DNA of 52,293 nt from Nitrospira sp. (GTDB taxonomy: Bacteria; Nitrospirota; Nitrospiria; Nitrospirales; Nitrospiraceae). The translations under genes and the position numbers were made by a program. The notes beneath the pieces were generated by a model. It worked only from the letters and a program-made list of their open reading frames with translations. It did no database searches and was not told the DNA's origin. Below are positions 1 to 52,293 of the stretch, in pieces (position 1 is the stretch's first letter; each line of letters begins with the position of its first letter). The stretch lies in the NCBI GenBank assembly GCA_029881435.1, contig JAOUMR010000015.1, positions 1 to 52,293 of the forward strand. Reading direction: 5' to 3'.

Positions 1-2
1 GC

Positions 3-116
3 ATCATGGATTACTACCGCATGAAGAACGTGCAAGCGGACACCTCCATGCGTGACGCGATCGCGGGGACGGGCGAGGAACCGCCGGGCGGTCCGAAGAA
101 GGAGGAGCGCCGATGA
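3..116 (+). CDS. C-terminal tail of an unrecognised protein (cut by window edge)
   Basis: An open frame enters from the left edge and stops with TGA at 114-116. The visible 37 residues are hydrophilic and end in a charged run (KKEERR). The stop overlaps the ATG of the next gene (ATGA at 113-116), the usual arrangement for translational coupling, which is the main reason to believe this frame is real. Too little is visible to name a family. Confidence 0.35.
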   Translation: MMDYYRMKNVQADTSMRDAIAGTGEEPPGGPKKEERR

Positions 117-463
117 CATGGGAGCAACTGGTGATCCCTGTGCTCCTGGTCCTGGCCCTGCTGGTGCAGCGCATGCGTATGAGGAAAGGGACTGTTGAGG
201 AAGCGCAGGGTGACGAGGCCGAAGCGACGAGCGTTCCCGTGGCAATGAAAAAACGAGTCCCTATCCGGGAATCACGCGGGCCGAGTGAAGCGCCACGCAT
301 TGTGCGGCCTGCCACGGACGCAGGTCCCGCCGCGCGGCGCTGGCAGCCTCAGGTCGTCGCCACCGCTCGGGACATGCGGCGCGGCATCGTGCTCATGGCG
401 GTGCTCGGTCCATGCCGAGGCCTTGAGCCATGTTCGGTCCGCCGTGAGTTGGATAGAGGCTGA
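113..463 (+). CDS. Small putative membrane-anchored protein
   Basis: This 116-residue ORF starts at the ATG overlapping the previous stop, with GGAGGAGCG just upstream as ribosome binding site. Residues 6-18 (VIPVLLVLALLVQ) form one hydrophobic segment followed by a basic cluster (RMRMRK), fitting a single N-terminal membrane anchor with the rest in the cytoplasm. The remainder is Arg/Pro/Ala-rich with no recognisable domain, and its last third looks low-complexity, so the true C-terminus could be frameshifted. Function unknown; probably co-transcribed with the gene entering from the left. Confidence 0.4.
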   Translation: MTWEQLVIPVLLVLALLVQRMRMRKGTVEEAQGDEAEATSVPVAMKKRVPIRESRGPSEAPRIVRPATDAGPAARRWQPQVVATARDMRRGIVLMAVLGPCRGLEPCSVRRELDRG

Positions 464-1078
464 GGCTCCCGCGGTTGCATTCGTTCCATGTTCACGTACC
501 ATCACCGTGCCGCGGTGTGCGGCCAAGTTACCGGCGTCTTTCGGAGGGACGTGTCGCTGCGAGCACGGTCGAGCGGCTCACGCGTTCACGATCATACGAT
601 CACAGACCGCGAGAGTCGTATAAATGGCGTATCGTTAGCAGGTTAACTAGATTAGGTTAAGAAGTGTTGTGATGAGTGGTTACTGGAATATGAACTTGAC
701 TAATTTTGGTAAAAGTGTCAAGCTAAACTCAGAAGTAAGAGTGTTCGAGGGGGGTGGGTTCGGCTGCTCGTTCTCGAACGTGATGAGATGTACGGAATGC
801 AGCGTTAGTGTGCTGGTTCAAGCTCTGACGTTCGAGTGACGCTGACTGTCCTATCCCTTGCGCGTCTTGTTCCTTCCTAGCGCGACCGATTCCTCAGTCT
901 CCACCGCTTCAATGCCAGAGTGCTGATGAAATCCGACGGTCTGGTGAGGGTGCCCTCATAGACTGATCTTAAGAACTTCTGTCTGTCACCGTGCTGACAG
1001 CGGCGACTTCCCGGTCGCGGATTGGGATCGTCTGCTGTCGAGGCGATAGTGGGGTGTTCACTGAAGGAGGTCTTCATC
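464..1078 (+). other. 615-bp region without a confident gene; possible 55-aa ORF and GTTCGAG inverted repeats
   Basis: No recognisable gene lies here. A 55-codon ORF (672-839, ATG start, weak Shine-Dalgarno, one CxxC pair near its middle) is open but has no family I know. The motif GTTCGAG occurs at 743-749, inverted as CTCGAAC at 773-779, and again as ACGTTCGAG at 828-836, so two inverted pairs fall inside that ORF. This could be RNA structure or operator half-sites for the next gene. I cannot tell these apart from sequence alone. Confidence 0.25.
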
Positions 1079-1390
1079 ATGAGACTCTTTACGATTGCAA
1101 TGACGGGACTCGTGTTTATCGGAATGACCATGCTTGCTCTTGCGAATCCAGCGATGCTGCCCAAGCATCCTGGGTACCCGTCAAGGGGAGAGTTTGCGAA
1201 CGATACGGGCCAAAACAACTTAACCTATAGCCAGTCTATCGAGGAGGCCGCTAGGTCCGGGGATACAACCATGGGGGCGATGCCCATTGATTCCAAGAAT
1301 ACCGGGATACTGGAGCCACAAGTTGTCGACCCATTAAAAGGAGCGGTTGAACAGCCGGTGAAAAAGGGCATGCGGATACCAAAGAAATGA
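1079..1390 (+). CDS. Small exported protein, unknown function
   Basis: The 103-residue product starts at the ATG preceded by AAGGAGG (about 7 nt spacing); an upstream in-frame TTG at 1022 is less likely. Residues 1-22 form a clear Sec signal peptide (basic MR, hydrophobic core, ALA-N cleavage). The mature part of about 80 residues is hydrophilic, rich in Pro and Gly, without cysteines, and ends in a basic tail (RIPKK). No domain recognised. Most likely a small periplasmic protein. It precedes two further small exported proteins on the same strand, but gaps of about 200 bp suggest separate promoters. Confidence 0.65.
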   Translation: MRLFTIAMTGLVFIGMTMLALANPAMLPKHPGYPSRGEFANDTGQNNLTYSQSIEEAARSGDTTMGAMPIDSKNTGILEPQVVDPLKGAVEQPVKKGMRIPKK

Positions 1391-1610
1391 GACAGTACAT
1401 CCACGTTTGGTTGTCAATGATATCGGACTGCTGCAGACGGAGGAAGGAGTCGAAACAGAGCATGGAATCTGGTCGGTAATAAGGATTGTCGGTATGGATG
1501 GCCATAACGTGAATATTTCAGGCGGTTGTTGGCGAGCAGTGTGAGCGCGATTGTGCAAGGGCCTCGCGGTCATGCTCCGACATCTTAGGCCATGCGCGAA
1601 GGAGATAGCC

Positions 1611-1982
1611 ATGACAAACAAGACGTATACGATATGGCGAGCAACCTTGATTGCAGGGATGGTGGTCGGCTTGGCGGGGGTTATAGGTGAAATGGTCTGG
1701 AGTGCTGATAATGGGAAACTCAGTGAGGGGGAAGTTATTACCATGGCGACTTCCGCCAAGATTACGATTGAGGGAGCGGTGGAGACGGCGTTGGAAAACA
1801 TCGCAGGGCAGGTCATTGTGGCAGAATTGGAGATGAGGGGGGACAAGATCGTGTGGAATGTCGACATCCTGACCGCTGACGCAGCGATTATGACGGTCTA
1901 TGTCGATGCCGTTTCAGGATCGGTGATGATGACCAAAGAGAAGGTGGCTGGGGAGAGGCCGGTTCAAGCCAAAACGTCATAA
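1611..1982 (+). CDS. PepSY-domain exported protein
   Basis: I chose the ATG preceded by AAGGAGATAGCC, giving 123 residues; an upstream in-frame GTG at 1551 lacks a ribosome binding site. Residues 9-31 are hydrophobic (signal peptide or single anchor). Residues about 45-115 carry the PepSY pattern: an alpha helix beginning ITIEGAVETAL, then strands VIVAELEMRGDKIVWNVDI and a VYVDAVSGSVM turn, where VYVDAxxGxV is the family signature. PepSY domains occur in periplasmic proteins and are thought to inhibit proteases or sense the envelope. The role of this protein is not known. Confidence 0.75.
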   Translation: MTNKTYTIWRATLIAGMVVGLAGVIGEMVWSADNGKLSEGEVITMATSAKITIEGAVETALENIAGQVIVAELEMRGDKIVWNVDILTADAAIMTVYVDAVSGSVMMTKEKVAGERPVQAKTS

Positions 1983-2178
1983 CGCGGCTACCTGTAGGAC
2001 TTCACAGCCGAGGGTGTTGTAGGGGAGAGGGGCAGATTCCCGGCCAAGGGGAGATTTGCAGTAACGAAGGGAACTTCTGTCGGTGATTCATGTTCGGCTC
2101 GGAGTCTCAATGTAGGTGACCATCGCTCTGGGCGCGACTCATCACTAGCGTTGGACCATCTCCACGAAGGAGGATCAC

Positions 2179-2574
2179 ATGTCTAGATACCTACTGGTTC
2201 TTGGGATCGTTCTTGGGTTTCCCTTGTCAGGCTTCGCTCAATTTGTGGATAGAGGTGAGTATGTAGTGGTGTCAAAAGGTGTGAAGCTGTGCTCCAATGC
2301 TGCTCTTGAGACCTCAAACGGGATGATGGATCCGGAGAATCGCTTCTGGCGTGTTACGAGCAAGGCGCGGGCCAACGGTACACAAACCGTGGATGCATTT
2401 GTCCTCGAGAGTTCATACGATCGCAAAAGCGGCGAGACCACGATCGAGGAGCGCCAATACGATGATAGTTATGCCACACGGTTTAAGAGAGTCCTGGAGC
2501 ACAAGGGGATGTTATTGATGGTCAGTCCAAGGGACGGCCAGATAGAGGCGACAGTTGGAATTTGCAAAAAGTAG
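2179..2574 (+). CDS. Small exported protein, unknown function
   Basis: The 131-residue product has a strong ribosome binding site (GAAGGAGGATCAC) before the ATG. Residues 1-20 form a Sec signal peptide with a likely cut after GFA. The mature part has two cysteines (one near residue 38, one near the C-terminus), which could form a disulfide in the periplasm, and alternating beta-type segments. No family recognised. The genes before it on the same strand are also small exported proteins, so this may be a cluster of envelope proteins. Confidence 0.6.
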   Translation: MSRYLLVLGIVLGFPLSGFAQFVDRGEYVVVSKGVKLCSNAALETSNGMMDPENRFWRVTSKARANGTQTVDAFVLESSYDRKSGETTIEERQYDDSYATRFKRVLEHKGMLLMVSPRDGQIEATVGICKK

Positions 2575-2701
2575 ACATGGGGAGCGCCTCCACGTGAGCT
2601 TGGCAGGTTGATCACCAGGTATGATCCGTCCGGAAAGGTTAGGAGCGGATCTAAATTGGCGCAACGTATGAGAAGGACTCTCTCGTAAGGTTGGACTGCA
2701 C

Positions 2702-2965
2702 TTACGAATGAATGGATGCGTGGGGTGTGACGTAGAGTCGCAAGCAATTGGCTGCAAACGATGCACCTTCTAGGGCACTGACGGCATGGCGCGCTTGCTC
2801 ATCTGAGCCCATTTCCACAAAACCATAGCCGGCTGATTTTCCGCTGTGTTTGTATCGGACGACATGGACGCGAACGACGGCACCATAGGTTCCGAATAGG
2901 TCACGGAGTTGACAATCGGAAGTCGCTTCCGCGAGGCCGCCGACATACAAGATACAGTTACTCAT
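2702..2965 (-). CDS. RRM-type RNA-binding protein
   Basis: The 87-residue protein is a single RNA recognition motif. RNP2 is visible as ILYVGGL near the N-terminus and RNP1 as KSAGYGFVEM near residue 45, with the aromatic residues that stack on RNA bases in place. Stand-alone RRM proteins occur in cyanobacteria, Nitrospira and others and bind single-stranded RNA, often linked to cold or stress responses. I chose the ATG at 2965 because it overlaps the stop of a small upstream ORF (ATGA), suggesting translational coupling; an in-frame ATG at 2971 is the alternative. Cytoplasmic. Confidence 0.85.
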   Translation of the reverse strand: MSNCILYVGGLAEATSDCQLRDLFGTYGAVVRVHVVRYKHSGKSAGYGFVEMGSDEQARHAVSALEGASFAANCLRLYVTPHASIHS

Positions 2966-3150
2966 GACCATGGATCACGTTGGATGATGCGAGCATCTCT
3001 ACAGCAGATAAGGATCTCATGCTGGGCTTGCGGCTCGAAGTGGTTATAGACGAGGGCACCAATTGCTCCTGTGATGTACAGCAATGTGGCTGCACCGAGA
3101 GCATTGTGAATGAGCCATTGGACGAAGTTCTGGACGGTGGAGTAATGGGT
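2962..3150 (-). CDS. Small putative membrane ORF coupled to the RRM gene (start unresolved)
   Basis: A frame ending in TGA at 2964-2962 encodes about 62 residues with a central hydrophobic helix (LGAATLLYITGAIGALVY) followed by a mixed polar tail ending RDPWS. The stop overlaps the RRM start as ATGA, and the amino-acid pattern looks coding. No ATG, GTG or TTG is obvious at the N-terminal end in this frame; a GTG at 3167 lies in the neighbouring frame, so either an unusual start is used or a frameshift has occurred. Function unknown. Confidence 0.35.
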   Translation of the reverse strand, partial: THYSTVQNFVQWLIHNALGAATLLYITGAIGALVYNHFEPQAQHEILICCRDARIIQRDPWS

Positions 3151-3188
3151 ATGTCTTCTCTCTTCACCGTTTACAGGTACGGGATTGC

Positions 3189-3476
3189 TTAGTTGCTGTC
3201 CTCTGTCTTGCCGGTATCTCCACGGCGCCTGGCACTGAATGATTTCTTCCTCACGTCTGAGGATTTGCTTGCCTTGGTTGTGGAACGCAGGCGGGTATCT
3301 TCTCCAAAGCTATGTCTCGCCAGCGACGCGACTTCGCGTCTGATGACGTCGATTGAGGATGTATTGTCGACCGAATTGGGATCAGTCAACCCTAGAAGTT
3401 GCCAGCGGATTTTCGGTTTATGGGCGGACTTTTTCTTTCCCGTTTTGCGACTTTTCCAAACCGAAGCGAGGTTCAT
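3189..3476 (-). CDS. Small basic protein, unknown function
   Basis: The 95-residue ORF is strongly basic (a KSRKTGKKKSAHKPK stretch near the N-terminus, many Lys/Arg at the C-terminus) and has AGAAGG upstream of its ATG. It lies just upstream of the coupled membrane ORF/RRM pair on the same strand, so it may belong to the same transcript and could plausibly be a nucleic-acid-binding protein. No domain recognised. The opposite strand holds a 115-codon ORF, but that reads as a shadow without a ribosome binding site. Confidence 0.4.
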   Translation of the reverse strand: MNLASVWKSRKTGKKKSAHKPKIRWQLLGLTDPNSVDNTSSIDVIRREVASLARHSFGEDTRLRSTTKASKSSDVRKKSFSARRRGDTGKTEDSN

Positions 3477-3814
3477 GGAGCGCCCTTCTGTACAAGCACG
3501 AAGCTCAAGTCAGTGGTTGTCTGACAGAGAAACTCAATAGCTCTGTTTCAGCTCCACTAATGGACTGGCCAAGCGATCAGAAAGCCAACCTCTGCCATTC
3601 AGGCGGAGGAGCATCAGGTTGGTGATATTACACAGACTATCGCGCCAACACTGGGAGTGAGTACGAGGAGTGCACCGAGAGGACAATAACTTACAATGAA
3701 ACTCACACTAGCATGCACTTTGCGAAGGAGTCAACTATCGCCACACAGCTCCTTATTGTGTAGGACAGGGGACAAGGCGTATGGCTTGTCAATTAACTGC
3801 GCTCTTGTATCTAT

Positions 3815-3878
3815 TCATAGAACTGGTTGACGTTGTGAGGGCCATGTCATAGAACTGGTTGACGTTGTGAGGGCCATG
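3815..3878 (+). repeat. Perfect 32-bp tandem duplication carrying a promoter -35 element
   Basis: Positions 3815-3846 and 3847-3878 are identical 32-bp units in direct tandem. Each contains TTGACG followed by the same spacer sequence. Only the second copy is followed by a good -10 (TATGGT) at the right distance; the first copy is followed by TAGAAC. The exactness suggests a recent slippage event. Confidence 0.9.
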
Positions 3879-3887
3879 CTGTATGGT
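3859..3887 (+). promoter_or_regulatory. Sigma-70-type promoter for the DEAD-box helicase
   Basis: TTGACG (3859-3864), a 17-nt spacer and TATGGT (3882-3887) match the -35/-10 consensus (5 of 6 and 4 of 6). It lies about 170 bp upstream of the helicase start on the same strand. Transcription start is not proven. Confidence 0.5.
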
Positions 3888-4054
3888 GACACTACATTTA
3901 ACTCGTGGTGGTCCGGCGAGGAGATGTTCAAACTATAACGGACTTCGCGATCGCATCGCGACCAGGTCCAGTTTGGAGCTACACCCAGCCCGGTTGTTTC
4001 TCCCCTCGGTTCTCTGATCCCGTCATAATGCGATCAAACTGAAAGGATAGTTTA

Positions 4055-5341
4055 GTGGATACGTCTGTTCAACTCAATTTTCATGCCCTCGGTTTGTCCG
4101 AGGCCATTTTGCACGACCTGGCTGATGCCGGGTTCGCTTCACCAACTCCTATTCAAGAACAAGCCATCCCTCCCGCTCTGGCGGGACGAGATGTGATCGG
4201 ATGCGCCCAGACCGGCACGGGAAAAACGGCAGCGTTTGTGATTCCGATGGTTGAACGGTTGTCCACCTTACCCAAGGGGCAGCCGAAGGCATTGATCCTT
4301 GCGCCGACGCGTGAGCTCGCCTTGCAGACCCTGACCACGATTGAGAAACTTGGGCGGAGTCGGCGCATCTCTGCAACCGTGATCGTGGGAGGCGCAGATA
4401 TGCAAGCCCAAGTGCGAGGCTTGCGGCAGCGACCGGACATCCTGGTGGCGACGCCGGGTCGACTTCTTGATCATATGTGGAACGGCACGATTTTGTTGTC
4501 GTCCATCAAGATGTTGGTGTTGGATGAGGCAGACCGGATGTTAGATATGGGCTTTGCGCCTCAAATCAATCAGATCCTTGATGCCTTGCCAGAGGAGCGG
4601 CAGACCTTGCTTTTTTCGGCCACGCTGCCGACGGATCTCGCCCGGTTGGTTCAAGCCAGTGTCAACAACCCTGTTCGCATCATGGTTGCACCATCAGCGA
4701 CGACAGCTGACGGAGTGACTCAAGCGGTGCATCATACATCGCATGCGGACAAGTCCGATCTTCTCTTGTCTCTCTTAAGAGCCGATAAGGATACCGCGCT
4801 GGTGTTTACCAGGACAAAGCACAGGGCTGATCGGTTGGGACGCATGCTGGGTCAGGCCGGCCATCGAGTGGCGGTCCTGCATGGAGACCGGAGTCTATCG
4901 CAGAGGCGTGCCGCATTAGAGGGCTTTAAGCGCGGGTCATTCCGCGTGCTGGTTGCGACGGATATTGCTGCCCGAGGCATCGATGTGGCAAACATCGGCC
5001 ACGTGATCAATTTCGATCTGCCCAATTGTCCGGAAGATTACGTGCACCGCATCGGGCGCACGGCTCGGATGAAGACGACCGGCCGCGCCACGAGTTTTGT
5101 GACAGGCGAAGATCAGCGGCAGCTTCGGGATATCGAGCGACTGCTGGGACATGCAGTTCCGCTTGCTCCTGGGAGTAGTGCTCTGTCATCGGCTGCGCAT
5201 GCTGAAGTCAGACACGTGCATCGGAATGATCGTTCCTCGTCCAGTCACGTGAAGAGCTCCGGACGTTTCCGTGGTCCGAGCACAAGAGGCGCGCATGTGG
5301 AATCATCCACACGCAATGCTTCGGCGACCCTACGTCCGTAA
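4055..5341 (+). CDS. DEAD-box ATP-dependent RNA helicase, RhlE type
   Basis: The 428-residue protein contains all helicase motifs in order: Q motif (GFASPTPIQEQAIP), Walker A AQTGTGKT, PTRELALQ, TPGRLLD, DEAD at DEADRMLDMGF, SAT, and in the second RecA domain HGD, ATDIAARGIDV and HRIGRTAR. The C-terminal 60 residues are a basic Ser/Arg-rich tail, as in RhlE and CsdA relatives, which bind RNA. It unwinds short RNA duplexes with ATP, typically in ribosome assembly or mRNA decay in the cytoplasm. The GTG start has GAAAGGA upstream. The gene has its own promoter and is followed by a hairpin. Confidence 0.93.
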   Translation: MDTSVQLNFHALGLSEAILHDLADAGFASPTPIQEQAIPPALAGRDVIGCAQTGTGKTAAFVIPMVERLSTLPKGQPKALILAPTRELALQTLTTIEKLGRSRRISATVIVGGADMQAQVRGLRQRPDILVATPGRLLDHMWNGTILLSSIKMLVLDEADRMLDMGFAPQINQILDALPEERQTLLFSATLPTDLARLVQASVNNPVRIMVAPSATTADGVTQAVHHTSHADKSDLLLSLLRADKDTALVFTRTKHRADRLGRMLGQAGHRVAVLHGDRSLSQRRAALEGFKRGSFRVLVATDIAARGIDVANIGHVINFDLPNCPEDYVHRIGRTARMKTTGRATSFVTGEDQRQLRDIERLLGHAVPLAPGSSALSSAAHAEVRHVHRNDRSSSSHVKSSGRFRGPSTRGAHVESSTRNASATLRP

Positions 5342-5361
5342 AGTGCGAAAATAGTTCGCAG

Positions 5362-5402
5362 AATCTACTTCGTGAGATACAGTATGTCTCACGAGGTAGA
5401 TT
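5362..5402 (+). promoter_or_regulatory. Long hairpin between helicase and PilZ gene, overlapping the PilZ ribosome binding site
   Basis: A 16-bp arm (5362-5377) pairs with 5387-5402 with one G-U-compatible mismatch and a 9-nt loop. The downstream arm contains GAGGT, the only plausible Shine-Dalgarno of the PilZ gene at 5406. No T-run follows, so a classic intrinsic terminator is less likely than a processing site or translational control. Function is inferred. Confidence 0.6.
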
Positions 5403-5405
5403 GGC

Positions 5406-5786
5406 ATGCAGACGATTCAGCAGCCGGAGTTGGTCTGTCCCAAAGTTCGGCGAAACTCCCGAGTGCGCATTCCCATACCGTTCAGCTGTTCACTTTCTTC
5501 TCTCACACCTCGATGGTGGTTTCAAAAGCCGGTTCATGACGTTGGCCTGGTATATGACCTGTCGCTACACGGTGTATGCGTGAGCACCGACGCGGCATTC
5601 AAGCCGGGTGACCAAATTTCTCTCAAACTCCGATTAACCAAGGGCACTCCTCCGGCTGAGGTGGAGGTGGCTACCGTGTGCTGGACGAACTATCCATTCC
5701 ATGGGCTTGCGTTCAGCGTACTTTCACAATCGTCCTTGAGGCAGTTGGCTAAGTACCTACATGTCTCAGATATGGAGAAAGAGTAA
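5406..5786 (+). CDS. PilZ-domain protein (c-di-GMP receptor type), first of two
   Basis: The 126-residue single-domain protein carries the PilZ signature: an Arg-rich start (RRNSRVRIP, the RxxxR element) and DLSLHGVCV (D/NxSxxG) about 35 residues later. These two motifs bind cyclic di-GMP. The ending fits the PilZ beta barrel and last helix. Single-domain PilZ proteins act as c-di-GMP adaptors in motility, pili or exopolysaccharide control. A second PilZ gene begins 5 bp downstream, and a c-di-GMP phosphodiesterase-type HD-GYP protein is encoded at 46-47.6 kb. Target unknown. Confidence 0.85.
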   Translation: MQTIQQPELVCPKVRRNSRVRIPIPFSCSLSSLTPRWWFQKPVHDVGLVYDLSLHGVCVSTDAAFKPGDQISLKLRLTKGTPPAEVEVATVCWTNYPFHGLAFSVLSQSSLRQLAKYLHVSDMEKE

Positions 5787-5791
5787 ACCAC

Positions 5792-6190
5792 ATGGATGAT
5801 CTAGACCTCCGGACCGGCAGTGGACCAAGTACCCCTCAATTGCGCAAGCATCCGCGCGTACGTGTCTCGGCTCCCTTCCCCTGTTCGCTGGCACGCGTAG
5901 GCCGGATGAAGAAGGGAACGGTTGAACCGGGGTTGGGGATCGTCTATGACGTATCCACAAAAGGCGCCCGCGTCATGACGGAAGCGGTGATCACGTCTGG
6001 AGATCGAATCGCGATGAGGTTGCGATTGCCCGATCAGGTGGCATCCATGGTCATCGAAGCGGCCACCGTCAGATGGGGCAAAGAACACACGTATGGGGTG
6101 GAGTTTGAGGCTTTATCTCCGAGCGACAATAAACACATACAGATCTTTATGACCCGCCAGTCCAAGTCCGACCCAATGGTCGTCGCCTAA
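5792..6190 (+). CDS. PilZ-domain protein, second of two
   Basis: The 132-residue product has RKHPRVRVS (RxxxR region) and DVSTKGARV (D/NxSxxG), both needed to bind cyclic di-GMP. It shares layout with its upstream neighbour but is quite divergent, so the pair is either an old tandem duplication or two independent PilZ proteins. Spacing of 5 bp with the ribosome binding site (GGAGAAAGAG) inside the end of the previous gene indicates one transcript. The GAF-PilB ATPase downstream is convergent, so a link between these PilZ proteins and pilus assembly is possible but unproven. Confidence 0.85.
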   Translation: MDDLDLRTGSGPSTPQLRKHPRVRVSAPFPCSLARVGRMKKGTVEPGLGIVYDVSTKGARVMTEAVITSGDRIAMRLRLPDQVASMVIEAATVRWGKEHTYGVEFEALSPSDNKHIQIFMTRQSKSDPMVVA

Positions 6191-6402
6191 CTGTCTTGGG
6201 CTACATGCTGCTCCCTTGATATTCTTGACCGCACTGAAGGTGTTGAGCGATCACACGCCTGCGTGCTCGCTCTATCTTAGTCCACTGGGGTTTGTCGTTC
6301 TGGCCCCCCCCATCGGAAGTGGGACGGTGTTGGACACGGTGGTGGACGAGATCTAGGCAGGTCTGCTTCAGGAACTTAGAGTGCTATCGAGTGAGTCAAA
6401 CG

Positions 6403-8721
6403 CTATTTGATTGCGACTGCTTTGACTTCTTTGAAGGTGGTATGACCTTCCAAGACTTTATGAATGCCGTCTTGAACAAGTGTTGTCATGCCCTCTTCGA
6501 GTGCAGTCTTGAGCATGTCTTCGGTGCGTGCTTTCTGTTGCACCATCCGCTTCATTTGGTCTGTGCCTAACAGGAGTTCGTGTAACGCCACTCGTCCCTT
6601 GAAGCCGGATCGATTGCATGTCTCGCAGCCCTTCCCACGAGAAAGTCGAAACGTATTGTCTTGCTTGATGCCGAGCTTGTCCCAATACTCAGGGTTGTAG
6701 CCTAATCGGAGTTCTTCATACTCCTCTTTGCTTCCGATGTATTGCTCTTTGCATTCCTTACAGATCCTACGAGCCAACCGCTGTGCAAGGACCCCCAGCA
6801 TGGCATCGGCAAAACTGAATGGATCGCAACCCATGTCGAGGAGACGGGTGACCGTTTCAACCGCGCTGTTCGTGTGCAACGTACTCAACACCAGGTGGCC
6901 GGTCAGCGACGCTTCGATACCTGTGTCCGCCGTTTCCTTATCCCGCATTTCTCCCACCATGATGACATCGGGATCGGCCCGGAGGAATGCGCGCATGGCT
7001 GTGGAAAATGTGAGGCCAATCTTCGGCTGGACCTGCACTTGGCGAAGACCATATTGAGTAATTTCGACGGGATCTTCGGCAGTCCATATCTTGATGTCCG
7101 GAGTATTGATGTTGCCGAGCACCGAGTGAAGGGTCGTTGTTTTTCCTGAACCGGTCGGACCGACACATAGAATAATACCGTATGGCCGCTCAGAGATCTC
7201 TTTCAGCACTTTGAGGTTTCGATCAGAGAACCCCATCTTATCGAGCGGTAGCGGCTCACTTGCGGCGAGGATACGCATCACCACGTCTTCGTTGTATCCG
7301 GCGGTTGGAAGCGTTGCGACGCGGAGCTCAATTTCCTTCGACTCTGTTAGCTTGAACTTGATCTTACCGTCCTGGGGTTTGCGGCGCTCGGCGATGTCCA
7401 AGCTGGCCATGATCTTGAGTCGAGAAACGATCGCACGGCGGTAACTCTGGGGAATTTTCATATATTCAAAGCATTCCCCGTCGACGCGGAAGCGCACCAG
7501 CGTTTCACGTTTTTCTCCATAGGGCTCGATGTGGATGTCCGACGCATTTTGCCGGTAGGCATCAGCAATGATTTGATTGGCCAGACGGACGATCGCACTG
7601 TCGTTTTCATCCAGTCCTCCGCCCCCGGAAGAGTCCTCCATGGCTTCTGCCTGGGATTCGGTGACGAGTTCGCCGAGAATATCGGACACGTTTTCGTCAA
7701 GCTTGCGTCCCCCAACGTCGCTCTGTCCGGTTGCCGAGCCGAGAAACTGTGAGATGTCTCGGCGGAGGCTGACGGCGAAGCGGATGTTGAGGCCGGGGAA
7801 TGTTCGTTTGATATCTTGAACACGATCAAGGTCGCCCGGGTCGTCGGTTAAAATTTCGATAGCCGTGCGATCGCGCTTGAGCGGCATCCAATGGTTTTTT
7901 TTCAGATAGTCGACATTAAGATTCTTCAACAACTCTACATCGACGATCGTACGTTCGCTGTACTCGATATAGGGGCATTTATGGAACTGGGCGAGCGATT
8001 TACCGATATCGATCTTTGGAACCTTATATTTTTCGATCAGAATGCTTTCGAGATCACTCATCCCTTTTCGGGAGTCGACGATGGCCTGGTCCAGCTCATT
8101 TTGAGTGATGCGGCTATTGCTGACCAGAAGGTCAAATTTGGTGGGAGTTTTTTTGGAGATCTTTCGAAGGTTGAAGAACGCAATCCCAAGCGCCTTTGCA
8201 ATTTCATCGACCGCCTCTTCATCTTTTCGAGTGAAGCGACTCCCGCTTTTCTTGTTGAGAAGTTGGAGCACTCCCATCAAGTACTTATTATCGGCGACGA
8301 TGGGGTATGTGAGAACTTGTTTGGTCTTAAACCCGGTCCGTTTATCGTAGGACGTATCATGAATCAGAGACGGGTGAGTGGCTTGGAGCTCCGCGATATT
8401 GTAAACGTCGGCGATGTTCACGGGGCGCAGATACTTAGCGCAGAAGCCGGCCAGGCTTTGTTCGGTAATGGAGATACGAACTTCTTCTACGCCGTCAATG
8501 TGCGGAACCTTGGAGAAGATCTCTTTCTTCTCTGCGTCGAACGCGAAAAGAGTTAAATCTTCCGCGTCGAACAAACTGAGGATGTCTTTGTGCAGATCGA
8601 GCAGGATCTGATCGAGATTGCTGGCGGCATGTATCTGAGTGGTAATGCGTTTGATATGCTCCGCGTGCTCAACTTTTTGCTGTAATTCCTGAACGTTTGG
8701 AGTCGCGGGCTTGGCTTGCAT
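6403..8721 (-). CDS. GAF-domain type IV pilus/type II secretion ATPase (PilB/GspE family)
   Basis: I place the start at the ATG 8721 (772 residues); the longer frame runs into proS and its extra residues look non-coding. Order of domains: short coiled coil, GAF domain (about residues 20-185), MshEN/GspE N-terminal domain (about 200-320), then the hexameric ATPase with Walker A GPTGSGKTTT, Asp box TAEDPVEI, Walker B ADPDVIMVGEMRD, His box TLHTN and a CxxC...CxxC zinc site (CKEC, CETC). The family powers pilus extension or secretion at the cytoplasmic membrane. The N-terminal GAF is an addition that could sense a small molecule. No other pilus gene is nearby. Confidence 0.9.
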   Translation of the reverse strand: MQAKPATPNVQELQQKVEHAEHIKRITTQIHAASNLDQILLDLHKDILSLFDAEDLTLFAFDAEKKEIFSKVPHIDGVEEVRISITEQSLAGFCAKYLRPVNIADVYNIAELQATHPSLIHDTSYDKRTGFKTKQVLTYPIVADNKYLMGVLQLLNKKSGSRFTRKDEEAVDEIAKALGIAFFNLRKISKKTPTKFDLLVSNSRITQNELDQAIVDSRKGMSDLESILIEKYKVPKIDIGKSLAQFHKCPYIEYSERTIVDVELLKNLNVDYLKKNHWMPLKRDRTAIEILTDDPGDLDRVQDIKRTFPGLNIRFAVSLRRDISQFLGSATGQSDVGGRKLDENVSDILGELVTESQAEAMEDSSGGGGLDENDSAIVRLANQIIADAYRQNASDIHIEPYGEKRETLVRFRVDGECFEYMKIPQSYRRAIVSRLKIMASLDIAERRKPQDGKIKFKLTESKEIELRVATLPTAGYNEDVVMRILAASEPLPLDKMGFSDRNLKVLKEISERPYGIILCVGPTGSGKTTTLHSVLGNINTPDIKIWTAEDPVEITQYGLRQVQVQPKIGLTFSTAMRAFLRADPDVIMVGEMRDKETADTGIEASLTGHLVLSTLHTNSAVETVTRLLDMGCDPFSFADAMLGVLAQRLARRICKECKEQYIGSKEEYEELRLGYNPEYWDKLGIKQDNTFRLSRGKGCETCNRSGFKGRVALHELLLGTDQMKRMVQQKARTEDMLKTALEEGMTTLVQDGIHKVLEGHTTFKEVKAVAIK

Positions 8722-8935
8722 CCGATTCTGCTTTCTCTGCCGTCGTGATGTGAACCGATCCGGGTTGTACGTTGGATCCGTAAGGTGCCGAGTCGCGAAT
8801 AAGTTTAGGTAATAGAGCTGCGAACCGAGTTTCAGTCTAGCTGAAAGAGAAGGGAAGGCAAGAAAAAGAGACTTTCCATCGATGGAGATCAGCGAGTGGT
8901 GAGATACGAGAGGCGCGAGAGTGCTGATGGCTGAG

Positions 8936-10654
8936 TCACGCGACGGGCGGATCCGTTTCGGAGCAAAGTGTCCTGATGTGGGCGACCAGATCACCTGGAG
9001 CTACGCGCAACTTGGTTCCACCTCTTCGAATTTTCATCTCCACGATACCGTCGGCAAGACCCTTGTCGCCTACGACGATCTGGAAGGGGATCCCGATCAG
9101 ATCGGCGTCATTAAATTTCACGCCTGCGCGGTCAGGTCGATCATCCCATAACACATCAAAACCCGCAGCCGCCAATTCCGAATAGAGACGTGTGGCGGTT
9201 GAAGTGGTCTTTTCTGATTGGCTGACAGTCAGCAGGTGGAGATGAAACGGTGCGATAGGAAACGGCCAGATGATGCCTTTGTCGTCATGATGTTGTTCGA
9301 TTGCCGCCGCCGCCGTACGACCTACGCCGATTCCGTAACAGCCCATAATGGCAAGACGCTCTTTGCCATGCTCATCAAGGATCGTGGCATTCATTTTCTG
9401 ACTGTATTTGGTGCCGAGCAAGAACACTTGTCCGACTTCGATTCCCCTAGCAAGAGTCAACACGCCAGGACCTCGAGGGGAAGGATCCCCGGCCTGCGCA
9501 TTTCGAAGATCGGCAAACTCTTCGACAGTAAAATCTCGATCTAGGTTGGCATTCTGATAATGAGTGTCGGCCTTGTTGGCTCCGATCACGACATTGGTCA
9601 CCCCCCGGACGGCCCAATCAGCAAGGATGCGTACCTGTTGGAGTCCGATCGGCCCAGCAAATCCTGGAGGACACCCTGTGAGTCGCTGTACCGTCTCAGG
9701 ATCAGCCAGTGCGACATCGGTCACTTTGAGTAGCCGGGCCAGTTTGACTTCATTGACCTCATGATCGCCTCGGATCAATACAGCAACCGATTCGGTTCCT
9801 GCTCGATAGAGCAGCGTCTTCACCAGTTGCCGAGGCGTGATCTGTAAAAAGGCCGTGACTTCTTCCACGGTTCGGCGTTGCGGTGTCGCGATGGGCGTCA
9901 ATGGAAGGAGGGCAGTGGTATCGGCTTCAGTGGGAGGAAGCACTTCAGCCCGCTCGAGATTAGCGGCATAGGATCCCTGGTCGCTGTAGGCGACCAGCGC
10001 TTCACCTGTATCTGCAAGCACCATGAACTCATGCGAGACATCCCCGCCGATCAACCCCGTATCGGCTTCAACGGCTCGAAAGGTCAGCCCGCAACGTGTG
10101 AAAATCCTGGTATAGGCGTCATACATGTTCTGATAGCTGACCTTGGCGCCTGCCTCATCGAGGTCAAAACTGTAGGCGTCTTTCATGATGAATTCTCGCC
10201 CTCGCATGAGCCCAAAGCGAGGGCGGATCTCATCTCGGAATTTGGTTTGAATTTGGTAAAAATTCAACGGGAGTTGGCGATAGGAACGGACTTCTCGCCG
10301 GAATAGATCGGTGATGACTTCTTCATGAGTCGGACCCAAGCAGAAATCACGTTCGTGGCGGTCCTTGAAACGTAGGAGTTCCTTCCCGTAGTAGTCCCAG
10401 CGACCGGTCTCTTTCCACAACTCGGCAGGGGATGCGATCGGCATCAACAGCTCCTGCGCGCCGGCTCGAGTCATCTCCTCACGGATGATCTGCTCGATTT
10501 TACGGATGATGCGTAGACCGAGTGGAAGATAGGTGTAGATACCTGCTGCTACCTTACGGATCAGCCCAGCGCGCAGCATCAATCGATGGCTGACGGTTTC
10601 CGCTTCTCCGGGATCGTCCCGTAGCGTCGGGATGAGTAACTGCGACGTCTTCAT
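8936..10654 (-). CDS. proS: Prolyl-tRNA synthetase
   Basis: The 572-residue protein is a bacterial-type class II synthetase that charges tRNA-Pro with proline. The start MKTSQLLIPTLRD is characteristic. Motif 2 is visible as FRDEIRPRFGLMRGREF and motif 3 as GIGVGRTAAAAIEQ. Between them lies the YbaK-like editing insertion (about residues 230-390) that clears Ala-tRNA-Pro, followed by the anticodon-binding domain. It is last in the uppS-cdsA-dxr-rseP-proS run; its ATG lies 7 bp after the rseP stop. Full length for the family. Confidence 0.96.
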   Translation of the reverse strand: MKTSQLLIPTLRDDPGEAETVSHRLMLRAGLIRKVAAGIYTYLPLGLRIIRKIEQIIREEMTRAGAQELLMPIASPAELWKETGRWDYYGKELLRFKDRHERDFCLGPTHEEVITDLFRREVRSYRQLPLNFYQIQTKFRDEIRPRFGLMRGREFIMKDAYSFDLDEAGAKVSYQNMYDAYTRIFTRCGLTFRAVEADTGLIGGDVSHEFMVLADTGEALVAYSDQGSYAANLERAEVLPPTEADTTALLPLTPIATPQRRTVEEVTAFLQITPRQLVKTLLYRAGTESVAVLIRGDHEVNEVKLARLLKVTDVALADPETVQRLTGCPPGFAGPIGLQQVRILADWAVRGVTNVVIGANKADTHYQNANLDRDFTVEEFADLRNAQAGDPSPRGPGVLTLARGIEVGQVFLLGTKYSQKMNATILDEHGKERLAIMGCYGIGVGRTAAAAIEQHHDDKGIIWPFPIAPFHLHLLTVSQSEKTTSTATRLYSELAAAGFDVLWDDRPDRAGVKFNDADLIGIPFQIVVGDKGLADGIVEMKIRRGGTKLRVAPGDLVAHIRTLCSETDPPVA

Positions 10655-10661
10655 GAAAGGT

Positions 10662-12053
10662 TTAGCGGGAGAAGATGCGTTCTAAGTCGTTCCAGAAAGC
10701 GAAGATCATCACACCAACCAGTAAGACCAGCCCTACCTGTTGAGCAACCTCTCGTTGTCGTTCGCCGAGCGGTTTGCGCAGGATGCCTTCAATCAAGAAA
10801 AAGAGCAAGTGGCCGCCGTCGAGTATCGGGATGGGCAGCAAATTAAGGACGCCCAGATTGATGCTCAGAATGGCGATTAGAAAGATAACGCTGGAGGCAC
10901 CCTGCGAGGCGGCTTCCCCCGAGATATTGGCGATCGTCAACGGACCGCCGATATTTTTACTCGAAATATCACCTACGATCATCTTATAGAGACCGACCGC
11001 CGTCAGTTCTGTCCATCCCCACGTGGCCTCCAGTCCTTGATACACGGCTTCCGCGACGTTGTCGGACCGCATCAAGGCGCGACCAGGACCGGAGATGCCG
11101 ATCTTTCCCACTTCCGAAGTCTGTCCATTGATCGTGAGCTTTTCACTGGCCGGCGTGACGGTCAGCGTGGTGCGCCTTCCCTCGCGGAGCACCTCGAATG
11201 TTAACGGCTTCTCCGGGTGCTCTCTCACCTGCGTCGTCATCTGCGCCCATGTATAGATGGTGTGTCCCTCGATCGAGACCACTCGATCGCCGGGCTGGAG
11301 TCCACCCATTGATGCTGGTGATCCCTGCATGACCGAGGTCACCAATGGGGGTGTTTCTTCGACTCCGATCGTATACAGCGGTTCGTCTGGGGATGCTCCG
11401 TCTACGGTAATCGGCACGGGAGTCGCCGTGAGCATTTTTAGTTGCCCCTCTCGCCGGACTTCGAGTGAGAGAGGTTGCCCTTTGCTCCTGGACACGATAT
11501 CCAACAGCTCGGTCTTGGTGGAGATATCTTGCCCATTGACTCTGACGATGCGGTCGCCAACTTCAATCCCTGCGACCGATGCAGGAGATTCCGGAACCAG
11601 AGCCTCGACATCAGCGCTCAGATCGCGAAAGGTCGGAACAAAGAGAGGAGAACCGGTCGATAGCCATCCTGCAAAGATCAAGTAGGCTAAGATAAAGTTA
11701 AAACCGGGGCCGGCTGCGACGATGAGGACTTTCCCCCACAGCCCCTGGTGTGAAAATGAACGACGACGGTCGTCGGGAGTCGTGGCCTCCGTCTCGTCTT
11801 CACCGAATAACTTGACATAACCACCAAGTGGAACGGCCGAGACAAGATACTCCGTTTCGCCGACCTGACGGCCGAATATTTTGGGACCAAACCCGATCGA
11901 AAACTTCAAGACTTTCACTCCGACCCAGCGAGCGGCGAGGAAATGGCCGAGCTCATGAAAGGCGACCAATACGCCAAGGACGACGAGAAACCACCAGGCT
12001 TTCTGGAGGAGGAGCCAGAGCGTATCGGGGGACCAGGCGAATGCGGATGTCAT
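10662..12053 (-). CDS. rseP: Site-2 intramembrane zinc metalloprotease RseP
   Basis: The 463-residue membrane protein has the active site HELGH at residues 33-37 inside the first transmembrane helix and the third metal ligand in NLLPIPILDGG near residue 400. Two PDZ domains lie between (about residues 130-290). This order defines the RseP/MmpL group, which cuts anti-sigma factors within the inner membrane and clears signal peptide remnants. It sits in its usual place after dxr. Start ATG with GGGAG upstream. Confidence 0.95.
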   Translation of the reverse strand: MTSAFAWSPDTLWLLLQKAWWFLVVLGVLVAFHELGHFLAARWVGVKVLKFSIGFGPKIFGRQVGETEYLVSAVPLGGYVKLFGEDETEATTPDDRRRSFSHQGLWGKVLIVAAGPGFNFILAYLIFAGWLSTGSPLFVPTFRDLSADVEALVPESPASVAGIEVGDRIVRVNGQDISTKTELLDIVSRSKGQPLSLEVRREGQLKMLTATPVPITVDGASPDEPLYTIGVEETPPLVTSVMQGSPASMGGLQPGDRVVSIEGHTIYTWAQMTTQVREHPEKPLTFEVLREGRRTTLTVTPASEKLTINGQTSEVGKIGISGPGRALMRSDNVAEAVYQGLEATWGWTELTAVGLYKMIVGDISSKNIGGPLTIANISGEAASQGASSVIFLIAILSINLGVLNLLPIPILDGGHLLFFLIEGILRKPLGERQREVAQQVGLVLLVGVMIFAFWNDLERIFSR

Positions 12054-12124
12054 GGGAACTCCCTATTGCGTACTCCGTCTACCGCTCTAATCTAACAGAC
12101 GTCGCACGAAATGCAAAACAATCG

Positions 12125-13285
12125 TTAGTGCGACAACGCATGCACCAATGATTCTGCCTTCTCCCTGGCCCAACGATCGGCTTCCAAGGCGTCTTCGAGA
12201 CAGGTGATATCTTGCTGAGTATGCGCGTCCATGGTGCTGCGAATGACCTGCGCGATTTCGACAAAGCGGAGGCCATGGTTGAGAAACGCTTCGACGGCAA
12301 TCTCATTCGCCGCATTCATCGTGGCAGGCATGGTGCCTCCGAGGCGAAGTGACTCGTATCCGAGATTGAGACAGGGAAAACGGTCATGGTCGGGTTTACA
12401 GAAAGACAACTGTCCGATCTCCGTCAGCTCCAACGACGGAAGATCAAGGGCCATCCGTGCGGGGTAGCGCATGGCGTACGAGATAGGGGTCCGCATATCC
12501 GGAAGCCCTAATTGGGCGATGATCGAGCGATCTTTATACTCCACTAGAGAATGAATAATACTTTCTCGATGAACCATGACCTCAATGTTGGACTCGGGGA
12601 TATCGAAGAGCCAGCGGGCTTCTACCACTTCCAACCCTTTATTCATCAAGGTGGCGGAGTCAATGGTAATCTTGGACCCCATCTTCCAGTTGGGATGCTG
12701 CAAGGCTCGTTCAGGTGTCACGTCCTGGAGCTGTTCGTGAGTCAGCGTCCAGAGCGCTCCGCCGGACGCGGTAAGAAGCAAACGTCGGACGTCCTCGACT
12801 CGATGGCCTTCCAAGGATTGAAAGATCGCGCTGTGCTCGCTATCAACCGGAAAAATTCTGACGCCATGTTTCCGAGCTTCATCTTGCATCAACTTGCCGG
12901 CCATGACCATCGGTTCTTTATTGGCCAATGCGATGTGCTTGCCACTCCGAATGGCGGACAAGGTCGGAACGAGCCCGGCCGCTCCCACGATGGCAGAAAT
13001 CACCAAGTCGGCATCTAGGAACGATGCCACATGGCTGATGCCCTCTTCGCCGGACATGATGTCGACCCGAATGTCGGCACATCGGCTTCGAAGCAGAGCG
13101 GCTGAAGATTCGGTAGAGACGGCCACAGCCTTGGGCCTGAATCGGTGAATTTGTTCTTCTAACTTGTCGATGTTGCTGCCGGCCGTCAATCCCACCACGC
13201 GAAATTCATCGGGAAACCGTTGAACGATATCGAGCGTGTTGGTCCCGATCGATCCGGTCGATCCCAAGATGATAATCGACTTCAT
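12125..13285 (-). CDS. dxr: 1-deoxy-D-xylulose 5-phosphate reductoisomerase
   Basis: The 386-residue enzyme converts DXP to MEP with NADPH, the committed step of the MEP isoprenoid pathway. The N-terminus holds the NADPH fold (ILGSTGSIGTNTLDIV); catalytic and metal-binding elements are visible as VDSEHSAIFQ and DSATLMNKGLEVVEA. A GAGGAGAG ribosome binding site precedes the ATG. Isoprenoid units from this pathway feed UppS and the hopanoid genes hpnD/hpnE found 22 kb away. Cytoplasmic. Confidence 0.96.
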   Translation of the reverse strand: MKSIIILGSTGSIGTNTLDIVQRFPDEFRVVGLTAGSNIDKLEEQIHRFRPKAVAVSTESSAALLRSRCADIRVDIMSGEEGISHVASFLDADLVISAIVGAAGLVPTLSAIRSGKHIALANKEPMVMAGKLMQDEARKHGVRIFPVDSEHSAIFQSLEGHRVEDVRRLLLTASGGALWTLTHEQLQDVTPERALQHPNWKMGSKITIDSATLMNKGLEVVEARWLFDIPESNIEVMVHRESIIHSLVEYKDRSIIAQLGLPDMRTPISYAMRYPARMALDLPSLELTEIGQLSFCKPDHDRFPCLNLGYESLRLGGTMPATMNAANEIAVEAFLNHGLRFVEIAQVIRSTMDAHTQQDITCLEDALEADRWAREKAESLVHALSH

Positions 13286-13305
13286 ATTCTCTCCTCTCCA
13301 TTCAC

Positions 13306-14196
13306 CTACGAAGGCAGCGATAGGTCTCGAACGTAGGCGACATAGTAGTAGAACGTGGGGGCGGTGAACAAGAGACTATCGAGCCGGTCCAGCATTCCGC
13401 CATGACCTGGCAAGATCCCGCCCGAGTCTTTGACCCCAGTCCGACGTTTGATCATCGATTCAAAAAGGTCTCCGAAGAGGCCCACTATCGTCAGGAGTAC
13501 GCCGAGGATTGCTGCATCCGTTAGGGAGAGCTGTGACGCAAACCACTGCTGAGCCAGGAGGGCCACACCCACCGTCAGGACAAGCCCACCGAGGACACCT
13601 TCGATGGTTTTCTTTGGACTGATCGACGGAAGCAACGGGTGTTTCCCCCACAAGGTCCCCGCATAGTAGGCGCCGGTATCGGAGGCCCACGTCACGACGG
13701 CTAGAAAGAGCACGAGCCACTCGCCGCCCGGCAGTGTGCGGGTCGACACGACGGTGCCCAGGGGGAAGCCTACATATAACACACCGAGGAGAATCACGAC
13801 GGCATCGTTCCATCGATGCTCCGGTGAAGCGGCGGAGATGGACAGGGTCACTGCCGCCACGAGTACACTGCCGACGAGAAGTTCCGGCACGGAAAAAGAA
13901 AAATGAGGGTGAATGAGTGTAAGAGCGAAGCCTGCGAGTCCTCCTCCCATAAGGAGACGGCTCAAGCGCGAAGGAAAGCTGAGTGTGTAGAGTTCCACCA
14001 GCGCAAGAGACCCGACTACCAGCAAGAGGAGGGTCAGGGCCCAGGGAGCAAGATGCGCGATGATGATATAGACCGCGGGAATCAGCGCGAGTGCGGTGTA
14101 GAGACGGCGGAGGTCGAATCGTCGGGTGCGTGCCGGTGAGGTCGTCACAAATATCGAGCTATGGGCAAGAACGTCTGTTGCGAGAGGATATCCCAC
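13306..14196 (-). CDS. cdsA: Phosphatidate cytidylyltransferase
   Basis: This polytopic inner-membrane protein (about 8 helices, 296 residues from a GTG start) makes CDP-diacylglycerol, the precursor of phospholipids. The family signature is visible near the C-terminus: SPKKTIEGVLGG, then FGDLFESMIKRRTGVKDSGGILPGHGG with the metal-binding acidic residues. The GTG at 14196 is 5 bp after the uppS stop. The first 28 residues before the hydrophobic region are not conserved in the family, so the true start may be a little further in. Confidence 0.93.
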   Translation of the reverse strand: MGYPLATDVLAHSSIFVTTSPARTRRFDLRRLYTALALIPAVYIIIAHLAPWALTLLLLVVGSLALVELYTLSFPSRLSRLLMGGGLAGFALTLIHPHFSFSVPELLVGSVLVAAVTLSISAASPEHRWNDAVVILLGVLYVGFPLGTVVSTRTLPGGEWLVLFLAVVTWASDTGAYYAGTLWGKHPLLPSISPKKTIEGVLGGLVLTVGVALLAQQWFASQLSLTDAAILGVLLTIVGLFGDLFESMIKRRTGVKDSGGILPGHGGMLDRLDSLLFTAPTFYYYVAYVRDLSLPS

Positions 14197-14201
14197 CAGT
14201 G

Positions 14202-14987
14202 TTATGACGATACGCTGCTCAGGACTCGACCAAATCGACGTTCCCGCTTTTGATACTCGATCAGCGCCAGCAGGAACTCTCGCCGGCGAAAATCAGGCCA
14301 CAGTGTTGGGCTAAAGCACAGTTCTGTGTAGGCGAGTTGCCAGAGGAGAAAATTACTGATCCTTGCTTCTCCACTCGTCCGAATTAGAAGATCGGGATCA
14401 GGGAGCGGATGAGTAGAGAGGTACCGCTGGATCGTGGTTTCATTGAGAAGGGACGCTTCGACCGACCCGGCCTGGATATCGTTGATCAACGCTTTCACCG
14501 CATCGACGATCTCCGCCCGCCCGCCGTAGCTCAGTGCGACGGTCAAGATCAGTTTGTCGAGATGTGCGGTATCTTTTTCGGTCGTACGAACCCAGTGCTG
14601 GGCTGATTGCGGAAGGAGATCGTGGCGCCCGATGGCGCGGAAGCGAACCCCTTGCTCGATCAAACTCGCCCGTTCTGTCAAAAGATAATGTTCCAGGAGT
14701 CCCATAAGTGCGCTGATTTCGTGGGTCGGGCGATTCCAGTTTTCCTGTGAAAACGCGTAGATCGTGAGCGCTCGAATGCCGAGTTCCAGGCAGAGGGTGA
14801 TCATCTCTCTGACGGAGTTGATGCCTTCACGGTGGCCGGCAATACGTGGAAGACCACGAAGTTCAGCCCAACGGCCGTTGCCGTCCATAATGACCGCAAC
14901 ATGTTTTGGGAGCAGTTCGGACTCCAGCTTGGCGGTCAATTCACTTTCTGAAAGGTGGTCGAGGGTTGAGGCAGGCTGGTGTGGCAT
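14202..14987 (-). CDS. uppS: Undecaprenyl diphosphate synthase
   Basis: The 261-residue cis-prenyltransferase condenses eight isopentenyl units onto farnesyl diphosphate to give the lipid carrier for peptidoglycan. Diagnostic motifs: HVAVIMDGNGRWA with the catalytic Asp, GHREG, YAFSQENWNRP and RTSGEARISNFLLWQ near the C-terminus. It is first in the operon, about 60 bp downstream of a sigma-70 promoter. No strong Shine-Dalgarno precedes the ATG. Confidence 0.95.
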   Translation of the reverse strand: MPHQPASTLDHLSESELTAKLESELLPKHVAVIMDGNGRWAELRGLPRIAGHREGINSVREMITLCLELGIRALTIYAFSQENWNRPTHEISALMGLLEHYLLTERASLIEQGVRFRAIGRHDLLPQSAQHWVRTTEKDTAHLDKLILTVALSYGGRAEIVDAVKALINDIQAGSVEASLLNETTIQRYLSTHPLPDPDLLIRTSGEARISNFLLWQLAYTELCFSPTLWPDFRRREFLLALIEYQKRERRFGRVLSSVSS

Positions 14988-15014
14988 AAAATCTTGAGCA
15001 AGCTCCTAACATGT

Positions 15015-15026
15015 CCTGCATGCAGG
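15015..15026. promoter_or_regulatory. 12-bp perfect palindrome in the uppS leader
   Basis: CCTGCATGCAGG lies between the -10 box and the uppS start. A perfect palindrome in this place could be an operator, but no regulator is known for it and it could be chance. Confidence 0.3.
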
Positions 15027-15042
15027 CGAGCGAGGTGGTCAG

Positions 15043-15071
15043 AGTCTACTGGTGGGGGTAGGGAATGTCAA
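15043..15071 (-). promoter_or_regulatory. Sigma-70 promoter for the uppS-cdsA-dxr-rseP-proS operon
   Basis: On the minus strand a perfect -35 (TTGACA, 15071-15066), a 17-nt spacer and TAGACT (15048-15043) stand about 56 bp upstream of uppS. This is the best promoter match in the intergenic region and is divergent from tldD. Confidence 0.65.
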
Positions 15072-15125
15072 ACGATAACTCGGTAGCTCTCGATCGACAA
15101 TTGTGCGGTAAGAGAACTTGCTGCA

Positions 15126-15155
15126 TTGCGACTACGGAAATGATTGGGTTATACT
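15126..15155 (+). promoter_or_regulatory. Sigma-70-type promoter for tldD-pmbA
   Basis: TTGCGA (15126-15131), an 18-nt spacer and TATACT (15150-15155) lie 43 bp upstream of the tldD ATG. The -10 matches 5 of 6 consensus bases. Confidence 0.5.
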
Positions 15156-15197
15156 GCGTATTCTTCAACCCACTACAGAGAGCAGAAAGACTGACGT

Positions 15198-16628
15198 ATG
15201 TCTGAGCTGGTCCAATTGACTACATTTGGCGTTACGGAACTCGAAGCGCAGCATGCCCTCGATCGGTTAAAAGTACGGGATGTTGATTATGCGGATCTCT
15301 ATTTCGAATCCCGTACGTCCGAGTCGGTGTCCATGGAGGAAGGTATCGTCAAGCGCGCGGCCAAGAGCATTTCTCAAGGGGTCGGGGTTCGCGCGACGTC
15401 CGGCGAAAAAACCGGATTTGCGTACTCGGATGAACTCACGAAGAAGGATCTGGAGATTGCGGCGGACACGGCACGATACATCGCCAATTCCCCTAAAGGA
15501 GATGTTCCCGTACCAGTGCCCACGCAGCGGCGCCCCACGAGAGATCTCTATCCGATGGAGCGAGCGAAGGCCGAAGTAGCGACGGCTGATCGTGTGGCGC
15601 TGCTGAACGAAATCGATGCTGAAGCCAGACGGTATGACCCTCGCATCAAGAACGTCATGGCGTCGTTTAATACCGAGTACAAGCTTGTGGCGGTAGCCAC
15701 CTCCGATGGAACCTTAGTGAGCGATGTTCAACCCTTGTCTCGCCTCCAGATCACCTGCATCGCCGAAGACCACGACAATCGCCAAGTGGGAAGTTTCGGC
15801 GGCGGCGGCCGGGTTGCGTTCGAGTTCTATCGCGAGGGCGATCGTCATTTAGGTTATGCCCGAGAAGCGGCGCGAGAAGCGATCCTCAACCTGTCGGCGG
15901 TTGACGCTCCAGCTGGGGTGATGCCGGTCGTGTTGGCTGGCGGGTGGCCCGGTATTTTGTTGCACGAAGCGATCGGACATGGCTTAGAAGCTGACTTCAA
16001 TCGCAAAAAAACGTCTGCCTTTTCCAGTTTGATTGGGAAACGGGTAGCATCGGAAGTTTGTACTATTGTTGATGATGGAACGCTTCCGTTTCGTCGCGGC
16101 TCGTTGAACATGGATGATGAGGGGACACCGACCAGCTGTACCACGCTTATCGAGAAAGGCATTCTTCGTCGTTATATCACCGATAAACTCAATGCGCGCC
16201 TCATGGGGATTCCCCTGACTGGTAACGGTCGGCGGGAGAATTACCAGAGTGTGGTCCTTCCCCGGATGACAAATACCTTTATGTTGGCCGGCGAGTCGGA
16301 CCCTCAGGACATTATCCGATCGGTCAAGACGGGGCTTTACGCGGTGTCGTTCGGTGGTGGGCAGGTCGATATCACCAACGGGAAGTTCGTGTTTTCCGCC
16401 AGCGAAGCCTATCTCATCGAAGACGGCCAGATCACGAAGCCGGTGAAGGGTGCCACATTGATCGGAAATGGGCCGGAGATTCTCACCAAGGTGTCGATGG
16501 TAGGACACGATCTGAAGCTCGACAACGGCATCGGTACCTGCGGAAAGGATGGCCAATCGGTGCCGGTCGGGGTCGGCTTGCCGACCATCAAGATCGAAGA
16601 AATTACGGTCGGTGGCACGAGGGGCTAG
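15198..16628 (+). CDS. tldD: TldD metalloprotease subunit
   Basis: The 476-residue protein is the catalytic subunit of the TldD/TldE (PmbA) heterodimer, a zinc protease that digests unfolded peptides; in other bacteria it matures microcin B17 and degrades CcdA. The zinc motif HEAIGH (HExxxH) is visible in GILLHEAIGHGLEAD, and the C-terminal beta domain ends GLPTIKIEEITVGGT as in the family. Its partner pmbA follows 65 bp later. Cytoplasmic. Confidence 0.95.
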   Translation: MSELVQLTTFGVTELEAQHALDRLKVRDVDYADLYFESRTSESVSMEEGIVKRAAKSISQGVGVRATSGEKTGFAYSDELTKKDLEIAADTARYIANSPKGDVPVPVPTQRRPTRDLYPMERAKAEVATADRVALLNEIDAEARRYDPRIKNVMASFNTEYKLVAVATSDGTLVSDVQPLSRLQITCIAEDHDNRQVGSFGGGGRVAFEFYREGDRHLGYAREAAREAILNLSAVDAPAGVMPVVLAGGWPGILLHEAIGHGLEADFNRKKTSAFSSLIGKRVASEVCTIVDDGTLPFRRGSLNMDDEGTPTSCTTLIEKGILRRYITDKLNARLMGIPLTGNGRRENYQSVVLPRMTNTFMLAGESDPQDIIRSVKTGLYAVSFGGGQVDITNGKFVFSASEAYLIEDGQITKPVKGATLIGNGPEILTKVSMVGHDLKLDNGIGTCGKDGQSVPVGVGLPTIKIEEITVGGTRG

Positions 16629-16693
16629 GCGTATCATGCACTGGAGTTCTGCCGATCGATCGGGCAACAGTTGACGATTGACAAGTCGTACGG

Positions 16694-18073
16694 ATGTCTA
16701 AAAAATCTTCCCCTCCAGCAGAAATAGCCAACGGGTACGCCCAGCTCGCGGCGGATGTCCTGGCTCGCGCCAAGACCTGCGGTGCGACAGAAGCCGATAT
16801 CGTGGTGGCCGATGGAGAGACCTTCTCGGTGCAAGTGCGGGTTGGTGCCGTCGATCGATTGACCAAAGCTCGAGAGAAGCGGTTTGGGCTGCGTGTCTTT
16901 ATTGGCAAACGATCGGCGACGACGTCCACATCCGACTTTTCACAAGACTCCCTTGAACGGCTCGTAGCAGACACCTGTACCTTGGCCAAGGCGGTGGTTG
17001 AGGATGATGTATCGGGACTGCCTGATGCCGCGCAGATGGCCACAGACCTGCCGAGCCTTGATCTTTATGACGGCACCGTGCTCGATACGGAGACGCAGAT
17101 CGACTGGGCGAAACGAGGCGAGTCGGCCGCATTTGCGGCCGACTCGCGCGTAACCAACTCGGAAGGTGCAGAGTTCGATTCGTCCTCTGGACGCGTCGTA
17201 CTGGCCAATAGCCATGGATTTGTTGGGTCTTACAAGAGTTCAAACTTTTCATTGTCCGTTTCTCCGATTGCAACCGACACCGGAACGGGTGCCATGCAGC
17301 GGGACGCGTGGTACGAGGTGCAACGCAAGTTTGCGCGACTGGCTGCCGCGGAATCGATCGGACAAGAGGCTGCGAGACGGGCCGTTCGCCGTTTAGGCGC
17401 ACGCAAAGTGGCGACGAAACGAGTGCCGGTGGTGTTCGATCAGGAGACGGCCGGCAGCCTGCTCGCTAACCTGTGCAGCGCTGTGTCGGGCTATGGCCTC
17501 TACAAGCGGGCTTCCTTCCTGCTGGATAAACTAGGTCAGACAATGGCCTCTGATCTGATCACGGTACATGACGATGGCCGGATAGTCGGTGGTCTTGGGT
17601 CTCGCCCGTTTGATGGTGAAGGATTGGCCACTCGTAAGAACACGATCGTGGAGCGTGGAGTGTTGAAGAGTTACCTGCTTGATACCTATTCCGGAAGGAA
17701 GTTGGGATTGCCGTCGACGGGGAACGCGTCACGAAGTGTGGGAGAAAGTCCTTCGGTTGGCCCGACGAACTTCTATCTTGTTCCCGGAATCAAGAGCCCG
17801 CAGGAGATCATCGCTTCGGTGAAGGATGGGCTCTATGTCACCGAGCTGATCGGGTTCGGGATTAATATGGTCACTGGCGATTATTCACGGGGAGCCAGCG
17901 GGTTCTGGATTGAAAACGGGGAGTTGGCCTACCCGGTCGAAGAAATCACGATCGCAGGAAATCTAAAACAGATGTTCAAGGATATCGAAGTCGTTGGAAG
18001 CGATCTTGTGTTCCGGGGACGCATTGCAAGCCCGACACTAAAAATTTCAGAGATGATGGTGGCCGGCAATTAG
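16694..18073 (+). CDS. pmbA: PmbA/TldE, non-catalytic partner of TldD
   Basis: The 459-residue paralogue of TldD lacks the HExxxH motif, as expected for TldE/PmbA, and keeps the domain layout, including GLYVTELIGFGINMVTGDYSRGASGFWIENGE and EEITIAGNL near the end. It forms the heterodimer in which substrate peptides are threaded to the TldD active site. The ATG has no clear Shine-Dalgarno, but the reading frame and family alignment support it. Co-transcribed with tldD. Confidence 0.94.
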   Translation: MSKKSSPPAEIANGYAQLAADVLARAKTCGATEADIVVADGETFSVQVRVGAVDRLTKAREKRFGLRVFIGKRSATTSTSDFSQDSLERLVADTCTLAKAVVEDDVSGLPDAAQMATDLPSLDLYDGTVLDTETQIDWAKRGESAAFAADSRVTNSEGAEFDSSSGRVVLANSHGFVGSYKSSNFSLSVSPIATDTGTGAMQRDAWYEVQRKFARLAAAESIGQEAARRAVRRLGARKVATKRVPVVFDQETAGSLLANLCSAVSGYGLYKRASFLLDKLGQTMASDLITVHDDGRIVGGLGSRPFDGEGLATRKNTIVERGVLKSYLLDTYSGRKLGLPSTGNASRSVGESPSVGPTNFYLVPGIKSPQEIIASVKDGLYVTELIGFGINMVTGDYSRGASGFWIENGELAYPVEEITIAGNLKQMFKDIEVVGSDLVFRGRIASPTLKISEMMVAGN

Positions 18074-18183
18074 CCACTCTGCGGTAAATTGCGGTGTTGA
18101 GTTTTTAGTTCGTGCAATCATCAACATCAGCACTCAAAACTCACCATTCGCAATTCGCACCCACTGGTGTGAGGAGGTGATTC

Positions 18184-18888
18184 ATGGCTGATGCAGTCCG
18201 AGAGACGACCGTTCAGTACCAGAGCGGAAAAGTAGCGATGAAGGCGTTCGTGGCGGCTCCGCAGACCACGGAAAAACGTCCGACCATTATCATCGTCCAG
18301 GAATGGTGGGGGCTCACGGACCATATGAAGGACATCGCGAGGCGATATGCGGCAGAAGGCTACGTCGCCATCGCTCCGGACCTGTATTCCCGCCTGGGAC
18401 ATGCACTGACGACCGATGCCGGAGAAGCCGGCAAACTGATGAACACGTTGAAACAAGAGGACGGGCTGGCCGACCTGAATGCGACGGTGGCCTATCTCAA
18501 GTCCGTCCCTGAGGTCGATGCCACAAAGATCGGGGTGACGGGCTTTTGTATGGGCGGGTCCTATGCTCTCATGTTGCCCTGTGTCAATCCGGAGATCAAA
18601 GCGGCGGTGCCGTTCTATGGCCAAGTGCCCAATCCTGACACCCCGATTCAGAAACTGGCCTGTCCGGTGTTGTACTTCTATGGGGAGGACGACGGCTGGA
18701 TCACAAAGGCCGATGTGCAGCGACTGGCAGGGGCGTTGAAGAAGTATGGGAAGGTTGGCGAGATCAAGACCTATCCCGGCGCTCCACATGCATTCTTCCG
18801 AGAGACAGATCCATCTGTGTATCGGCCCGATGCGGCAAAGGATGCGTGGGCAAGGACGAAGGCCTTCTTTAAGCAACACCTCGGCTGA
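18184..18888 (+). CDS. Dienelactone hydrolase family protein
   Basis: The 234-residue alpha/beta hydrolase shows the Cys nucleophile elbow GFCMGG, an Asp in GEDDGW and the catalytic His in GAPHAFF, the Cys-Asp-His triad of dienelactone hydrolases. These enzymes open lactone rings such as 4-carboxymethylenebutenolide, but many family members have other or unknown substrates and no aromatic degradation genes are nearby. An almost ideal ribosome binding site (GAGGAGGTGATTC) precedes the ATG. Cytoplasmic. Confidence 0.88.
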   Translation: MADAVRETTVQYQSGKVAMKAFVAAPQTTEKRPTIIIVQEWWGLTDHMKDIARRYAAEGYVAIAPDLYSRLGHALTTDAGEAGKLMNTLKQEDGLADLNATVAYLKSVPEVDATKIGVTGFCMGGSYALMLPCVNPEIKAAVPFYGQVPNPDTPIQKLACPVLYFYGEDDGWITKADVQRLAGALKKYGKVGEIKTYPGAPHAFFRETDPSVYRPDAAKDAWARTKAFFKQHLG

Positions 18889-18928
18889 TGAAAATGACCT
18901 ACAGCTTCGTTCTCAGTCGTTCGTCTCC

Positions 18929-18991
18929 CTGCGAGGTACCTCCGAAGGTACGCCTCAGTCACCGATCTCCTTGCGGCCTTGCTGGAAGGCC
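18929..18991. repeat. Two adjacent hairpins, possible interspersed repeat
   Basis: An imperfect inverted repeat (18929-18940 against 18947-18958) with loop TCCGAA is followed by a perfect 6-bp stem GGCCTT/AAGGCC (18975-18980, 18986-18991). They fill the gap between the hydrolase and the next gene. No T-run follows, so this resembles an intergenic palindromic repeat more than a terminator. Confidence 0.35.
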
Positions 18992-19044
18992 ATTTTGATC
19001 AGCCCCGCGAATCGCGTATAGGAACAGTAGAGGAACAGTTTACG

Positions 19045-19500
19045 ATGCCTCTGGATGCTGAACTCGGAAAGAAAATGCTGCAGTTGATCACGTCCCGGTA
19101 CGATGATCGGCACTGGCGGAATAAGATTGAGAAAACACTCAGCCTCCCACAGACCGGCGTTGTCGATCAGATTCAGCAGCAGATCTTCATGTACCTCAAG
19201 CTCGGGTTGAAGGCGTACAAGTCTCGTCGGGCCGACCCGGACTCCTGGATCATTGGCGGCTATGCCACGAAGGAAGTCATCAATCGCGCGAAATTCCAGC
19301 CGCAACTCGTCGGGGCCTCTCTCAAGCAAGAGGATGTGGCCTTTCTTGGAACAGATCCAGGGAGCGACGTGACCGAAGCCTGGTGGGAAGAGATGCTGGT
19401 CCAGTGGTTCGATGTGCCGGAAGAAGAAAAGCCTGCTGAGGGAAAAGACAGCGAAACCGTGGAGTCTGACTCTTCTTCGCCGATCCGGTCGAACGGCTAA
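19045..19500 (+). CDS. Conserved-looking cytoplasmic protein, unknown function
   Basis: I place the start at the ATG with GAGGA about 10 nt upstream, giving 151 residues. There is no signal peptide or membrane segment. The protein is mostly helical and has tryptophans in HWRNK, SWIIGGY and EAWWEEMLVQWF, and ends in an acidic Ser/Glu tail. I do not recognise the family. It stands alone before a minus-strand toxin-antitoxin-like pair. Confidence 0.6.
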   Translation: MPLDAELGKKMLQLITSRYDDRHWRNKIEKTLSLPQTGVVDQIQQQIFMYLKLGLKAYKSRRADPDSWIIGGYATKEVINRAKFQPQLVGASLKQEDVAFLGTDPGSDVTEAWWEEMLVQWFDVPEEEKPAEGKDSETVESDSSSPIRSNG

Positions 19501-19566
19501 GATCTCTCTCCTGTGGTTCTCCTCTACGAATTTCTGGCGATCTGGGGAGGGATTCCAGACATAGAA

Positions 19567-19797
19567 CTACCGGTAGGCAAAAACATCCATCTGAATGGAC
19601 TTGATTGGCTTCGCTTCTCCATGGACCATACGCCGAACTCGTTCTGTCGTGTCGCGGCTGAATACCGGCTCACCGCAGTGGAGGCAAACCGTTGCAGGGA
19701 TTTGCTCAACCCGCACGGGCTTGCCGTCGATATCAAAGATTTCGCTGACGAGTTCTTGGCGGCTTTCAGTTTTTCCGCACACGTGACAGCGAAACAT
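19567..19797 (-). CDS. YgiT-type zinc-finger antitoxin-like protein
   Basis: The 76-residue protein has two CxxC pairs (CHVC at residues 4-7 and CLHC near residue 38) and the YgiT pattern (VxQIPATVCLHCGEPVFS), matching the zinc-binding half of MqsA-like antitoxins. It lacks the helix-turn-helix half of full MqsA, as is normal in this short group. It follows the DUF4258 gene with 2 bp between them, a common pairing proposed as a toxin-antitoxin module with DUF4258 as toxin. Confidence 0.8.
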   Translation of the reverse strand: MFRCHVCGKTESRQELVSEIFDIDGKPVRVEQIPATVCLHCGEPVFSRDTTERVRRMVHGEAKPIKSIQMDVFAYR

Positions 19798-19799
19798 GT

Positions 19800-20108
19800 C
19801 TACCTCCGTCTGGTGTAATCATACCACTCTGCCGGATCAGGCTCATAGATCGTAACGATCTTCAGCAGGTTGGAATCGGCATGCGAGACCTGAAGATGCA
19901 ACGGGCGGCCGGTTCCTGTAAATCCCAGCAGCAGGCTGCTGGGAGCATACTTGTCGTCAGGGTAATCCTCAATGGTTCGGGCGTCCGCTCCGGCCTGCCG
20001 AATCTCGGTATCGCTGATATTGCGTTCAATGGCGCGCTTAAACGCATGGCGGCTGAACTCAAATTCACCAGCGTATAGTTGTCGGCGAATGTCATCCAGC
20101 GTCTTCAT
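19800..20108 (-). CDS. DUF4258 protein, putative toxin of the YgiT pair
   Basis: I use the ATG at 20108 (102 residues); the longer frame to 20153 extends toward the transposase remnant. The pattern FSRHAFKRAIERNIS near the N-terminus and a late beta hairpin (RPLHLQVSHAD, VTIYEPDPAEWY) fit DUF4258, a RelE/HigB-like fold. Located directly before the zinc-finger gene. A toxic activity is inferred from family context. The region upstream of the start is occupied by a transposase remnant, so the original promoter may be lost. Confidence 0.78.
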   Translation of the reverse strand: MKTLDDIRRQLYAGEFEFSRHAFKRAIERNISDTEIRQAGADARTIEDYPDDKYAPSSLLLGFTGTGRPLHLQVSHADSNLLKIVTIYEPDPAEWYDYTRRR

Positions 20109-20180
20109 AGAAGGGGACTGCCCGAGTATAGCGGAAGCCCTCCTTTGGCACAATAATAAAGGTTTACCCCTAATCTCCGG

Positions 20181-20552
20181 CTAAGCAGGGCTGAGCGCCA
20201 CGATTTTGCTCCGTGCGAGGGCCAAGAGAGCCTGCTGCGCCGCCGTCGTGAGGCGTAACAGCGTTTGCCGGGCATGATGGACGACTTTGCCCACGGTGTT
20301 GAACACCAGAAACCGCAACCGCTTCGGCCGAGCATCGGACACATCTCCGGGTAAGGCTAGCCGCTTCAACGCGCTCAGCAGGTTGTCGGTCAGGATGTTG
20401 AGCCGGAACCAGGCGGCGTTGGCGCCAAACTTCCCACTCGGCAGGGCAGCGGCCGCCAACTCATTCTTGAACACGTGATGCGTGTGTTCCACCGTCCCTG
20501 CCTTCTCCCGATGCCAACGGATCAGTGTGAGCCCATCGCCCGCCCGGTTGCG
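20181..20552 (-). pseudogene. C-terminal remnant of an IS1380-type DDE transposase
   Basis: The minus strand encodes the last ~120 residues of a transposase: DGLTLIRWHREKAGT, then TVEHTHHVFKNELA and PKRLRFLVFNTVGKVV. These match the end of the IS1380-group DDE transposases, where the Glu of the catalytic triad and the following helices lie. The first three quarters of the gene, including both Asp residues, are missing. The frame continues into unrelated sequence from the DUF3616 remnant at about 20552. Non-functional. Confidence 0.8.
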
Positions 20553-21180
20553 TGGTGACGATCGAGGTGACGATCTGACGAAGGCGCTAAGAAGGGATGA
20601 GCACCTGGGATCATTTCTCACGATCCCAGGCAAGGATAATGGATTCGACATTGAAGGTCTGGCTGTGGTGGGCAAGCGTGTTTTTCTTGGGTTGCGCGGA
20701 CCGGTCCTCCGTGGATGGGCTGTGATTCTGGAAATAGCGCTCAAGGTGGACAGCAAACAGTCATCGATTCTGAAGTTGAAATCCATCGGACCACACGGCC
20801 GCCTGTACCGGAAGCATTTTCTTCGTCTAGGCGGTCTCGGTATCCGAGATCTCTGTGTACAGGGGTCTGATTTGCTGATCCTTGCGGGACCGACGATGAG
20901 TCTTGAAGGCCCCGTGAGTGTGTTCCGGTGGAGGGGTGGGGCTGATCCGAAAGGAGAGTGTATGGTTCCGCACGAGAAATTGGATCACCTGCTTGATGTC
21001 CCGGATGGTCGAGACGTTGGCCATGCCGAAGGCATGACGTTGTTCTCGCCGGATGGTGGACCAGCCGATTCATTGATGGTGGTCTACGATTCCGTCGCCA
21101 AGAATCGTCAGCGGGGAAAGAATGCAGTGACGGCGGATGTGTTTCCCTTGTCCAGAACGATCGGCACGAATAGGAGATAG
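20553..21180 (+). pseudogene. C-terminal remnant of a DUF3616 protein
   Basis: From about 20553 the plus strand encodes roughly 208 residues that resemble the C-terminal part of DUF3616 proteins (LRRDEHLGSFLTIPGKDNG, DIEGLAVVGKRVFLGLRGP, HAEGMTLF). The N-terminal part is missing and its place is taken by the transposase remnant, so the 232-codon open frame starting at 20482 is a chimera. It ends normally at TAG 21180. The DUF3616 group is thought to be beta-propeller-like; function unknown. Confidence 0.75.
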
Positions 21181-21234
21181 CGTTCTTCTTAATGCTTCGG
21201 TGCCGATTCACCCGTCGTTGGGCATCATGCCCAA

Positions 21235-21300
21235 TTAGCCGAACAAATCCATCTGTACTGGCCTGGGCGATTCGATAATGAGGACCGGTGTGGCAAGAGT
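21235..21300 (-). pseudogene. Detached C-terminal tail of a second uracil-DNA glycosylase
   Basis: Reading the minus strand, 21300-21235 encodes TPVLIIESPRPVQMDLFG followed by TAA. This aligns with the last residues of the intact gene 500 bp to the right (APVLNIESPQPAQMDLFG, TAG), with about two thirds of bases identical and mostly silent differences. The rest of the gene is gone; the frame stays open to about 21350, where a 97-bp inverted-repeat element begins. The DNA divergence means it is a different allele rather than a recent copy. Confidence 0.85.
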
Positions 21301-21353
21301 CGCTATATGTAAAGCTTGCTTGCCGGGGCTCCTACAAGCCACTATAAATAGCC

Positions 21354-21450
21354 ATTACTCAGAAGTCAGTAACTTAGACAACATAAACAGCCCTGTAACC
21401 CGCATGAATGTTGGATGTGCTGTCGTTCAAATTGCTGACTTCTGAGTAAT
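21354..21450. repeat. 97-bp element with 19-bp terminal inverted repeats (MITE-like)
   Basis: 21354-21372 (ATTACTCAGAAGTCAGTAA) is the inverted complement of 21432-21450 with one mismatch. Flanking bases continue the pairing loosely (ATAGC on the left, GCTAT on the right). The 59-bp interior has no ORF. It could be a miniature transposable element or a recombination scar, and it immediately precedes the antitoxin gene, so a role as operator is also possible. Confidence 0.65.
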
Positions 21451-21470
21451 AAAGCTATGTGGAGGTGGCC

Positions 21471-21737
21471 ATGACGCAGGTCGATGAGTTCGTGTCAGTC
21501 AGTGAGGCCAAGAACAAGTTGTTGGATCTGATCCGACGGATGAAGCACAAGCAAGAGGTTGTGGCTATTACACGCGACGGCGTTCCATCTGCGGTGCTCT
21601 TGAGTATGGATCAGTTTGAGGGGCTCATGGAGACAATCGAGGTTCTGAGCGATCAGAAGTCAATGCGTGCGCTCCGTCGATCCTTGAAACAGGCTGAGAA
21701 AGGGCAGTGGGTTAGTCATCGAGCAGTATTTGGCTGA
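21471..21737 (+). CDS. Phd/YefM-family antitoxin, orphan
   Basis: The 88-residue protein shows the Phd/YefM pattern: FVSVSEAKNKLLDLIRRM, then VVAITRDGVPSAVLLSMDQFEGLMETIEVLSD. The N-terminal domain binds operator DNA and the C-terminal helix neutralises a RelE/Doc toxin. I chose the ATG 6 nt after GGAGG; an in-frame upstream start at 21459 lacks this. No toxin gene follows: only 19 bp separate it from the uracil-DNA glycosylase, which is convergent. It may be a solitary antitoxin or may have lost its partner. Confidence 0.85.
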   Translation: MTQVDEFVSVSEAKNKLLDLIRRMKHKQEVVAITRDGVPSAVLLSMDQFEGLMETIEVLSDQKSMRALRRSLKQAEKGQWVSHRAVFG

Positions 21738-21756
21738 AAGGCCTGAAACAGCAAGG

Positions 21757-22413
21757 CTACCCGAACAGATCCATCTGTGCCGGCTGTGGGGATTCAATAT
21801 TCAAGACTGGTGCGGTTGGGGTAGGGGCTGCGCTGGTCGGCTCGGTTGGTTTGGTGTTCCGATCGAGAAACTCTTTCAACTTCTTGAAGTCCTCTTTCAG
21901 CGTTGGGAGTAGGTTACCTTGGTGTAACGCCGCGGCCGGGTGCAGGAGTGGGAAGAGGACAAAATCCTTCATGTAAAACGCTTGTGCTTTGACTTTGGTA
22001 ATGCCGACTTTGCGTTCTAACAGGGTCTGTGTGGCCCAGTTCCCTAACGTACAGACTAGCGTTGGCTTGATCAGTTGGATCTGCTCCAGTAGAAACGGCT
22101 TGCACGTTTCGACCTCATCCTGTTCGGGATCCCGGTTGTTCGGCGGCCGACACTTAATGACATTCGCAATGTAGATGTGATCGCGCGAGAGGCCTGCTGA
22201 GGCAAGCAGATCGTTCAGAAGTTTTCCCGCTGCCCCTACGAATGGTTCGCCCTTCTGATCTTCATTGAAACCTGGCGCTTCCCCGACAAACATGATACTT
22301 GCGTGAGGATTGCCGACGCCGAAGACGACCTGGCTGCGCCCCAGCTTCGCCAGTTTGCAGCGCTGGCAATCATGGAGTGAGTCGGCAAGTTGTTGGAGAG
22401 GCGTGGGTGTCAT
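21757..22413 (-). CDS. Type-4 (Fe-S) uracil-DNA glycosylase
   Basis: The 218-residue enzyme (ATG 22413) removes uracil from DNA in base excision repair. The signature GEAPGFNEDQKGEPFVG holds the uracil-binding site and the catalytic region; LLHPAA is motif 3. Four cysteines (CQRC near the N-terminus, CRPPNN and ETC in the middle) match the 4Fe-4S site of family 4. A Pro/Thr-rich linker leads to the C-terminal QMDLFG, which matches the beta-clamp binding consensus QL[SD]LF. It is divergent from the exported-protein gene at 22508. Confidence 0.92.
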   Translation of the reverse strand: MTPTPLQQLADSLHDCQRCKLAKLGRSQVVFGVGNPHASIMFVGEAPGFNEDQKGEPFVGAAGKLLNDLLASAGLSRDHIYIANVIKCRPPNNRDPEQDEVETCKPFLLEQIQLIKPTLVCTLGNWATQTLLERKVGITKVKAQAFYMKDFVLFPLLHPAAALHQGNLLPTLKEDFKKLKEFLDRNTKPTEPTSAAPTPTAPVLNIESPQPAQMDLFG

Positions 22414-22507
22414 GAGTGATGAACGTGAATGAAGTACTGACGGTATCTTAGGAACGGCGAGTCGGGATGTCAATCGAGATGATCAGACAAGAACCGGAGG
22501 AGTGGCT

Positions 22508-23122
22508 ATGAAATGGATGAAGATCGGAACTATGTTGGCGGCGATGTTCCCTGCACTAGCCGCTGCAGGGTCTGTAGAAGTGACGGCCTTCGCGAATAAA
22601 CCATTCTGCGAAACTGTGGCCGGATTGACGGGTGACCAGTTCGATTTCAAGAGTGGTCTGTCGCGGACGGTAGGGTGGGAGCCGGTTGAATTGAACGGAG
22701 AGGGGCCAACGGCGAGGCGCTGCTCGAGTCTCGACAAGACGATCATCGATTTGGACAACGATGGGCGAGCAGATTTGCTGGTGAAGACCACGTTCTGCAT
22801 GAAAGGGGATCCGAGTGACAGCCTCTATGTATTCCCTGCCGACAGCCAGGTGCTTGAAGAGACGAGTTGGCAGGACCTAAGTCCCCTCTTGGCAACTCAC
22901 GACAAGTTTGAACGAACCGGTGGAACCTATGCACTGACATCGCTCCGGGGTAACAAGGGCGGGACCCCTCCCGCGTTAACGACGACCTTTTCTCTCCAAC
23001 CCTTTCTTCTGGATGGAAGAGTCTACATTGGTCTGACCGATGCCAGGCGGGAGTGGCTGGTGATTACGAAGTATCGGGGAGGCGAACGGTTTGAGGATCT
23101 GTGCTATCTGCACACCCGGTAG
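22508..23122 (+). CDS. Exported protein with a DxDNDGxxD calcium-type loop
   Basis: The 204-residue product has GGAGGAG 5 nt before its ATG and a Sec signal peptide (cut after ALAAA). DLDNDGRADLLV near residue 77 is an FG-GAP/VCBS or dockerin-like calcium loop. Four cysteines in the mature part suggest disulfides. Function unknown. Its last 30 bases recur 11.9 kb away at 34970-34996, the end of a lost second copy. It lies divergent from the uracil-DNA glycosylase, and the pair appears to have moved together. Confidence 0.7.
   Translation: MKWMKIGTMLAAMFPALAAAGSVEVTAFANKPFCETVAGLTGDQFDFKSGLSRTVGWEPVELNGEGPTARRCSSLDKTIIDLDNDGRADLLVKTTFCMKGDPSDSLYVFPADSQVLEETSWQDLSPLLATHDKFERTGGTYALTSLRGNKGGTPPALTTTFSLQPFLLDGRVYIGLTDARREWLVITKYRGGERFEDLCYLHTR
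23087..23113 (+). repeat. Left copy of a 27-bp direct repeat bracketing the island
   Basis: 27 bases at the 3' end of the exported-protein gene are identical to 34970-34996. Both copies encode RFEDLCYLH in the same frame, and bases just outside differ silently, so this is shared coding sequence rather than a random duplication. Confidence 0.85.
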
Positions 23123-23480
23123 CTTATAACTACTTAGCCTGTATTCTTGTGTATCGTCCTGTATCTTTTTGCATCGAGTCATGTTTTCCCGCATCGCTCA
23201 TAGCCACTGGCACTCGCAGAACACTGTATCAAAGTAAGACAGCCGTTCGGCTGGACGAAACTCACCTCTGATTTGCTGAAAAGCAGCAACTCAAAAAAAC
23301 TCAAAGGGTTAGCAAGCACAGCTCAATTTTTAATGATAAGCAGACGGAAAAGGAATGAACAATGCATGTTGAGTTGCGCTTGCATCGAACCGGTATCAGG
23401 AATATATAGCGGAACAGTTGAGGGAGAACCATCTCATATTTTTTTGATCTGTATCCAATCCACCGGCAGGAGCCTTCGAC
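23123..23480 (+). other. Intergenic region before the sigma-54 activator
   Basis: About 360 bp, AT-richer than its neighbours, with no gene I can support. A short GC-rich inverted repeat (CAGCCG/CGGCTG, around 23240) may end the preceding transcript, and a sigma-70 promoter lies at 23380-23408. Confidence 0.35.
23380..23408 (+). promoter_or_regulatory. Sigma-70-type promoter for the sigma-54 activator gene
   Basis: TTGCAT (23380-23385), a 17-nt spacer and TATATA (23403-23408) lie about 70 bp upstream of the activator ATG. The fit is good but no start site is known. Confidence 0.5.
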
Positions 23481-24851
23481 ATGCGGGCATGGTTTCGCAT
23501 TTTCAGCGCCGGACAAGTCGTACATAATCTTCATGATGTATTTCATCGAGCAGGGATTGATCTCTATACCCCTGATGAGCCTCTGTCCGGACCAGGACTC
23601 GCGATTGTCAATGAATTTGACCCTCGCTTGAGGAACTTTCTGCAGGAGGCGCGGCAAGCCGGCGTCGTCAGAATCATCGCGATCAATCTTCCGGCTGACC
23701 ATGCATCCGGTCCAGCCACGTGGAGCCTGTTACGGGCCGGAGTGTGCGATGTCCTGAATTGGGATAGACCTGATCAGACTGCGTGTGCGGTTGCGGCACG
23801 ATTGGCGCGCTGGCAAATCGTTGACACACTAGTCACCTCATCGGAAGTTCAAAACACCTTGGTCGGACAGAGCCCGGTGGCATTGTCGGTGCTGCGGCAA
23901 CTCGTGGAAGCGGCTTATTTCACTGATTCGACCATCCTGCTTATGGGAGAGAGCGGCACTGGAAAGGAATTGGCAGCTCGCCTTATTCATTCTCTGGACC
24001 AGCGCGCGAACAAAGGCGACTTAGTCGTGCTCGATTGCACCACGGTCGTACCCGAGCTGTCAGGCAGCGAATTTTTCGGCCACGAGCGAGGAGCGTTCAC
24101 CGGTGCGGTCACTGCGCGGGACGGGGCCTTCGCATTGGCCAATGGCGGCACCCTGTTTCTGGATGAGGTGGGCGACCTTCCTCTGGGCTTACAAGGGCAG
24201 CTGCTCCGTGTGATACAAGAACGATGCTATAAACGGGTCGGAGGGAATACCTGGCATCGCACGGACTTTCGCCTGATTTGCGCGACGAACCGAGATTTGA
24301 GGCAAGACATAGGGCAAGGTCGCTTTCGCAGCGATCTCTATTATCGAATCGCCGGGGATCTGTTCACTATTCCTCCGCTGCGCCGGCGAGCCGAAGACAT
24401 ACTCCCGCTGGCTCGGCATTTCACGAGGTCCTTTAGTGCTGACAGTGAACCACCCGAATTTGACGAGGCCGTCAGAGAATGTTTCATGCTTCGGGACTAT
24501 CCGGGAAATATACGCGACTTGAAGCAATTGGTCGCGAGGATCATGAGACGCTATGTGGGATCCGGCCCTATTACGGCCGGGTGCCTTCCGGAAGAGGAGC
24601 GGCCGGAGCGCGGCGAAGATCCGCTGGAATGGTGTAACGAGGATTTCGAACGGTGCATCCGTTGCGCCATTGCCAGGGGAATTGGGCTCAAGGACATCGG
24701 ACGTACCGCTGAGAATGTCGCCGTGCGGATTGCGGTAGCGGACGAACAGGGTAATCTGCAACGGGCCGCGGCACGTTTACGGGTGACGGACCGCGCGCTT
24801 CAACTGCGTCAGGCCGCCGTCCGTCCACCCGATCGGCAAACATTATTATGA
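23481..24851 (+). CDS. Sigma-54-dependent transcriptional activator (NtrC family)
   Basis: The 456-residue protein has an N-terminal receiver-like domain (about 1-115) without a clear phosphoacceptor Asp pocket, then the AAA+ domain with Walker A GESGTGKE (157-164), GAFTGA (204-209), Walker B TLFLDEVGDL (224-233) and arginine finger FRSDLYYRI (282-290). The C-terminus has a Fis-like helix-turn-helix (GNLQRAAARLRVTDRALQLR). Intact GAFTGA means it can contact sigma-54. The start has AGGAG 8 nt upstream. It is convergent with the operon that carries a -24/-12 promoter at its far end, and is the obvious candidate activator. Confidence 0.9.
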   Translation: MRAWFRIFSAGQVVHNLHDVFHRAGIDLYTPDEPLSGPGLAIVNEFDPRLRNFLQEARQAGVVRIIAINLPADHASGPATWSLLRAGVCDVLNWDRPDQTACAVAARLARWQIVDTLVTSSEVQNTLVGQSPVALSVLRQLVEAAYFTDSTILLMGESGTGKELAARLIHSLDQRANKGDLVVLDCTTVVPELSGSEFFGHERGAFTGAVTARDGAFALANGGTLFLDEVGDLPLGLQGQLLRVIQERCYKRVGGNTWHRTDFRLICATNRDLRQDIGQGRFRSDLYYRIAGDLFTIPPLRRRAEDILPLARHFTRSFSADSEPPEFDEAVRECFMLRDYPGNIRDLKQLVARIMRRYVGSGPITAGCLPEEERPERGEDPLEWCNEDFERCIRCAIARGIGLKDIGRTAENVAVRIAVADEQGNLQRAAARLRVTDRALQLRQAAVRPPDRQTLL

Positions 24852-24964
24852 GAGCCGGTCCGGCCATATGCATCGGCAATACTGAGACGGATCTCCACGG
24901 CTATCACATGGATCAGCGTTAAATGTGACAAGAGCTAAGGAGGGGCGATTGAAAGCCCGTGCGA

Positions 24965-25813
24965 TCAGCAGCAGGCGAATTGGTTGCCGGCCCATGGGTC
25001 ACGGATCTCCGTGGAGAGGGCGGGGATGGCAGCCGATCGGCTTGTCATTCCCGAGGATTGCCCAGTCGGCTTCACGGCCTGTCGCCGGACAGAAGAGATG
25101 AGCTTGAGAAAATTCTCGCCTAAAATGAGACGTTCCTCAGCCTTGGACAATTCCAATGCGTGAATCTTGACCAACTCCACGGCGGGATGGAGCCACGGAC
25201 CGTCGGACCCGAACAGGATCTTTCGAGCTCCCGCTCGTTTCACGGCTTGATCGAGCACATCGAACCGCCGCACGCCGGCCGTATCGGCATAGATGTTGGG
25301 ATGCCGGACCAAGTGGTCGATCAAGGCAAGCTGGGCACGCCAGTCGTCGGCGAAGCTGCCGAGATGCGGAATGATGAAATTCACATCCGGATATTCCTGC
25401 CCTAGCAATTCGCACACGGAGATCTCACCCATGACATCGTAGAGCACAGGTAGCTGGAACGCGCGTGCCACCTCGCAAATTTCGCGTGTGATCCGGACAT
25501 CATGCCGGTGGACTTTGATTCCGACAAACCCGAACCGGCTCACGGCCTCATGCACCATGGATGAGATACGGCCGCGATCACGCTCAGGATGGACGAATGC
25601 AAAAGCATAGAAGCGGTCTGGTCGGCTCACGACCATGCGAGCAACCTCGCGATTCGCTTGCCGGTAGTCGGAGTGAAAGGCCGCAAGTAGCACGGTTCGG
25701 TCGATGCCCGCTCGTGCGGCTCTCCGCATATACTGTTCCAGCGGCGCGCGGGTGTCCCACGGCCCGGTGAGCCCGTCGCCGGTCCCGGCATGGCAGTGAC
25801 AGTCGATGATCAT
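24965..25813 (-). CDS. Amidohydrolase, metal-dependent TIM-barrel (amidohydro-2 group)
   Basis: The 282-residue protein begins MIIDCHCHAG, with the HxH metal ligands, and continues with FVGIKVHRHD (Lys region), IIPHLGSF (His) and ILFGSDGPW (Asp), in the order of amidohydrolase-2 enzymes, which hydrolyse or decarboxylate small substrates. Last gene of the minus-strand operon; its ATG overlaps the M20 stop (ATGA at 25813-25810), so it is translationally coupled. The extra 45-residue C-terminal tail is not typical. Substrate unknown; a role in trimming or recycling products of the operon is conceivable. Confidence 0.82.
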   Translation of the reverse strand: MIIDCHCHAGTGDGLTGPWDTRAPLEQYMRRAARAGIDRTVLLAAFHSDYRQANREVARMVVSRPDRFYAFAFVHPERDRGRISSMVHEAVSRFGFVGIKVHRHDVRITREICEVARAFQLPVLYDVMGEISVCELLGQEYPDVNFIIPHLGSFADDWRAQLALIDHLVRHPNIYADTAGVRRFDVLDQAVKRAGARKILFGSDGPWLHPAVELVKIHALELSKAEERLILGENFLKLISSVRRQAVKPTGQSSGMTSRSAAIPALSTEIRDPWAGNQFACC

Positions 25814-27289
25814 CGGATGCTCCTTTTCCGGAATTCCGGCGGTGCCGGTCCGTGGCTCGCCGCTATCGACCGATCCGCCAACTCCTCCAGGAAATGAATG
25901 CTGGCGGCGATGCCATTGCGGAAATTGGGCAGATGGAATTTCTCGTTTGGCGCATGCACTCGATCGTCGGGCAAGGCGAATCCCATCAATACCGTCTGTA
26001 TCCGCAGCATTTCCTGTAGCAACGCAATCACCGGTATGGTGCCGCCCGAGCGGAGGAACACCGACATAGCGCCGAACCCTAGTCGATAGGCGGAGAAGGC
26101 GGCGCGCATAGCGGGGTGGTGCCGATCGATCATGGCCGCCTTGGCAGACGCCTGCTTGCGGACGAAGGATCGTACCGCCGCCGGCGTGAAATCCGCGACA
26201 TGGCGTCGGAACAAACGCTCGATCTCCTCCGGTTTCTGATCCGGCACCAGACGGAAATCGAGTTTGGCCATGGCGCGCTCGGGAAGCACCGCCTTGGGGC
26301 CCGCGCCCTGATAGCCTTCCCAGATGCCGGTGATGGTGAGCGCCGGGCGAATCGTGGTCCTCTCATAAAGCGTGTAGCCGGACTCCCCCCAGGCCTGTTC
26401 TGCTCCGGCGGAGCGCAGAATCTCTGCATTGCTCGGCCCGTAAGCCCTCATATAGGTTCGTTCACGCGCGCTCCGCTCTCGCACTCGATCGTAGAAACCG
26501 GCTATCCGTACCCTCCCTTCATGATCGTGCAGCGAGGCGATGATCTCACAAAGGGGCTGTAGCGGATTATGAATCGCTCCGCCGTAGAGACCGGCATGAA
26601 GATCCCGGTTGGCACCGCGAATTTCCAGCTCAAGACTGAGCATCCCCCGCATCGATTCGGTAATGGCTGGACGGTTCGGGGCCAGTATGGGCATGTCCGA
26701 GAGCACCGCAACATCGGCGGCCAGGGTGTCTTGGTAGCGGACGAGGAAAGCCGGGAGGTTGGGACTGCCGATTTCCTCATCGCCTTCGAACAGGCACTTG
26801 ACGTTGACCGGTAGCTCTCTCCTCGTCTGAAGAAGGGCTTCCAGCGCCTTCACATGGGCAAACAGTTGAGCCTTGTCGTCCGATGCACCCCTGCCAATAG
26901 AGGTCGTTGCCACGCAGGATCGGCTCGAACGGCGGCGAGCGCCATTCGTTCAGTGGATCGACCGGTTGGACGTCGTAATGTCCATAGATGAGCACGGTGG
27001 GTCGCCCCGTCGCATGACACCATTCGGCATAGACGATGGGATGGCGCCAGGTGGGTATGACCGTCACTTGCGCGAGGCCGATCCGACGCAGATGGTCGGC
27101 CAACCAGCTCGCGCACCGCTTCAGATCCTCCGCATGTTCGGGCTGCGCGCTGATGCTGGCAAAGCGGTTGAACGCCTTCAGTTCTTCCAGGAAACGGGCT
27201 TTGTGTCTTTGGCAGTACGCGATAGCCGGAGCGCTCGGGTGAACCGGTAGGTCTGAAAACTGCGTTGAGATATTTGCAATAGTAAACAT
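25810..27289 (-). pseudogene. M20 family zinc dipeptidase, split by one frameshift
   Basis: Two overlapping frames together give a complete M20 (ArgE/DapE/carnosinase-like) peptidase. The first part has LIYGHYDVQP (metal His); the second GASDDKAQLF (bridging Asp), FEGDEEIGS (catalytic and metal Glu), SDM and HAPNEKF (last metal His). The break is around 26896, where one extra T turns the expected LYGRGASDDK into another frame. All metal ligands survive, so this may be a sequencing error, a recent mutation or programmed slippage. I set the start at ATG 27289; an ATG at 27385 overlaps the preceding gene. Confidence 0.8.
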
Positions 27290-27353
27290 GGAGGTCAGCA
27301 CAAGGCCGACAACTGTCGCATGGTGATTTCTCTCGGAAGCTCGACTGGAAGCA

Positions 27354-28031
27354 TTACGCCTCCAGCACAACGATTTGTCGGCCATGCCGGATCCAGCGGC
27401 CTTGTTGTGTTGTGCCGGGCATGCCGGATTGCTCGGATTTCCTGAGACGGAAATGAGGCAGATGTTTCCGAGCCGCGCTCACGATCGCTTCGTTCACGAC
27501 AATCTCCGCGTCCATGTCGGGCGATGACATGGCAGCCTGTTGGGCCGCCGTGGCCGCCATCCGGACAAAGCGGCGCGCCATTTCAAGTTCCGTATCCTCC
27601 GCGCTCACGCCGCTGAATTCGAGCTCGAGCGCCTTGCTCACGGCCGTTCCGATAGCGCCGCCGATTGCAGTGCCGACCCCGGGAATCGGAATAAAAGAGC
27701 CCGCCACTTTGCCTGCAATCGGAAGTGCAACCTTTGCGACAGCTCTTAATCCCTTGCCCAGTACAGGCAGGACTTTTTTACCGATGAAGCGACCCGCCTT
27801 CTTGAGGCCTCTGCCTATTCCCTTGAACAACTTTCCAAGAAATTGGTCTAGTTCTTCTTCGCCGGACACGGACAAGAGTTCTGCGGCCAATTCGATTTCT
27901 TCAGTTTCACTGAGGAGACTTTCGAAGCCAACTTCGCCGTAAACTTCTCCGACGCTTGGCAATTCCGCTTCACCCCATTCCAATTCATCCGTCATTCGAC
28001 ACTTCGCGCAATTGCAATTCAAAGCATGCAT
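27354..28031 (-). CDS. Acidic-head, cationic amphipathic, glycine-zipper protein (paralogue 2)
   Basis: The 225-residue product starts at the ATG 8 nt after GGAGG. Layout: CNCAKC near the N-terminus; an acidic region (13-65) ending IELAAELL and EELDQFLG; a strongly cationic amphipathic stretch (68-105: KLFKGIGRGLKKAG, then KKVLPVLGKG); a glycine-zipper hydrophobic part (106-137, with PGVGTAIGGAIG); SAED at 143-146; a helix with FVRMA; and a C-terminal GRWIRHGRQIVVL. This shares order and motifs with the gene at 33801-34487. No signal peptide. The acidic-plus-cationic plan resembles a proprotein whose head neutralises a membrane-active core; that is inference. Confidence 0.75.
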   Translation of the reverse strand: MHALNCNCAKCRMTDELEWGEAELPSVGEVYGEVGFESLLSETEEIELAAELLSVSGEEELDQFLGKLFKGIGRGLKKAGRFIGKKVLPVLGKGLRAVAKVALPIAGKVAGSFIPIPGVGTAIGGAIGTAVSKALELEFSGVSAEDTELEMARRFVRMAATAAQQAAMSSPDMDAEIVVNEAIVSAARKHLPHFRLRKSEQSGMPGTTQQGRWIRHGRQIVVLEA

Positions 28032-28064
28032 GATCGTTTCCTCCATTCGCGCTAGGTAACCTGT

Positions 28065-28080
28065 GCATGTCGAAACATGC
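28065..28080 (-). promoter_or_regulatory. UUCG-capped hairpin between two operon genes
   Basis: On the minus-strand RNA, GCAUGU and ACAUGC (6-bp perfect stem) enclose the stable UUCG tetraloop. It lies in the short gap before the paralogue-2 gene. It could mark an RNA processing site or stabilise the downstream message; no T-run follows. Confidence 0.4.
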
Positions 28081-28111
28081 CTGGGTATACCGGTTGAAAT
28101 GTCTCCCTCAA

Positions 28112-29140
28112 CTATTGTTCCGTTTCAAGCTCCTGTTGGTTGGTAACTAATCCGGCAGACCTCAAGGCGGTACGATGAGCAAGTTCTATACTTCCACGGT
28201 TCCGGCCATCGGATATTGGGGAAAAGCAGATGGCATAATTGCGTGGATCGACACCCAATGCTCGCGCATACCAGAAGTAGTTACGGATTCGTTGCCAGAG
28301 GTTTTTGGATTTTCCAACATAGCCGATCGGCCCACGACGCCGGCTCGGGCCGGAACCTGGTCCCCACACTAGCATGTAGAGGCCACCAACCCGCGGAGCG
28401 GACGCAAGCGCCTCGGGAAGCCGATAACATTGCCGCGTGTTCCAGTTCGCTCGGTATTGTGCCGGTACGCTTGTCAGGAGGCGGTCAAAATAGGGTCGAA
28501 ATTCCACAGGCAATTCCAGCTCTGGCCACCCGCGCAGTCTTCCCCTGAGACTCCCGGTCTCGTAGTTTGGAGCGAACTCCGTTTCGTTCGATGGCGGCTG
28601 GCCGCCCCGGTTTCCACAAGCGGCCTTTAGGGCCTCCTCGGTATCCGGCCCTACGATGCCGCTCGTGCGCAATCCTTGCTGCCGCTGAAAGCTTCGCACC
28701 GCGCTCCGGGTTTCCCTGCCCATGAGACCCGTCACTGGGAGTTGTAACCCCAACGCCTGGTTCAGGCAGTCCTGCACCCAGCGAATGTGCTCCGAGCCGG
28801 TAGGAGGCTCTGGCTCGGTGCCATAGGGCTCGCGATAGATACCCGCATCTTCAACGACTGGCCAAAGCACCGACCCTCCACTGTAAGGGGGGCACGGCGG
28901 ACGCAAGCACGGTCGCTTGGGAAGGGCGAGAGGCGGCCGCAATGGCCTTTTCGGTGGACTCAGCAGGCGTCTCACAGGTCGCGCGCGCGGACCGACGCTG
29001 CGCGTGGGAAAGCGCCGTCCACCTCTGAATTCCTCTTCTGACTCGAACTCCTCCATGTCCATATCGAGCTCCTGGGGGTGACATCCGCAGTTGGCATGGC
29101 CTTTCAAAGGCGCTGGGTCAAAGTTGAATGGGTTTCTCAT
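28112..29140 (-). CDS. Peptidoglycan-binding domain / GIY-YIG-like fusion with acidic leader
   Basis: The 342-residue protein begins with NCGC (17-20) and an acidic leader EEFESEEEF (30-38), then a basic Pro/Arg-rich linker (about 42-85), a PG-binding-1 domain (116-175: IRWVQDCLN, GRETRSAVRSFQRQQGL, GPDTEEAL) and a GIY-YIG-like module (253-330: GLY at 253-255, GYVG at 273-276, Arg284, Glu319). The key GIY-YIG positions are present in order. The start overlaps the previous stop by 23 nt and has GGAGGGG upstream. No signal peptide. It looks like a wall-targeted nuclease effector, but activity is unproven. Confidence 0.72.
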   Translation of the reverse strand: MRNPFNFDPAPLKGHANCGCHPQELDMDMEEFESEEEFRGGRRFPTRSVGPRARPVRRLLSPPKRPLRPPLALPKRPCLRPPCPPYSGGSVLWPVVEDAGIYREPYGTEPEPPTGSEHIRWVQDCLNQALGLQLPVTGLMGRETRSAVRSFQRQQGLRTSGIVGPDTEEALKAACGNRGGQPPSNETEFAPNYETGSLRGRLRGWPELELPVEFRPYFDRLLTSVPAQYRANWNTRQCYRLPEALASAPRVGGLYMLVWGPGSGPSRRRGPIGYVGKSKNLWQRIRNYFWYARALGVDPRNYAICFSPISDGRNRGSIELAHRTALRSAGLVTNQQELETEQ

Positions 29141-30260
29141 AGGTCCCCTCCGGTGGTACCAAGGTCGCTCCTTGTAGCTGCGCCACTTGCTTCACGGCCT
29201 CTGTCGTTTTGTCAATGTCCTGAAAACGGTGCAGCGCCGTTATGAGAAAACTGATCTGCGCTCTGAATCCATCGCGAGCGTGGTGCAAGACTGTTCTCAC
29301 GCCTCGTCGCAGTAAATCCTCGTGCAACTCCGCATGGTCCAGGCCAGGAGACAGCGCCAAAGTCTGTACGGGAAATCGTCCGCCATGCAAGGACAGCCCG
29401 GCTTCGGTCAACCCTCTTCTCAGCTGGCCTACGAGATTCCACAGTCGAAACCTTATGTCATCCCCGTGTTCCCCGTTCATCGCCAAGGCATGCTCTGCTG
29501 CGTGGATCACCGCATTCGACGAGGGGCTGCAATGCGTCCTTGTCTCACTCGCTTGCTCGAAACGTTTGACCATCATCTCGCTACCCGCCAACACCGCCAC
29601 CGGCACGCCGAAGCCCTTCGCTAATGAACTGCCAACGATGACGTCAGGGCTGCTTACACGGTTCCAACGCAGCGAGCCTCCGCCGCCCATTCCGTAAGGT
29701 GCATCCGGTTCTTGCCTGCGCCCAAGGATGCCTAGGGCCTGGGTATCGTCCAGCACCAAGTACCCGTCATAGGTACGTACATTTTCGAGATACGCTGTGA
29801 TCGGAGCGGAGGCGCCACAGGCTGGGCAGAGGCCATCTGCCACCACCACCGGCTGCATCCCCCGCCGAGCGTCTCGCTTCAAGTGGTCATGCAATGCATC
29901 AGGGTCGTGATGCTGAAAGATTCGCACCGGCGTGCCGCGTGCCGCTGCTCGCTCGACACCCCACCTGACGATCGCGTAGGTTCCGGCGTCCATGTAAATC
30001 GCTATCCTCTCGCTCGCGAGTATCGCGAATAAATCCCAGAACAAATGCAGCGTCGATGGGACGAGCGTCGCGCGCTCAGACCCTAGTAACGCGGCGAGCT
30101 GCTCGGCTACGGCATCCGCATTCGGCGGCGAGGCTAACGCCGCCGGCCGACCCATCGAGAGCTGGCCCCAGGGTCGTAACGCCTCACTAGCGTGACGCAT
30201 GCCTAAATACAGCGCGGAAGTAAAGTCGAGCACTGCCGATCGATCCATCCATCCATCCAT
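29118..30260 (-). CDS. PLP-dependent enzyme of the alpha-oxoamine synthase (AONS/KBL) type
   Basis: The 380-residue protein (start ATG 30260, one base after the preceding stop) has the fold-type I pattern of 8-amino-7-oxononanoate synthase and 2-amino-3-ketobutyrate ligase: ADGLCPACGASAPI, the pyridine-binding VLDDTQALG (residues 169-177) and the Schiff-base Lys215 in GSSLAKGFG. The usual DxAH is DDTQ here, so the His that stacks on PLP is replaced. Such enzymes condense an amino acid with an acyl-CoA. There are no other biotin genes nearby, so it likely makes a small molecule or modifies an operon product; inference. Confidence 0.75.
   Translation of the reverse strand: MDGWMDRSAVLDFTSALYLGMRHASEALRPWGQLSMGRPAALASPPNADAVAEQLAALLGSERATLVPSTLHLFWDLFAILASERIAIYMDAGTYAIVRWGVERAAARGTPVRIFQHHDPDALHDHLKRDARRGMQPVVVADGLCPACGASAPITAYLENVRTYDGYLVLDDTQALGILGRRQEPDAPYGMGGGGSLRWNRVSSPDVIVGSSLAKGFGVPVAVLAGSEMMVKRFEQASETRTHCSPSSNAVIHAAEHALAMNGEHGDDIRFRLWNLVGQLRRGLTEAGLSLHGGRFPVQTLALSPGLDHAELHEDLLRRGVRTVLHHARDGFRAQISFLITALHRFQDIDKTTEAVKQVAQLQGATLVPPEGTYEKPIQL
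30245..30260 (-). repeat. Tetranucleotide repeat (ATGG)x4 at the start of the PLP-enzyme gene
   Basis: Four ATGG units on the minus strand form the initiation region, so ATGs fall in three frames (offsets 0, 4, 8, 12). Gain or loss of a unit by slippage would change which ATG is in frame. The last ATG stays in frame regardless of copy number. Confidence 0.7.
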
Positions 30261-30261
30261 C

Positions 30262-32442
30262 TCACGCCCGTGGCTGCATCGCCAACCGCTTCTTGAGCAA
30301 GACCGACGGCAGGGTGGCATTCACCTGTGTGTCCACCGTTTCGGCTGCGAGGTCCACGCCAGTGACGGCCCGGTATGCATGGATGTAGCCCTGGATCTGG
30401 GGACGGAAGAACCGCGTCCAATTGAAGGCCTGAATCGGCTCTTGCACATCGCTCCAGGCTCCCCAGCGGATCGACAGCAGAAGTTGCTCGCCGAAGATGC
30501 CAAGGTTCCGGAAGTGCATCACGCTCGTATCGCTCCAACCTTGCAACTTTTTCATGGCATCAACGCGATCCATCCAGGGCTCGGGATACGCCACCATAAT
30601 CCGGGTCGGCAGGTATTCCCGGAACTCGGGCCGGGCGAGCAGCCATTCCTGCATCAACATTTCGACGCGCGCGGTCGAGGGCAGATCCCCGAACTGGTTG
30701 TGCGCGCCCTGAGACAAGATCAAGTGGGTTTCTTTGAGGGCGTTGAGCACCGGAAATGCGTCCGCCTTCACCGTCGTATCGTCGTCCTGCTTGTAGAAGA
30801 CTGTGCAGAGGCGCAATAGATGATGGAAGGACTCCAGGAACTTGGATCGTGTGTCAGCAGGCCTGAATTGTTGTACTGCCTGACCTTCCAAGCGTAGTCC
30901 GTAGTGATGATCGTACTCGTAATTCCGTCGCGGCACCGTCAGCCGGTGCTGTTCATCTTGAATATAGCCCCAAAACAGATTGTTGAGCGGACGCAGCGGA
31001 TCCATCTCTAGATTGGAAAGAGGGTCAAGGGGAGAGGCCGCCCGTATGTTCTGGAATCGCCGGGTGATGGCGTTCACCGTCTGCACCAGCATGCCTTCCT
31101 CATGCCAGTAGGACCAAATGAGTTCCAGCAGGCAAGGATTGGCAAGCTTCTCTTGCAGGATTCCGAAGCAGTTGTCTGCCTTAGCTCCAGTCCCATCGAT
31201 TTCCTCGAACAGCGTAGTCTTGATCGAAATGTCGGGGAGTTTCCTGCGGATGATGGCTAAATATGGCAGTGTCAACGTGCCATCCACGGCTTCAAGGTAG
31301 TCACTCCCCGCCTGTTTGAGGCCCCTCCCGGGCGCCGGGAGGTCTCTACGGTCCAGGTAATCTTCATCGCGATCCCGATCGCTTCCCACGGTAAAAGGCT
31401 GCGGGGTGCTGAAGATCCCGCAGTTGACCATGACGAAAGCTTCGGTAGCGGCCTTGATGACGCGGTAGGCATCGGCATCGGTAAAAGGCAGGAAGCGCTT
31501 GCCGAGCAAATTATTGTACGCCGTCTGCTTATTATTGAAGCGGCCCCGCTCGAACTCCTTCAAGCTCGTCAGATTGTCTTTGCCGCAGAACATCCAGTCC
31601 ATGAAGCGCAGATAGTTGTTAAACGACAGCGCCTCCGTGCTGTTGCGAATTGCGACCCACAGTGGCAAATCATCGGTCGGCTCGGTCTCCGTGCGTGTCA
31701 TTGTAGTCGTGGTGTCCCCAGCGATTCGGTTGACCCGTTGGCGCATCGAGTTGAAAATACTGGTTTGCGAAATAGAAGCGCTTCCTTGCTCGCTTAATGT
31801 AGCGGTAACCATAATGTTGCCTACGACACCAGTGGTGTCCAGATGGATTAACTTAGTGTTGCGTTTATCTGGAGACTCCAGGAAATGACCACCGCTTGTC
31901 ACCCAATCCAACCGAATCGGTTTCTTTTCCAGTTGTATCGGCGTCAGAAGATTTGTAGCCGCATAGATCACTGTTGTTCCCTCGAAGGCGGATGTGCAGC
32001 CTTTCGGGTCTTCGCAGTCCCCTGTCTGGACACGGGACTCAACCTGAAATCCCACCGGAATTTCGCATAGCACTTGCTTCGAACAACCCGGCTCCACTTC
32101 GATTTCGTGGCAATCTTCCAAGCCGAAAGCTTCACAGGTGATGGTGTAGCAGGCGGCGGGGACCGAAAATGTGATGCAACCATCCGACCCTGTTTCACCT
32201 TTGTAACTTGTGTTACAAGGCTCGTTTTCATGAGAAAGTGAGGACTCTTCGCTTTTTTTCTTTTTCGCCCCTTTTTCTTGCTCGGCTGGACTGATTGGAC
32301 CAGCTCCCTGCTTGGAGTAGACTCTTACACGCCCACCAACGATTGGTGCCGGTGGAATAGCAGTCCGGAGAACTCCGTTTTCGGTCGCATGCACAACGTC
32401 GGTCATACACACAATTATCTTTGTTCCATCGTACGTTCCCAT
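30262..32442 (-). CDS. Large protein with Cys-rich carboxypeptidase-regulatory-like and Ig-like domains and an unknown C-terminal domain
   Basis: The 726-residue product starts at the ATG 8 nt after AAGGAGG. Residues about 35-135 form a beta domain with many cysteines (KGETGSDGCITFSVP, CYTITC, CSKQVLC), resembling carboxypeptidase-regulatory or Cna-B domains, interrupted by a Lys-rich stretch (AKKKKSEE). Residues about 150-235 look like a bacterial Ig domain. The remaining ~460 residues are helical and unrecognised, beginning around LPLWVAIRNSTEALSFNN. No signal peptide despite domains typical of surface proteins. Second-last position before the PLP enzyme; possibly a structural or carrier component. 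Confidence 0.6.
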   Translation of the reverse strand: MGTYDGTKIIVCMTDVVHATENGVLRTAIPPAPIVGGRVRVYSKQGAGPISPAEQEKGAKKKKSEESSLSHENEPCNTSYKGETGSDGCITFSVPAACYTITCEAFGLEDCHEIEVEPGCSKQVLCEIPVGFQVESRVQTGDCEDPKGCTSAFEGTTVIYAATNLLTPIQLEKKPIRLDWVTSGGHFLESPDKRNTKLIHLDTTGVVGNIMVTATLSEQGSASISQTSIFNSMRQRVNRIAGDTTTTMTRTETEPTDDLPLWVAIRNSTEALSFNNYLRFMDWMFCGKDNLTSLKEFERGRFNNKQTAYNNLLGKRFLPFTDADAYRVIKAATEAFVMVNCGIFSTPQPFTVGSDRDRDEDYLDRRDLPAPGRGLKQAGSDYLEAVDGTLTLPYLAIIRRKLPDISIKTTLFEEIDGTGAKADNCFGILQEKLANPCLLELIWSYWHEEGMLVQTVNAITRRFQNIRAASPLDPLSNLEMDPLRPLNNLFWGYIQDEQHRLTVPRRNYEYDHHYGLRLEGQAVQQFRPADTRSKFLESFHHLLRLCTVFYKQDDDTTVKADAFPVLNALKETHLILSQGAHNQFGDLPSTARVEMLMQEWLLARPEFREYLPTRIMVAYPEPWMDRVDAMKKLQGWSDTSVMHFRNLGIFGEQLLLSIRWGAWSDVQEPIQAFNWTRFFRPQIQGYIHAYRAVTGVDLAAETVDTQVNATLPSVLLKKRLAMQPRA

Positions 32443-32462
32443 GTCGTCATCCTCCTTATGGG

Positions 32463-33794
32463 TCAAACTACGTAAGCCTGAAATTGCACACTGGATCGGC
32501 GCACCTGCGCCGGTCTGGTTGCGCAGGCAGCTGAAATATCCAGCGTAGTGCGCAACGCCCAGTGGGTCAGCAGCTTCGCCAACAAGGCGCTCTCTGATTC
32601 TGGACTAATCTTTCCGTCCGCTCGTGCCTGGCCGATGACGGCAAACACGAGCGAAGGCGTGGCCCGATACATCGCTGCCGGCGCTTTGTGCCAGATCTGA
32701 AAGAGTGAGGCGAGGCGAGCCGGCTGCCGTTGGAGCACATCCAGCGCCTCGATCAGCGAGCGACCCCGTAACACCTTCGGACGATGGTGCACCAGCAGCC
32801 CCACGAAGCCGGGCATGCTTGCCTGGAGTTTTGTGAGCAGCGTTTTGCGATCTGGGTGAAGCCCCTCGAGCGGATAGAAGGATTCCCACAGCGTTGCGAG
32901 TCGCTCCCATTGAGGATGCGGGTACAGCGCGTTCCCCATCGCACAGCTCAGCTTGACACGGAGCCAGGGCACAGGGTGCGGGTCGTCCACGTTCAACCTG
33001 AACACGAAGGCGCGCGGGAGGCTGACGACGCCCATAAGGCCCATCGTCGAGGCCACTCCCACTCGTGCCACCGACCAAAAGTCGGCGACGATCTCCGAGA
33101 TCCAACGGTCCCAGATCCGCCACACGATGCGATCTTCACCGCTCCCACGCTGTAGTCCACCTAAGACCGGTCGCAGCGAGTTGACCAGACCGAGCAGCTC
33201 TGCAGCCTGATGCCCCACTTCATGAATCAGGGAGGAGGCGATCCCGCTGCCCACCATGCGCTCGCGCGGCACGCGAATGATGGCGACAGGGTTTTCCCCT
33301 CCACCGGGCATTCGCGTCCGCGCCCGCCGGATGGCTGCGCCTACTCCGCGATCGAGGTAACAGATCACGGGCGGCACCTTGTAATAGTCGCCGGGCAGCG
33401 CCAAGGCATCGGCTGAGACGATATCGAGACCCGATAACCAGACTCCGGTTTCGTTTTCGCTGCGTTGCGTGAGCACATCGCTGAACAGGTCGAACTGCGT
33501 GAGCACGATGTTGAACTTGAGACGAAGAAACGCAAACCGGCGTTGGGCTTCGGATGGCGCGGCTCGGCGGCCCTGAGGTCCCCGTAACCATCTCAAAAAG
33601 CCGTGAACGAGGTCATACAGTTCACGGCGCCCTTGTGCCAGATACGTCTCGATGGCGGTATGCGCAGCGGGTAAGATGTCCGCTGCCGGCAACATCGCTT
33701 CGTGCAGCGCGAAGGACTTGACCCTCGCCAGCCTGGTAAGCAATGCACGCGCCTCTTGCGCCAACATCCATGTAGCGAACGAACCGATGGTCAT
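32463..33794 (-). CDS. HExxH zinc metalloprotease-like protein
   Basis: The 443-residue protein has SSLIHEVGHQAAELLGL with the zinc motif HEVGH (191-195) and, 38 residues on, WISEIVADFWS, whose Glu234 could be the third ligand, as in gluzincins. No known family recognised beyond this. No signal peptide, so it is probably cytoplasmic. It starts 6 bp after the stop of the acidic/cationic paralogue 1 and precedes the large Ig-like protein, so it may mature the paralogues (for example at the shared SAED or acidic-cationic boundary). That role is inferred from position only. Confidence 0.7.
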   Translation of the reverse strand: MTIGSFATWMLAQEARALLTRLARVKSFALHEAMLPAADILPAAHTAIETYLAQGRRELYDLVHGFLRWLRGPQGRRAAPSEAQRRFAFLRLKFNIVLTQFDLFSDVLTQRSENETGVWLSGLDIVSADALALPGDYYKVPPVICYLDRGVGAAIRRARTRMPGGGENPVAIIRVPRERMVGSGIASSLIHEVGHQAAELLGLVNSLRPVLGGLQRGSGEDRIVWRIWDRWISEIVADFWSVARVGVASTMGLMGVVSLPRAFVFRLNVDDPHPVPWLRVKLSCAMGNALYPHPQWERLATLWESFYPLEGLHPDRKTLLTKLQASMPGFVGLLVHHRPKVLRGRSLIEALDVLQRQPARLASLFQIWHKAPAAMYRATPSLVFAVIGQARADGKISPESESALLAKLLTHWALRTTLDISAACATRPAQVRRSSVQFQAYVV

Positions 33795-33800
33795 GATGGC

Positions 33801-34487
33801 TCACGCTCCAAACAGGATGATGCGATTGCCTCGACGGATCCACCGTCCGCTACGGCCACGTCCCAAACCGGACGGAGGGATTGCCGCGCCTGCTGCCCCG
33901 GTCAAGAACCCAGGGGCGAATTTCCGCGCTGCTGCTGCCGCGGCGGCATTGGCCGCAGCCTTTGGATTGGCGGTGGGCGGGGCGGCGGCGGCCTTCTTCA
34001 CCGCTTCGCCGGCGAAACGCACAAATTGTTTCGCACCTTCGAACTCACGGTCCTCCGCGCTCAAGGCCTCAAGCTCGAGGCCTAACGCCTTGCCGGCCAT
34101 TCCGGCGAGGCCGCTTCCGATTTTGGCGCCGAGGGGACCTCCTACCCAACCACCGAGGGCTCCGCCGGCAATGGGCAATGCCTTCTTGGCGGCGCCTTTA
34201 AGAATCCCTCCGATGGCCTGGCCCACAGGTGACTTTACGACCTTGCGAAGGGCGCCTCCGGCCTTCTTGATCAGGCTACCGAGAAATTGGTCAAGCTCGG
34301 CTTCGTCCCGGACTTCAAGCAATTCTGCCGCAATCTCCATTAGTTCAGCCTCATTAAATACTTCGCCCCATTCATCTGTTTCACCATACTCGAACTGCTC
34401 CGATTCGAACTGCTCCGATTCAAACTGTTCTAATTCAAACCCTGTCTCGGGGTTGTATTCCGTTTGTGTACGATCGATATCGTGCAT
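33801..34487 (-). CDS. Acidic-head, cationic amphipathic, glycine-rich protein (paralogue 1)
   Basis: First gene of the operon; 228 residues from the ATG 6 nt after GAGGAGG. Acidic head (1-66) with FESEQ repeats, then MEIAAELL and AELDQFLG, a cationic segment (71-102, LIKKAGGALRKVVK), glycine-rich hydrophobic part (103-135, LPIAGGALGGWVGG), LSAEDREFE (142-150), FVRFAGEAVKK, an Ala-rich helix, and the C-terminal GRWIRRGNRIILFG. It matches paralogue 2 in every block while the linkers differ. No signal peptide, so export would need a non-Sec route or lysis. Function unknown; a proprotein for a membrane-active core is the best guess. Confidence 0.75.
   Translation of the reverse strand: MHDIDRTQTEYNPETGFELEQFESEQFESEQFEYGETDEWGEVFNEAELMEIAAELLEVRDEAELDQFLGSLIKKAGGALRKVVKSPVGQAIGGILKGAAKKALPIAGGALGGWVGGPLGAKIGSGLAGMAGKALGLELEALSAEDREFEGAKQFVRFAGEAVKKAAAAPPTANPKAAANAAAAAAARKFAPGFLTGAAGAAIPPSGLGRGRSGRWIRRGNRIILFGA
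34391..34435 (-). repeat. 15-bp in-frame tandem repeat encoding ESEQF
   Basis: Two identical 15-bp units (34391-34405, 34406-34420) and a diverged third (34421-34435) encode repeated FESEQ in the acidic head of paralogue 1. Because the unit is a multiple of three, expansion or contraction keeps the frame. Confidence 0.85.
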
Positions 34488-34578
34488 GGCATTCCTCCTC
34501 AAAGGTCGTTGATGACTGGACAATTCACGATGATGCATCACGGCGGATCCGTAACCCGCTTTCACATTGCCCTCTTAC

Positions 34579-34623
34579 TCACGGTCCCCGATTTTCCATC
34601 TGCGTGCGATCGAGATCATGCAT
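34579..34623 (-). pseudogene. 14-codon remnant of a third copy of the acidic-leader family
   Basis: With GGGAGGAC upstream, ATG at 34623 begins MHDLDRTQME and ends after 14 codons at TGA 34579. The first ten residues match the start of the next gene (MHDIDRTQTE). It is either a truncated paralogue or a leader peptide ahead of the operon. Confidence 0.65.
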
Positions 34624-34951
34624 GGTGTCCTCCCTCGGTGAATGGACTGGCGGGTGTTGCGTATGAGAACGTCGCATAGCACGCGTTATCGCAAATGCGA
34701 TGCCATCGCGATGCCATGTATTTCTTACGTATTCGCGGCAGTTCGCCGAAGGGCGCTTCGGTTGAAGGGATCAAGAGTCGAATCCGGCGAAAAGAAATTC
34801 GGACTGCTGTAAGACTGTCCGCCAAGCAAGCGGGCTGATGTGGAATGCCGAGCCCTCGTCAATAGAGGGGGGAACGATGAGCACCGCCGCAAGAGCTTTC
34901 GCCGAACGCAGGTGGCTTTGTTCCGGGAAAGGGTCGATGTGATCGAGGGGA
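34624..34951. other. Region between island promoter and resident tail
   Basis: About 330 bp. Apart from the sigma-54 promoter match I see no gene. The right part of this stretch contains the junction between island and chromosome; its exact base is not visible because homology with the exported-protein gene fades before 34952. Confidence 0.35.
34690..34705 (-). promoter_or_regulatory. Sigma-54 (-24/-12) promoter match for the island operon
   Basis: On the minus strand TGGCATCGCATTTGCG has GG and GC separated by exactly 10 nt and matches TGGCAC-N5-TTGCW in the conserved positions. It lies about 70 bp before the 14-codon ORF and 200 bp before paralogue 1, in the right direction. The only sigma-54 activator in the window is 10 kb away at the other end of the same operon. 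Confidence 0.6.
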
Positions 34952-35008
34952 AAATATCTATGTGGTGAGCGGTTTGAGGATCTGTGCTATCTGCACTCAG
35001 CTAATTAA
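34952..35008 (+). pseudogene. Detached C-terminal tail of a second copy of the exported-protein gene
   Basis: The plus strand here encodes KYLCGERFEDLCYLHSAN then TAA. The intact gene at 22508 ends KYRGGERFEDLCYLHTR. Nothing upstream matches well. The stop overlaps the end of the convergent lipoprotein gene by 8 bp, which suggests that the tail sits in its original chromosomal place. Confidence 0.8.
34970..34996 (+). repeat. Right copy of the 27-bp direct repeat bracketing the island
   Basis: Identical to 23087-23113. It lies in the detached tail; together the two copies mark an 11.9-kb segment. Confidence 0.85.
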
Positions 35009-35309
35009 GCCGGTATCCTTTTGCCGAAAGGCAGGTATCCCGCATGGCGTTGATAGTCGAAAGGCCATGGAGGGCTCGGGTATGGTCGGCGGGGCTCTGA
35101 GCGTTCTGGCTGAAGGGGAAGGGTGAGGTCTGGCTATAGAAGTGATGCTCGTTAGCTAATCTCGCCTTGTACTCGCACTCCATATAGTCGCGCTCCACAT
35201 CATAGCGGCTGAGTCCACTCGGGTGGCCCCCACGCTCATAGGGGCTTTGGGCACACCCACTGCCAAGCAACAGAAAACCCATCATCACGGATATGGACCA
35301 CGACAACAT
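35001..35309 (-). CDS. Small lipoprotein, unknown function
   Basis: From the ATG 35309 the product has 102 residues. FLLLGSGC is a lipobox with the Cys that would be lipidated; the mature part is hydrophilic with a few conserved-looking aromatic residues. An earlier TTG in the same frame (35345) overlaps the hpnE stop and is an alternative start. It follows hpnE on the same strand and is probably co-transcribed. Function unknown. Confidence 0.6.
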   Translation of the reverse strand: MLSWSISVMMGFLLLGSGCAQSPYERGGHPSGLSRYDVERDYMECEYKARLANEHHFYSQTSPFPFSQNAQSPADHTRALHGLSTINAMRDTCLSAKGYRLN

Positions 35310-35341
35310 GTAGGTGTTAGTACCATGCGGTACAACCACGG

Positions 35342-36679
35342 TCAAGCTGGGCGTCCGGTGACGATCTCAGTACAGCGCCGGGCGCTGATGAGCGCACTTT
35401 CGAGATTGGCAGGCCAGCCTGTGTCAGTCCAGGCTCCGGCGACGAGCATGTTTCGGATGGGACTGTGCTGGAGGGGCCGGAGCCGTGCAGTGCCTGGCGC
35501 GAGCGAAAGCGCGGCGTGGGGTTCTCGAAATATTGCATGGGTGAGTATGTCTTTGGGAACCATGTTTGGGAATATCTGGCTCAGCTCGGCGATTGCAGCG
35601 TCTACCAATTGATCATCAGTCAAGTTTGCCAGCGAGTCGCCTAGGGAAGAGAGACGACAGCTGATTTCGCCAGACCCTAGCGGAGTGAGGGCCAGTTGGT
35701 GAAACGGGCGTCCTGGTAGTAAGACAAGGCGAGGGGTGTGAGTGGCCTCTCGGCATGTCAATTGGACGACGACTTCGTCGAGATAGGTGAGGTCGGTAAC
35801 GTGGGCGAAGTAGGCATAGCGCGTTAATAGCCGTTCTGGCAAAAGCGCAAGCAACTGGTGGGGCGACAGCGCGAAGACGTACCACTGTGCTTGTATTGTC
35901 GTGCCGTCCTGGAGCCGAATGTCGTGCACGCCGCGTTCTCCAAACCGGAGGTGTGGACGAGCTGTCAGGGTCTGAAACTCGATAGGGCCATGACCCAACG
36001 CTCGTGTGATTGGTGCCATGATTCTCTGTTCAATCGACCCAGGCATATGGGTGAGCCTGGCATCCGACGCGTCGTTGAGAAATATAGTTGAGAGCAATTG
36101 CACAAAGGTTGCGGCGGAGAGGCGCGCGAGATCGTTCCCAGTCAGCCAGTGAGCAAGCGGCCCCCAAATCCGTTCTCGGGCTTGGACGCTTTGGCCGGTC
36201 GCCGCCAGCCATTCCTGCGCAGTGCGATTCTCTAAATCTGTCGGGAGGGTCTGCGCTTGCTCCCAAATCTGCTCAACGTGAGAGAACAGCTTCCAACGGT
36301 CCTGCCAGGCTAGGCCTTGGAAGCTGAAGAGACTCATCATCCATTGAAAGGCTCCGGGAAGGCGAGCGGACTGATATGAAACATCTCGTCCCTCAGGCAG
36401 TCGAAACTCGAGTGGAATGGGTTGGTCGTGGTGCGCAGATGGTTGCTGATGCAGCGCCTGCAGGAGCCGGTGGCTCTCGTGATGGCATCCCAAGAGAATC
36501 GGTGCAGGGTTGCATGCCTTGAGCCGGAATCCATCGAGCCAATCAGGGTGATCGAGCAACGTGGTGTGGTAACCCTGTCGATGGAGATGATAGGCGGTTG
36601 TGAGACCGACCAAGCCGGCGCCGAGGATGAGGACGGTTGGTGAGGTTGAAGCCGTCACGTGAATCGGGAACGGAGCCAA
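35342..36679 (-). CDS. hpnE: Hydroxysqualene dehydroxylase-like FAD enzyme HpnE
   Basis: The 445-residue flavoprotein begins with a Rossmann FAD-binding fingerprint (VLILGAGLVGLTTAYHLHRQG) and ends with the second FAD motif region (LVAGAWTDTGWPANLESALISA), the pattern of squalene-associated desaturases. HpnE reduces hydroxysqualene to squalene after HpnD and HpnC. It overlaps hpnD by 25 bp, which supports the assignment. Squalene from this route feeds hopanoids; hpnC is not in the window. Confidence 0.85.
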   Translation of the reverse strand: MAPFPIHVTASTSPTVLILGAGLVGLTTAYHLHRQGYHTTLLDHPDWLDGFRLKACNPAPILLGCHHESHRLLQALHQQPSAHHDQPIPLEFRLPEGRDVSYQSARLPGAFQWMMSLFSFQGLAWQDRWKLFSHVEQIWEQAQTLPTDLENRTAQEWLAATGQSVQARERIWGPLAHWLTGNDLARLSAATFVQLLSTIFLNDASDARLTHMPGSIEQRIMAPITRALGHGPIEFQTLTARPHLRFGERGVHDIRLQDGTTIQAQWYVFALSPHQLLALLPERLLTRYAYFAHVTDLTYLDEVVVQLTCREATHTPRLVLLPGRPFHQLALTPLGSGEISCRLSSLGDSLANLTDDQLVDAAIAELSQIFPNMVPKDILTHAIFREPHAALSLAPGTARLRPLQHSPIRNMLVAGAWTDTGWPANLESALISARRCTEIVTGRPA

Positions 36680-37524
36680 ATGCGTAACGCGATGATCAGC
36701 CGTTGTCTGGTGGTCAGACTGATTCGTTGTCCGAACACCTGATAGTTCGATCGTTCGATGTGATCTAAGATTCGGCTGTAAATGCCGCGCATGATTTCTG
36801 CCACCGTCAATGCACGGCGCTCGAGTGGCGATAATTCCTTTAGAGCCGCGTCGGCGCGCTTGTAATAATGATGGGCGCGAGAGGCCTCGTATTCCATCAA
36901 CGCGCAGAACTCCGGCGAATAGCTCTGATTGAGCATGGATTTTTCAGGATAGTTCCACTTCCGTAGATCTTCGAGGGGGAGATAAATACGGCGTTCAGCG
37001 GCATCGGCGCCGACGTCGCGAAGAATATTGGTCAGTTGGAAAGCCATGCCGAGCGCGACCGCGTAATCCTGAGCGCGAGCGGAGGTGACGCCGAAAATAT
37101 GTAAACAGATAAGGCCTACGACGGAGGCTACGCGGTAACAATAGAGAGACAGCTCATCGAATGTAACATAGCGGTTAATGAACAGATCCATCTCAACGCC
37201 TTTGATCAATTCTTCAAAGTAGGCTTTGGGTATTCCCATGGTTTTTACATGGTGGGCAAGGCTTACCATGATCGGGGTGGTAGGCGTTCCTGAATAGACC
37301 GCGTCGAGCTCGTTCAGCCAACGTTTGAGTTCCTCCTTCGGGTCGCTCCCGGCAGCCGGTTCATCCACGGCACTGTCGACGGCCTTGCAGAAGGCATAGA
37401 CGGTATACATGGCTTCACGCTTGGCTTTAGGCAGGAACAGGAATGAGTAGTAAAAGTTGCTGCCGCTATGCTTTGTATACGCTGTGCAATAGGCCTGCGC
37501 TTCAACGGCCTTCATGACGCGCAC
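36655..37524 (-). CDS. hpnD: Presqualene diphosphate synthase HpnD
   Basis: The 289-residue trans-isoprenyl synthase has both aspartate-rich motifs, DSAVDE near residue 50 and DVGADAAE near 165, plus NILRD and YCYRVASVVGL typical of squalene/phytoene synthases. It couples two farnesyl diphosphates. The close hpnE partner points to HpnD (rather than phytoene synthase). It overlaps the BtuF-like gene by 13 bp at its start and forms one operon with it. Confidence 0.88.
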   Translation of the reverse strand: MRVMKAVEAQAYCTAYTKHSGSNFYYSFLFLPKAKREAMYTVYAFCKAVDSAVDEPAAGSDPKEELKRWLNELDAVYSGTPTTPIMVSLAHHVKTMGIPKAYFEELIKGVEMDLFINRYVTFDELSLYCYRVASVVGLICLHIFGVTSARAQDYAVALGMAFQLTNILRDVGADAAERRIYLPLEDLRKWNYPEKSMLNQSYSPEFCALMEYEASRAHHYYKRADAALKELSPLERRALTVAEIMRGIYSRILDHIERSNYQVFGQRISLTTRQRLIIALRIWLRSRFT

Positions 37525-38453
37525 CCTCCAGCCAGGACTGAAGCCTCAAGTTTGATGGCTTTGATGGGGTCGATTGGGTGCTGGGGACTTGGATGCAGAA
37601 TTGAGTCCAGCAACTCGACGCCATCCACCAGCCGTGGGCCAGGGCGGCTGAAATATGAGGCGGCATCCACGATGTAGAGATTCGGCCACTGCTCACAGGC
37701 CCGTCGCCATGTATCCTGGACAGGTCCGACCCGTCGGAGTTCGCTCAGAGTGCGATCGACGGAATATCCACATGGCATGACGATGACCACATCGGGTTGC
37801 GCGGTTTCCACTTGACGCCAAGTCGTTTCATACGATGGAGTATGCTTGGATCCTAGTACATCATGCCCACCGGCCAAGTCTATCATTTCCGGAACCCAAT
37901 GCCCCGCGACATACAGAGGGTCCAGCCATTCAAGACAGACGACGCGAGGACGGGAATGTCTGCTCATGTTCATCTGGTTGATGTGGTTCAATCGACGACG
38001 AAGCTCCGTGGCAAGCGCTTGTCCCCTCTCGGGCTGATCGACCGATCGAGCGATCCGTTCGATATCCTGGATCATGTCTTCAAGGGTCGTCGGGCTGAGC
38101 GCGAGGATCTCAGGTGGAGATTGAAGTAATTGGATGGCGCGCGTGAGCTGGTCCGGCGTCACGGCGCAGACATGACACAGGTCTTGTGTCAGAATGACAT
38201 CGGGTCGAGCCTGATGAAAGGCCCGCTCGTTGAGCTGATACAGCGGACTTCCCGATGCGACCAATGCTTTGACCCGTTGATCGATAGCTAAGCTCGTTGT
38301 CAGGTGGGCCTCGACGAGTGGTTCAATCATGACTGGAACCTGTCGAATCGAGGGAGGAAAGTCGCACTCGTGGCTGATGCCGACGAGGTGGTCGGCCACA
38401 TCGAGGGATGCGACCACTTCTGTTGCACCAGGGACGAAAGAGCAGATTCTCAT
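37512..38453 (-). CDS. BtuF-like cobalamin-binding protein without signal peptide
   Basis: From the ATG 38453 the product has 313 residues starting RICSFVPGATEVVASL, the start of the periplasmic-binding fold of the BtuF group. GISHECDFPP, LTQDLCHVCAVT and CLEWLDPLYVAGHWVPEMI are typical of the cobalamin-binding (BtuF-type) subgroup. There is no signal peptide, so it is probably cytoplasmic, perhaps binding corrinoids inside the cell. Overlaps hpnD by 13 bp. Confidence 0.8.
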   Translation of the reverse strand: MRICSFVPGATEVVASLDVADHLVGISHECDFPPSIRQVPVMIEPLVEAHLTTSLAIDQRVKALVASGSPLYQLNERAFHQARPDVILTQDLCHVCAVTPDQLTRAIQLLQSPPEILALSPTTLEDMIQDIERIARSVDQPERGQALATELRRRLNHINQMNMSRHSRPRVVCLEWLDPLYVAGHWVPEMIDLAGGHDVLGSKHTPSYETTWRQVETAQPDVVIVMPCGYSVDRTLSELRRVGPVQDTWRRACEQWPNLYIVDAASYFSRPGPRLVDGVELLDSILHPSPQHPIDPIKAIKLEASVLAGGCAS

Positions 38454-38466
38454 AGTAGTTGTGAGC

Positions 38467-39150
38467 CTATGTGGGCCACAAGCGAGTGCGCACATCCGCG
38501 AGGCATGTGTCACGCAAGCTATGGCTGATGGCATCGGCTTCGTGTAAGTCTTGCACCGCGTGTGTATTGGCCACGGCCAACACCTTCATGCCAGCGGATT
38601 TAGCGGCCCGGATGCCGGGACGAGAATCTTCAATGACCAAACACGAAGTCGGTGACAGCGACGCAGCGGAATGATGTCGGTTCAATCCTGCCAGCGCATG
38701 AAGGAACGGTTCAGGATTCGGTTTGCCATGGATCACGTCCTCGGCGCTGGTGATGTGACAAAACGCTTTTCGGAGACCGATTTTCTCCAACACGAGCTCG
38801 ATCTCCGTTCGTAATGCGCCAGAGGCGATGGCAATGGGATATGTTGCAGCGGCTTCCTCGACAAATTCCCTGACGCCTGGGAAAATGGCCAGATGGTCTT
38901 TGATCGACGCCAGATACGCAGTCGCCTTTTGGGCCATGAGGTCTTCTAGGAGCGAGGGGGAGGCTGGGATCTGGTTGACACGAAGGGCTTCCAGAATGCA
39001 GCCGCGATCGTCGAAGCCGAGATAGTGGGCGTAGTAGTCGTCTTCCGTCAAATTGATCTGGAGCGTTCCAAGCGTTCGGCGCAACCCTTCAAAGTGCAGC
39101 GGCTCAGTGTCGGCGATGACGCCGTCGAAATCGAAGATTATGGCCTGCAT
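38467..39150 (-). CDS. HAD-superfamily phosphatase/phosphoglucomutase-like
   Basis: The 227-residue enzyme starts at MQAIIFDFDGVIADTEPLH, where DFDGV holds the nucleophile Asp. Ser/Thr motif II (IASGA), Lys motif III (HGKPNPEPF) and acidic motif IV (VIEDSRPGI) are all present, with the alpha-helical cap of the beta-phosphoglucomutase/phosphatase type. Substrate unknown. It follows an extended -10 promoter, and its stop lies 13 bp before the BtuF-like gene start. Confidence 0.9.
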   Translation of the reverse strand: MQAIIFDFDGVIADTEPLHFEGLRRTLGTLQINLTEDDYYAHYLGFDDRGCILEALRVNQIPASPSLLEDLMAQKATAYLASIKDHLAIFPGVREFVEEAAATYPIAIASGALRTEIELVLEKIGLRKAFCHITSAEDVIHGKPNPEPFLHALAGLNRHHSAASLSPTSCLVIEDSRPGIRAAKSAGMKVLAVANTHAVQDLHEADAISHSLRDTCLADVRTRLWPT

Positions 39151-39205
39151 GGGGTCCTGAGGCGTACGATGTTTCACCTATGCGATGGAGGCGTGACCGG
39201 GCGGC

Positions 39206-39214
39206 ATTATAGCA
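39206..39214 (-). promoter_or_regulatory. Extended -10 promoter element (TGCTATAAT) for the HAD operon
   Basis: On the minus strand TGC-TATAAT matches the extended -10 consensus perfectly, about 50 bp before the HAD start. No good -35 is visible, as allowed for extended -10 promoters. It abuts the terminator of the gene upstream. Confidence 0.5.
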
Positions 39215-39248
39215 CAGAGGGTGGGGATCGAATCACCACCCTCTGTGC
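39212..39248 (-). terminator. 13-bp perfect hairpin after the SH3 protein gene
   Basis: GCACAGAGGGTGG (39212-39224) pairs perfectly with 39236-39248 across an 11-nt loop, 27 bp after the SH3 gene stop on the minus strand. There is no T-run, but the position and GC-rich stem fit a terminator. Confidence 0.65.
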
Positions 39249-39274
39249 GTGTCTGTGTTGCGGAAACGGATGGA

Positions 39275-40048
39275 TCAGGGTTTCAGTTTAAGCTGATGCT
39301 CGGGTAGCCAACCCGTGGTGCCGTAGTCGCTGCGCACGGAGTAGACCCAGCCAGTCCCCTGAAGATCACCGTCAAGCACGGTCAGGACGGTTCCCGGCGG
39401 AATGGCCGGTCCTGGTCGTGATCCCTCTGCATCCTGCGTGAGGACTACTTTCTCTCGAGGGGCAGCGGGGTTGGGCAAGACGCTCACGTGTTGCCCTTCG
39501 CCGAACAGCGGAGGTGGCGAATTGATCACGGGTGCTTCGGACGCTGGAACTGGGGTTGGAATCGTCTCGACCGTGGCCGAGGTGGTCGGCATCGTTGGGG
39601 CAGCGGGCGGCATGGGGACAGGAGCTGGATCTGGTGTTGCGGCTTGTGGTTCCTCGACTGGTGCGACAGCTGGTGGTGGAGTCGGAGCCGCTTCCATAGG
39701 TTGAGGAGGTGGAGCAACAGGCACAGGTTTCGGAGGTATTGGTCGCTGTACGATAGGTGTCGGAGGCTCCGGTGACTCACCAAAGAGTGGTTCGATATAC
39801 TCCATGACTATCTCCGGTTCCATGGCGAGAAAGGCTCCACCGCCGATCAGCACCAGCAACAGCACCCATAGCAGGGGGCGTCCGTTTGATTGCTTGGGCG
39901 GTTTCTTGGGAGATGATGAACGGACTGTGGTGGTTTGCTCCAATTCTTCTTCGGTGAACTCAAGGTCAGGCTCAGGTTGGCGAGCAAAAAATAGGTTCCA
40001 AGTCAGGGGACTGCCGCCCAGCGATGGGCTTCCGGCGAAAGCAAACAT
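39275..40048 (-). CDS. Single-pass protein with proline-rich stalk and SH3-type C-terminal domain
   Basis: From the ATG (GGAGGGAGG upstream) the product has 257 residues: a short cytoplasmic part with an acidic stretch, a transmembrane helix around residues 58-75 (LLWVLLLVLIGGGAFLA), a long Pro/Ala-rich stalk, and a C-terminal bacterial SH3 (GTVLTVLDGD, WVYSVRSDYGTTGWLP). SH3b domains in the periplasm often bind cell wall. Probably an inner-membrane protein reaching the peptidoglycan. Confidence 0.75.
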   Translation of the reverse strand: MFAFAGSPSLGGSPLTWNLFFARQPEPDLEFTEEELEQTTTVRSSSPKKPPKQSNGRPLLWVLLLVLIGGGAFLAMEPEIVMEYIEPLFGESPEPPTPIVQRPIPPKPVPVAPPPQPMEAAPTPPPAVAPVEEPQAATPDPAPVPMPPAAPTMPTTSATVETIPTPVPASEAPVINSPPPLFGEGQHVSVLPNPAAPREKVVLTQDAEGSRPGPAIPPGTVLTVLDGDLQGTGWVYSVRSDYGTTGWLPEHQLKLKP

Positions 40049-40297
40049 CGAGCACCTCCCTCCAGCGGACTGCATCGTACAATCTGAAAAAGTACTTATC
40101 ATCAAGGCCATAGGCTGTCAATTTTCTACGAATATTCAGCATAAACCGTTCTGAGACCGTTCCAGGCTCAACAGGATTGCGCATGAGAACAGGACAGCTC
40201 CTGAGTATGTGACCCCCTCGAAGATGGATTCCAATGAATCGCCGGTGCCTCTTGCATGTCCGTCAAACCGGCAGGCACAATAGACCGATCGACGAAC

Positions 40298-40711
40298 ATG
40301 AAATCCTATCGTGAAGAACTCTGGTTTGAGACGAAGACCAGACGGGCCTACCTGAATATCACGCCACAAATCGAGGCATTGGTCAAGAAAAGTGGGATCC
40401 GGGATGGCCTGGTATTGGTCAACGCGATGCATATTACCGCGAGTGTGTATATCAACGACGATGAGCCTGGTCTGCTGCAAGACTATGACGAGTTTCTGGA
40501 ACGACTTGCTCCTCATGAGGCTCGTTACCGGCACAACAATACGGGTGAAGATAATGGAGATGCACATCTGAAGCGACAAATCATGGGACGAGAAGTCGTG
40601 GTCGCGATCACGGAGGGCATGCTAGATTTCGGCCCATGGGAACAGATTTTCTACGGAGAGTTTGATGGGCGTCGCCGTAAGCGAGTGCTGGTGAAGATCA
40701 TCGGAGACTAG
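40298..40711 (+). CDS. YjbQ family protein (UPF0047)
   Basis: The 137-residue protein (ATG 40298; weak ribosome binding site) matches the length of E. coli YjbQ. Motifs [24 protein letters not shown] and [12 protein letters not shown] are family-specific. Weak thiamine phosphate synthase activity has been reported for the family, but the cellular role is unclear. The gene is divergent from the SH3 protein. Confidence 0.88.
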
Positions 40712-40849
40712 AGCCGGTATCGGGCAGGGGTGTGCCTGAGTCACGCGTACGAGGAATTGGTGGGACGCTTGCATGGGTATGAAAAGTTTGGCAACATGGA
40801 TTCTGACGTTCCGAGCAATCTTCTTCAGCTCGTGTTGTAGGGAGCCGCA

Positions 40850-41863
40850 ATGTTAGCCTGGTCTCGCCCTGATCCACTCACACGCGATCTCATCCATCTT
40901 ATCAATGCTCGTCGGCACGATCATGGCGATACGGATGATGCAATCGATACCCTGCAAGCATTTCTTGAACAGGGACGTGAGCACGATCTTCTGACAGTGC
41001 TTGCTGCGCTCGATGAAGAAATGGCGGAATGGCTGTTCGATCTCGTGGCAGAGGCGAGTTGCACGCTGCTGCTGGATGGGGAGAACGATGACAAGCCTAC
41101 GTACGCGACGATCGCGGCCTTGGAGTTGCCTCTGCAGGCGAACCTGACCTCTCCGCTCAAGCTCAAGATCGATCCTATTGCGACTGCTGATCTCCTGCAT
41201 CGGAATCTGCAACTTCCTGCCGGAACGGTCGTTCGTGTCGAGTCACGACTCTTGACTGATGCCACATTGGAGATGTTAAACCTCCAGATGTTCCATGACC
41301 ACCTGGTGACGGTCACCGATTCACGGCGTGCGCAGTCAGTGGCGGCCCGGCTTCTTCCTCCTGTTGAGAATACCGCGTTTCTCTTGTTTGAACTGATGGG
41401 GGCGCCCGATCCGGGGTTGCCCGACTCATGGGAAGACCATCAGCGCCGAGAAATTCTCGACGGCCTGGTCAAGCAATGTCCGGAGTTGGCGTGTGCGCCG
41501 GATACGATCGAGGCACCGGTGTATGCCGCCTATGCCATGTTTGACGCACAGAATGCGGTACGGCTGCATCACTTGGCCGATGAAACCGCTGCCGTGTGGA
41601 GAGAGCTGGATCCGCTGGTGAGGTCCCGCACCATCGTGCATCTCCATACGCAATGTGGAAATGGGGTGTATATGCCTGTATGGACCGACCTGTTCGATCC
41701 GGAGCTCCCGGAAGAGCACGGTCCGGTCTGGACTTCTCCGGACGTCTGGGTCTTTACGGCTGATCTGCCGATTGAATGGCCTGGCGAAATGTTAACCAAT
41801 CGGTTACTGGCAGAAGGGTGCACCCGGTTCGAGAATCATATCGTCGAAACCCCGGACAACTAA
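40850..41863 (+). CDS. Unrecognised cytoplasmic protein
   Basis: A 337-residue protein, start ATG after GGGAGCCGCA. No signal peptide or membrane segment. It is acidic, helical in its first third (an LLTVLAALDEEMAEWLFDLV stretch) and mixed later, with a notable Trp/Asp-rich part near the C-terminus (TSPDVWVFTAD). I do not recognise its family. It is alone on the plus strand between YjbQ and the Cys-rich gene. Confidence 0.6.
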   Translation: MLAWSRPDPLTRDLIHLINARRHDHGDTDDAIDTLQAFLEQGREHDLLTVLAALDEEMAEWLFDLVAEASCTLLLDGENDDKPTYATIAALELPLQANLTSPLKLKIDPIATADLLHRNLQLPAGTVVRVESRLLTDATLEMLNLQMFHDHLVTVTDSRRAQSVAARLLPPVENTAFLLFELMGAPDPGLPDSWEDHQRREILDGLVKQCPELACAPDTIEAPVYAAYAMFDAQNAVRLHHLADETAAVWRELDPLVRSRTIVHLHTQCGNGVYMPVWTDLFDPELPEEHGPVWTSPDVWVFTADLPIEWPGEMLTNRLLAEGCTRFENHIVETPDN

Positions 41864-41989
41864 CTCCACCTCCTCTTGCCCTTGCCTTGAGGCCCGCTCT
41901 TACACATACGTGCGTTGGTCAACAAGAACGCTCTGCGAAAAACTCCCGTTTCGGTGATTTTCCTGTAGCTTTATTTTATCCTCATTTGG

Positions 41990-42601
41990 ATGAAAACGCT
42001 CAATGCCAAAGAACGATCAGGAAAGGCCGCCGCGAGTCTCGTGACGGTAGCCGGATTGATCTTAGTCTGGGCCATCGTATGGGCCAACTTTCCCTCTAAA
42101 GAAGAGCTGTTGTCGGCTCAATCAGGGACATCCTCTGTAGAAGCCTCGCAGGTGCCTGCGCTCGACTTGAGAATCCCCGGCGTCTCCAGTCAGCCAGCCA
42201 CTAACTTTGCTGGAGCTGGAGAAGCGGGGTCTGTGACGACTCTTGGTGGGTTATCCGTTCCACGCGACAGCCGTGCCAGACAAATTGCGGAGGTCAAGTG
42301 TGACGCCGAGGTTCAACAACACTGTCCTGCCTCTCTTTCTGGAGAAGATCGCCGCCGTTGTGTGATGAAGCGACTCAAGCGACTAGCTCCGCCTTGTCAA
42401 CAGATCATGCAGCAGAGATTGGTGCGTTGGAAAGAAGCCGATGGGTACAAGTTGTCTTGCGCTGGAGACGTGAAACGGTTTTGCCGGACGGTGCCGCCTG
42501 GCGATGGCCGCATTGTGCAGTGTTTGCAGGAGCATGAACAAGACCTTTCCGACGGGTGTTATCAGAGTTTGCCAAAAGGGCGGCTCCAGATGCGGAACTA
42601 G
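41990..42601 (+). CDS. Exported or anchored protein with Cys-rich (FGFR-type) repeats
   Basis: The 203-residue protein has one hydrophobic segment at residues 15-33 (signal anchor) and, in its last 105 residues, eight cysteines arranged as two repeats (CDAEVQQHCPA with RRRC and PPCQQ, then CAGDVKRFC with VQCL and DGCYQSL). This resembles the Cys-rich FGFR/GLG1 repeat that also occurs in bacteria. The cysteines suggest an oxidising, periplasmic place. Function unknown. Confidence 0.75.
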   Translation: MKTLNAKERSGKAAASLVTVAGLILVWAIVWANFPSKEELLSAQSGTSSVEASQVPALDLRIPGVSSQPATNFAGAGEAGSVTTLGGLSVPRDSRARQIAEVKCDAEVQQHCPASLSGEDRRRCVMKRLKRLAPPCQQIMQQRLVRWKEADGYKLSCAGDVKRFCRTVPPGDGRIVQCLQEHEQDLSDGCYQSLPKGRLQMRN

Positions 42602-42640
42602 AATGCTTCATGGAGAATGAGAAGAGCCGTCAGCCGTCCC

Positions 42641-44038
42641 TTACGCAGCCAATCCTTCGACGCAGGAACGGAGCTCCAGCGCGAACTCGTTGGCGCGACG
42701 ATACCGGTGGACGGGGTCCTTATGGAGTGCGCGATCTAGGACATCCTTGAAGATGGGTGGCAGGTCTGGTCTGATCGCTTTCAGACTGGGGTGGGGGGTG
42801 TGGGCGATGGCGAAGAGCAAAGCGGAGACGTTGTCAGCCATAAACGGTGGACGACCGGTCAGCAGTTCGAACATGACGACAGCGAGGGAGAAAATATCCG
42901 ATCGCCCGTCCACCTTCTTGCCTGCGATCTGCTCCGGGGACATGTACGTGGGCGTTCCCATGACGATATTTGTCTGAGTCTTCGACGACGTTGCCATCTT
43001 GGCGATGCCGAAGTCCATGATTTTCACGACCTCGTCGTTGGTCAACATGATGTTGGCCGGTTTGATGTCGCGATGCACGACGCCTTGCTGGTGGGCATAG
43101 TCCATCGCCTCGGCAACGGTCGCCAGGATCGGAATCACCTTCTGGAACGGCATCAGATTCGGTTTTCTCGACCAGTCTTTTAGCGTCGTCCCTTGGAGCA
43201 GCTCCATCGCGATGTACCCGAGATCATGTTCCTCCCCAGCATCGAAAATCGTCACGATGTTCGGATGGGACAAGCGTCCGGTTGATTCGGCTTCTCGGAA
43301 GAACCGCGTTTTCACGTCTTGGAGTTTGACGGCATCATCGATTTCGTTAAGCTGCATCGTTTTGATTGCCACGAACCGTTGGATCGTCGGATCTTTTCCA
43401 AGATACACCACTCCCATTGACCCTCGTCCCAACTCCTTCAGGACTTTGTATCGACCGAGCATGGCAGGAGGTCCGTTCGGTGCAGCTTGGATGTCTATCC
43501 TGGTCTCTTGCTCGCCGCGCTCTTCTTCGGAATGAAGTGCGTCGGTTTCCTCGAGCGGCGTTGCCGGTTCCTTGCGGTGAGGCGATCGTGATGGCTTCGA
43601 GAAAAAGCGGTGGAGCGCGTCAAGATTCAACAGCCATGCAGCAGTGACCCAGAGGCCGATGAATGCCAGGAGAGCGGCGTATGTCAGCGTATAATGTGCG
43701 GAGCCAAGCTGGCTGATCAGTGACTGTCCGACAGCTCGAACGGTCTTATCTGCTGCAATCACAATGAGCAAAGTCGTCATAGGTAAAACCAGCGTCCGCA
43801 GAAACGAGAATCCTCGTCCGTTATCCGGCATGTGCCGAAACGCGCGGATTGATAGCAAACCAAGCAAAGCCAGTCCGGCTGCTGCAACAATGAGGCGGAT
43901 TGTATGAGCGCTGTTGAGTCCGAACAGGGTGAGAGGGAACGACTGTGCACCGGGCCATTTGCTCAAAATGGGACCGGCAAAAAGCGCAAGGAGCGCGGCC
44001 AAAAAATATTGAAAGGCCCAGCTAGGCGTGTTGGTCAT
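42641..44038 (-). CDS. Serine/threonine protein kinase with N-terminal membrane domain
   Basis: From ATG 44038 (465 residues) the protein has four N-terminal transmembrane helices (about 1-145), a charged linker, then a Hanks-type kinase: GRGSMGVVYLG, VAIK, HRDIKPANIML, DFGIAK, GTPTYMSPEQ and RSDIFSLAVVMFE all intact. In most bacterial kinases the kinase domain is N-terminal and the membrane segment C-terminal, so the order is reversed here. Substrates unknown. Confidence 0.92.
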   Translation of the reverse strand: MTNTPSWAFQYFLAALLALFAGPILSKWPGAQSFPLTLFGLNSAHTIRLIVAAAGLALLGLLSIRAFRHMPDNGRGFSFLRTLVLPMTTLLIVIAADKTVRAVGQSLISQLGSAHYTLTYAALLAFIGLWVTAAWLLNLDALHRFFSKPSRSPHRKEPATPLEETDALHSEEERGEQETRIDIQAAPNGPPAMLGRYKVLKELGRGSMGVVYLGKDPTIQRFVAIKTMQLNEIDDAVKLQDVKTRFFREAESTGRLSHPNIVTIFDAGEEHDLGYIAMELLQGTTLKDWSRKPNLMPFQKVIPILATVAEAMDYAHQQGVVHRDIKPANIMLTNDEVVKIMDFGIAKMATSSKTQTNIVMGTPTYMSPEQIAGKKVDGRSDIFSLAVVMFELLTGRPPFMADNVSALLFAIAHTPHPSLKAIRPDLPPIFKDVLDRALHKDPVHRYRRANEFALELRSCVEGLAA

Positions 44039-44125
44039 GGGCGACGAGATCCGAAGACCTCCAAAGTCTAGCGGATAGTAAAGAGGAGTCAATGGATCGG
44101 AGAAAATAGGCAGAAGGATGAGGTC

Positions 44126-44974
44126 TTATCCTCGAGCCACAAGGTCTTTCATTTTCGGAAGCAGCGAAGTCGGAATATGAAGGGAACCCTTGCCGATGCC
44201 GACTTCAATGTCGGGTTTGGTGAGACCATGAAAATCGCTGCCACCGGTCACGAGCAGGCCGAGTTGTTGAGCGAGACTCAGATATTCTCGAGTCTGCCGT
44301 GCAGCATGAGTGCTGTAGTAGACTTCCACGCCATCGAGTCCGTCCGCTTTCAGCTGGCGAACCAGCTCGGCAAGCGATCGATCTGCACACCTCACCCAAG
44401 TCGGATGGGCTAGTACGGCGAGGCCTCCCGCTGCCTTGATCCAATGAATCGCTTCAACTGGGGCGGGGAGATCGCGAGGCACGTAAGCTGGTTTTCCATC
44501 GGCCAGAAATCGATCGAACGCCTCTTTAGCTGACGAGACGATTCCCTTGTCCATAAGGGCACGAGCAATATGTGGTCGGCCGACTGAGTCGCTGCCGGCT
44601 AGGGCGCGGACTTCTTCGTAGGTGAGATCGATGCCGAGATTCTGCAGCTGTTCGACGATTTTGGGATTGCGACGGTGGCGACTGTCCCGCAAGGTCTTGA
44701 GTCGCTTATTCAAGTCAATGTCCTCCCAATCGAGAAAGTATCCAAGAATATGTACCTCGGAATTGCCGAAGCTCGAGCTGATCTCGACTCCGGGAATCAC
44801 CTCAATCCCACACGCCTCTCCTGCGGTCATGGCTTCCACGAGTCCGGTCGTGATGTCGTGATCGGTAATCGCCATGGCTGTGACCCCGACACGGTGCGCG
44901 AGTCCAACCACCTCCGTCGGTGTACAGCTTCCATCAGAGTGAGTGGTGTGGAGGTGTAAGTCCAAGCGGCTCAT
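44126..44974 (-). CDS. PHP-domain phosphoesterase (RNase AM/YciV type)
   Basis: The 282-residue enzyme starts with MSRLDLHLHTTHSDGSCTP and has ITDHDITTG, EVIPGVEIS, LAHPTW and GGSDFHG, all metal-ligand motifs of the PHP family. The length and motifs fit the YciV/RNase AM group, which acts on 3',5'-bisphosphates and short RNA 5' ends. Its ATG overlaps the stop of the FolB-methyltransferase gene by 4 bp, indicating coupling. Confidence 0.9.
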   Translation of the reverse strand: MSRLDLHLHTTHSDGSCTPTEVVGLAHRVGVTAMAITDHDITTGLVEAMTAGEACGIEVIPGVEISSSFGNSEVHILGYFLDWEDIDLNKRLKTLRDSRHRRNPKIVEQLQNLGIDLTYEEVRALAGSDSVGRPHIARALMDKGIVSSAKEAFDRFLADGKPAYVPRDLPAPVEAIHWIKAAGGLAVLAHPTWVRCADRSLAELVRQLKADGLDGVEVYYSTHAARQTREYLSLAQQLGLLVTGGSDFHGLTKPDIEVGIGKGSLHIPTSLLPKMKDLVARG

Positions 44975-45912
44975 GACGAAATCTCGCTCGCGAGAGGCTT
45001 CTGTGCAACAAGTTGTGCGGTATAGACCGACTCTCCACCGCGTTGGCCTTCGTGAGGCCCTTCATCGTAATGCACGATACGAAGGCCAGAGCTGAGGTCG
45101 ATGAGTTCGTTGTGCGCAAGGCAAAACTCCTTGCGTTTGGGGTGTTGATGCTGGAAGTGGTTATCGATGAGGAAGGTTTCATACAGCAACATACCGCCGG
45201 GCTTCAACGCATCGATCAGGCAGGGAAAGAGTGGACGAGTCAGATAAAAGAACACGAGTATGACATTGTAGGCCTCTTGTCCGATATTCGCCTTCGTTGG
45301 TGGAGGCGGTTCCAGATTCATCGTCTGTGTTGTGATCCCTGTGAGGTTCCGCGCATGAGCCGTTGACGATAGCTGCGCCAGTGCCTGGACATCGTGATCG
45401 ATCGCGTCAACCTGGTAGCCCTGCGAGGCAAGGAACAGTGCGTGACGTCCGGTGCCGGACGCGACATCGAGGACCTTGCCTTTGGGAAGACGAGGAAGCT
45501 GCTGGATAAGAAAGTGGGAAGGGGATGGATCTGCGCGAAGCAATCGGTGCGCCTGCCTGGTACGCTCTAGGGTAACACCGACCGATTTGGTCACATGGAT
45601 GAGAGGGGGGTGAAGCTTTCGGAGCCAGAGCTTCGCACGATCGACCGGAAACTCATCGAAGAGCGCGGCCAGAAACCGTTCAGCCATGGTCTCCAATAGA
45701 TGAGCATCGTGACAAGTTCCAAGTTCTATTATGCGCTGCGCCACTGACGCATAGTCGACCGTTCGTTGAAGGTCATCGGAGAGTCCAGCTGGCTCAAGGT
45801 GACAATCTAATTCCAGATCGACGGCTAATGGCTGTGGCCGTGCACGTTCATCGGGCGTCACGCCACAGCGACCGCGAAACTCAAGTTGCTCGATGATGAT
45901 CTGTCCACTCAT
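44971..45912 (-). CDS. Dihydroneopterin aldolase-methyltransferase fusion
   Basis: The 313-residue product has FolB in its first ~118 residues (IIIEQLEFRGRCGVTPDERA, VDYASV, HLLETMAERFL and LRKLHPP with the conserved Lys), followed by a class I SAM methyltransferase (GKVLDVASGTGRHALFLA, ALKPGGMLLYETF), similar to TehB-type enzymes. The FolB half makes 6-hydroxymethyldihydropterin in folate biosynthesis; the role of the methyltransferase is unknown. The frame is continuous with no sign of error. Coupled to the PHP gene. Confidence 0.85.
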   Translation of the reverse strand: MSGQIIIEQLEFRGRCGVTPDERARPQPLAVDLELDCHLEPAGLSDDLQRTVDYASVAQRIIELGTCHDAHLLETMAERFLAALFDEFPVDRAKLWLRKLHPPLIHVTKSVGVTLERTRQAHRLLRADPSPSHFLIQQLPRLPKGKVLDVASGTGRHALFLASQGYQVDAIDHDVQALAQLSSTAHARNLTGITTQTMNLEPPPPTKANIGQEAYNVILVFFYLTRPLFPCLIDALKPGGMLLYETFLIDNHFQHQHPKRKEFCLAHNELIDLSSGLRIVHYDEGPHEGQRGGESVYTAQLVAQKPLASEISS

Positions 45913-46004
45913 GTGGGTATTGTCGAAGATCGTCTTTCAGCCTGTCAAGCGAGGGTCGCGGAGGGAAGAGAGGATGCAGGGCGGAACAGTGTCGGGCGGG
46001 CGTG

Positions 46005-47558
46005 CTACACGAAGTATCGGCTCGTGTCGAATTTATGCTCGATATTGTCGATCAACCGCATGATGCTGTGTCGGTAGTCACCGACGTCGTCTTTTTCCGT
46101 CAGATCAAGCTCCGGTCCGTTGTCGATAGGATTGCCTTGCTCATCGGTGATGAGTTTGACGACCGGACGTTCGCTCTGGGTCTTATCGGTGGCGGGTTTG
46201 AGGACAACGGCAAATTCTTCAGAATCAAGGACCACGAGACTCCCGATAGGAATAATGCCGACGCAATTGACAAAGAGCTTGAGGAGTGTCGCGTCAAAGC
46301 TCTTTCCGGATTTGCCGGACATGATGCTCAAGACTTTCGAGGGAGACATCGGTTCACGACGATAGACGCGAGAGGACGTCATGGCATCGTAGCAATCCGC
46401 AATCGTCAGAATGCGACCAGTCAACGAGAGTTTCCACGGCGTCTTGAGTTTGGGATAACCTGAATAGTCCAGATTCATATGGTGTTCGAACGACGCGGCG
46501 GCCATGCGGGCGGGGAGATTCGTAATCCCGCGTAACTGAGTCAAGCTGAGGACGCCTTCCACTGGATGATTGCGCATTGCTGCCCATTCATCTTCTGTAA
46601 ACTCTCCCGGTTTATTGAGGACCTCGAGCGGGATATTGGATTTCCCCATATCATGGAAAAGAGCCGCCAATCCCAGATTGGCTAGCTCAACCTTTTCATA
46701 TCCAGCTCTGTTTGCAAGGGCGATGGAGAGGAGTGCGACATTGACGGAATGATTATGGGTATATTGGTCGTGACAGCGGAGTGTGGTGAGACCCAACAGG
46801 ACCGGCTCGTCCTGCATCATCAGGTCGATGATATTTTGGATGGCGCGTTTGGCATGTTTGAAACTGAGGCCCTTGCCTTCACGCGCAGATTGAGTCAGGG
46901 TACCAACCGCGTCGGCGGCTTTTCCATAGGCCGCTTTTGACCGTGCCTTGTGCCGCAACTTGGAGTTTCCATCCCCCGCCAGGTCTTCGCGCAGGTTTAG
47001 TTGCCGGGGATCGTTGATGTCGATGGTCGCGACGCCGAGTTTCTTGAGTTCTGTCCTGAAGTCGTCGAGCGACATTGTGGTCGGGTCGAGGCTGACGAAC
47101 AAATGGGCAAACTCTCGAATATCGTTGGACGAAACAGACGGCGAGAACGTGAGACCCCCGATTCTCCACTTCCGAAATGAATCGATGATGCTTGAGACAA
47201 CCAGCATTTGTTGCGAGGTCACCTTCAGATGCTGTTTGCCGAGAAAAAGAAAATCATCCTGGAGCCACAAGGTGACCGGTTGATCGTGTGCCAGTGTCTC
47301 AATGAGAGTCAGCATTGCCTCGACGGGCTTGTCGAGAGCCGCATTGGCACGACCGTGAATTTTCGACGTCTTGATTAAGGTGTTGAGCTGCGTGATGAGC
47401 TGAAAGCCCAGCATCACCAACTGCTGGCCGAGAATATCGTCGGCTTCCGATCCTTGGCCAATCTTTTGTGAGAGGGACTTTTCGTGTGTGAGAATCGGTT
47501 GGATCGTATCTGTTTTAGTCGGATGCTGTTGCTGTGATCTTGTCTTAGGTCCGCTCAC
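46005..47558 (-). CDS. HD-GYP domain protein
   Basis: The 517-residue protein (GTG start, AGGAG upstream) has an unrecognised N-terminal half (about 1-250) and an HD-GYP domain: HDQYTHNHSVNVALLS, FHDMGKSNIPLEVLNKPG, NHPVEG, EHHMNLDYSGYP and ADCYDAMTSSR. HD-GYP enzymes hydrolyse cyclic di-GMP. The ligands and GYP motif are intact. It follows the HEAT-repeat gene on the same strand with 12 bp between them, so it belongs to its operon. Confidence 0.92.
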   Translation of the reverse strand: MSGPKTRSQQQHPTKTDTIQPILTHEKSLSQKIGQGSEADDILGQQLVMLGFQLITQLNTLIKTSKIHGRANAALDKPVEAMLTLIETLAHDQPVTLWLQDDFLFLGKQHLKVTSQQMLVVSSIIDSFRKWRIGGLTFSPSVSSNDIREFAHLFVSLDPTTMSLDDFRTELKKLGVATIDINDPRQLNLREDLAGDGNSKLRHKARSKAAYGKAADAVGTLTQSAREGKGLSFKHAKRAIQNIIDLMMQDEPVLLGLTTLRCHDQYTHNHSVNVALLSIALANRAGYEKVELANLGLAALFHDMGKSNIPLEVLNKPGEFTEDEWAAMRNHPVEGVLSLTQLRGITNLPARMAAASFEHHMNLDYSGYPKLKTPWKLSLTGRILTIADCYDAMTSSRVYRREPMSPSKVLSIMSGKSGKSFDATLLKLFVNCVGIIPIGSLVVLDSEEFAVVLKPATDKTQSERPVVKLITDEQGNPIDNGPELDLTEKDDVGDYRHSIMRLIDNIEHKFDTSRYFV

Positions 47559-47570
47559 GAGTCGATGCTC

Positions 47571-49367
47571 CTACTGGGTTAGGTCGGGCGAGGGATTACC
47601 GCGTTGTTGCCGCTGGGCTTGCGACAAAGCCGTGGCGCAGGCCTGGCGAACTGCCGCGTTTCCTTTTTTTGCTCCAATGGTAAGGGCGGCGACGGCTGCG
47701 GGCGTGCCCAGTTTCCCGAGCGTTTCGGCACCCAAGATGGCCAATTCCTCTTTCTTTTTCCGTTTCGTCCATGCCCATTCAGTCATGAGGCCTTCCCAAT
47801 AGGGGACTGCCTCATCCCCACACGTCGCCCTGATGGCGTGGAACACAGCCCGACGCTCGCTTAACGGCAGATCCATGAACCCATCGCCTGATAAAATGGG
47901 CGTCCAGTTGTCGAATGGAACCGTATATTGTCCCGACATGAGCAGCTTTATGGCTGCAATCCTGACACCTTCATCTGTATCTTCCAAACAGGTGACGAGT
48001 TTTGCACCGTTCCCACTAGGGCGGAAGAGCCCTATGGCTCGCAGAACCTCCTTGCGGATTCGGGCGTCGGGATGCCGAGCCAGCTTTTCAATCGGCTCGA
48101 TCAGCTTGGGATCATTCCACTTGATGAGGATGCCCAATAGATTGCGAACATATATTGGTCGGCGGTCCAGTAAACCTCTCAATAGCGGTTCGGGCTGTTC
48201 TTTCGCCAAGACTCCAATTGCCTCCGCGACGAGCGTTTGATGATTCGGCGATTCGAGGTTTGCCAAGAGGGTGCAAAGTGCTGGGACTGCATCGTGTTTC
48301 ATCAAGAGCAAGATCGTAGAGAGCCCTTCGGTATTCGCATTAGGGGTGCCGTTGAGGTACATCTCGATGTTCTTGATGCGTTCTGTCCGGCTAAGTCCAT
48401 TGAAAACCGACATAAGTTGTTGCTTATGTTCATCGCTGAGGTCTGGACGGACGGCGTCGGATTCGTGGAGCAGGCCCAACACGTTCTCCAAGACGGTCCA
48501 CTTGCCTTCGCGCAAGAGTGAGTCGACGATGTTGCTCCAAAGATTGAAGAGCTTCGTGAGTAAGGCCGATGACCTTTCAGAAGCGAGAATGGCCGTCAGC
48601 ATATCGAACATATACATCAAATTATCTTGCTTGCTCTCTGCTTCGATCTCCTTGGCCAGTGCCTCAAGCTCTTCGTCCGTGACCTCGTAGCCGGCGAGCC
48701 CGGATTGGAATCTACTATTGGCGTTGGCGCTTCCCCCGCTCTTGGAATCGGCTTGCTCACCGGATCGCTTCTTGCGTGCAATCTCGCGGTCCAACAACTC
48801 GCGGAGCGTCGAATCCGACGAGCTCATACTTCCATCGAGGCGAAGGAAGCCATCGTTATTTGCCGACGAATTGGAAACATCTTCAGCAGTCACGATCGTA
48901 ATGGTCGAAAGATTACGAGCCCAGATTTGTGTGACAATATCGTCGTCATCTTCGGAGGTCGGATCGCTCCATAATGTGCTCAAAAAGAAAAGTAGATCCT
49001 CGCGGGAAAGATCGTGGTAGAGGGCCAATTCTCGAACGCCGTCGGCATAGAGTTTGAAAGCGACATTCTCGCTTCCCCCTTCCTTCTCCGGTTCATAGAC
49101 GACACAGTCCTTGCAGAGCAATTCGTTCCGCTGAACCAGGACGGAAAGCCTCGAATAGGTGGAAAGGTGGGCGCTGACTTCTTCAAACAGCTGTTGTGAG
49201 AACTTTTGAGCGACAGGGTTCGTCGACCCGTATGTCCGATTCGACTTTGCGGTTTTGTCCAAGAGCTTGAGGACGCGTCTGACCGAGACGATTTCCGGGT
49301 CTTCCGCGGCCCGTGCATTTATCGCAGCTGCGACCATCTCCTGAGTGGTCTTCATCTCCGTTGACAT
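47571..49367 (-). CDS. HEAT-repeat protein, partner gene of HD-GYP
   Basis: The 598-residue protein is mostly helical. Its last ~230 residues have HEAT/PBS-type repeats (ALCTLLANLESPNHQTLVAE, RIRKEVLRAIGLF, GVRIAAIKLLMSG, VAALTIGAKKGNAAVRQACA). The N-terminal third contains segments similar in style to the HD-GYP N-terminus (a region about LYADGVRELALY), so the two may share a domain. There is no signal peptide. Probably a scaffold acting with the HD-GYP protein; inference from the operon. Confidence 0.72.
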   Translation of the reverse strand: MSTEMKTTQEMVAAAINARAAEDPEIVSVRRVLKLLDKTAKSNRTYGSTNPVAQKFSQQLFEEVSAHLSTYSRLSVLVQRNELLCKDCVVYEPEKEGGSENVAFKLYADGVRELALYHDLSREDLLFFLSTLWSDPTSEDDDDIVTQIWARNLSTITIVTAEDVSNSSANNDGFLRLDGSMSSSDSTLRELLDREIARKKRSGEQADSKSGGSANANSRFQSGLAGYEVTDEELEALAKEIEAESKQDNLMYMFDMLTAILASERSSALLTKLFNLWSNIVDSLLREGKWTVLENVLGLLHESDAVRPDLSDEHKQQLMSVFNGLSRTERIKNIEMYLNGTPNANTEGLSTILLLMKHDAVPALCTLLANLESPNHQTLVAEAIGVLAKEQPEPLLRGLLDRRPIYVRNLLGILIKWNDPKLIEPIEKLARHPDARIRKEVLRAIGLFRPSGNGAKLVTCLEDTDEGVRIAAIKLLMSGQYTVPFDNWTPILSGDGFMDLPLSERRAVFHAIRATCGDEAVPYWEGLMTEWAWTKRKKKEELAILGAETLGKLGTPAAVAALTIGAKKGNAAVRQACATALSQAQRQQRGNPSPDLTQ

Positions 49368-49535
49368 ACGTAAGACCTACCGGCAGTTTGAGAATTCGTC
49401 AAGAAAATCACCATTCTCCGCTGTCAGCCCTCATGGGGGTGGGGATCGCTCTAGCTTGTATGGAGTCGAGGGTATCGGTAGAATCGACCAGGATTCTGGC
49501 TGGGCCAATGGGTCTTGAGCCTTCACGTGGTGGGT

Positions 49536-50174
49536 ATGAACCGATCGACTCTGGTGATGTGTTTCGGTGATAGCCTGACAGCGGGGTTTCAGTCACCGAC
49601 TCGGGACAACCCGACCGGACGGGAGACCCCATACGGCCAGTTCCTCCAGTCCTATTTGGGTGATGTGGTGGAGGTTCGAACAAGTGGCATCTGCGGTGAG
49701 GTGACGGGCGAAATGGTCGTGCGATTCCGGTGCGATGTACTTGAGCACGGGCCTGGTTATGTGCCGATTTTGGGCGGAACGAACGATCTTGGGTGGAACA
49801 CCTCCCCACCAGAAATCATGCGAAATCTCATCACGATGTACGAACAGACGCTGGCGAGAGGGAGCCTGCCGATTCCCGTGACCGTTCCATCGATCCGAGT
49901 AGAGGACTCTTCAGAAAGTCGCGAAGGAAAGGAGTGGATTACTGGGCATCTTGTCCGTCGAACGCAGCTGAACCAGCTTATTCGTGACTATGCCGACTCC
50001 AAGGGCCTCGCGTCTGTTGATCTGTTTGCCGTCACCGCTGAGACGGAAACCGGGCAACTGGCGGCACGCTATTCAAACGACGGGATTCACCTCACCACTG
50101 CCGGCTATCAGCTCCTTGCCCAACAGGTTGCTAGCATTCTCAAACCATTATTGACTCGATTCGCGTCATCGTGA
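49536..50174 (+). CDS. SGNH/GDSL hydrolase
   Basis: From ATG 49536 the product has 212 residues with block I CFGDSLTAGF (nucleophile Ser), block III GGTNDLG and block V DGIHLT (Asp and His of the triad). Block II Gly is in SGICGEVT. It is a small cytoplasmic esterase or lipase of the arylesterase/acyl-CoA thioesterase I type, without a signal peptide. Its stop overlaps the thioredoxin gene by 4 bp. Confidence 0.88.
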   Translation: MNRSTLVMCFGDSLTAGFQSPTRDNPTGRETPYGQFLQSYLGDVVEVRTSGICGEVTGEMVVRFRCDVLEHGPGYVPILGGTNDLGWNTSPPEIMRNLITMYEQTLARGSLPIPVTVPSIRVEDSSESREGKEWITGHLVRRTQLNQLIRDYADSKGLASVDLFAVTAETETGQLAARYSNDGIHLTTAGYQLLAQQVASILKPLLTRFASS

Positions 50175-50503
50175 TGACCCATCTTCAAGTCGTGACTGAT
50201 CGAGAGTTCGACCGTGTGGTTGAGACAAGCTCCGTCCCGGTCTTGGTGGAATTCTGGAAGCCCGGTTGCGGCCATTGCCGTGCTTTGATGGTTGAGCTGG
50301 AACGACTGCAAGGGGAGGTGGGAGCAAGGCTACTCATCCTCACCATGGACGTCGACGAAAATTTTCAGATCCCCGCTGAGTTAGAGATTTTGTCGCTACC
50401 CACGCTGGCCTTGTATCGAAACGGGGATTTGGTGGGCTTCATCGGGGGGCTGGGTAAGAAGGATGCGATAGCGAAACAAGTCGAGCGCATGTTGGATCTG
50501 TGA
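50171..50503 (+). CDS. Thioredoxin-like protein with a CGHC active site
   Basis: The 110-residue thioredoxin fold has WKPGCGHCRAL, with CGHC in place of the usual CGPC, and the cis-Pro loop SLPTLALY. CGHC is typical of more oxidising relatives such as PDI. No signal peptide. Translationally coupled (ATGA) to the SGNH gene. Function probably cytoplasmic redox exchange. Confidence 0.9.
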   Translation: MMTHLQVVTDREFDRVVETSSVPVLVEFWKPGCGHCRALMVELERLQGEVGARLLILTMDVDENFQIPAELEILSLPTLALYRNGDLVGFIGGLGKKDAIAKQVERMLDL

Positions 50504-50605
50504 GACGAGAAAGAGTGTAACAAGCCAAAGTCAATCGGCAACACCGGCCGACGGTGGTCTTTCTTCAATTGCCTTACGTCTCTTTCAGCGCCCACATCCG
50601 TATCG

Positions 50606-52255
50606 TTACAGGCTTTTTAGAAACTCGATCAGATCCAGTCGTTCCTGATGGCTGAGTGCTCGTCCAATGACACCATTTCCGATTGGCCCGTTCCTGAATT
50701 CGTGTCCGGTATTCAAGTTGCCGGGGATTGTTGTATCGAGTTGAAATGTGCCTGCCGCGCATTCGGTGCGATATCCAAACTTTTCCGGGTCATATTCCCG
50801 ATTGCCCAGGCAAAATGTCTTCGGGCGTTCTTCGACCGGAGAGAGTAAGGCATAGATATTTGGCACTGAACCGTTATGGAGAAAGGGAGCGGTAGCCCAA
50901 ATCCCGTTGAGTGGACGGGCTTTGTAAATGCCCTTCGTCTGGAGGAGATTCGGTCGATGGCCGTTCAGTCGGTCGCGATCTTCTTCCGTGAGATGGTGCT
51001 CGTCGTACCACAGGTTGGTCGTCTTATCGACAACGGCGGCGAGCGCCGCCCCGAAGGTCGTGGTGACGATGGTTCTGCTTTCGTTTGGGGTTCCCGCCAC
51101 ACCGAGATACGAAGGTAGCGAAATCTGACGTGTACCCAAAATCGAAGCCTGCCCGGGGTCGGTCCCGATAGCGGCAACGGGGATTTCCACCAGTTTGAGA
51201 TATCGTTCATCCGCCGCATTCGGTGGTTGCCAACGTTTGTCTGTCCAAAAGCCGGGCTCGTTCACCGGCGCAAGATGACAGCCTTGGCACATGTCTTGGT
51301 AGAGGGCGCGGCCACGTTCCTTGCGTGCTTGGTCGATGGTCCCCAAAATATCTTCCGGCCACATCGGTGAGCGGAGCCCTGTGAAGCCAGGTATGCCGGA
51401 GTGTGGATTCTTGCCGGCCAGCAATTTCTCCACGTCGTACAAGCCTTGAACAGGAATGGAGGACTTGTACAAGGTCGTTGCCGGATTGACGAGATTGATT
51501 TTTGCCGAAACTCCGAGTGCTTCGCCTGCGTTGCGGAACATCGGTTGCAAGATGGACGCATCGTACTGGACCCAGGTAAACCAGTGGGTGTTCCAGATAT
51601 GCGGGTAGTTCACTGGTGCTGTGGTGGCTGCCAGATTAGCAGTAGCATCGAAACCCTGAGATTTCGCCCCGAGTAGATCGATGAAGAACACCTGCGTTCC
51701 AATTCGATTCAAAGCATCGAGACGGGCAAAGCCTTCTTCGACATTCCGATCAGCCACGGTATCGGTGATCGTCTTTACCTGTTGGATTTTGGCCAGCAGT
51801 GCCTGCAACCTTCCCTGTAGCTGAGCGGCTTGCTCCGCCGAATGGGCCTCAGCCAAGACTCGTTTGGCAAATCGAGTAAACCGTCCTGGGACCGCGTCGG
51901 TCTGGGCTAACGCCAGCTCGAGCGCATTACGAAATTTGCCGAGATCGGTGATGGCGGGTGCCCCATCAATGCGGAGGCTGGTTCCGCGATATTCGATTTG
52001 TCCCGTGTGGCAAGCCGCGCAGGTAAACCCAATTTGATCGGGCAGCATCTCACCAGTGACAGGATCAGGGAAGCCTGGCGTTTTGCTGAAACCGACCGGC
52101 AAGCCATCAGGGTTGCCGTGAAAATTTGGGTGATTGTCTTGGCCTGCGGCATCGTTCCCTGCATCTCTAGCAGGCTGCGGAAAAACTCTTGTGTTCTCTG
52201 TTCCCTCGGGGTAGATAGGCCAAACTCTTTCACCAGCACCCCACGGGAGGTTCAC
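50606..52255 (-). CDS. Di-heme cytochrome c peroxidase-like protein (N-terminus uncertain)
   Basis: The 549-residue open frame has two heme-binding sites, CAACH (near residue 78) and CQGCH (near residue 318), and elements such as LNGIWATAPFLHNGSVPN of the CcpA/MauG/RoxA superfamily. Family members are exported, but from the GTG 52255 there is no signal peptide; in-frame stops lie just upstream (52276-52267 region), while another frame there looks coding. Either the start is frameshifted or the N-terminus lies beyond the window edge. Confidence 0.8.
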   Translation of the reverse strand: MNLPWGAGERVWPIYPEGTENTRVFPQPARDAGNDAAGQDNHPNFHGNPDGLPVGFSKTPGFPDPVTGEMLPDQIGFTCAACHTGQIEYRGTSLRIDGAPAITDLGKFRNALELALAQTDAVPGRFTRFAKRVLAEAHSAEQAAQLQGRLQALLAKIQQVKTITDTVADRNVEEGFARLDALNRIGTQVFFIDLLGAKSQGFDATANLAATTAPVNYPHIWNTHWFTWVQYDASILQPMFRNAGEALGVSAKINLVNPATTLYKSSIPVQGLYDVEKLLAGKNPHSGIPGFTGLRSPMWPEDILGTIDQARKERGRALYQDMCQGCHLAPVNEPGFWTDKRWQPPNAADERYLKLVEIPVAAIGTDPGQASILGTRQISLPSYLGVAGTPNESRTIVTTTFGAALAAVVDKTTNLWYDEHHLTEEDRDRLNGHRPNLLQTKGIYKARPLNGIWATAPFLHNGSVPNIYALLSPVEERPKTFCLGNREYDPEKFGYRTECAAGTFQLDTTIPGNLNTGHEFRNGPIGNGVIGRALSHQERLDLIEFLKSL

Positions 52256-52293
52256 GATGCGTGGTCAGGATACTCAGCAAGCCGGGCTGTTTC

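Follow-up and report, generated by a model that had tools for sequence, protein, structure and literature searches.

The window analysed here, which comprises 52,293 nucleotides of a Nitrospira sp. genome (G000), contains a gene whose product joins a dihydroneopterin aldolase (FolB) domain to a class I SAM-dependent methyltransferase domain (Table 1). The open reading frame extends without interruption from the ATG at 45912 to the TGA at 44971-44973 and has 313 codons. The Pfam FolB model (PF02152) matched with an E-value of 1.8e-26 and 93.3 bits, as compared to a cut-off of 31.8, and the TehB model (PF03848) matched residues 144-285 with an E-value of 6.5e-13 and 49 bits, as compared to a cut-off of 20.4. 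Since both domains exceed the curated Pfam cut-offs and lie in a single intact reading frame, the fusion put forward in the original prediction is borne out. The protein also passed the NCBIfam folB model TIGR00525 (83.1 bits, cut-off 72.15), and no match to an HPPK domain was obtained in the Pfam search at E-values up to 1. The description of the second domain as TehB-like holds at the superfamily level, on the basis of PF03848, the fold and the SAM motif, but not at the level of TehB equivalogs, given that the scores obtained with the three NCBIfam equivalog models (50.7, 48.1 and 43.8 bits) did not reach the respective cut-offs of 303, 218 and 219.5. The region between alignment positions 117 and 133, where the linker is located, is 15 residues long in 53 of 72 sequences and ranges from 12 to 20.

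Table 1. Features of the fused gene and of its surroundings (coordinates refer to the window).
Feature	Coordinates	Strand	Basis or remark
Fused FolB and class I SAM methyltransferase gene	44971..45912	-	ORF, Pfam, NCBIfam, order-wide search
FolB (dihydroneopterin aldolase) domain, residues 5-116; E22, Y54, E74, K99	45565..45900	-	Pfam, conservation
Linker, residues 117-129	45526..45564	-	Alignment
Class I methyltransferase domain, residues 130-306, TehB/Slr1183-like fold	44995..45525	-	Pfam, profile search, AlphaFold2, fold matches
SAM-binding glycine motif, residues 148-158	45439..45471	-	Sequence, conservation
PHP-domain phosphoesterase gene	44126..44974	-	Start overlaps the fused-gene stop by 4 bases (ATGA)
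HD-domain gene	46005..47558	-	Upstream, same strand, 92 bases from the fused gene; outside the fusion
Promoter-like site, 10 of 12	45919..45948	-	Directly upstream of the fused-gene start

The PHP-domain gene and the fused gene are likely carried on the same transcript. As judged by alignment, the two genes share 4 bases in 60 of the 82 fused locus rows, in which some genes appear twice, and a PHP gene lies on the same strand within -14 to +162 bases in 70 rows; the other 12 gave no PHP match in the available bases. When the PHP protein of the window was compared to family models, the top one was a 3',5'-nucleoside bisphosphate phosphatase, whose score of 236.9 bits is below the cut-off of 400. 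The HD-domain gene is a possible operon neighbour. The promoter-like site is no evidence by itself, since 5 sites of this kind were found in the region with respect to 3.3 expected. Of the 21 clustered loci of the order (the window and L084-L103), 14 encode close to the fused gene a 337-aa protein with no Pfam match, which is located at 40850-41863 (+) in the window.

Distribution and origin of the fusion

When 59 genomes of the order, including that of the window, were searched with the whole protein, a match spanning at least residues 4-286 was found in 55, and each of these 55 carriers gave exactly one FolB match, always inside the fused gene. One stop codon was counted in six matches: in G035, G042, G048, G055 and G058 it is the terminal one, preceded by a frame of 297-311 aa, and in G057 the reported open frame has 338 codons. 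Among 198 genomes sampled evenly across the phylum, the fusion was present in all 56 members of the order listed, and no open-frame match across both domains was found in the other 142 genomes; the 62 genomes that gave no match at all were taken to lie outside the order, because the 20 genomes of this kind that are named all lie outside it. In G069, where the FolB frame has just 123 codons, the match extends from residue 2 to 174 and crosses two stop codons. The fusion was also found in three loci of a named collection, whose titles are Nitrospira sp. ACE_NIT10, Nitrospirae bacterium CR_Sed_300A_bin.33 and Nitrospirales bacterium RBC_NOB5; one of the three is truncated where its contig ends. 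From these titles, and from the grouping of the first with the window protein (see below), we infer that the order carrying the fusion is Nitrospirales and that the phylum is Nitrospirota.

The same fusion, which the original prediction had proposed to look for in relatives, is therefore found in 55 of the 59 genomes of the order. It also stands against the objection that relatives might have two separate genes, joined in the window by a frameshift: separate FolB and methyltransferase genes were seen outside the order only, for example in G226, where they lie on the same contig about 216 kb apart, and in none of the 59 genomes of the order. A frameshift or an assembly artefact is ruled out by these 55 genomes together with the 56 order members of the phylum sample.

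The four genomes of the order in which the fused gene was not found are G017, G019, G027 and G047, the first of which is 99% complete. The PHP gene gave no match in G017, G019 and G027, and was present in G047; the gene corresponding to window positions 40850-41863 was also absent from G017 and G027, and was found in G019 as two overlapping pieces. This suggests, most simply, that an assembly segment is missing in G017 and G027.

A comparison with the rest of the phylum bears on the possibility that two housekeeping genes were joined by chance and that shared expression is the sole link between them. The distance observed in G226 indicates that the ancestral genes were unlinked, and FolB is not among the recurring neighbours of the stand-alone methyltransferase (see below), both of which agree with a neutral fusion. 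However, split genes were seen in none of the 59 genomes of the order, whereas a fusion without value should readily come apart, and we consider a purely neutral origin quite unlikely.

As for other FolB fusions in the phylum, 44 of the 47 FolB frames outside the order have at most 212 codons, and the longer ones belong to G203, G142 and G131. In G203 (L223:162-932 (+)), the FolB domain is preceded in frame by a Nudix-like domain and followed by an overlapping DHPS-like frame, as read by eye, so that this frame may represent a FolQ-FolB fusion. No second domain was recognisable by eye in the long FolB frame of G142.

A quick tree was built from 75 methyltransferase rows, 26 fused and 49 alone. 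The fused rows were 23 of 72 distinct fused sequences and the three from the named collection; the unfused ones came from loci where ORF picking located the gene (75 of the 94 tried), leaving out rows shorter than 120 aa and, above L125, the odd-numbered loci. In this tree, which has SH-aLRT support only, a midpoint root and four end branches flagged as long, a single branch (SH-aLRT 95) separated all 26 fused rows from the rest and was nested in a Nitrospirota group (SH-aLRT 99), and the Nitrospira sp. ACE_NIT10 sequence grouped with the window protein. The simplest reading of this topology would be one fusion event, using a methyltransferase that the phylum already possessed, and vertical inheritance thereafter. 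When the window gene was compared to that of L042, dN and dS were 0.068 and 0.306 for the FolB half and 0.046 and 0.404 for the methyltransferase half. Because dN is low relative to dS in this pair, both halves appear to evolve under purifying selection. The values for five pairs at greater distance, with dS from 0.73 to 1.86 and one not computable, are less reliable.

The FolB half and the folate pathway

The conservation analysis was carried out on 72 distinct fused sequences, drawn from 80 fused loci. In the FolB half, E22, Y54, E74 and K99, which we take to be catalytic or substrate-binding residues, are invariant in all 72, and a comparison by eye places them at matching positions of the 5f3m alignment. 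The fused protein resembles FolB enzymes (PF02152, TIGR00525), of which 3o1k, 5f3m and 8su7 are among the solved relatives, in that both model cut-offs are exceeded and the active-site residues are kept; it differs from them in the C-terminal methyltransferase.

FolE, FolP and FolC were found in all seven genomes tested, G000 included, and the FolK of G000 is encoded on another contig by a separate gene, which overlaps a gene that reads by eye as panC. The fused protein is the sole FolB-type enzyme seen in G000. Considering the family, the intact active site, the sole copy and the presence of the other pathway genes, we infer that the FolB half is the housekeeping dihydroneopterin aldolase of the organism. 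A passage of PMC1971073 proposes a transaldolase-type substitute for FolB, named FolB2.

Two PTPS genes are present in G000, one directly upstream of folE and the second with two domains (L207:3690-4900 (+), L214:3058-3810 (+)), and both contain the motif CxxxxxHGH, as read by eye. According to the relevant passage of PMC5041015, this motif is of the PTPS-II type, and the motif of PTPS-III, an enzyme that bypasses FolB, is ExxHGH. On this basis, redundancy of FolB through PTPS-III was ruled out for G000. The PTPS motifs of G017 are the same, not those of type III, and PTPS-III was likewise rejected as the reason for the absence of the fused gene in that genome. The PTPS-II-type motifs of G000, which are those of tetrahydropterin-type enzymes, suggest that other pterins may be made in the lineage.

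The fused gene adjoins moaC, moaE and moaA in 10 of 24 loci (L088, L089, L091, L092, L094, L095, L096, L100, L102 and L103), which represent three of the order's four families. At these loci moaC is encoded on the opposite strand and points away from the fused gene; accD comes next in five of them and folC in three. The arrangement is absent from the window itself. The fused gene was probably once located in a pterin-gene neighbourhood, and this supports a function of the FolB half in the folate pathway. The same neighbourhood, including accD, speaks in favour of a different view of the whole protein, namely that it is a pterin-modifying enzyme in which the substrate or product of the FolB domain, or the tetrahydropterin of the cell, would be methylated to give a methylated pterin. 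The physical fusion maintained across the order and the PTPS-II-type gene beside folE in G000 point in the same direction. We nevertheless regard pterin modification as unlikely, for reasons that come from the methyltransferase half (see below).

The original prediction was right in considering this fusion unusual. The published FolB partners encountered here are other folate enzymes: FolK in Bifidobacterium longum (PMC1971073), FolK-FolP (PMC4224340) and apparently FolQ, a table of PMC1971073 seeming to mark FolB and FolQ as fused for Parachlamydia. No mention of a FolB-methyltransferase fusion was found in searches of the open-access literature. Similarly to the published fusions, the Nitrospirales protein has FolB and a second enzyme in a single chain; differently from them, its partner is no known folate-pathway enzyme and FolK is separate in G000.

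The methyltransferase half and its possible role

The AlphaFold2 model of the methyltransferase half gave means of pLDDT, calculated on blocks of 10 residues, of 90-98 for residues 131-310. The FolB half was modelled poorly, with pLDDT under 50 across much of residues 1-125, and just three further rows, of which one was partial, covered it. The closest solved folds of the methyltransferase half (model residues 123-308) are those of Slr1183 and TehB, in line with the profile search: the superposition with 3mer gave a Z score of 23.7 and an rmsd of 1.7 over 167 residues, and that with 2xva a Z score of 22.8 and an rmsd of 2.6 over 174 residues. The fold is therefore shared with TehB and Slr1183 (2xva, 2xvm, 3m70, 3mer), whereas identity to these structures in the fold-match rows is just 24-29%, the TehB equivalog cut-offs are missed and the fused protein has its own signature around YETFLID, EFC and NEL. 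The C-terminal half probably functions as a SAM-dependent methyltransferase and would belong to a TehB/Slr1183-like family.

In the SAM motif, L148, D149, A151, G155 and R156 were conserved in 72 of 72 fused sequences and G153 in 71; E201, Y223, R226, E245, T246, F247, P258, F263, C264, E269 and L270 were also invariant. Folate and SAM metabolism are linked, and a conserved SAM motif would be expected if the methyltransferase domain acted as a SAM sensor that tunes FolB and hence the supply of folate. The residues from Y223 to L270, however, lie beyond the SAM motif, and several of the invariant residues are common to the stand-alone orthologues, which fits a catalytic pocket more than a mere sensor; we therefore consider SAM sensing highly improbable.

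Among the best 80 of 464 relatives, taken as loci of the named collection, 77 are unfused, and their locus titles include Chloroflexi, Planctomycetes, Acidobacteria, Nitrospina, Campylobacterales, Proteobacteria and others. FolB was found in the flank of none of these 77 loci, which are 3-12.5 kb long with uneven flanks and were searched with a FolB model that was built from the fused sequences of the order and may miss distant FolB proteins. An adjacency of the two genes that could represent a precursor of the fusion was not seen in this set. The recurring neighbours of the stand-alone methyltransferase, namely prmA (from Pfam) and dapA-like and polyamine-like genes (by eye), are each confined to single lineages. 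The stand-alone methyltransferases of Nitrospirota (e.g. L064, L068 and L104) share 34-45% identity with the window domain (11 rows) and fall in the same tree group; they differ in being unfused and in having no FolB seen in the flank. In another Nitrospirota family, the stand-alone gene overlaps the end of prmA, which encodes the ribosomal protein L11 methyltransferase (L066:453-1824 and L068:5990-7379 (+)), so that two methyltransferase genes form a tandem; prmA adjoins in 5 loci. A plasmid search with the methyltransferase domain gave 31 records, mostly from halophilic archaea and TehB-like genes, the best with about 36% identity.

Outside the order, 22 genomes of the phylum sample contain a lone methyltransferase with a score of at least 60 bits. 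FolB was found in 15 of these 22 genomes as compared to 32 of the 120 without it (Fisher p 3e-4, kinship not corrected), and since kinship was not corrected this co-occurrence is weak evidence for a link. Together with the moa adjacency, it would fit a pterin-related substrate. On the other hand, seven of the 22 genomes gave no FolB match (one of the seven being just 71% complete), which suggests that the methyltransferase is independent of FolB. This, the 77 unfused loci and the differences in gene neighbours between lineages are what makes pterin modification unlikely. The original prediction had proposed either a modified pterin or regulation by SAM, and no result supports this proposal: the methyltransferase stands alone in many phyla, with FolB in the flanks of none of the 77 unfused loci and with variable neighbours. 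A methylated pterin or a SAM control is possible and not strongly indicated by these findings.

The explanation towards which we lean, as reasonably probable, is that an ordinary folate aldolase was joined, in one ancient event in the ancestor of Nitrospirales, to a methyltransferase that keeps its own substrate, probably not a pterin. The resulting protein would be bifunctional. The FolB half would cleave 7,8-dihydroneopterin to 6-hydroxymethyl-7,8-dihydropterin for folate, and the methyltransferase half would retain the small-molecule substrate of the stand-alone orthologues. FolB enzymes form oligomers, and the benefit of the fusion might be co-expression, perhaps with display of the methyltransferase on the FolB oligomer. 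Both enzymes of the fusion are very likely functional. The neutral fusion discussed above is close to this preferred explanation, the sole difference being that it claims no benefit.

A more speculative idea, to which we give little credence, is that Nitrospirales make a methylated pterin or a modified folate precursor. FolB would pass hydroxymethyldihydropterin or tetrahydropterins to the methyltransferase, the PHP protein would dephosphorylate dihydroneopterin phosphates, and the ATGA-linked pair of genes would represent a compact pterin-processing module.

In this order, which includes nitrite oxidisers, the FolB-methyltransferase fusion offers a clue to a widespread methyltransferase family and raises the question of modified pterins in these bacteria. 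If the methyltransferase is unrelated to pterins, the protein would be a clear case of two enzymes from unrelated pathways being stably fused.
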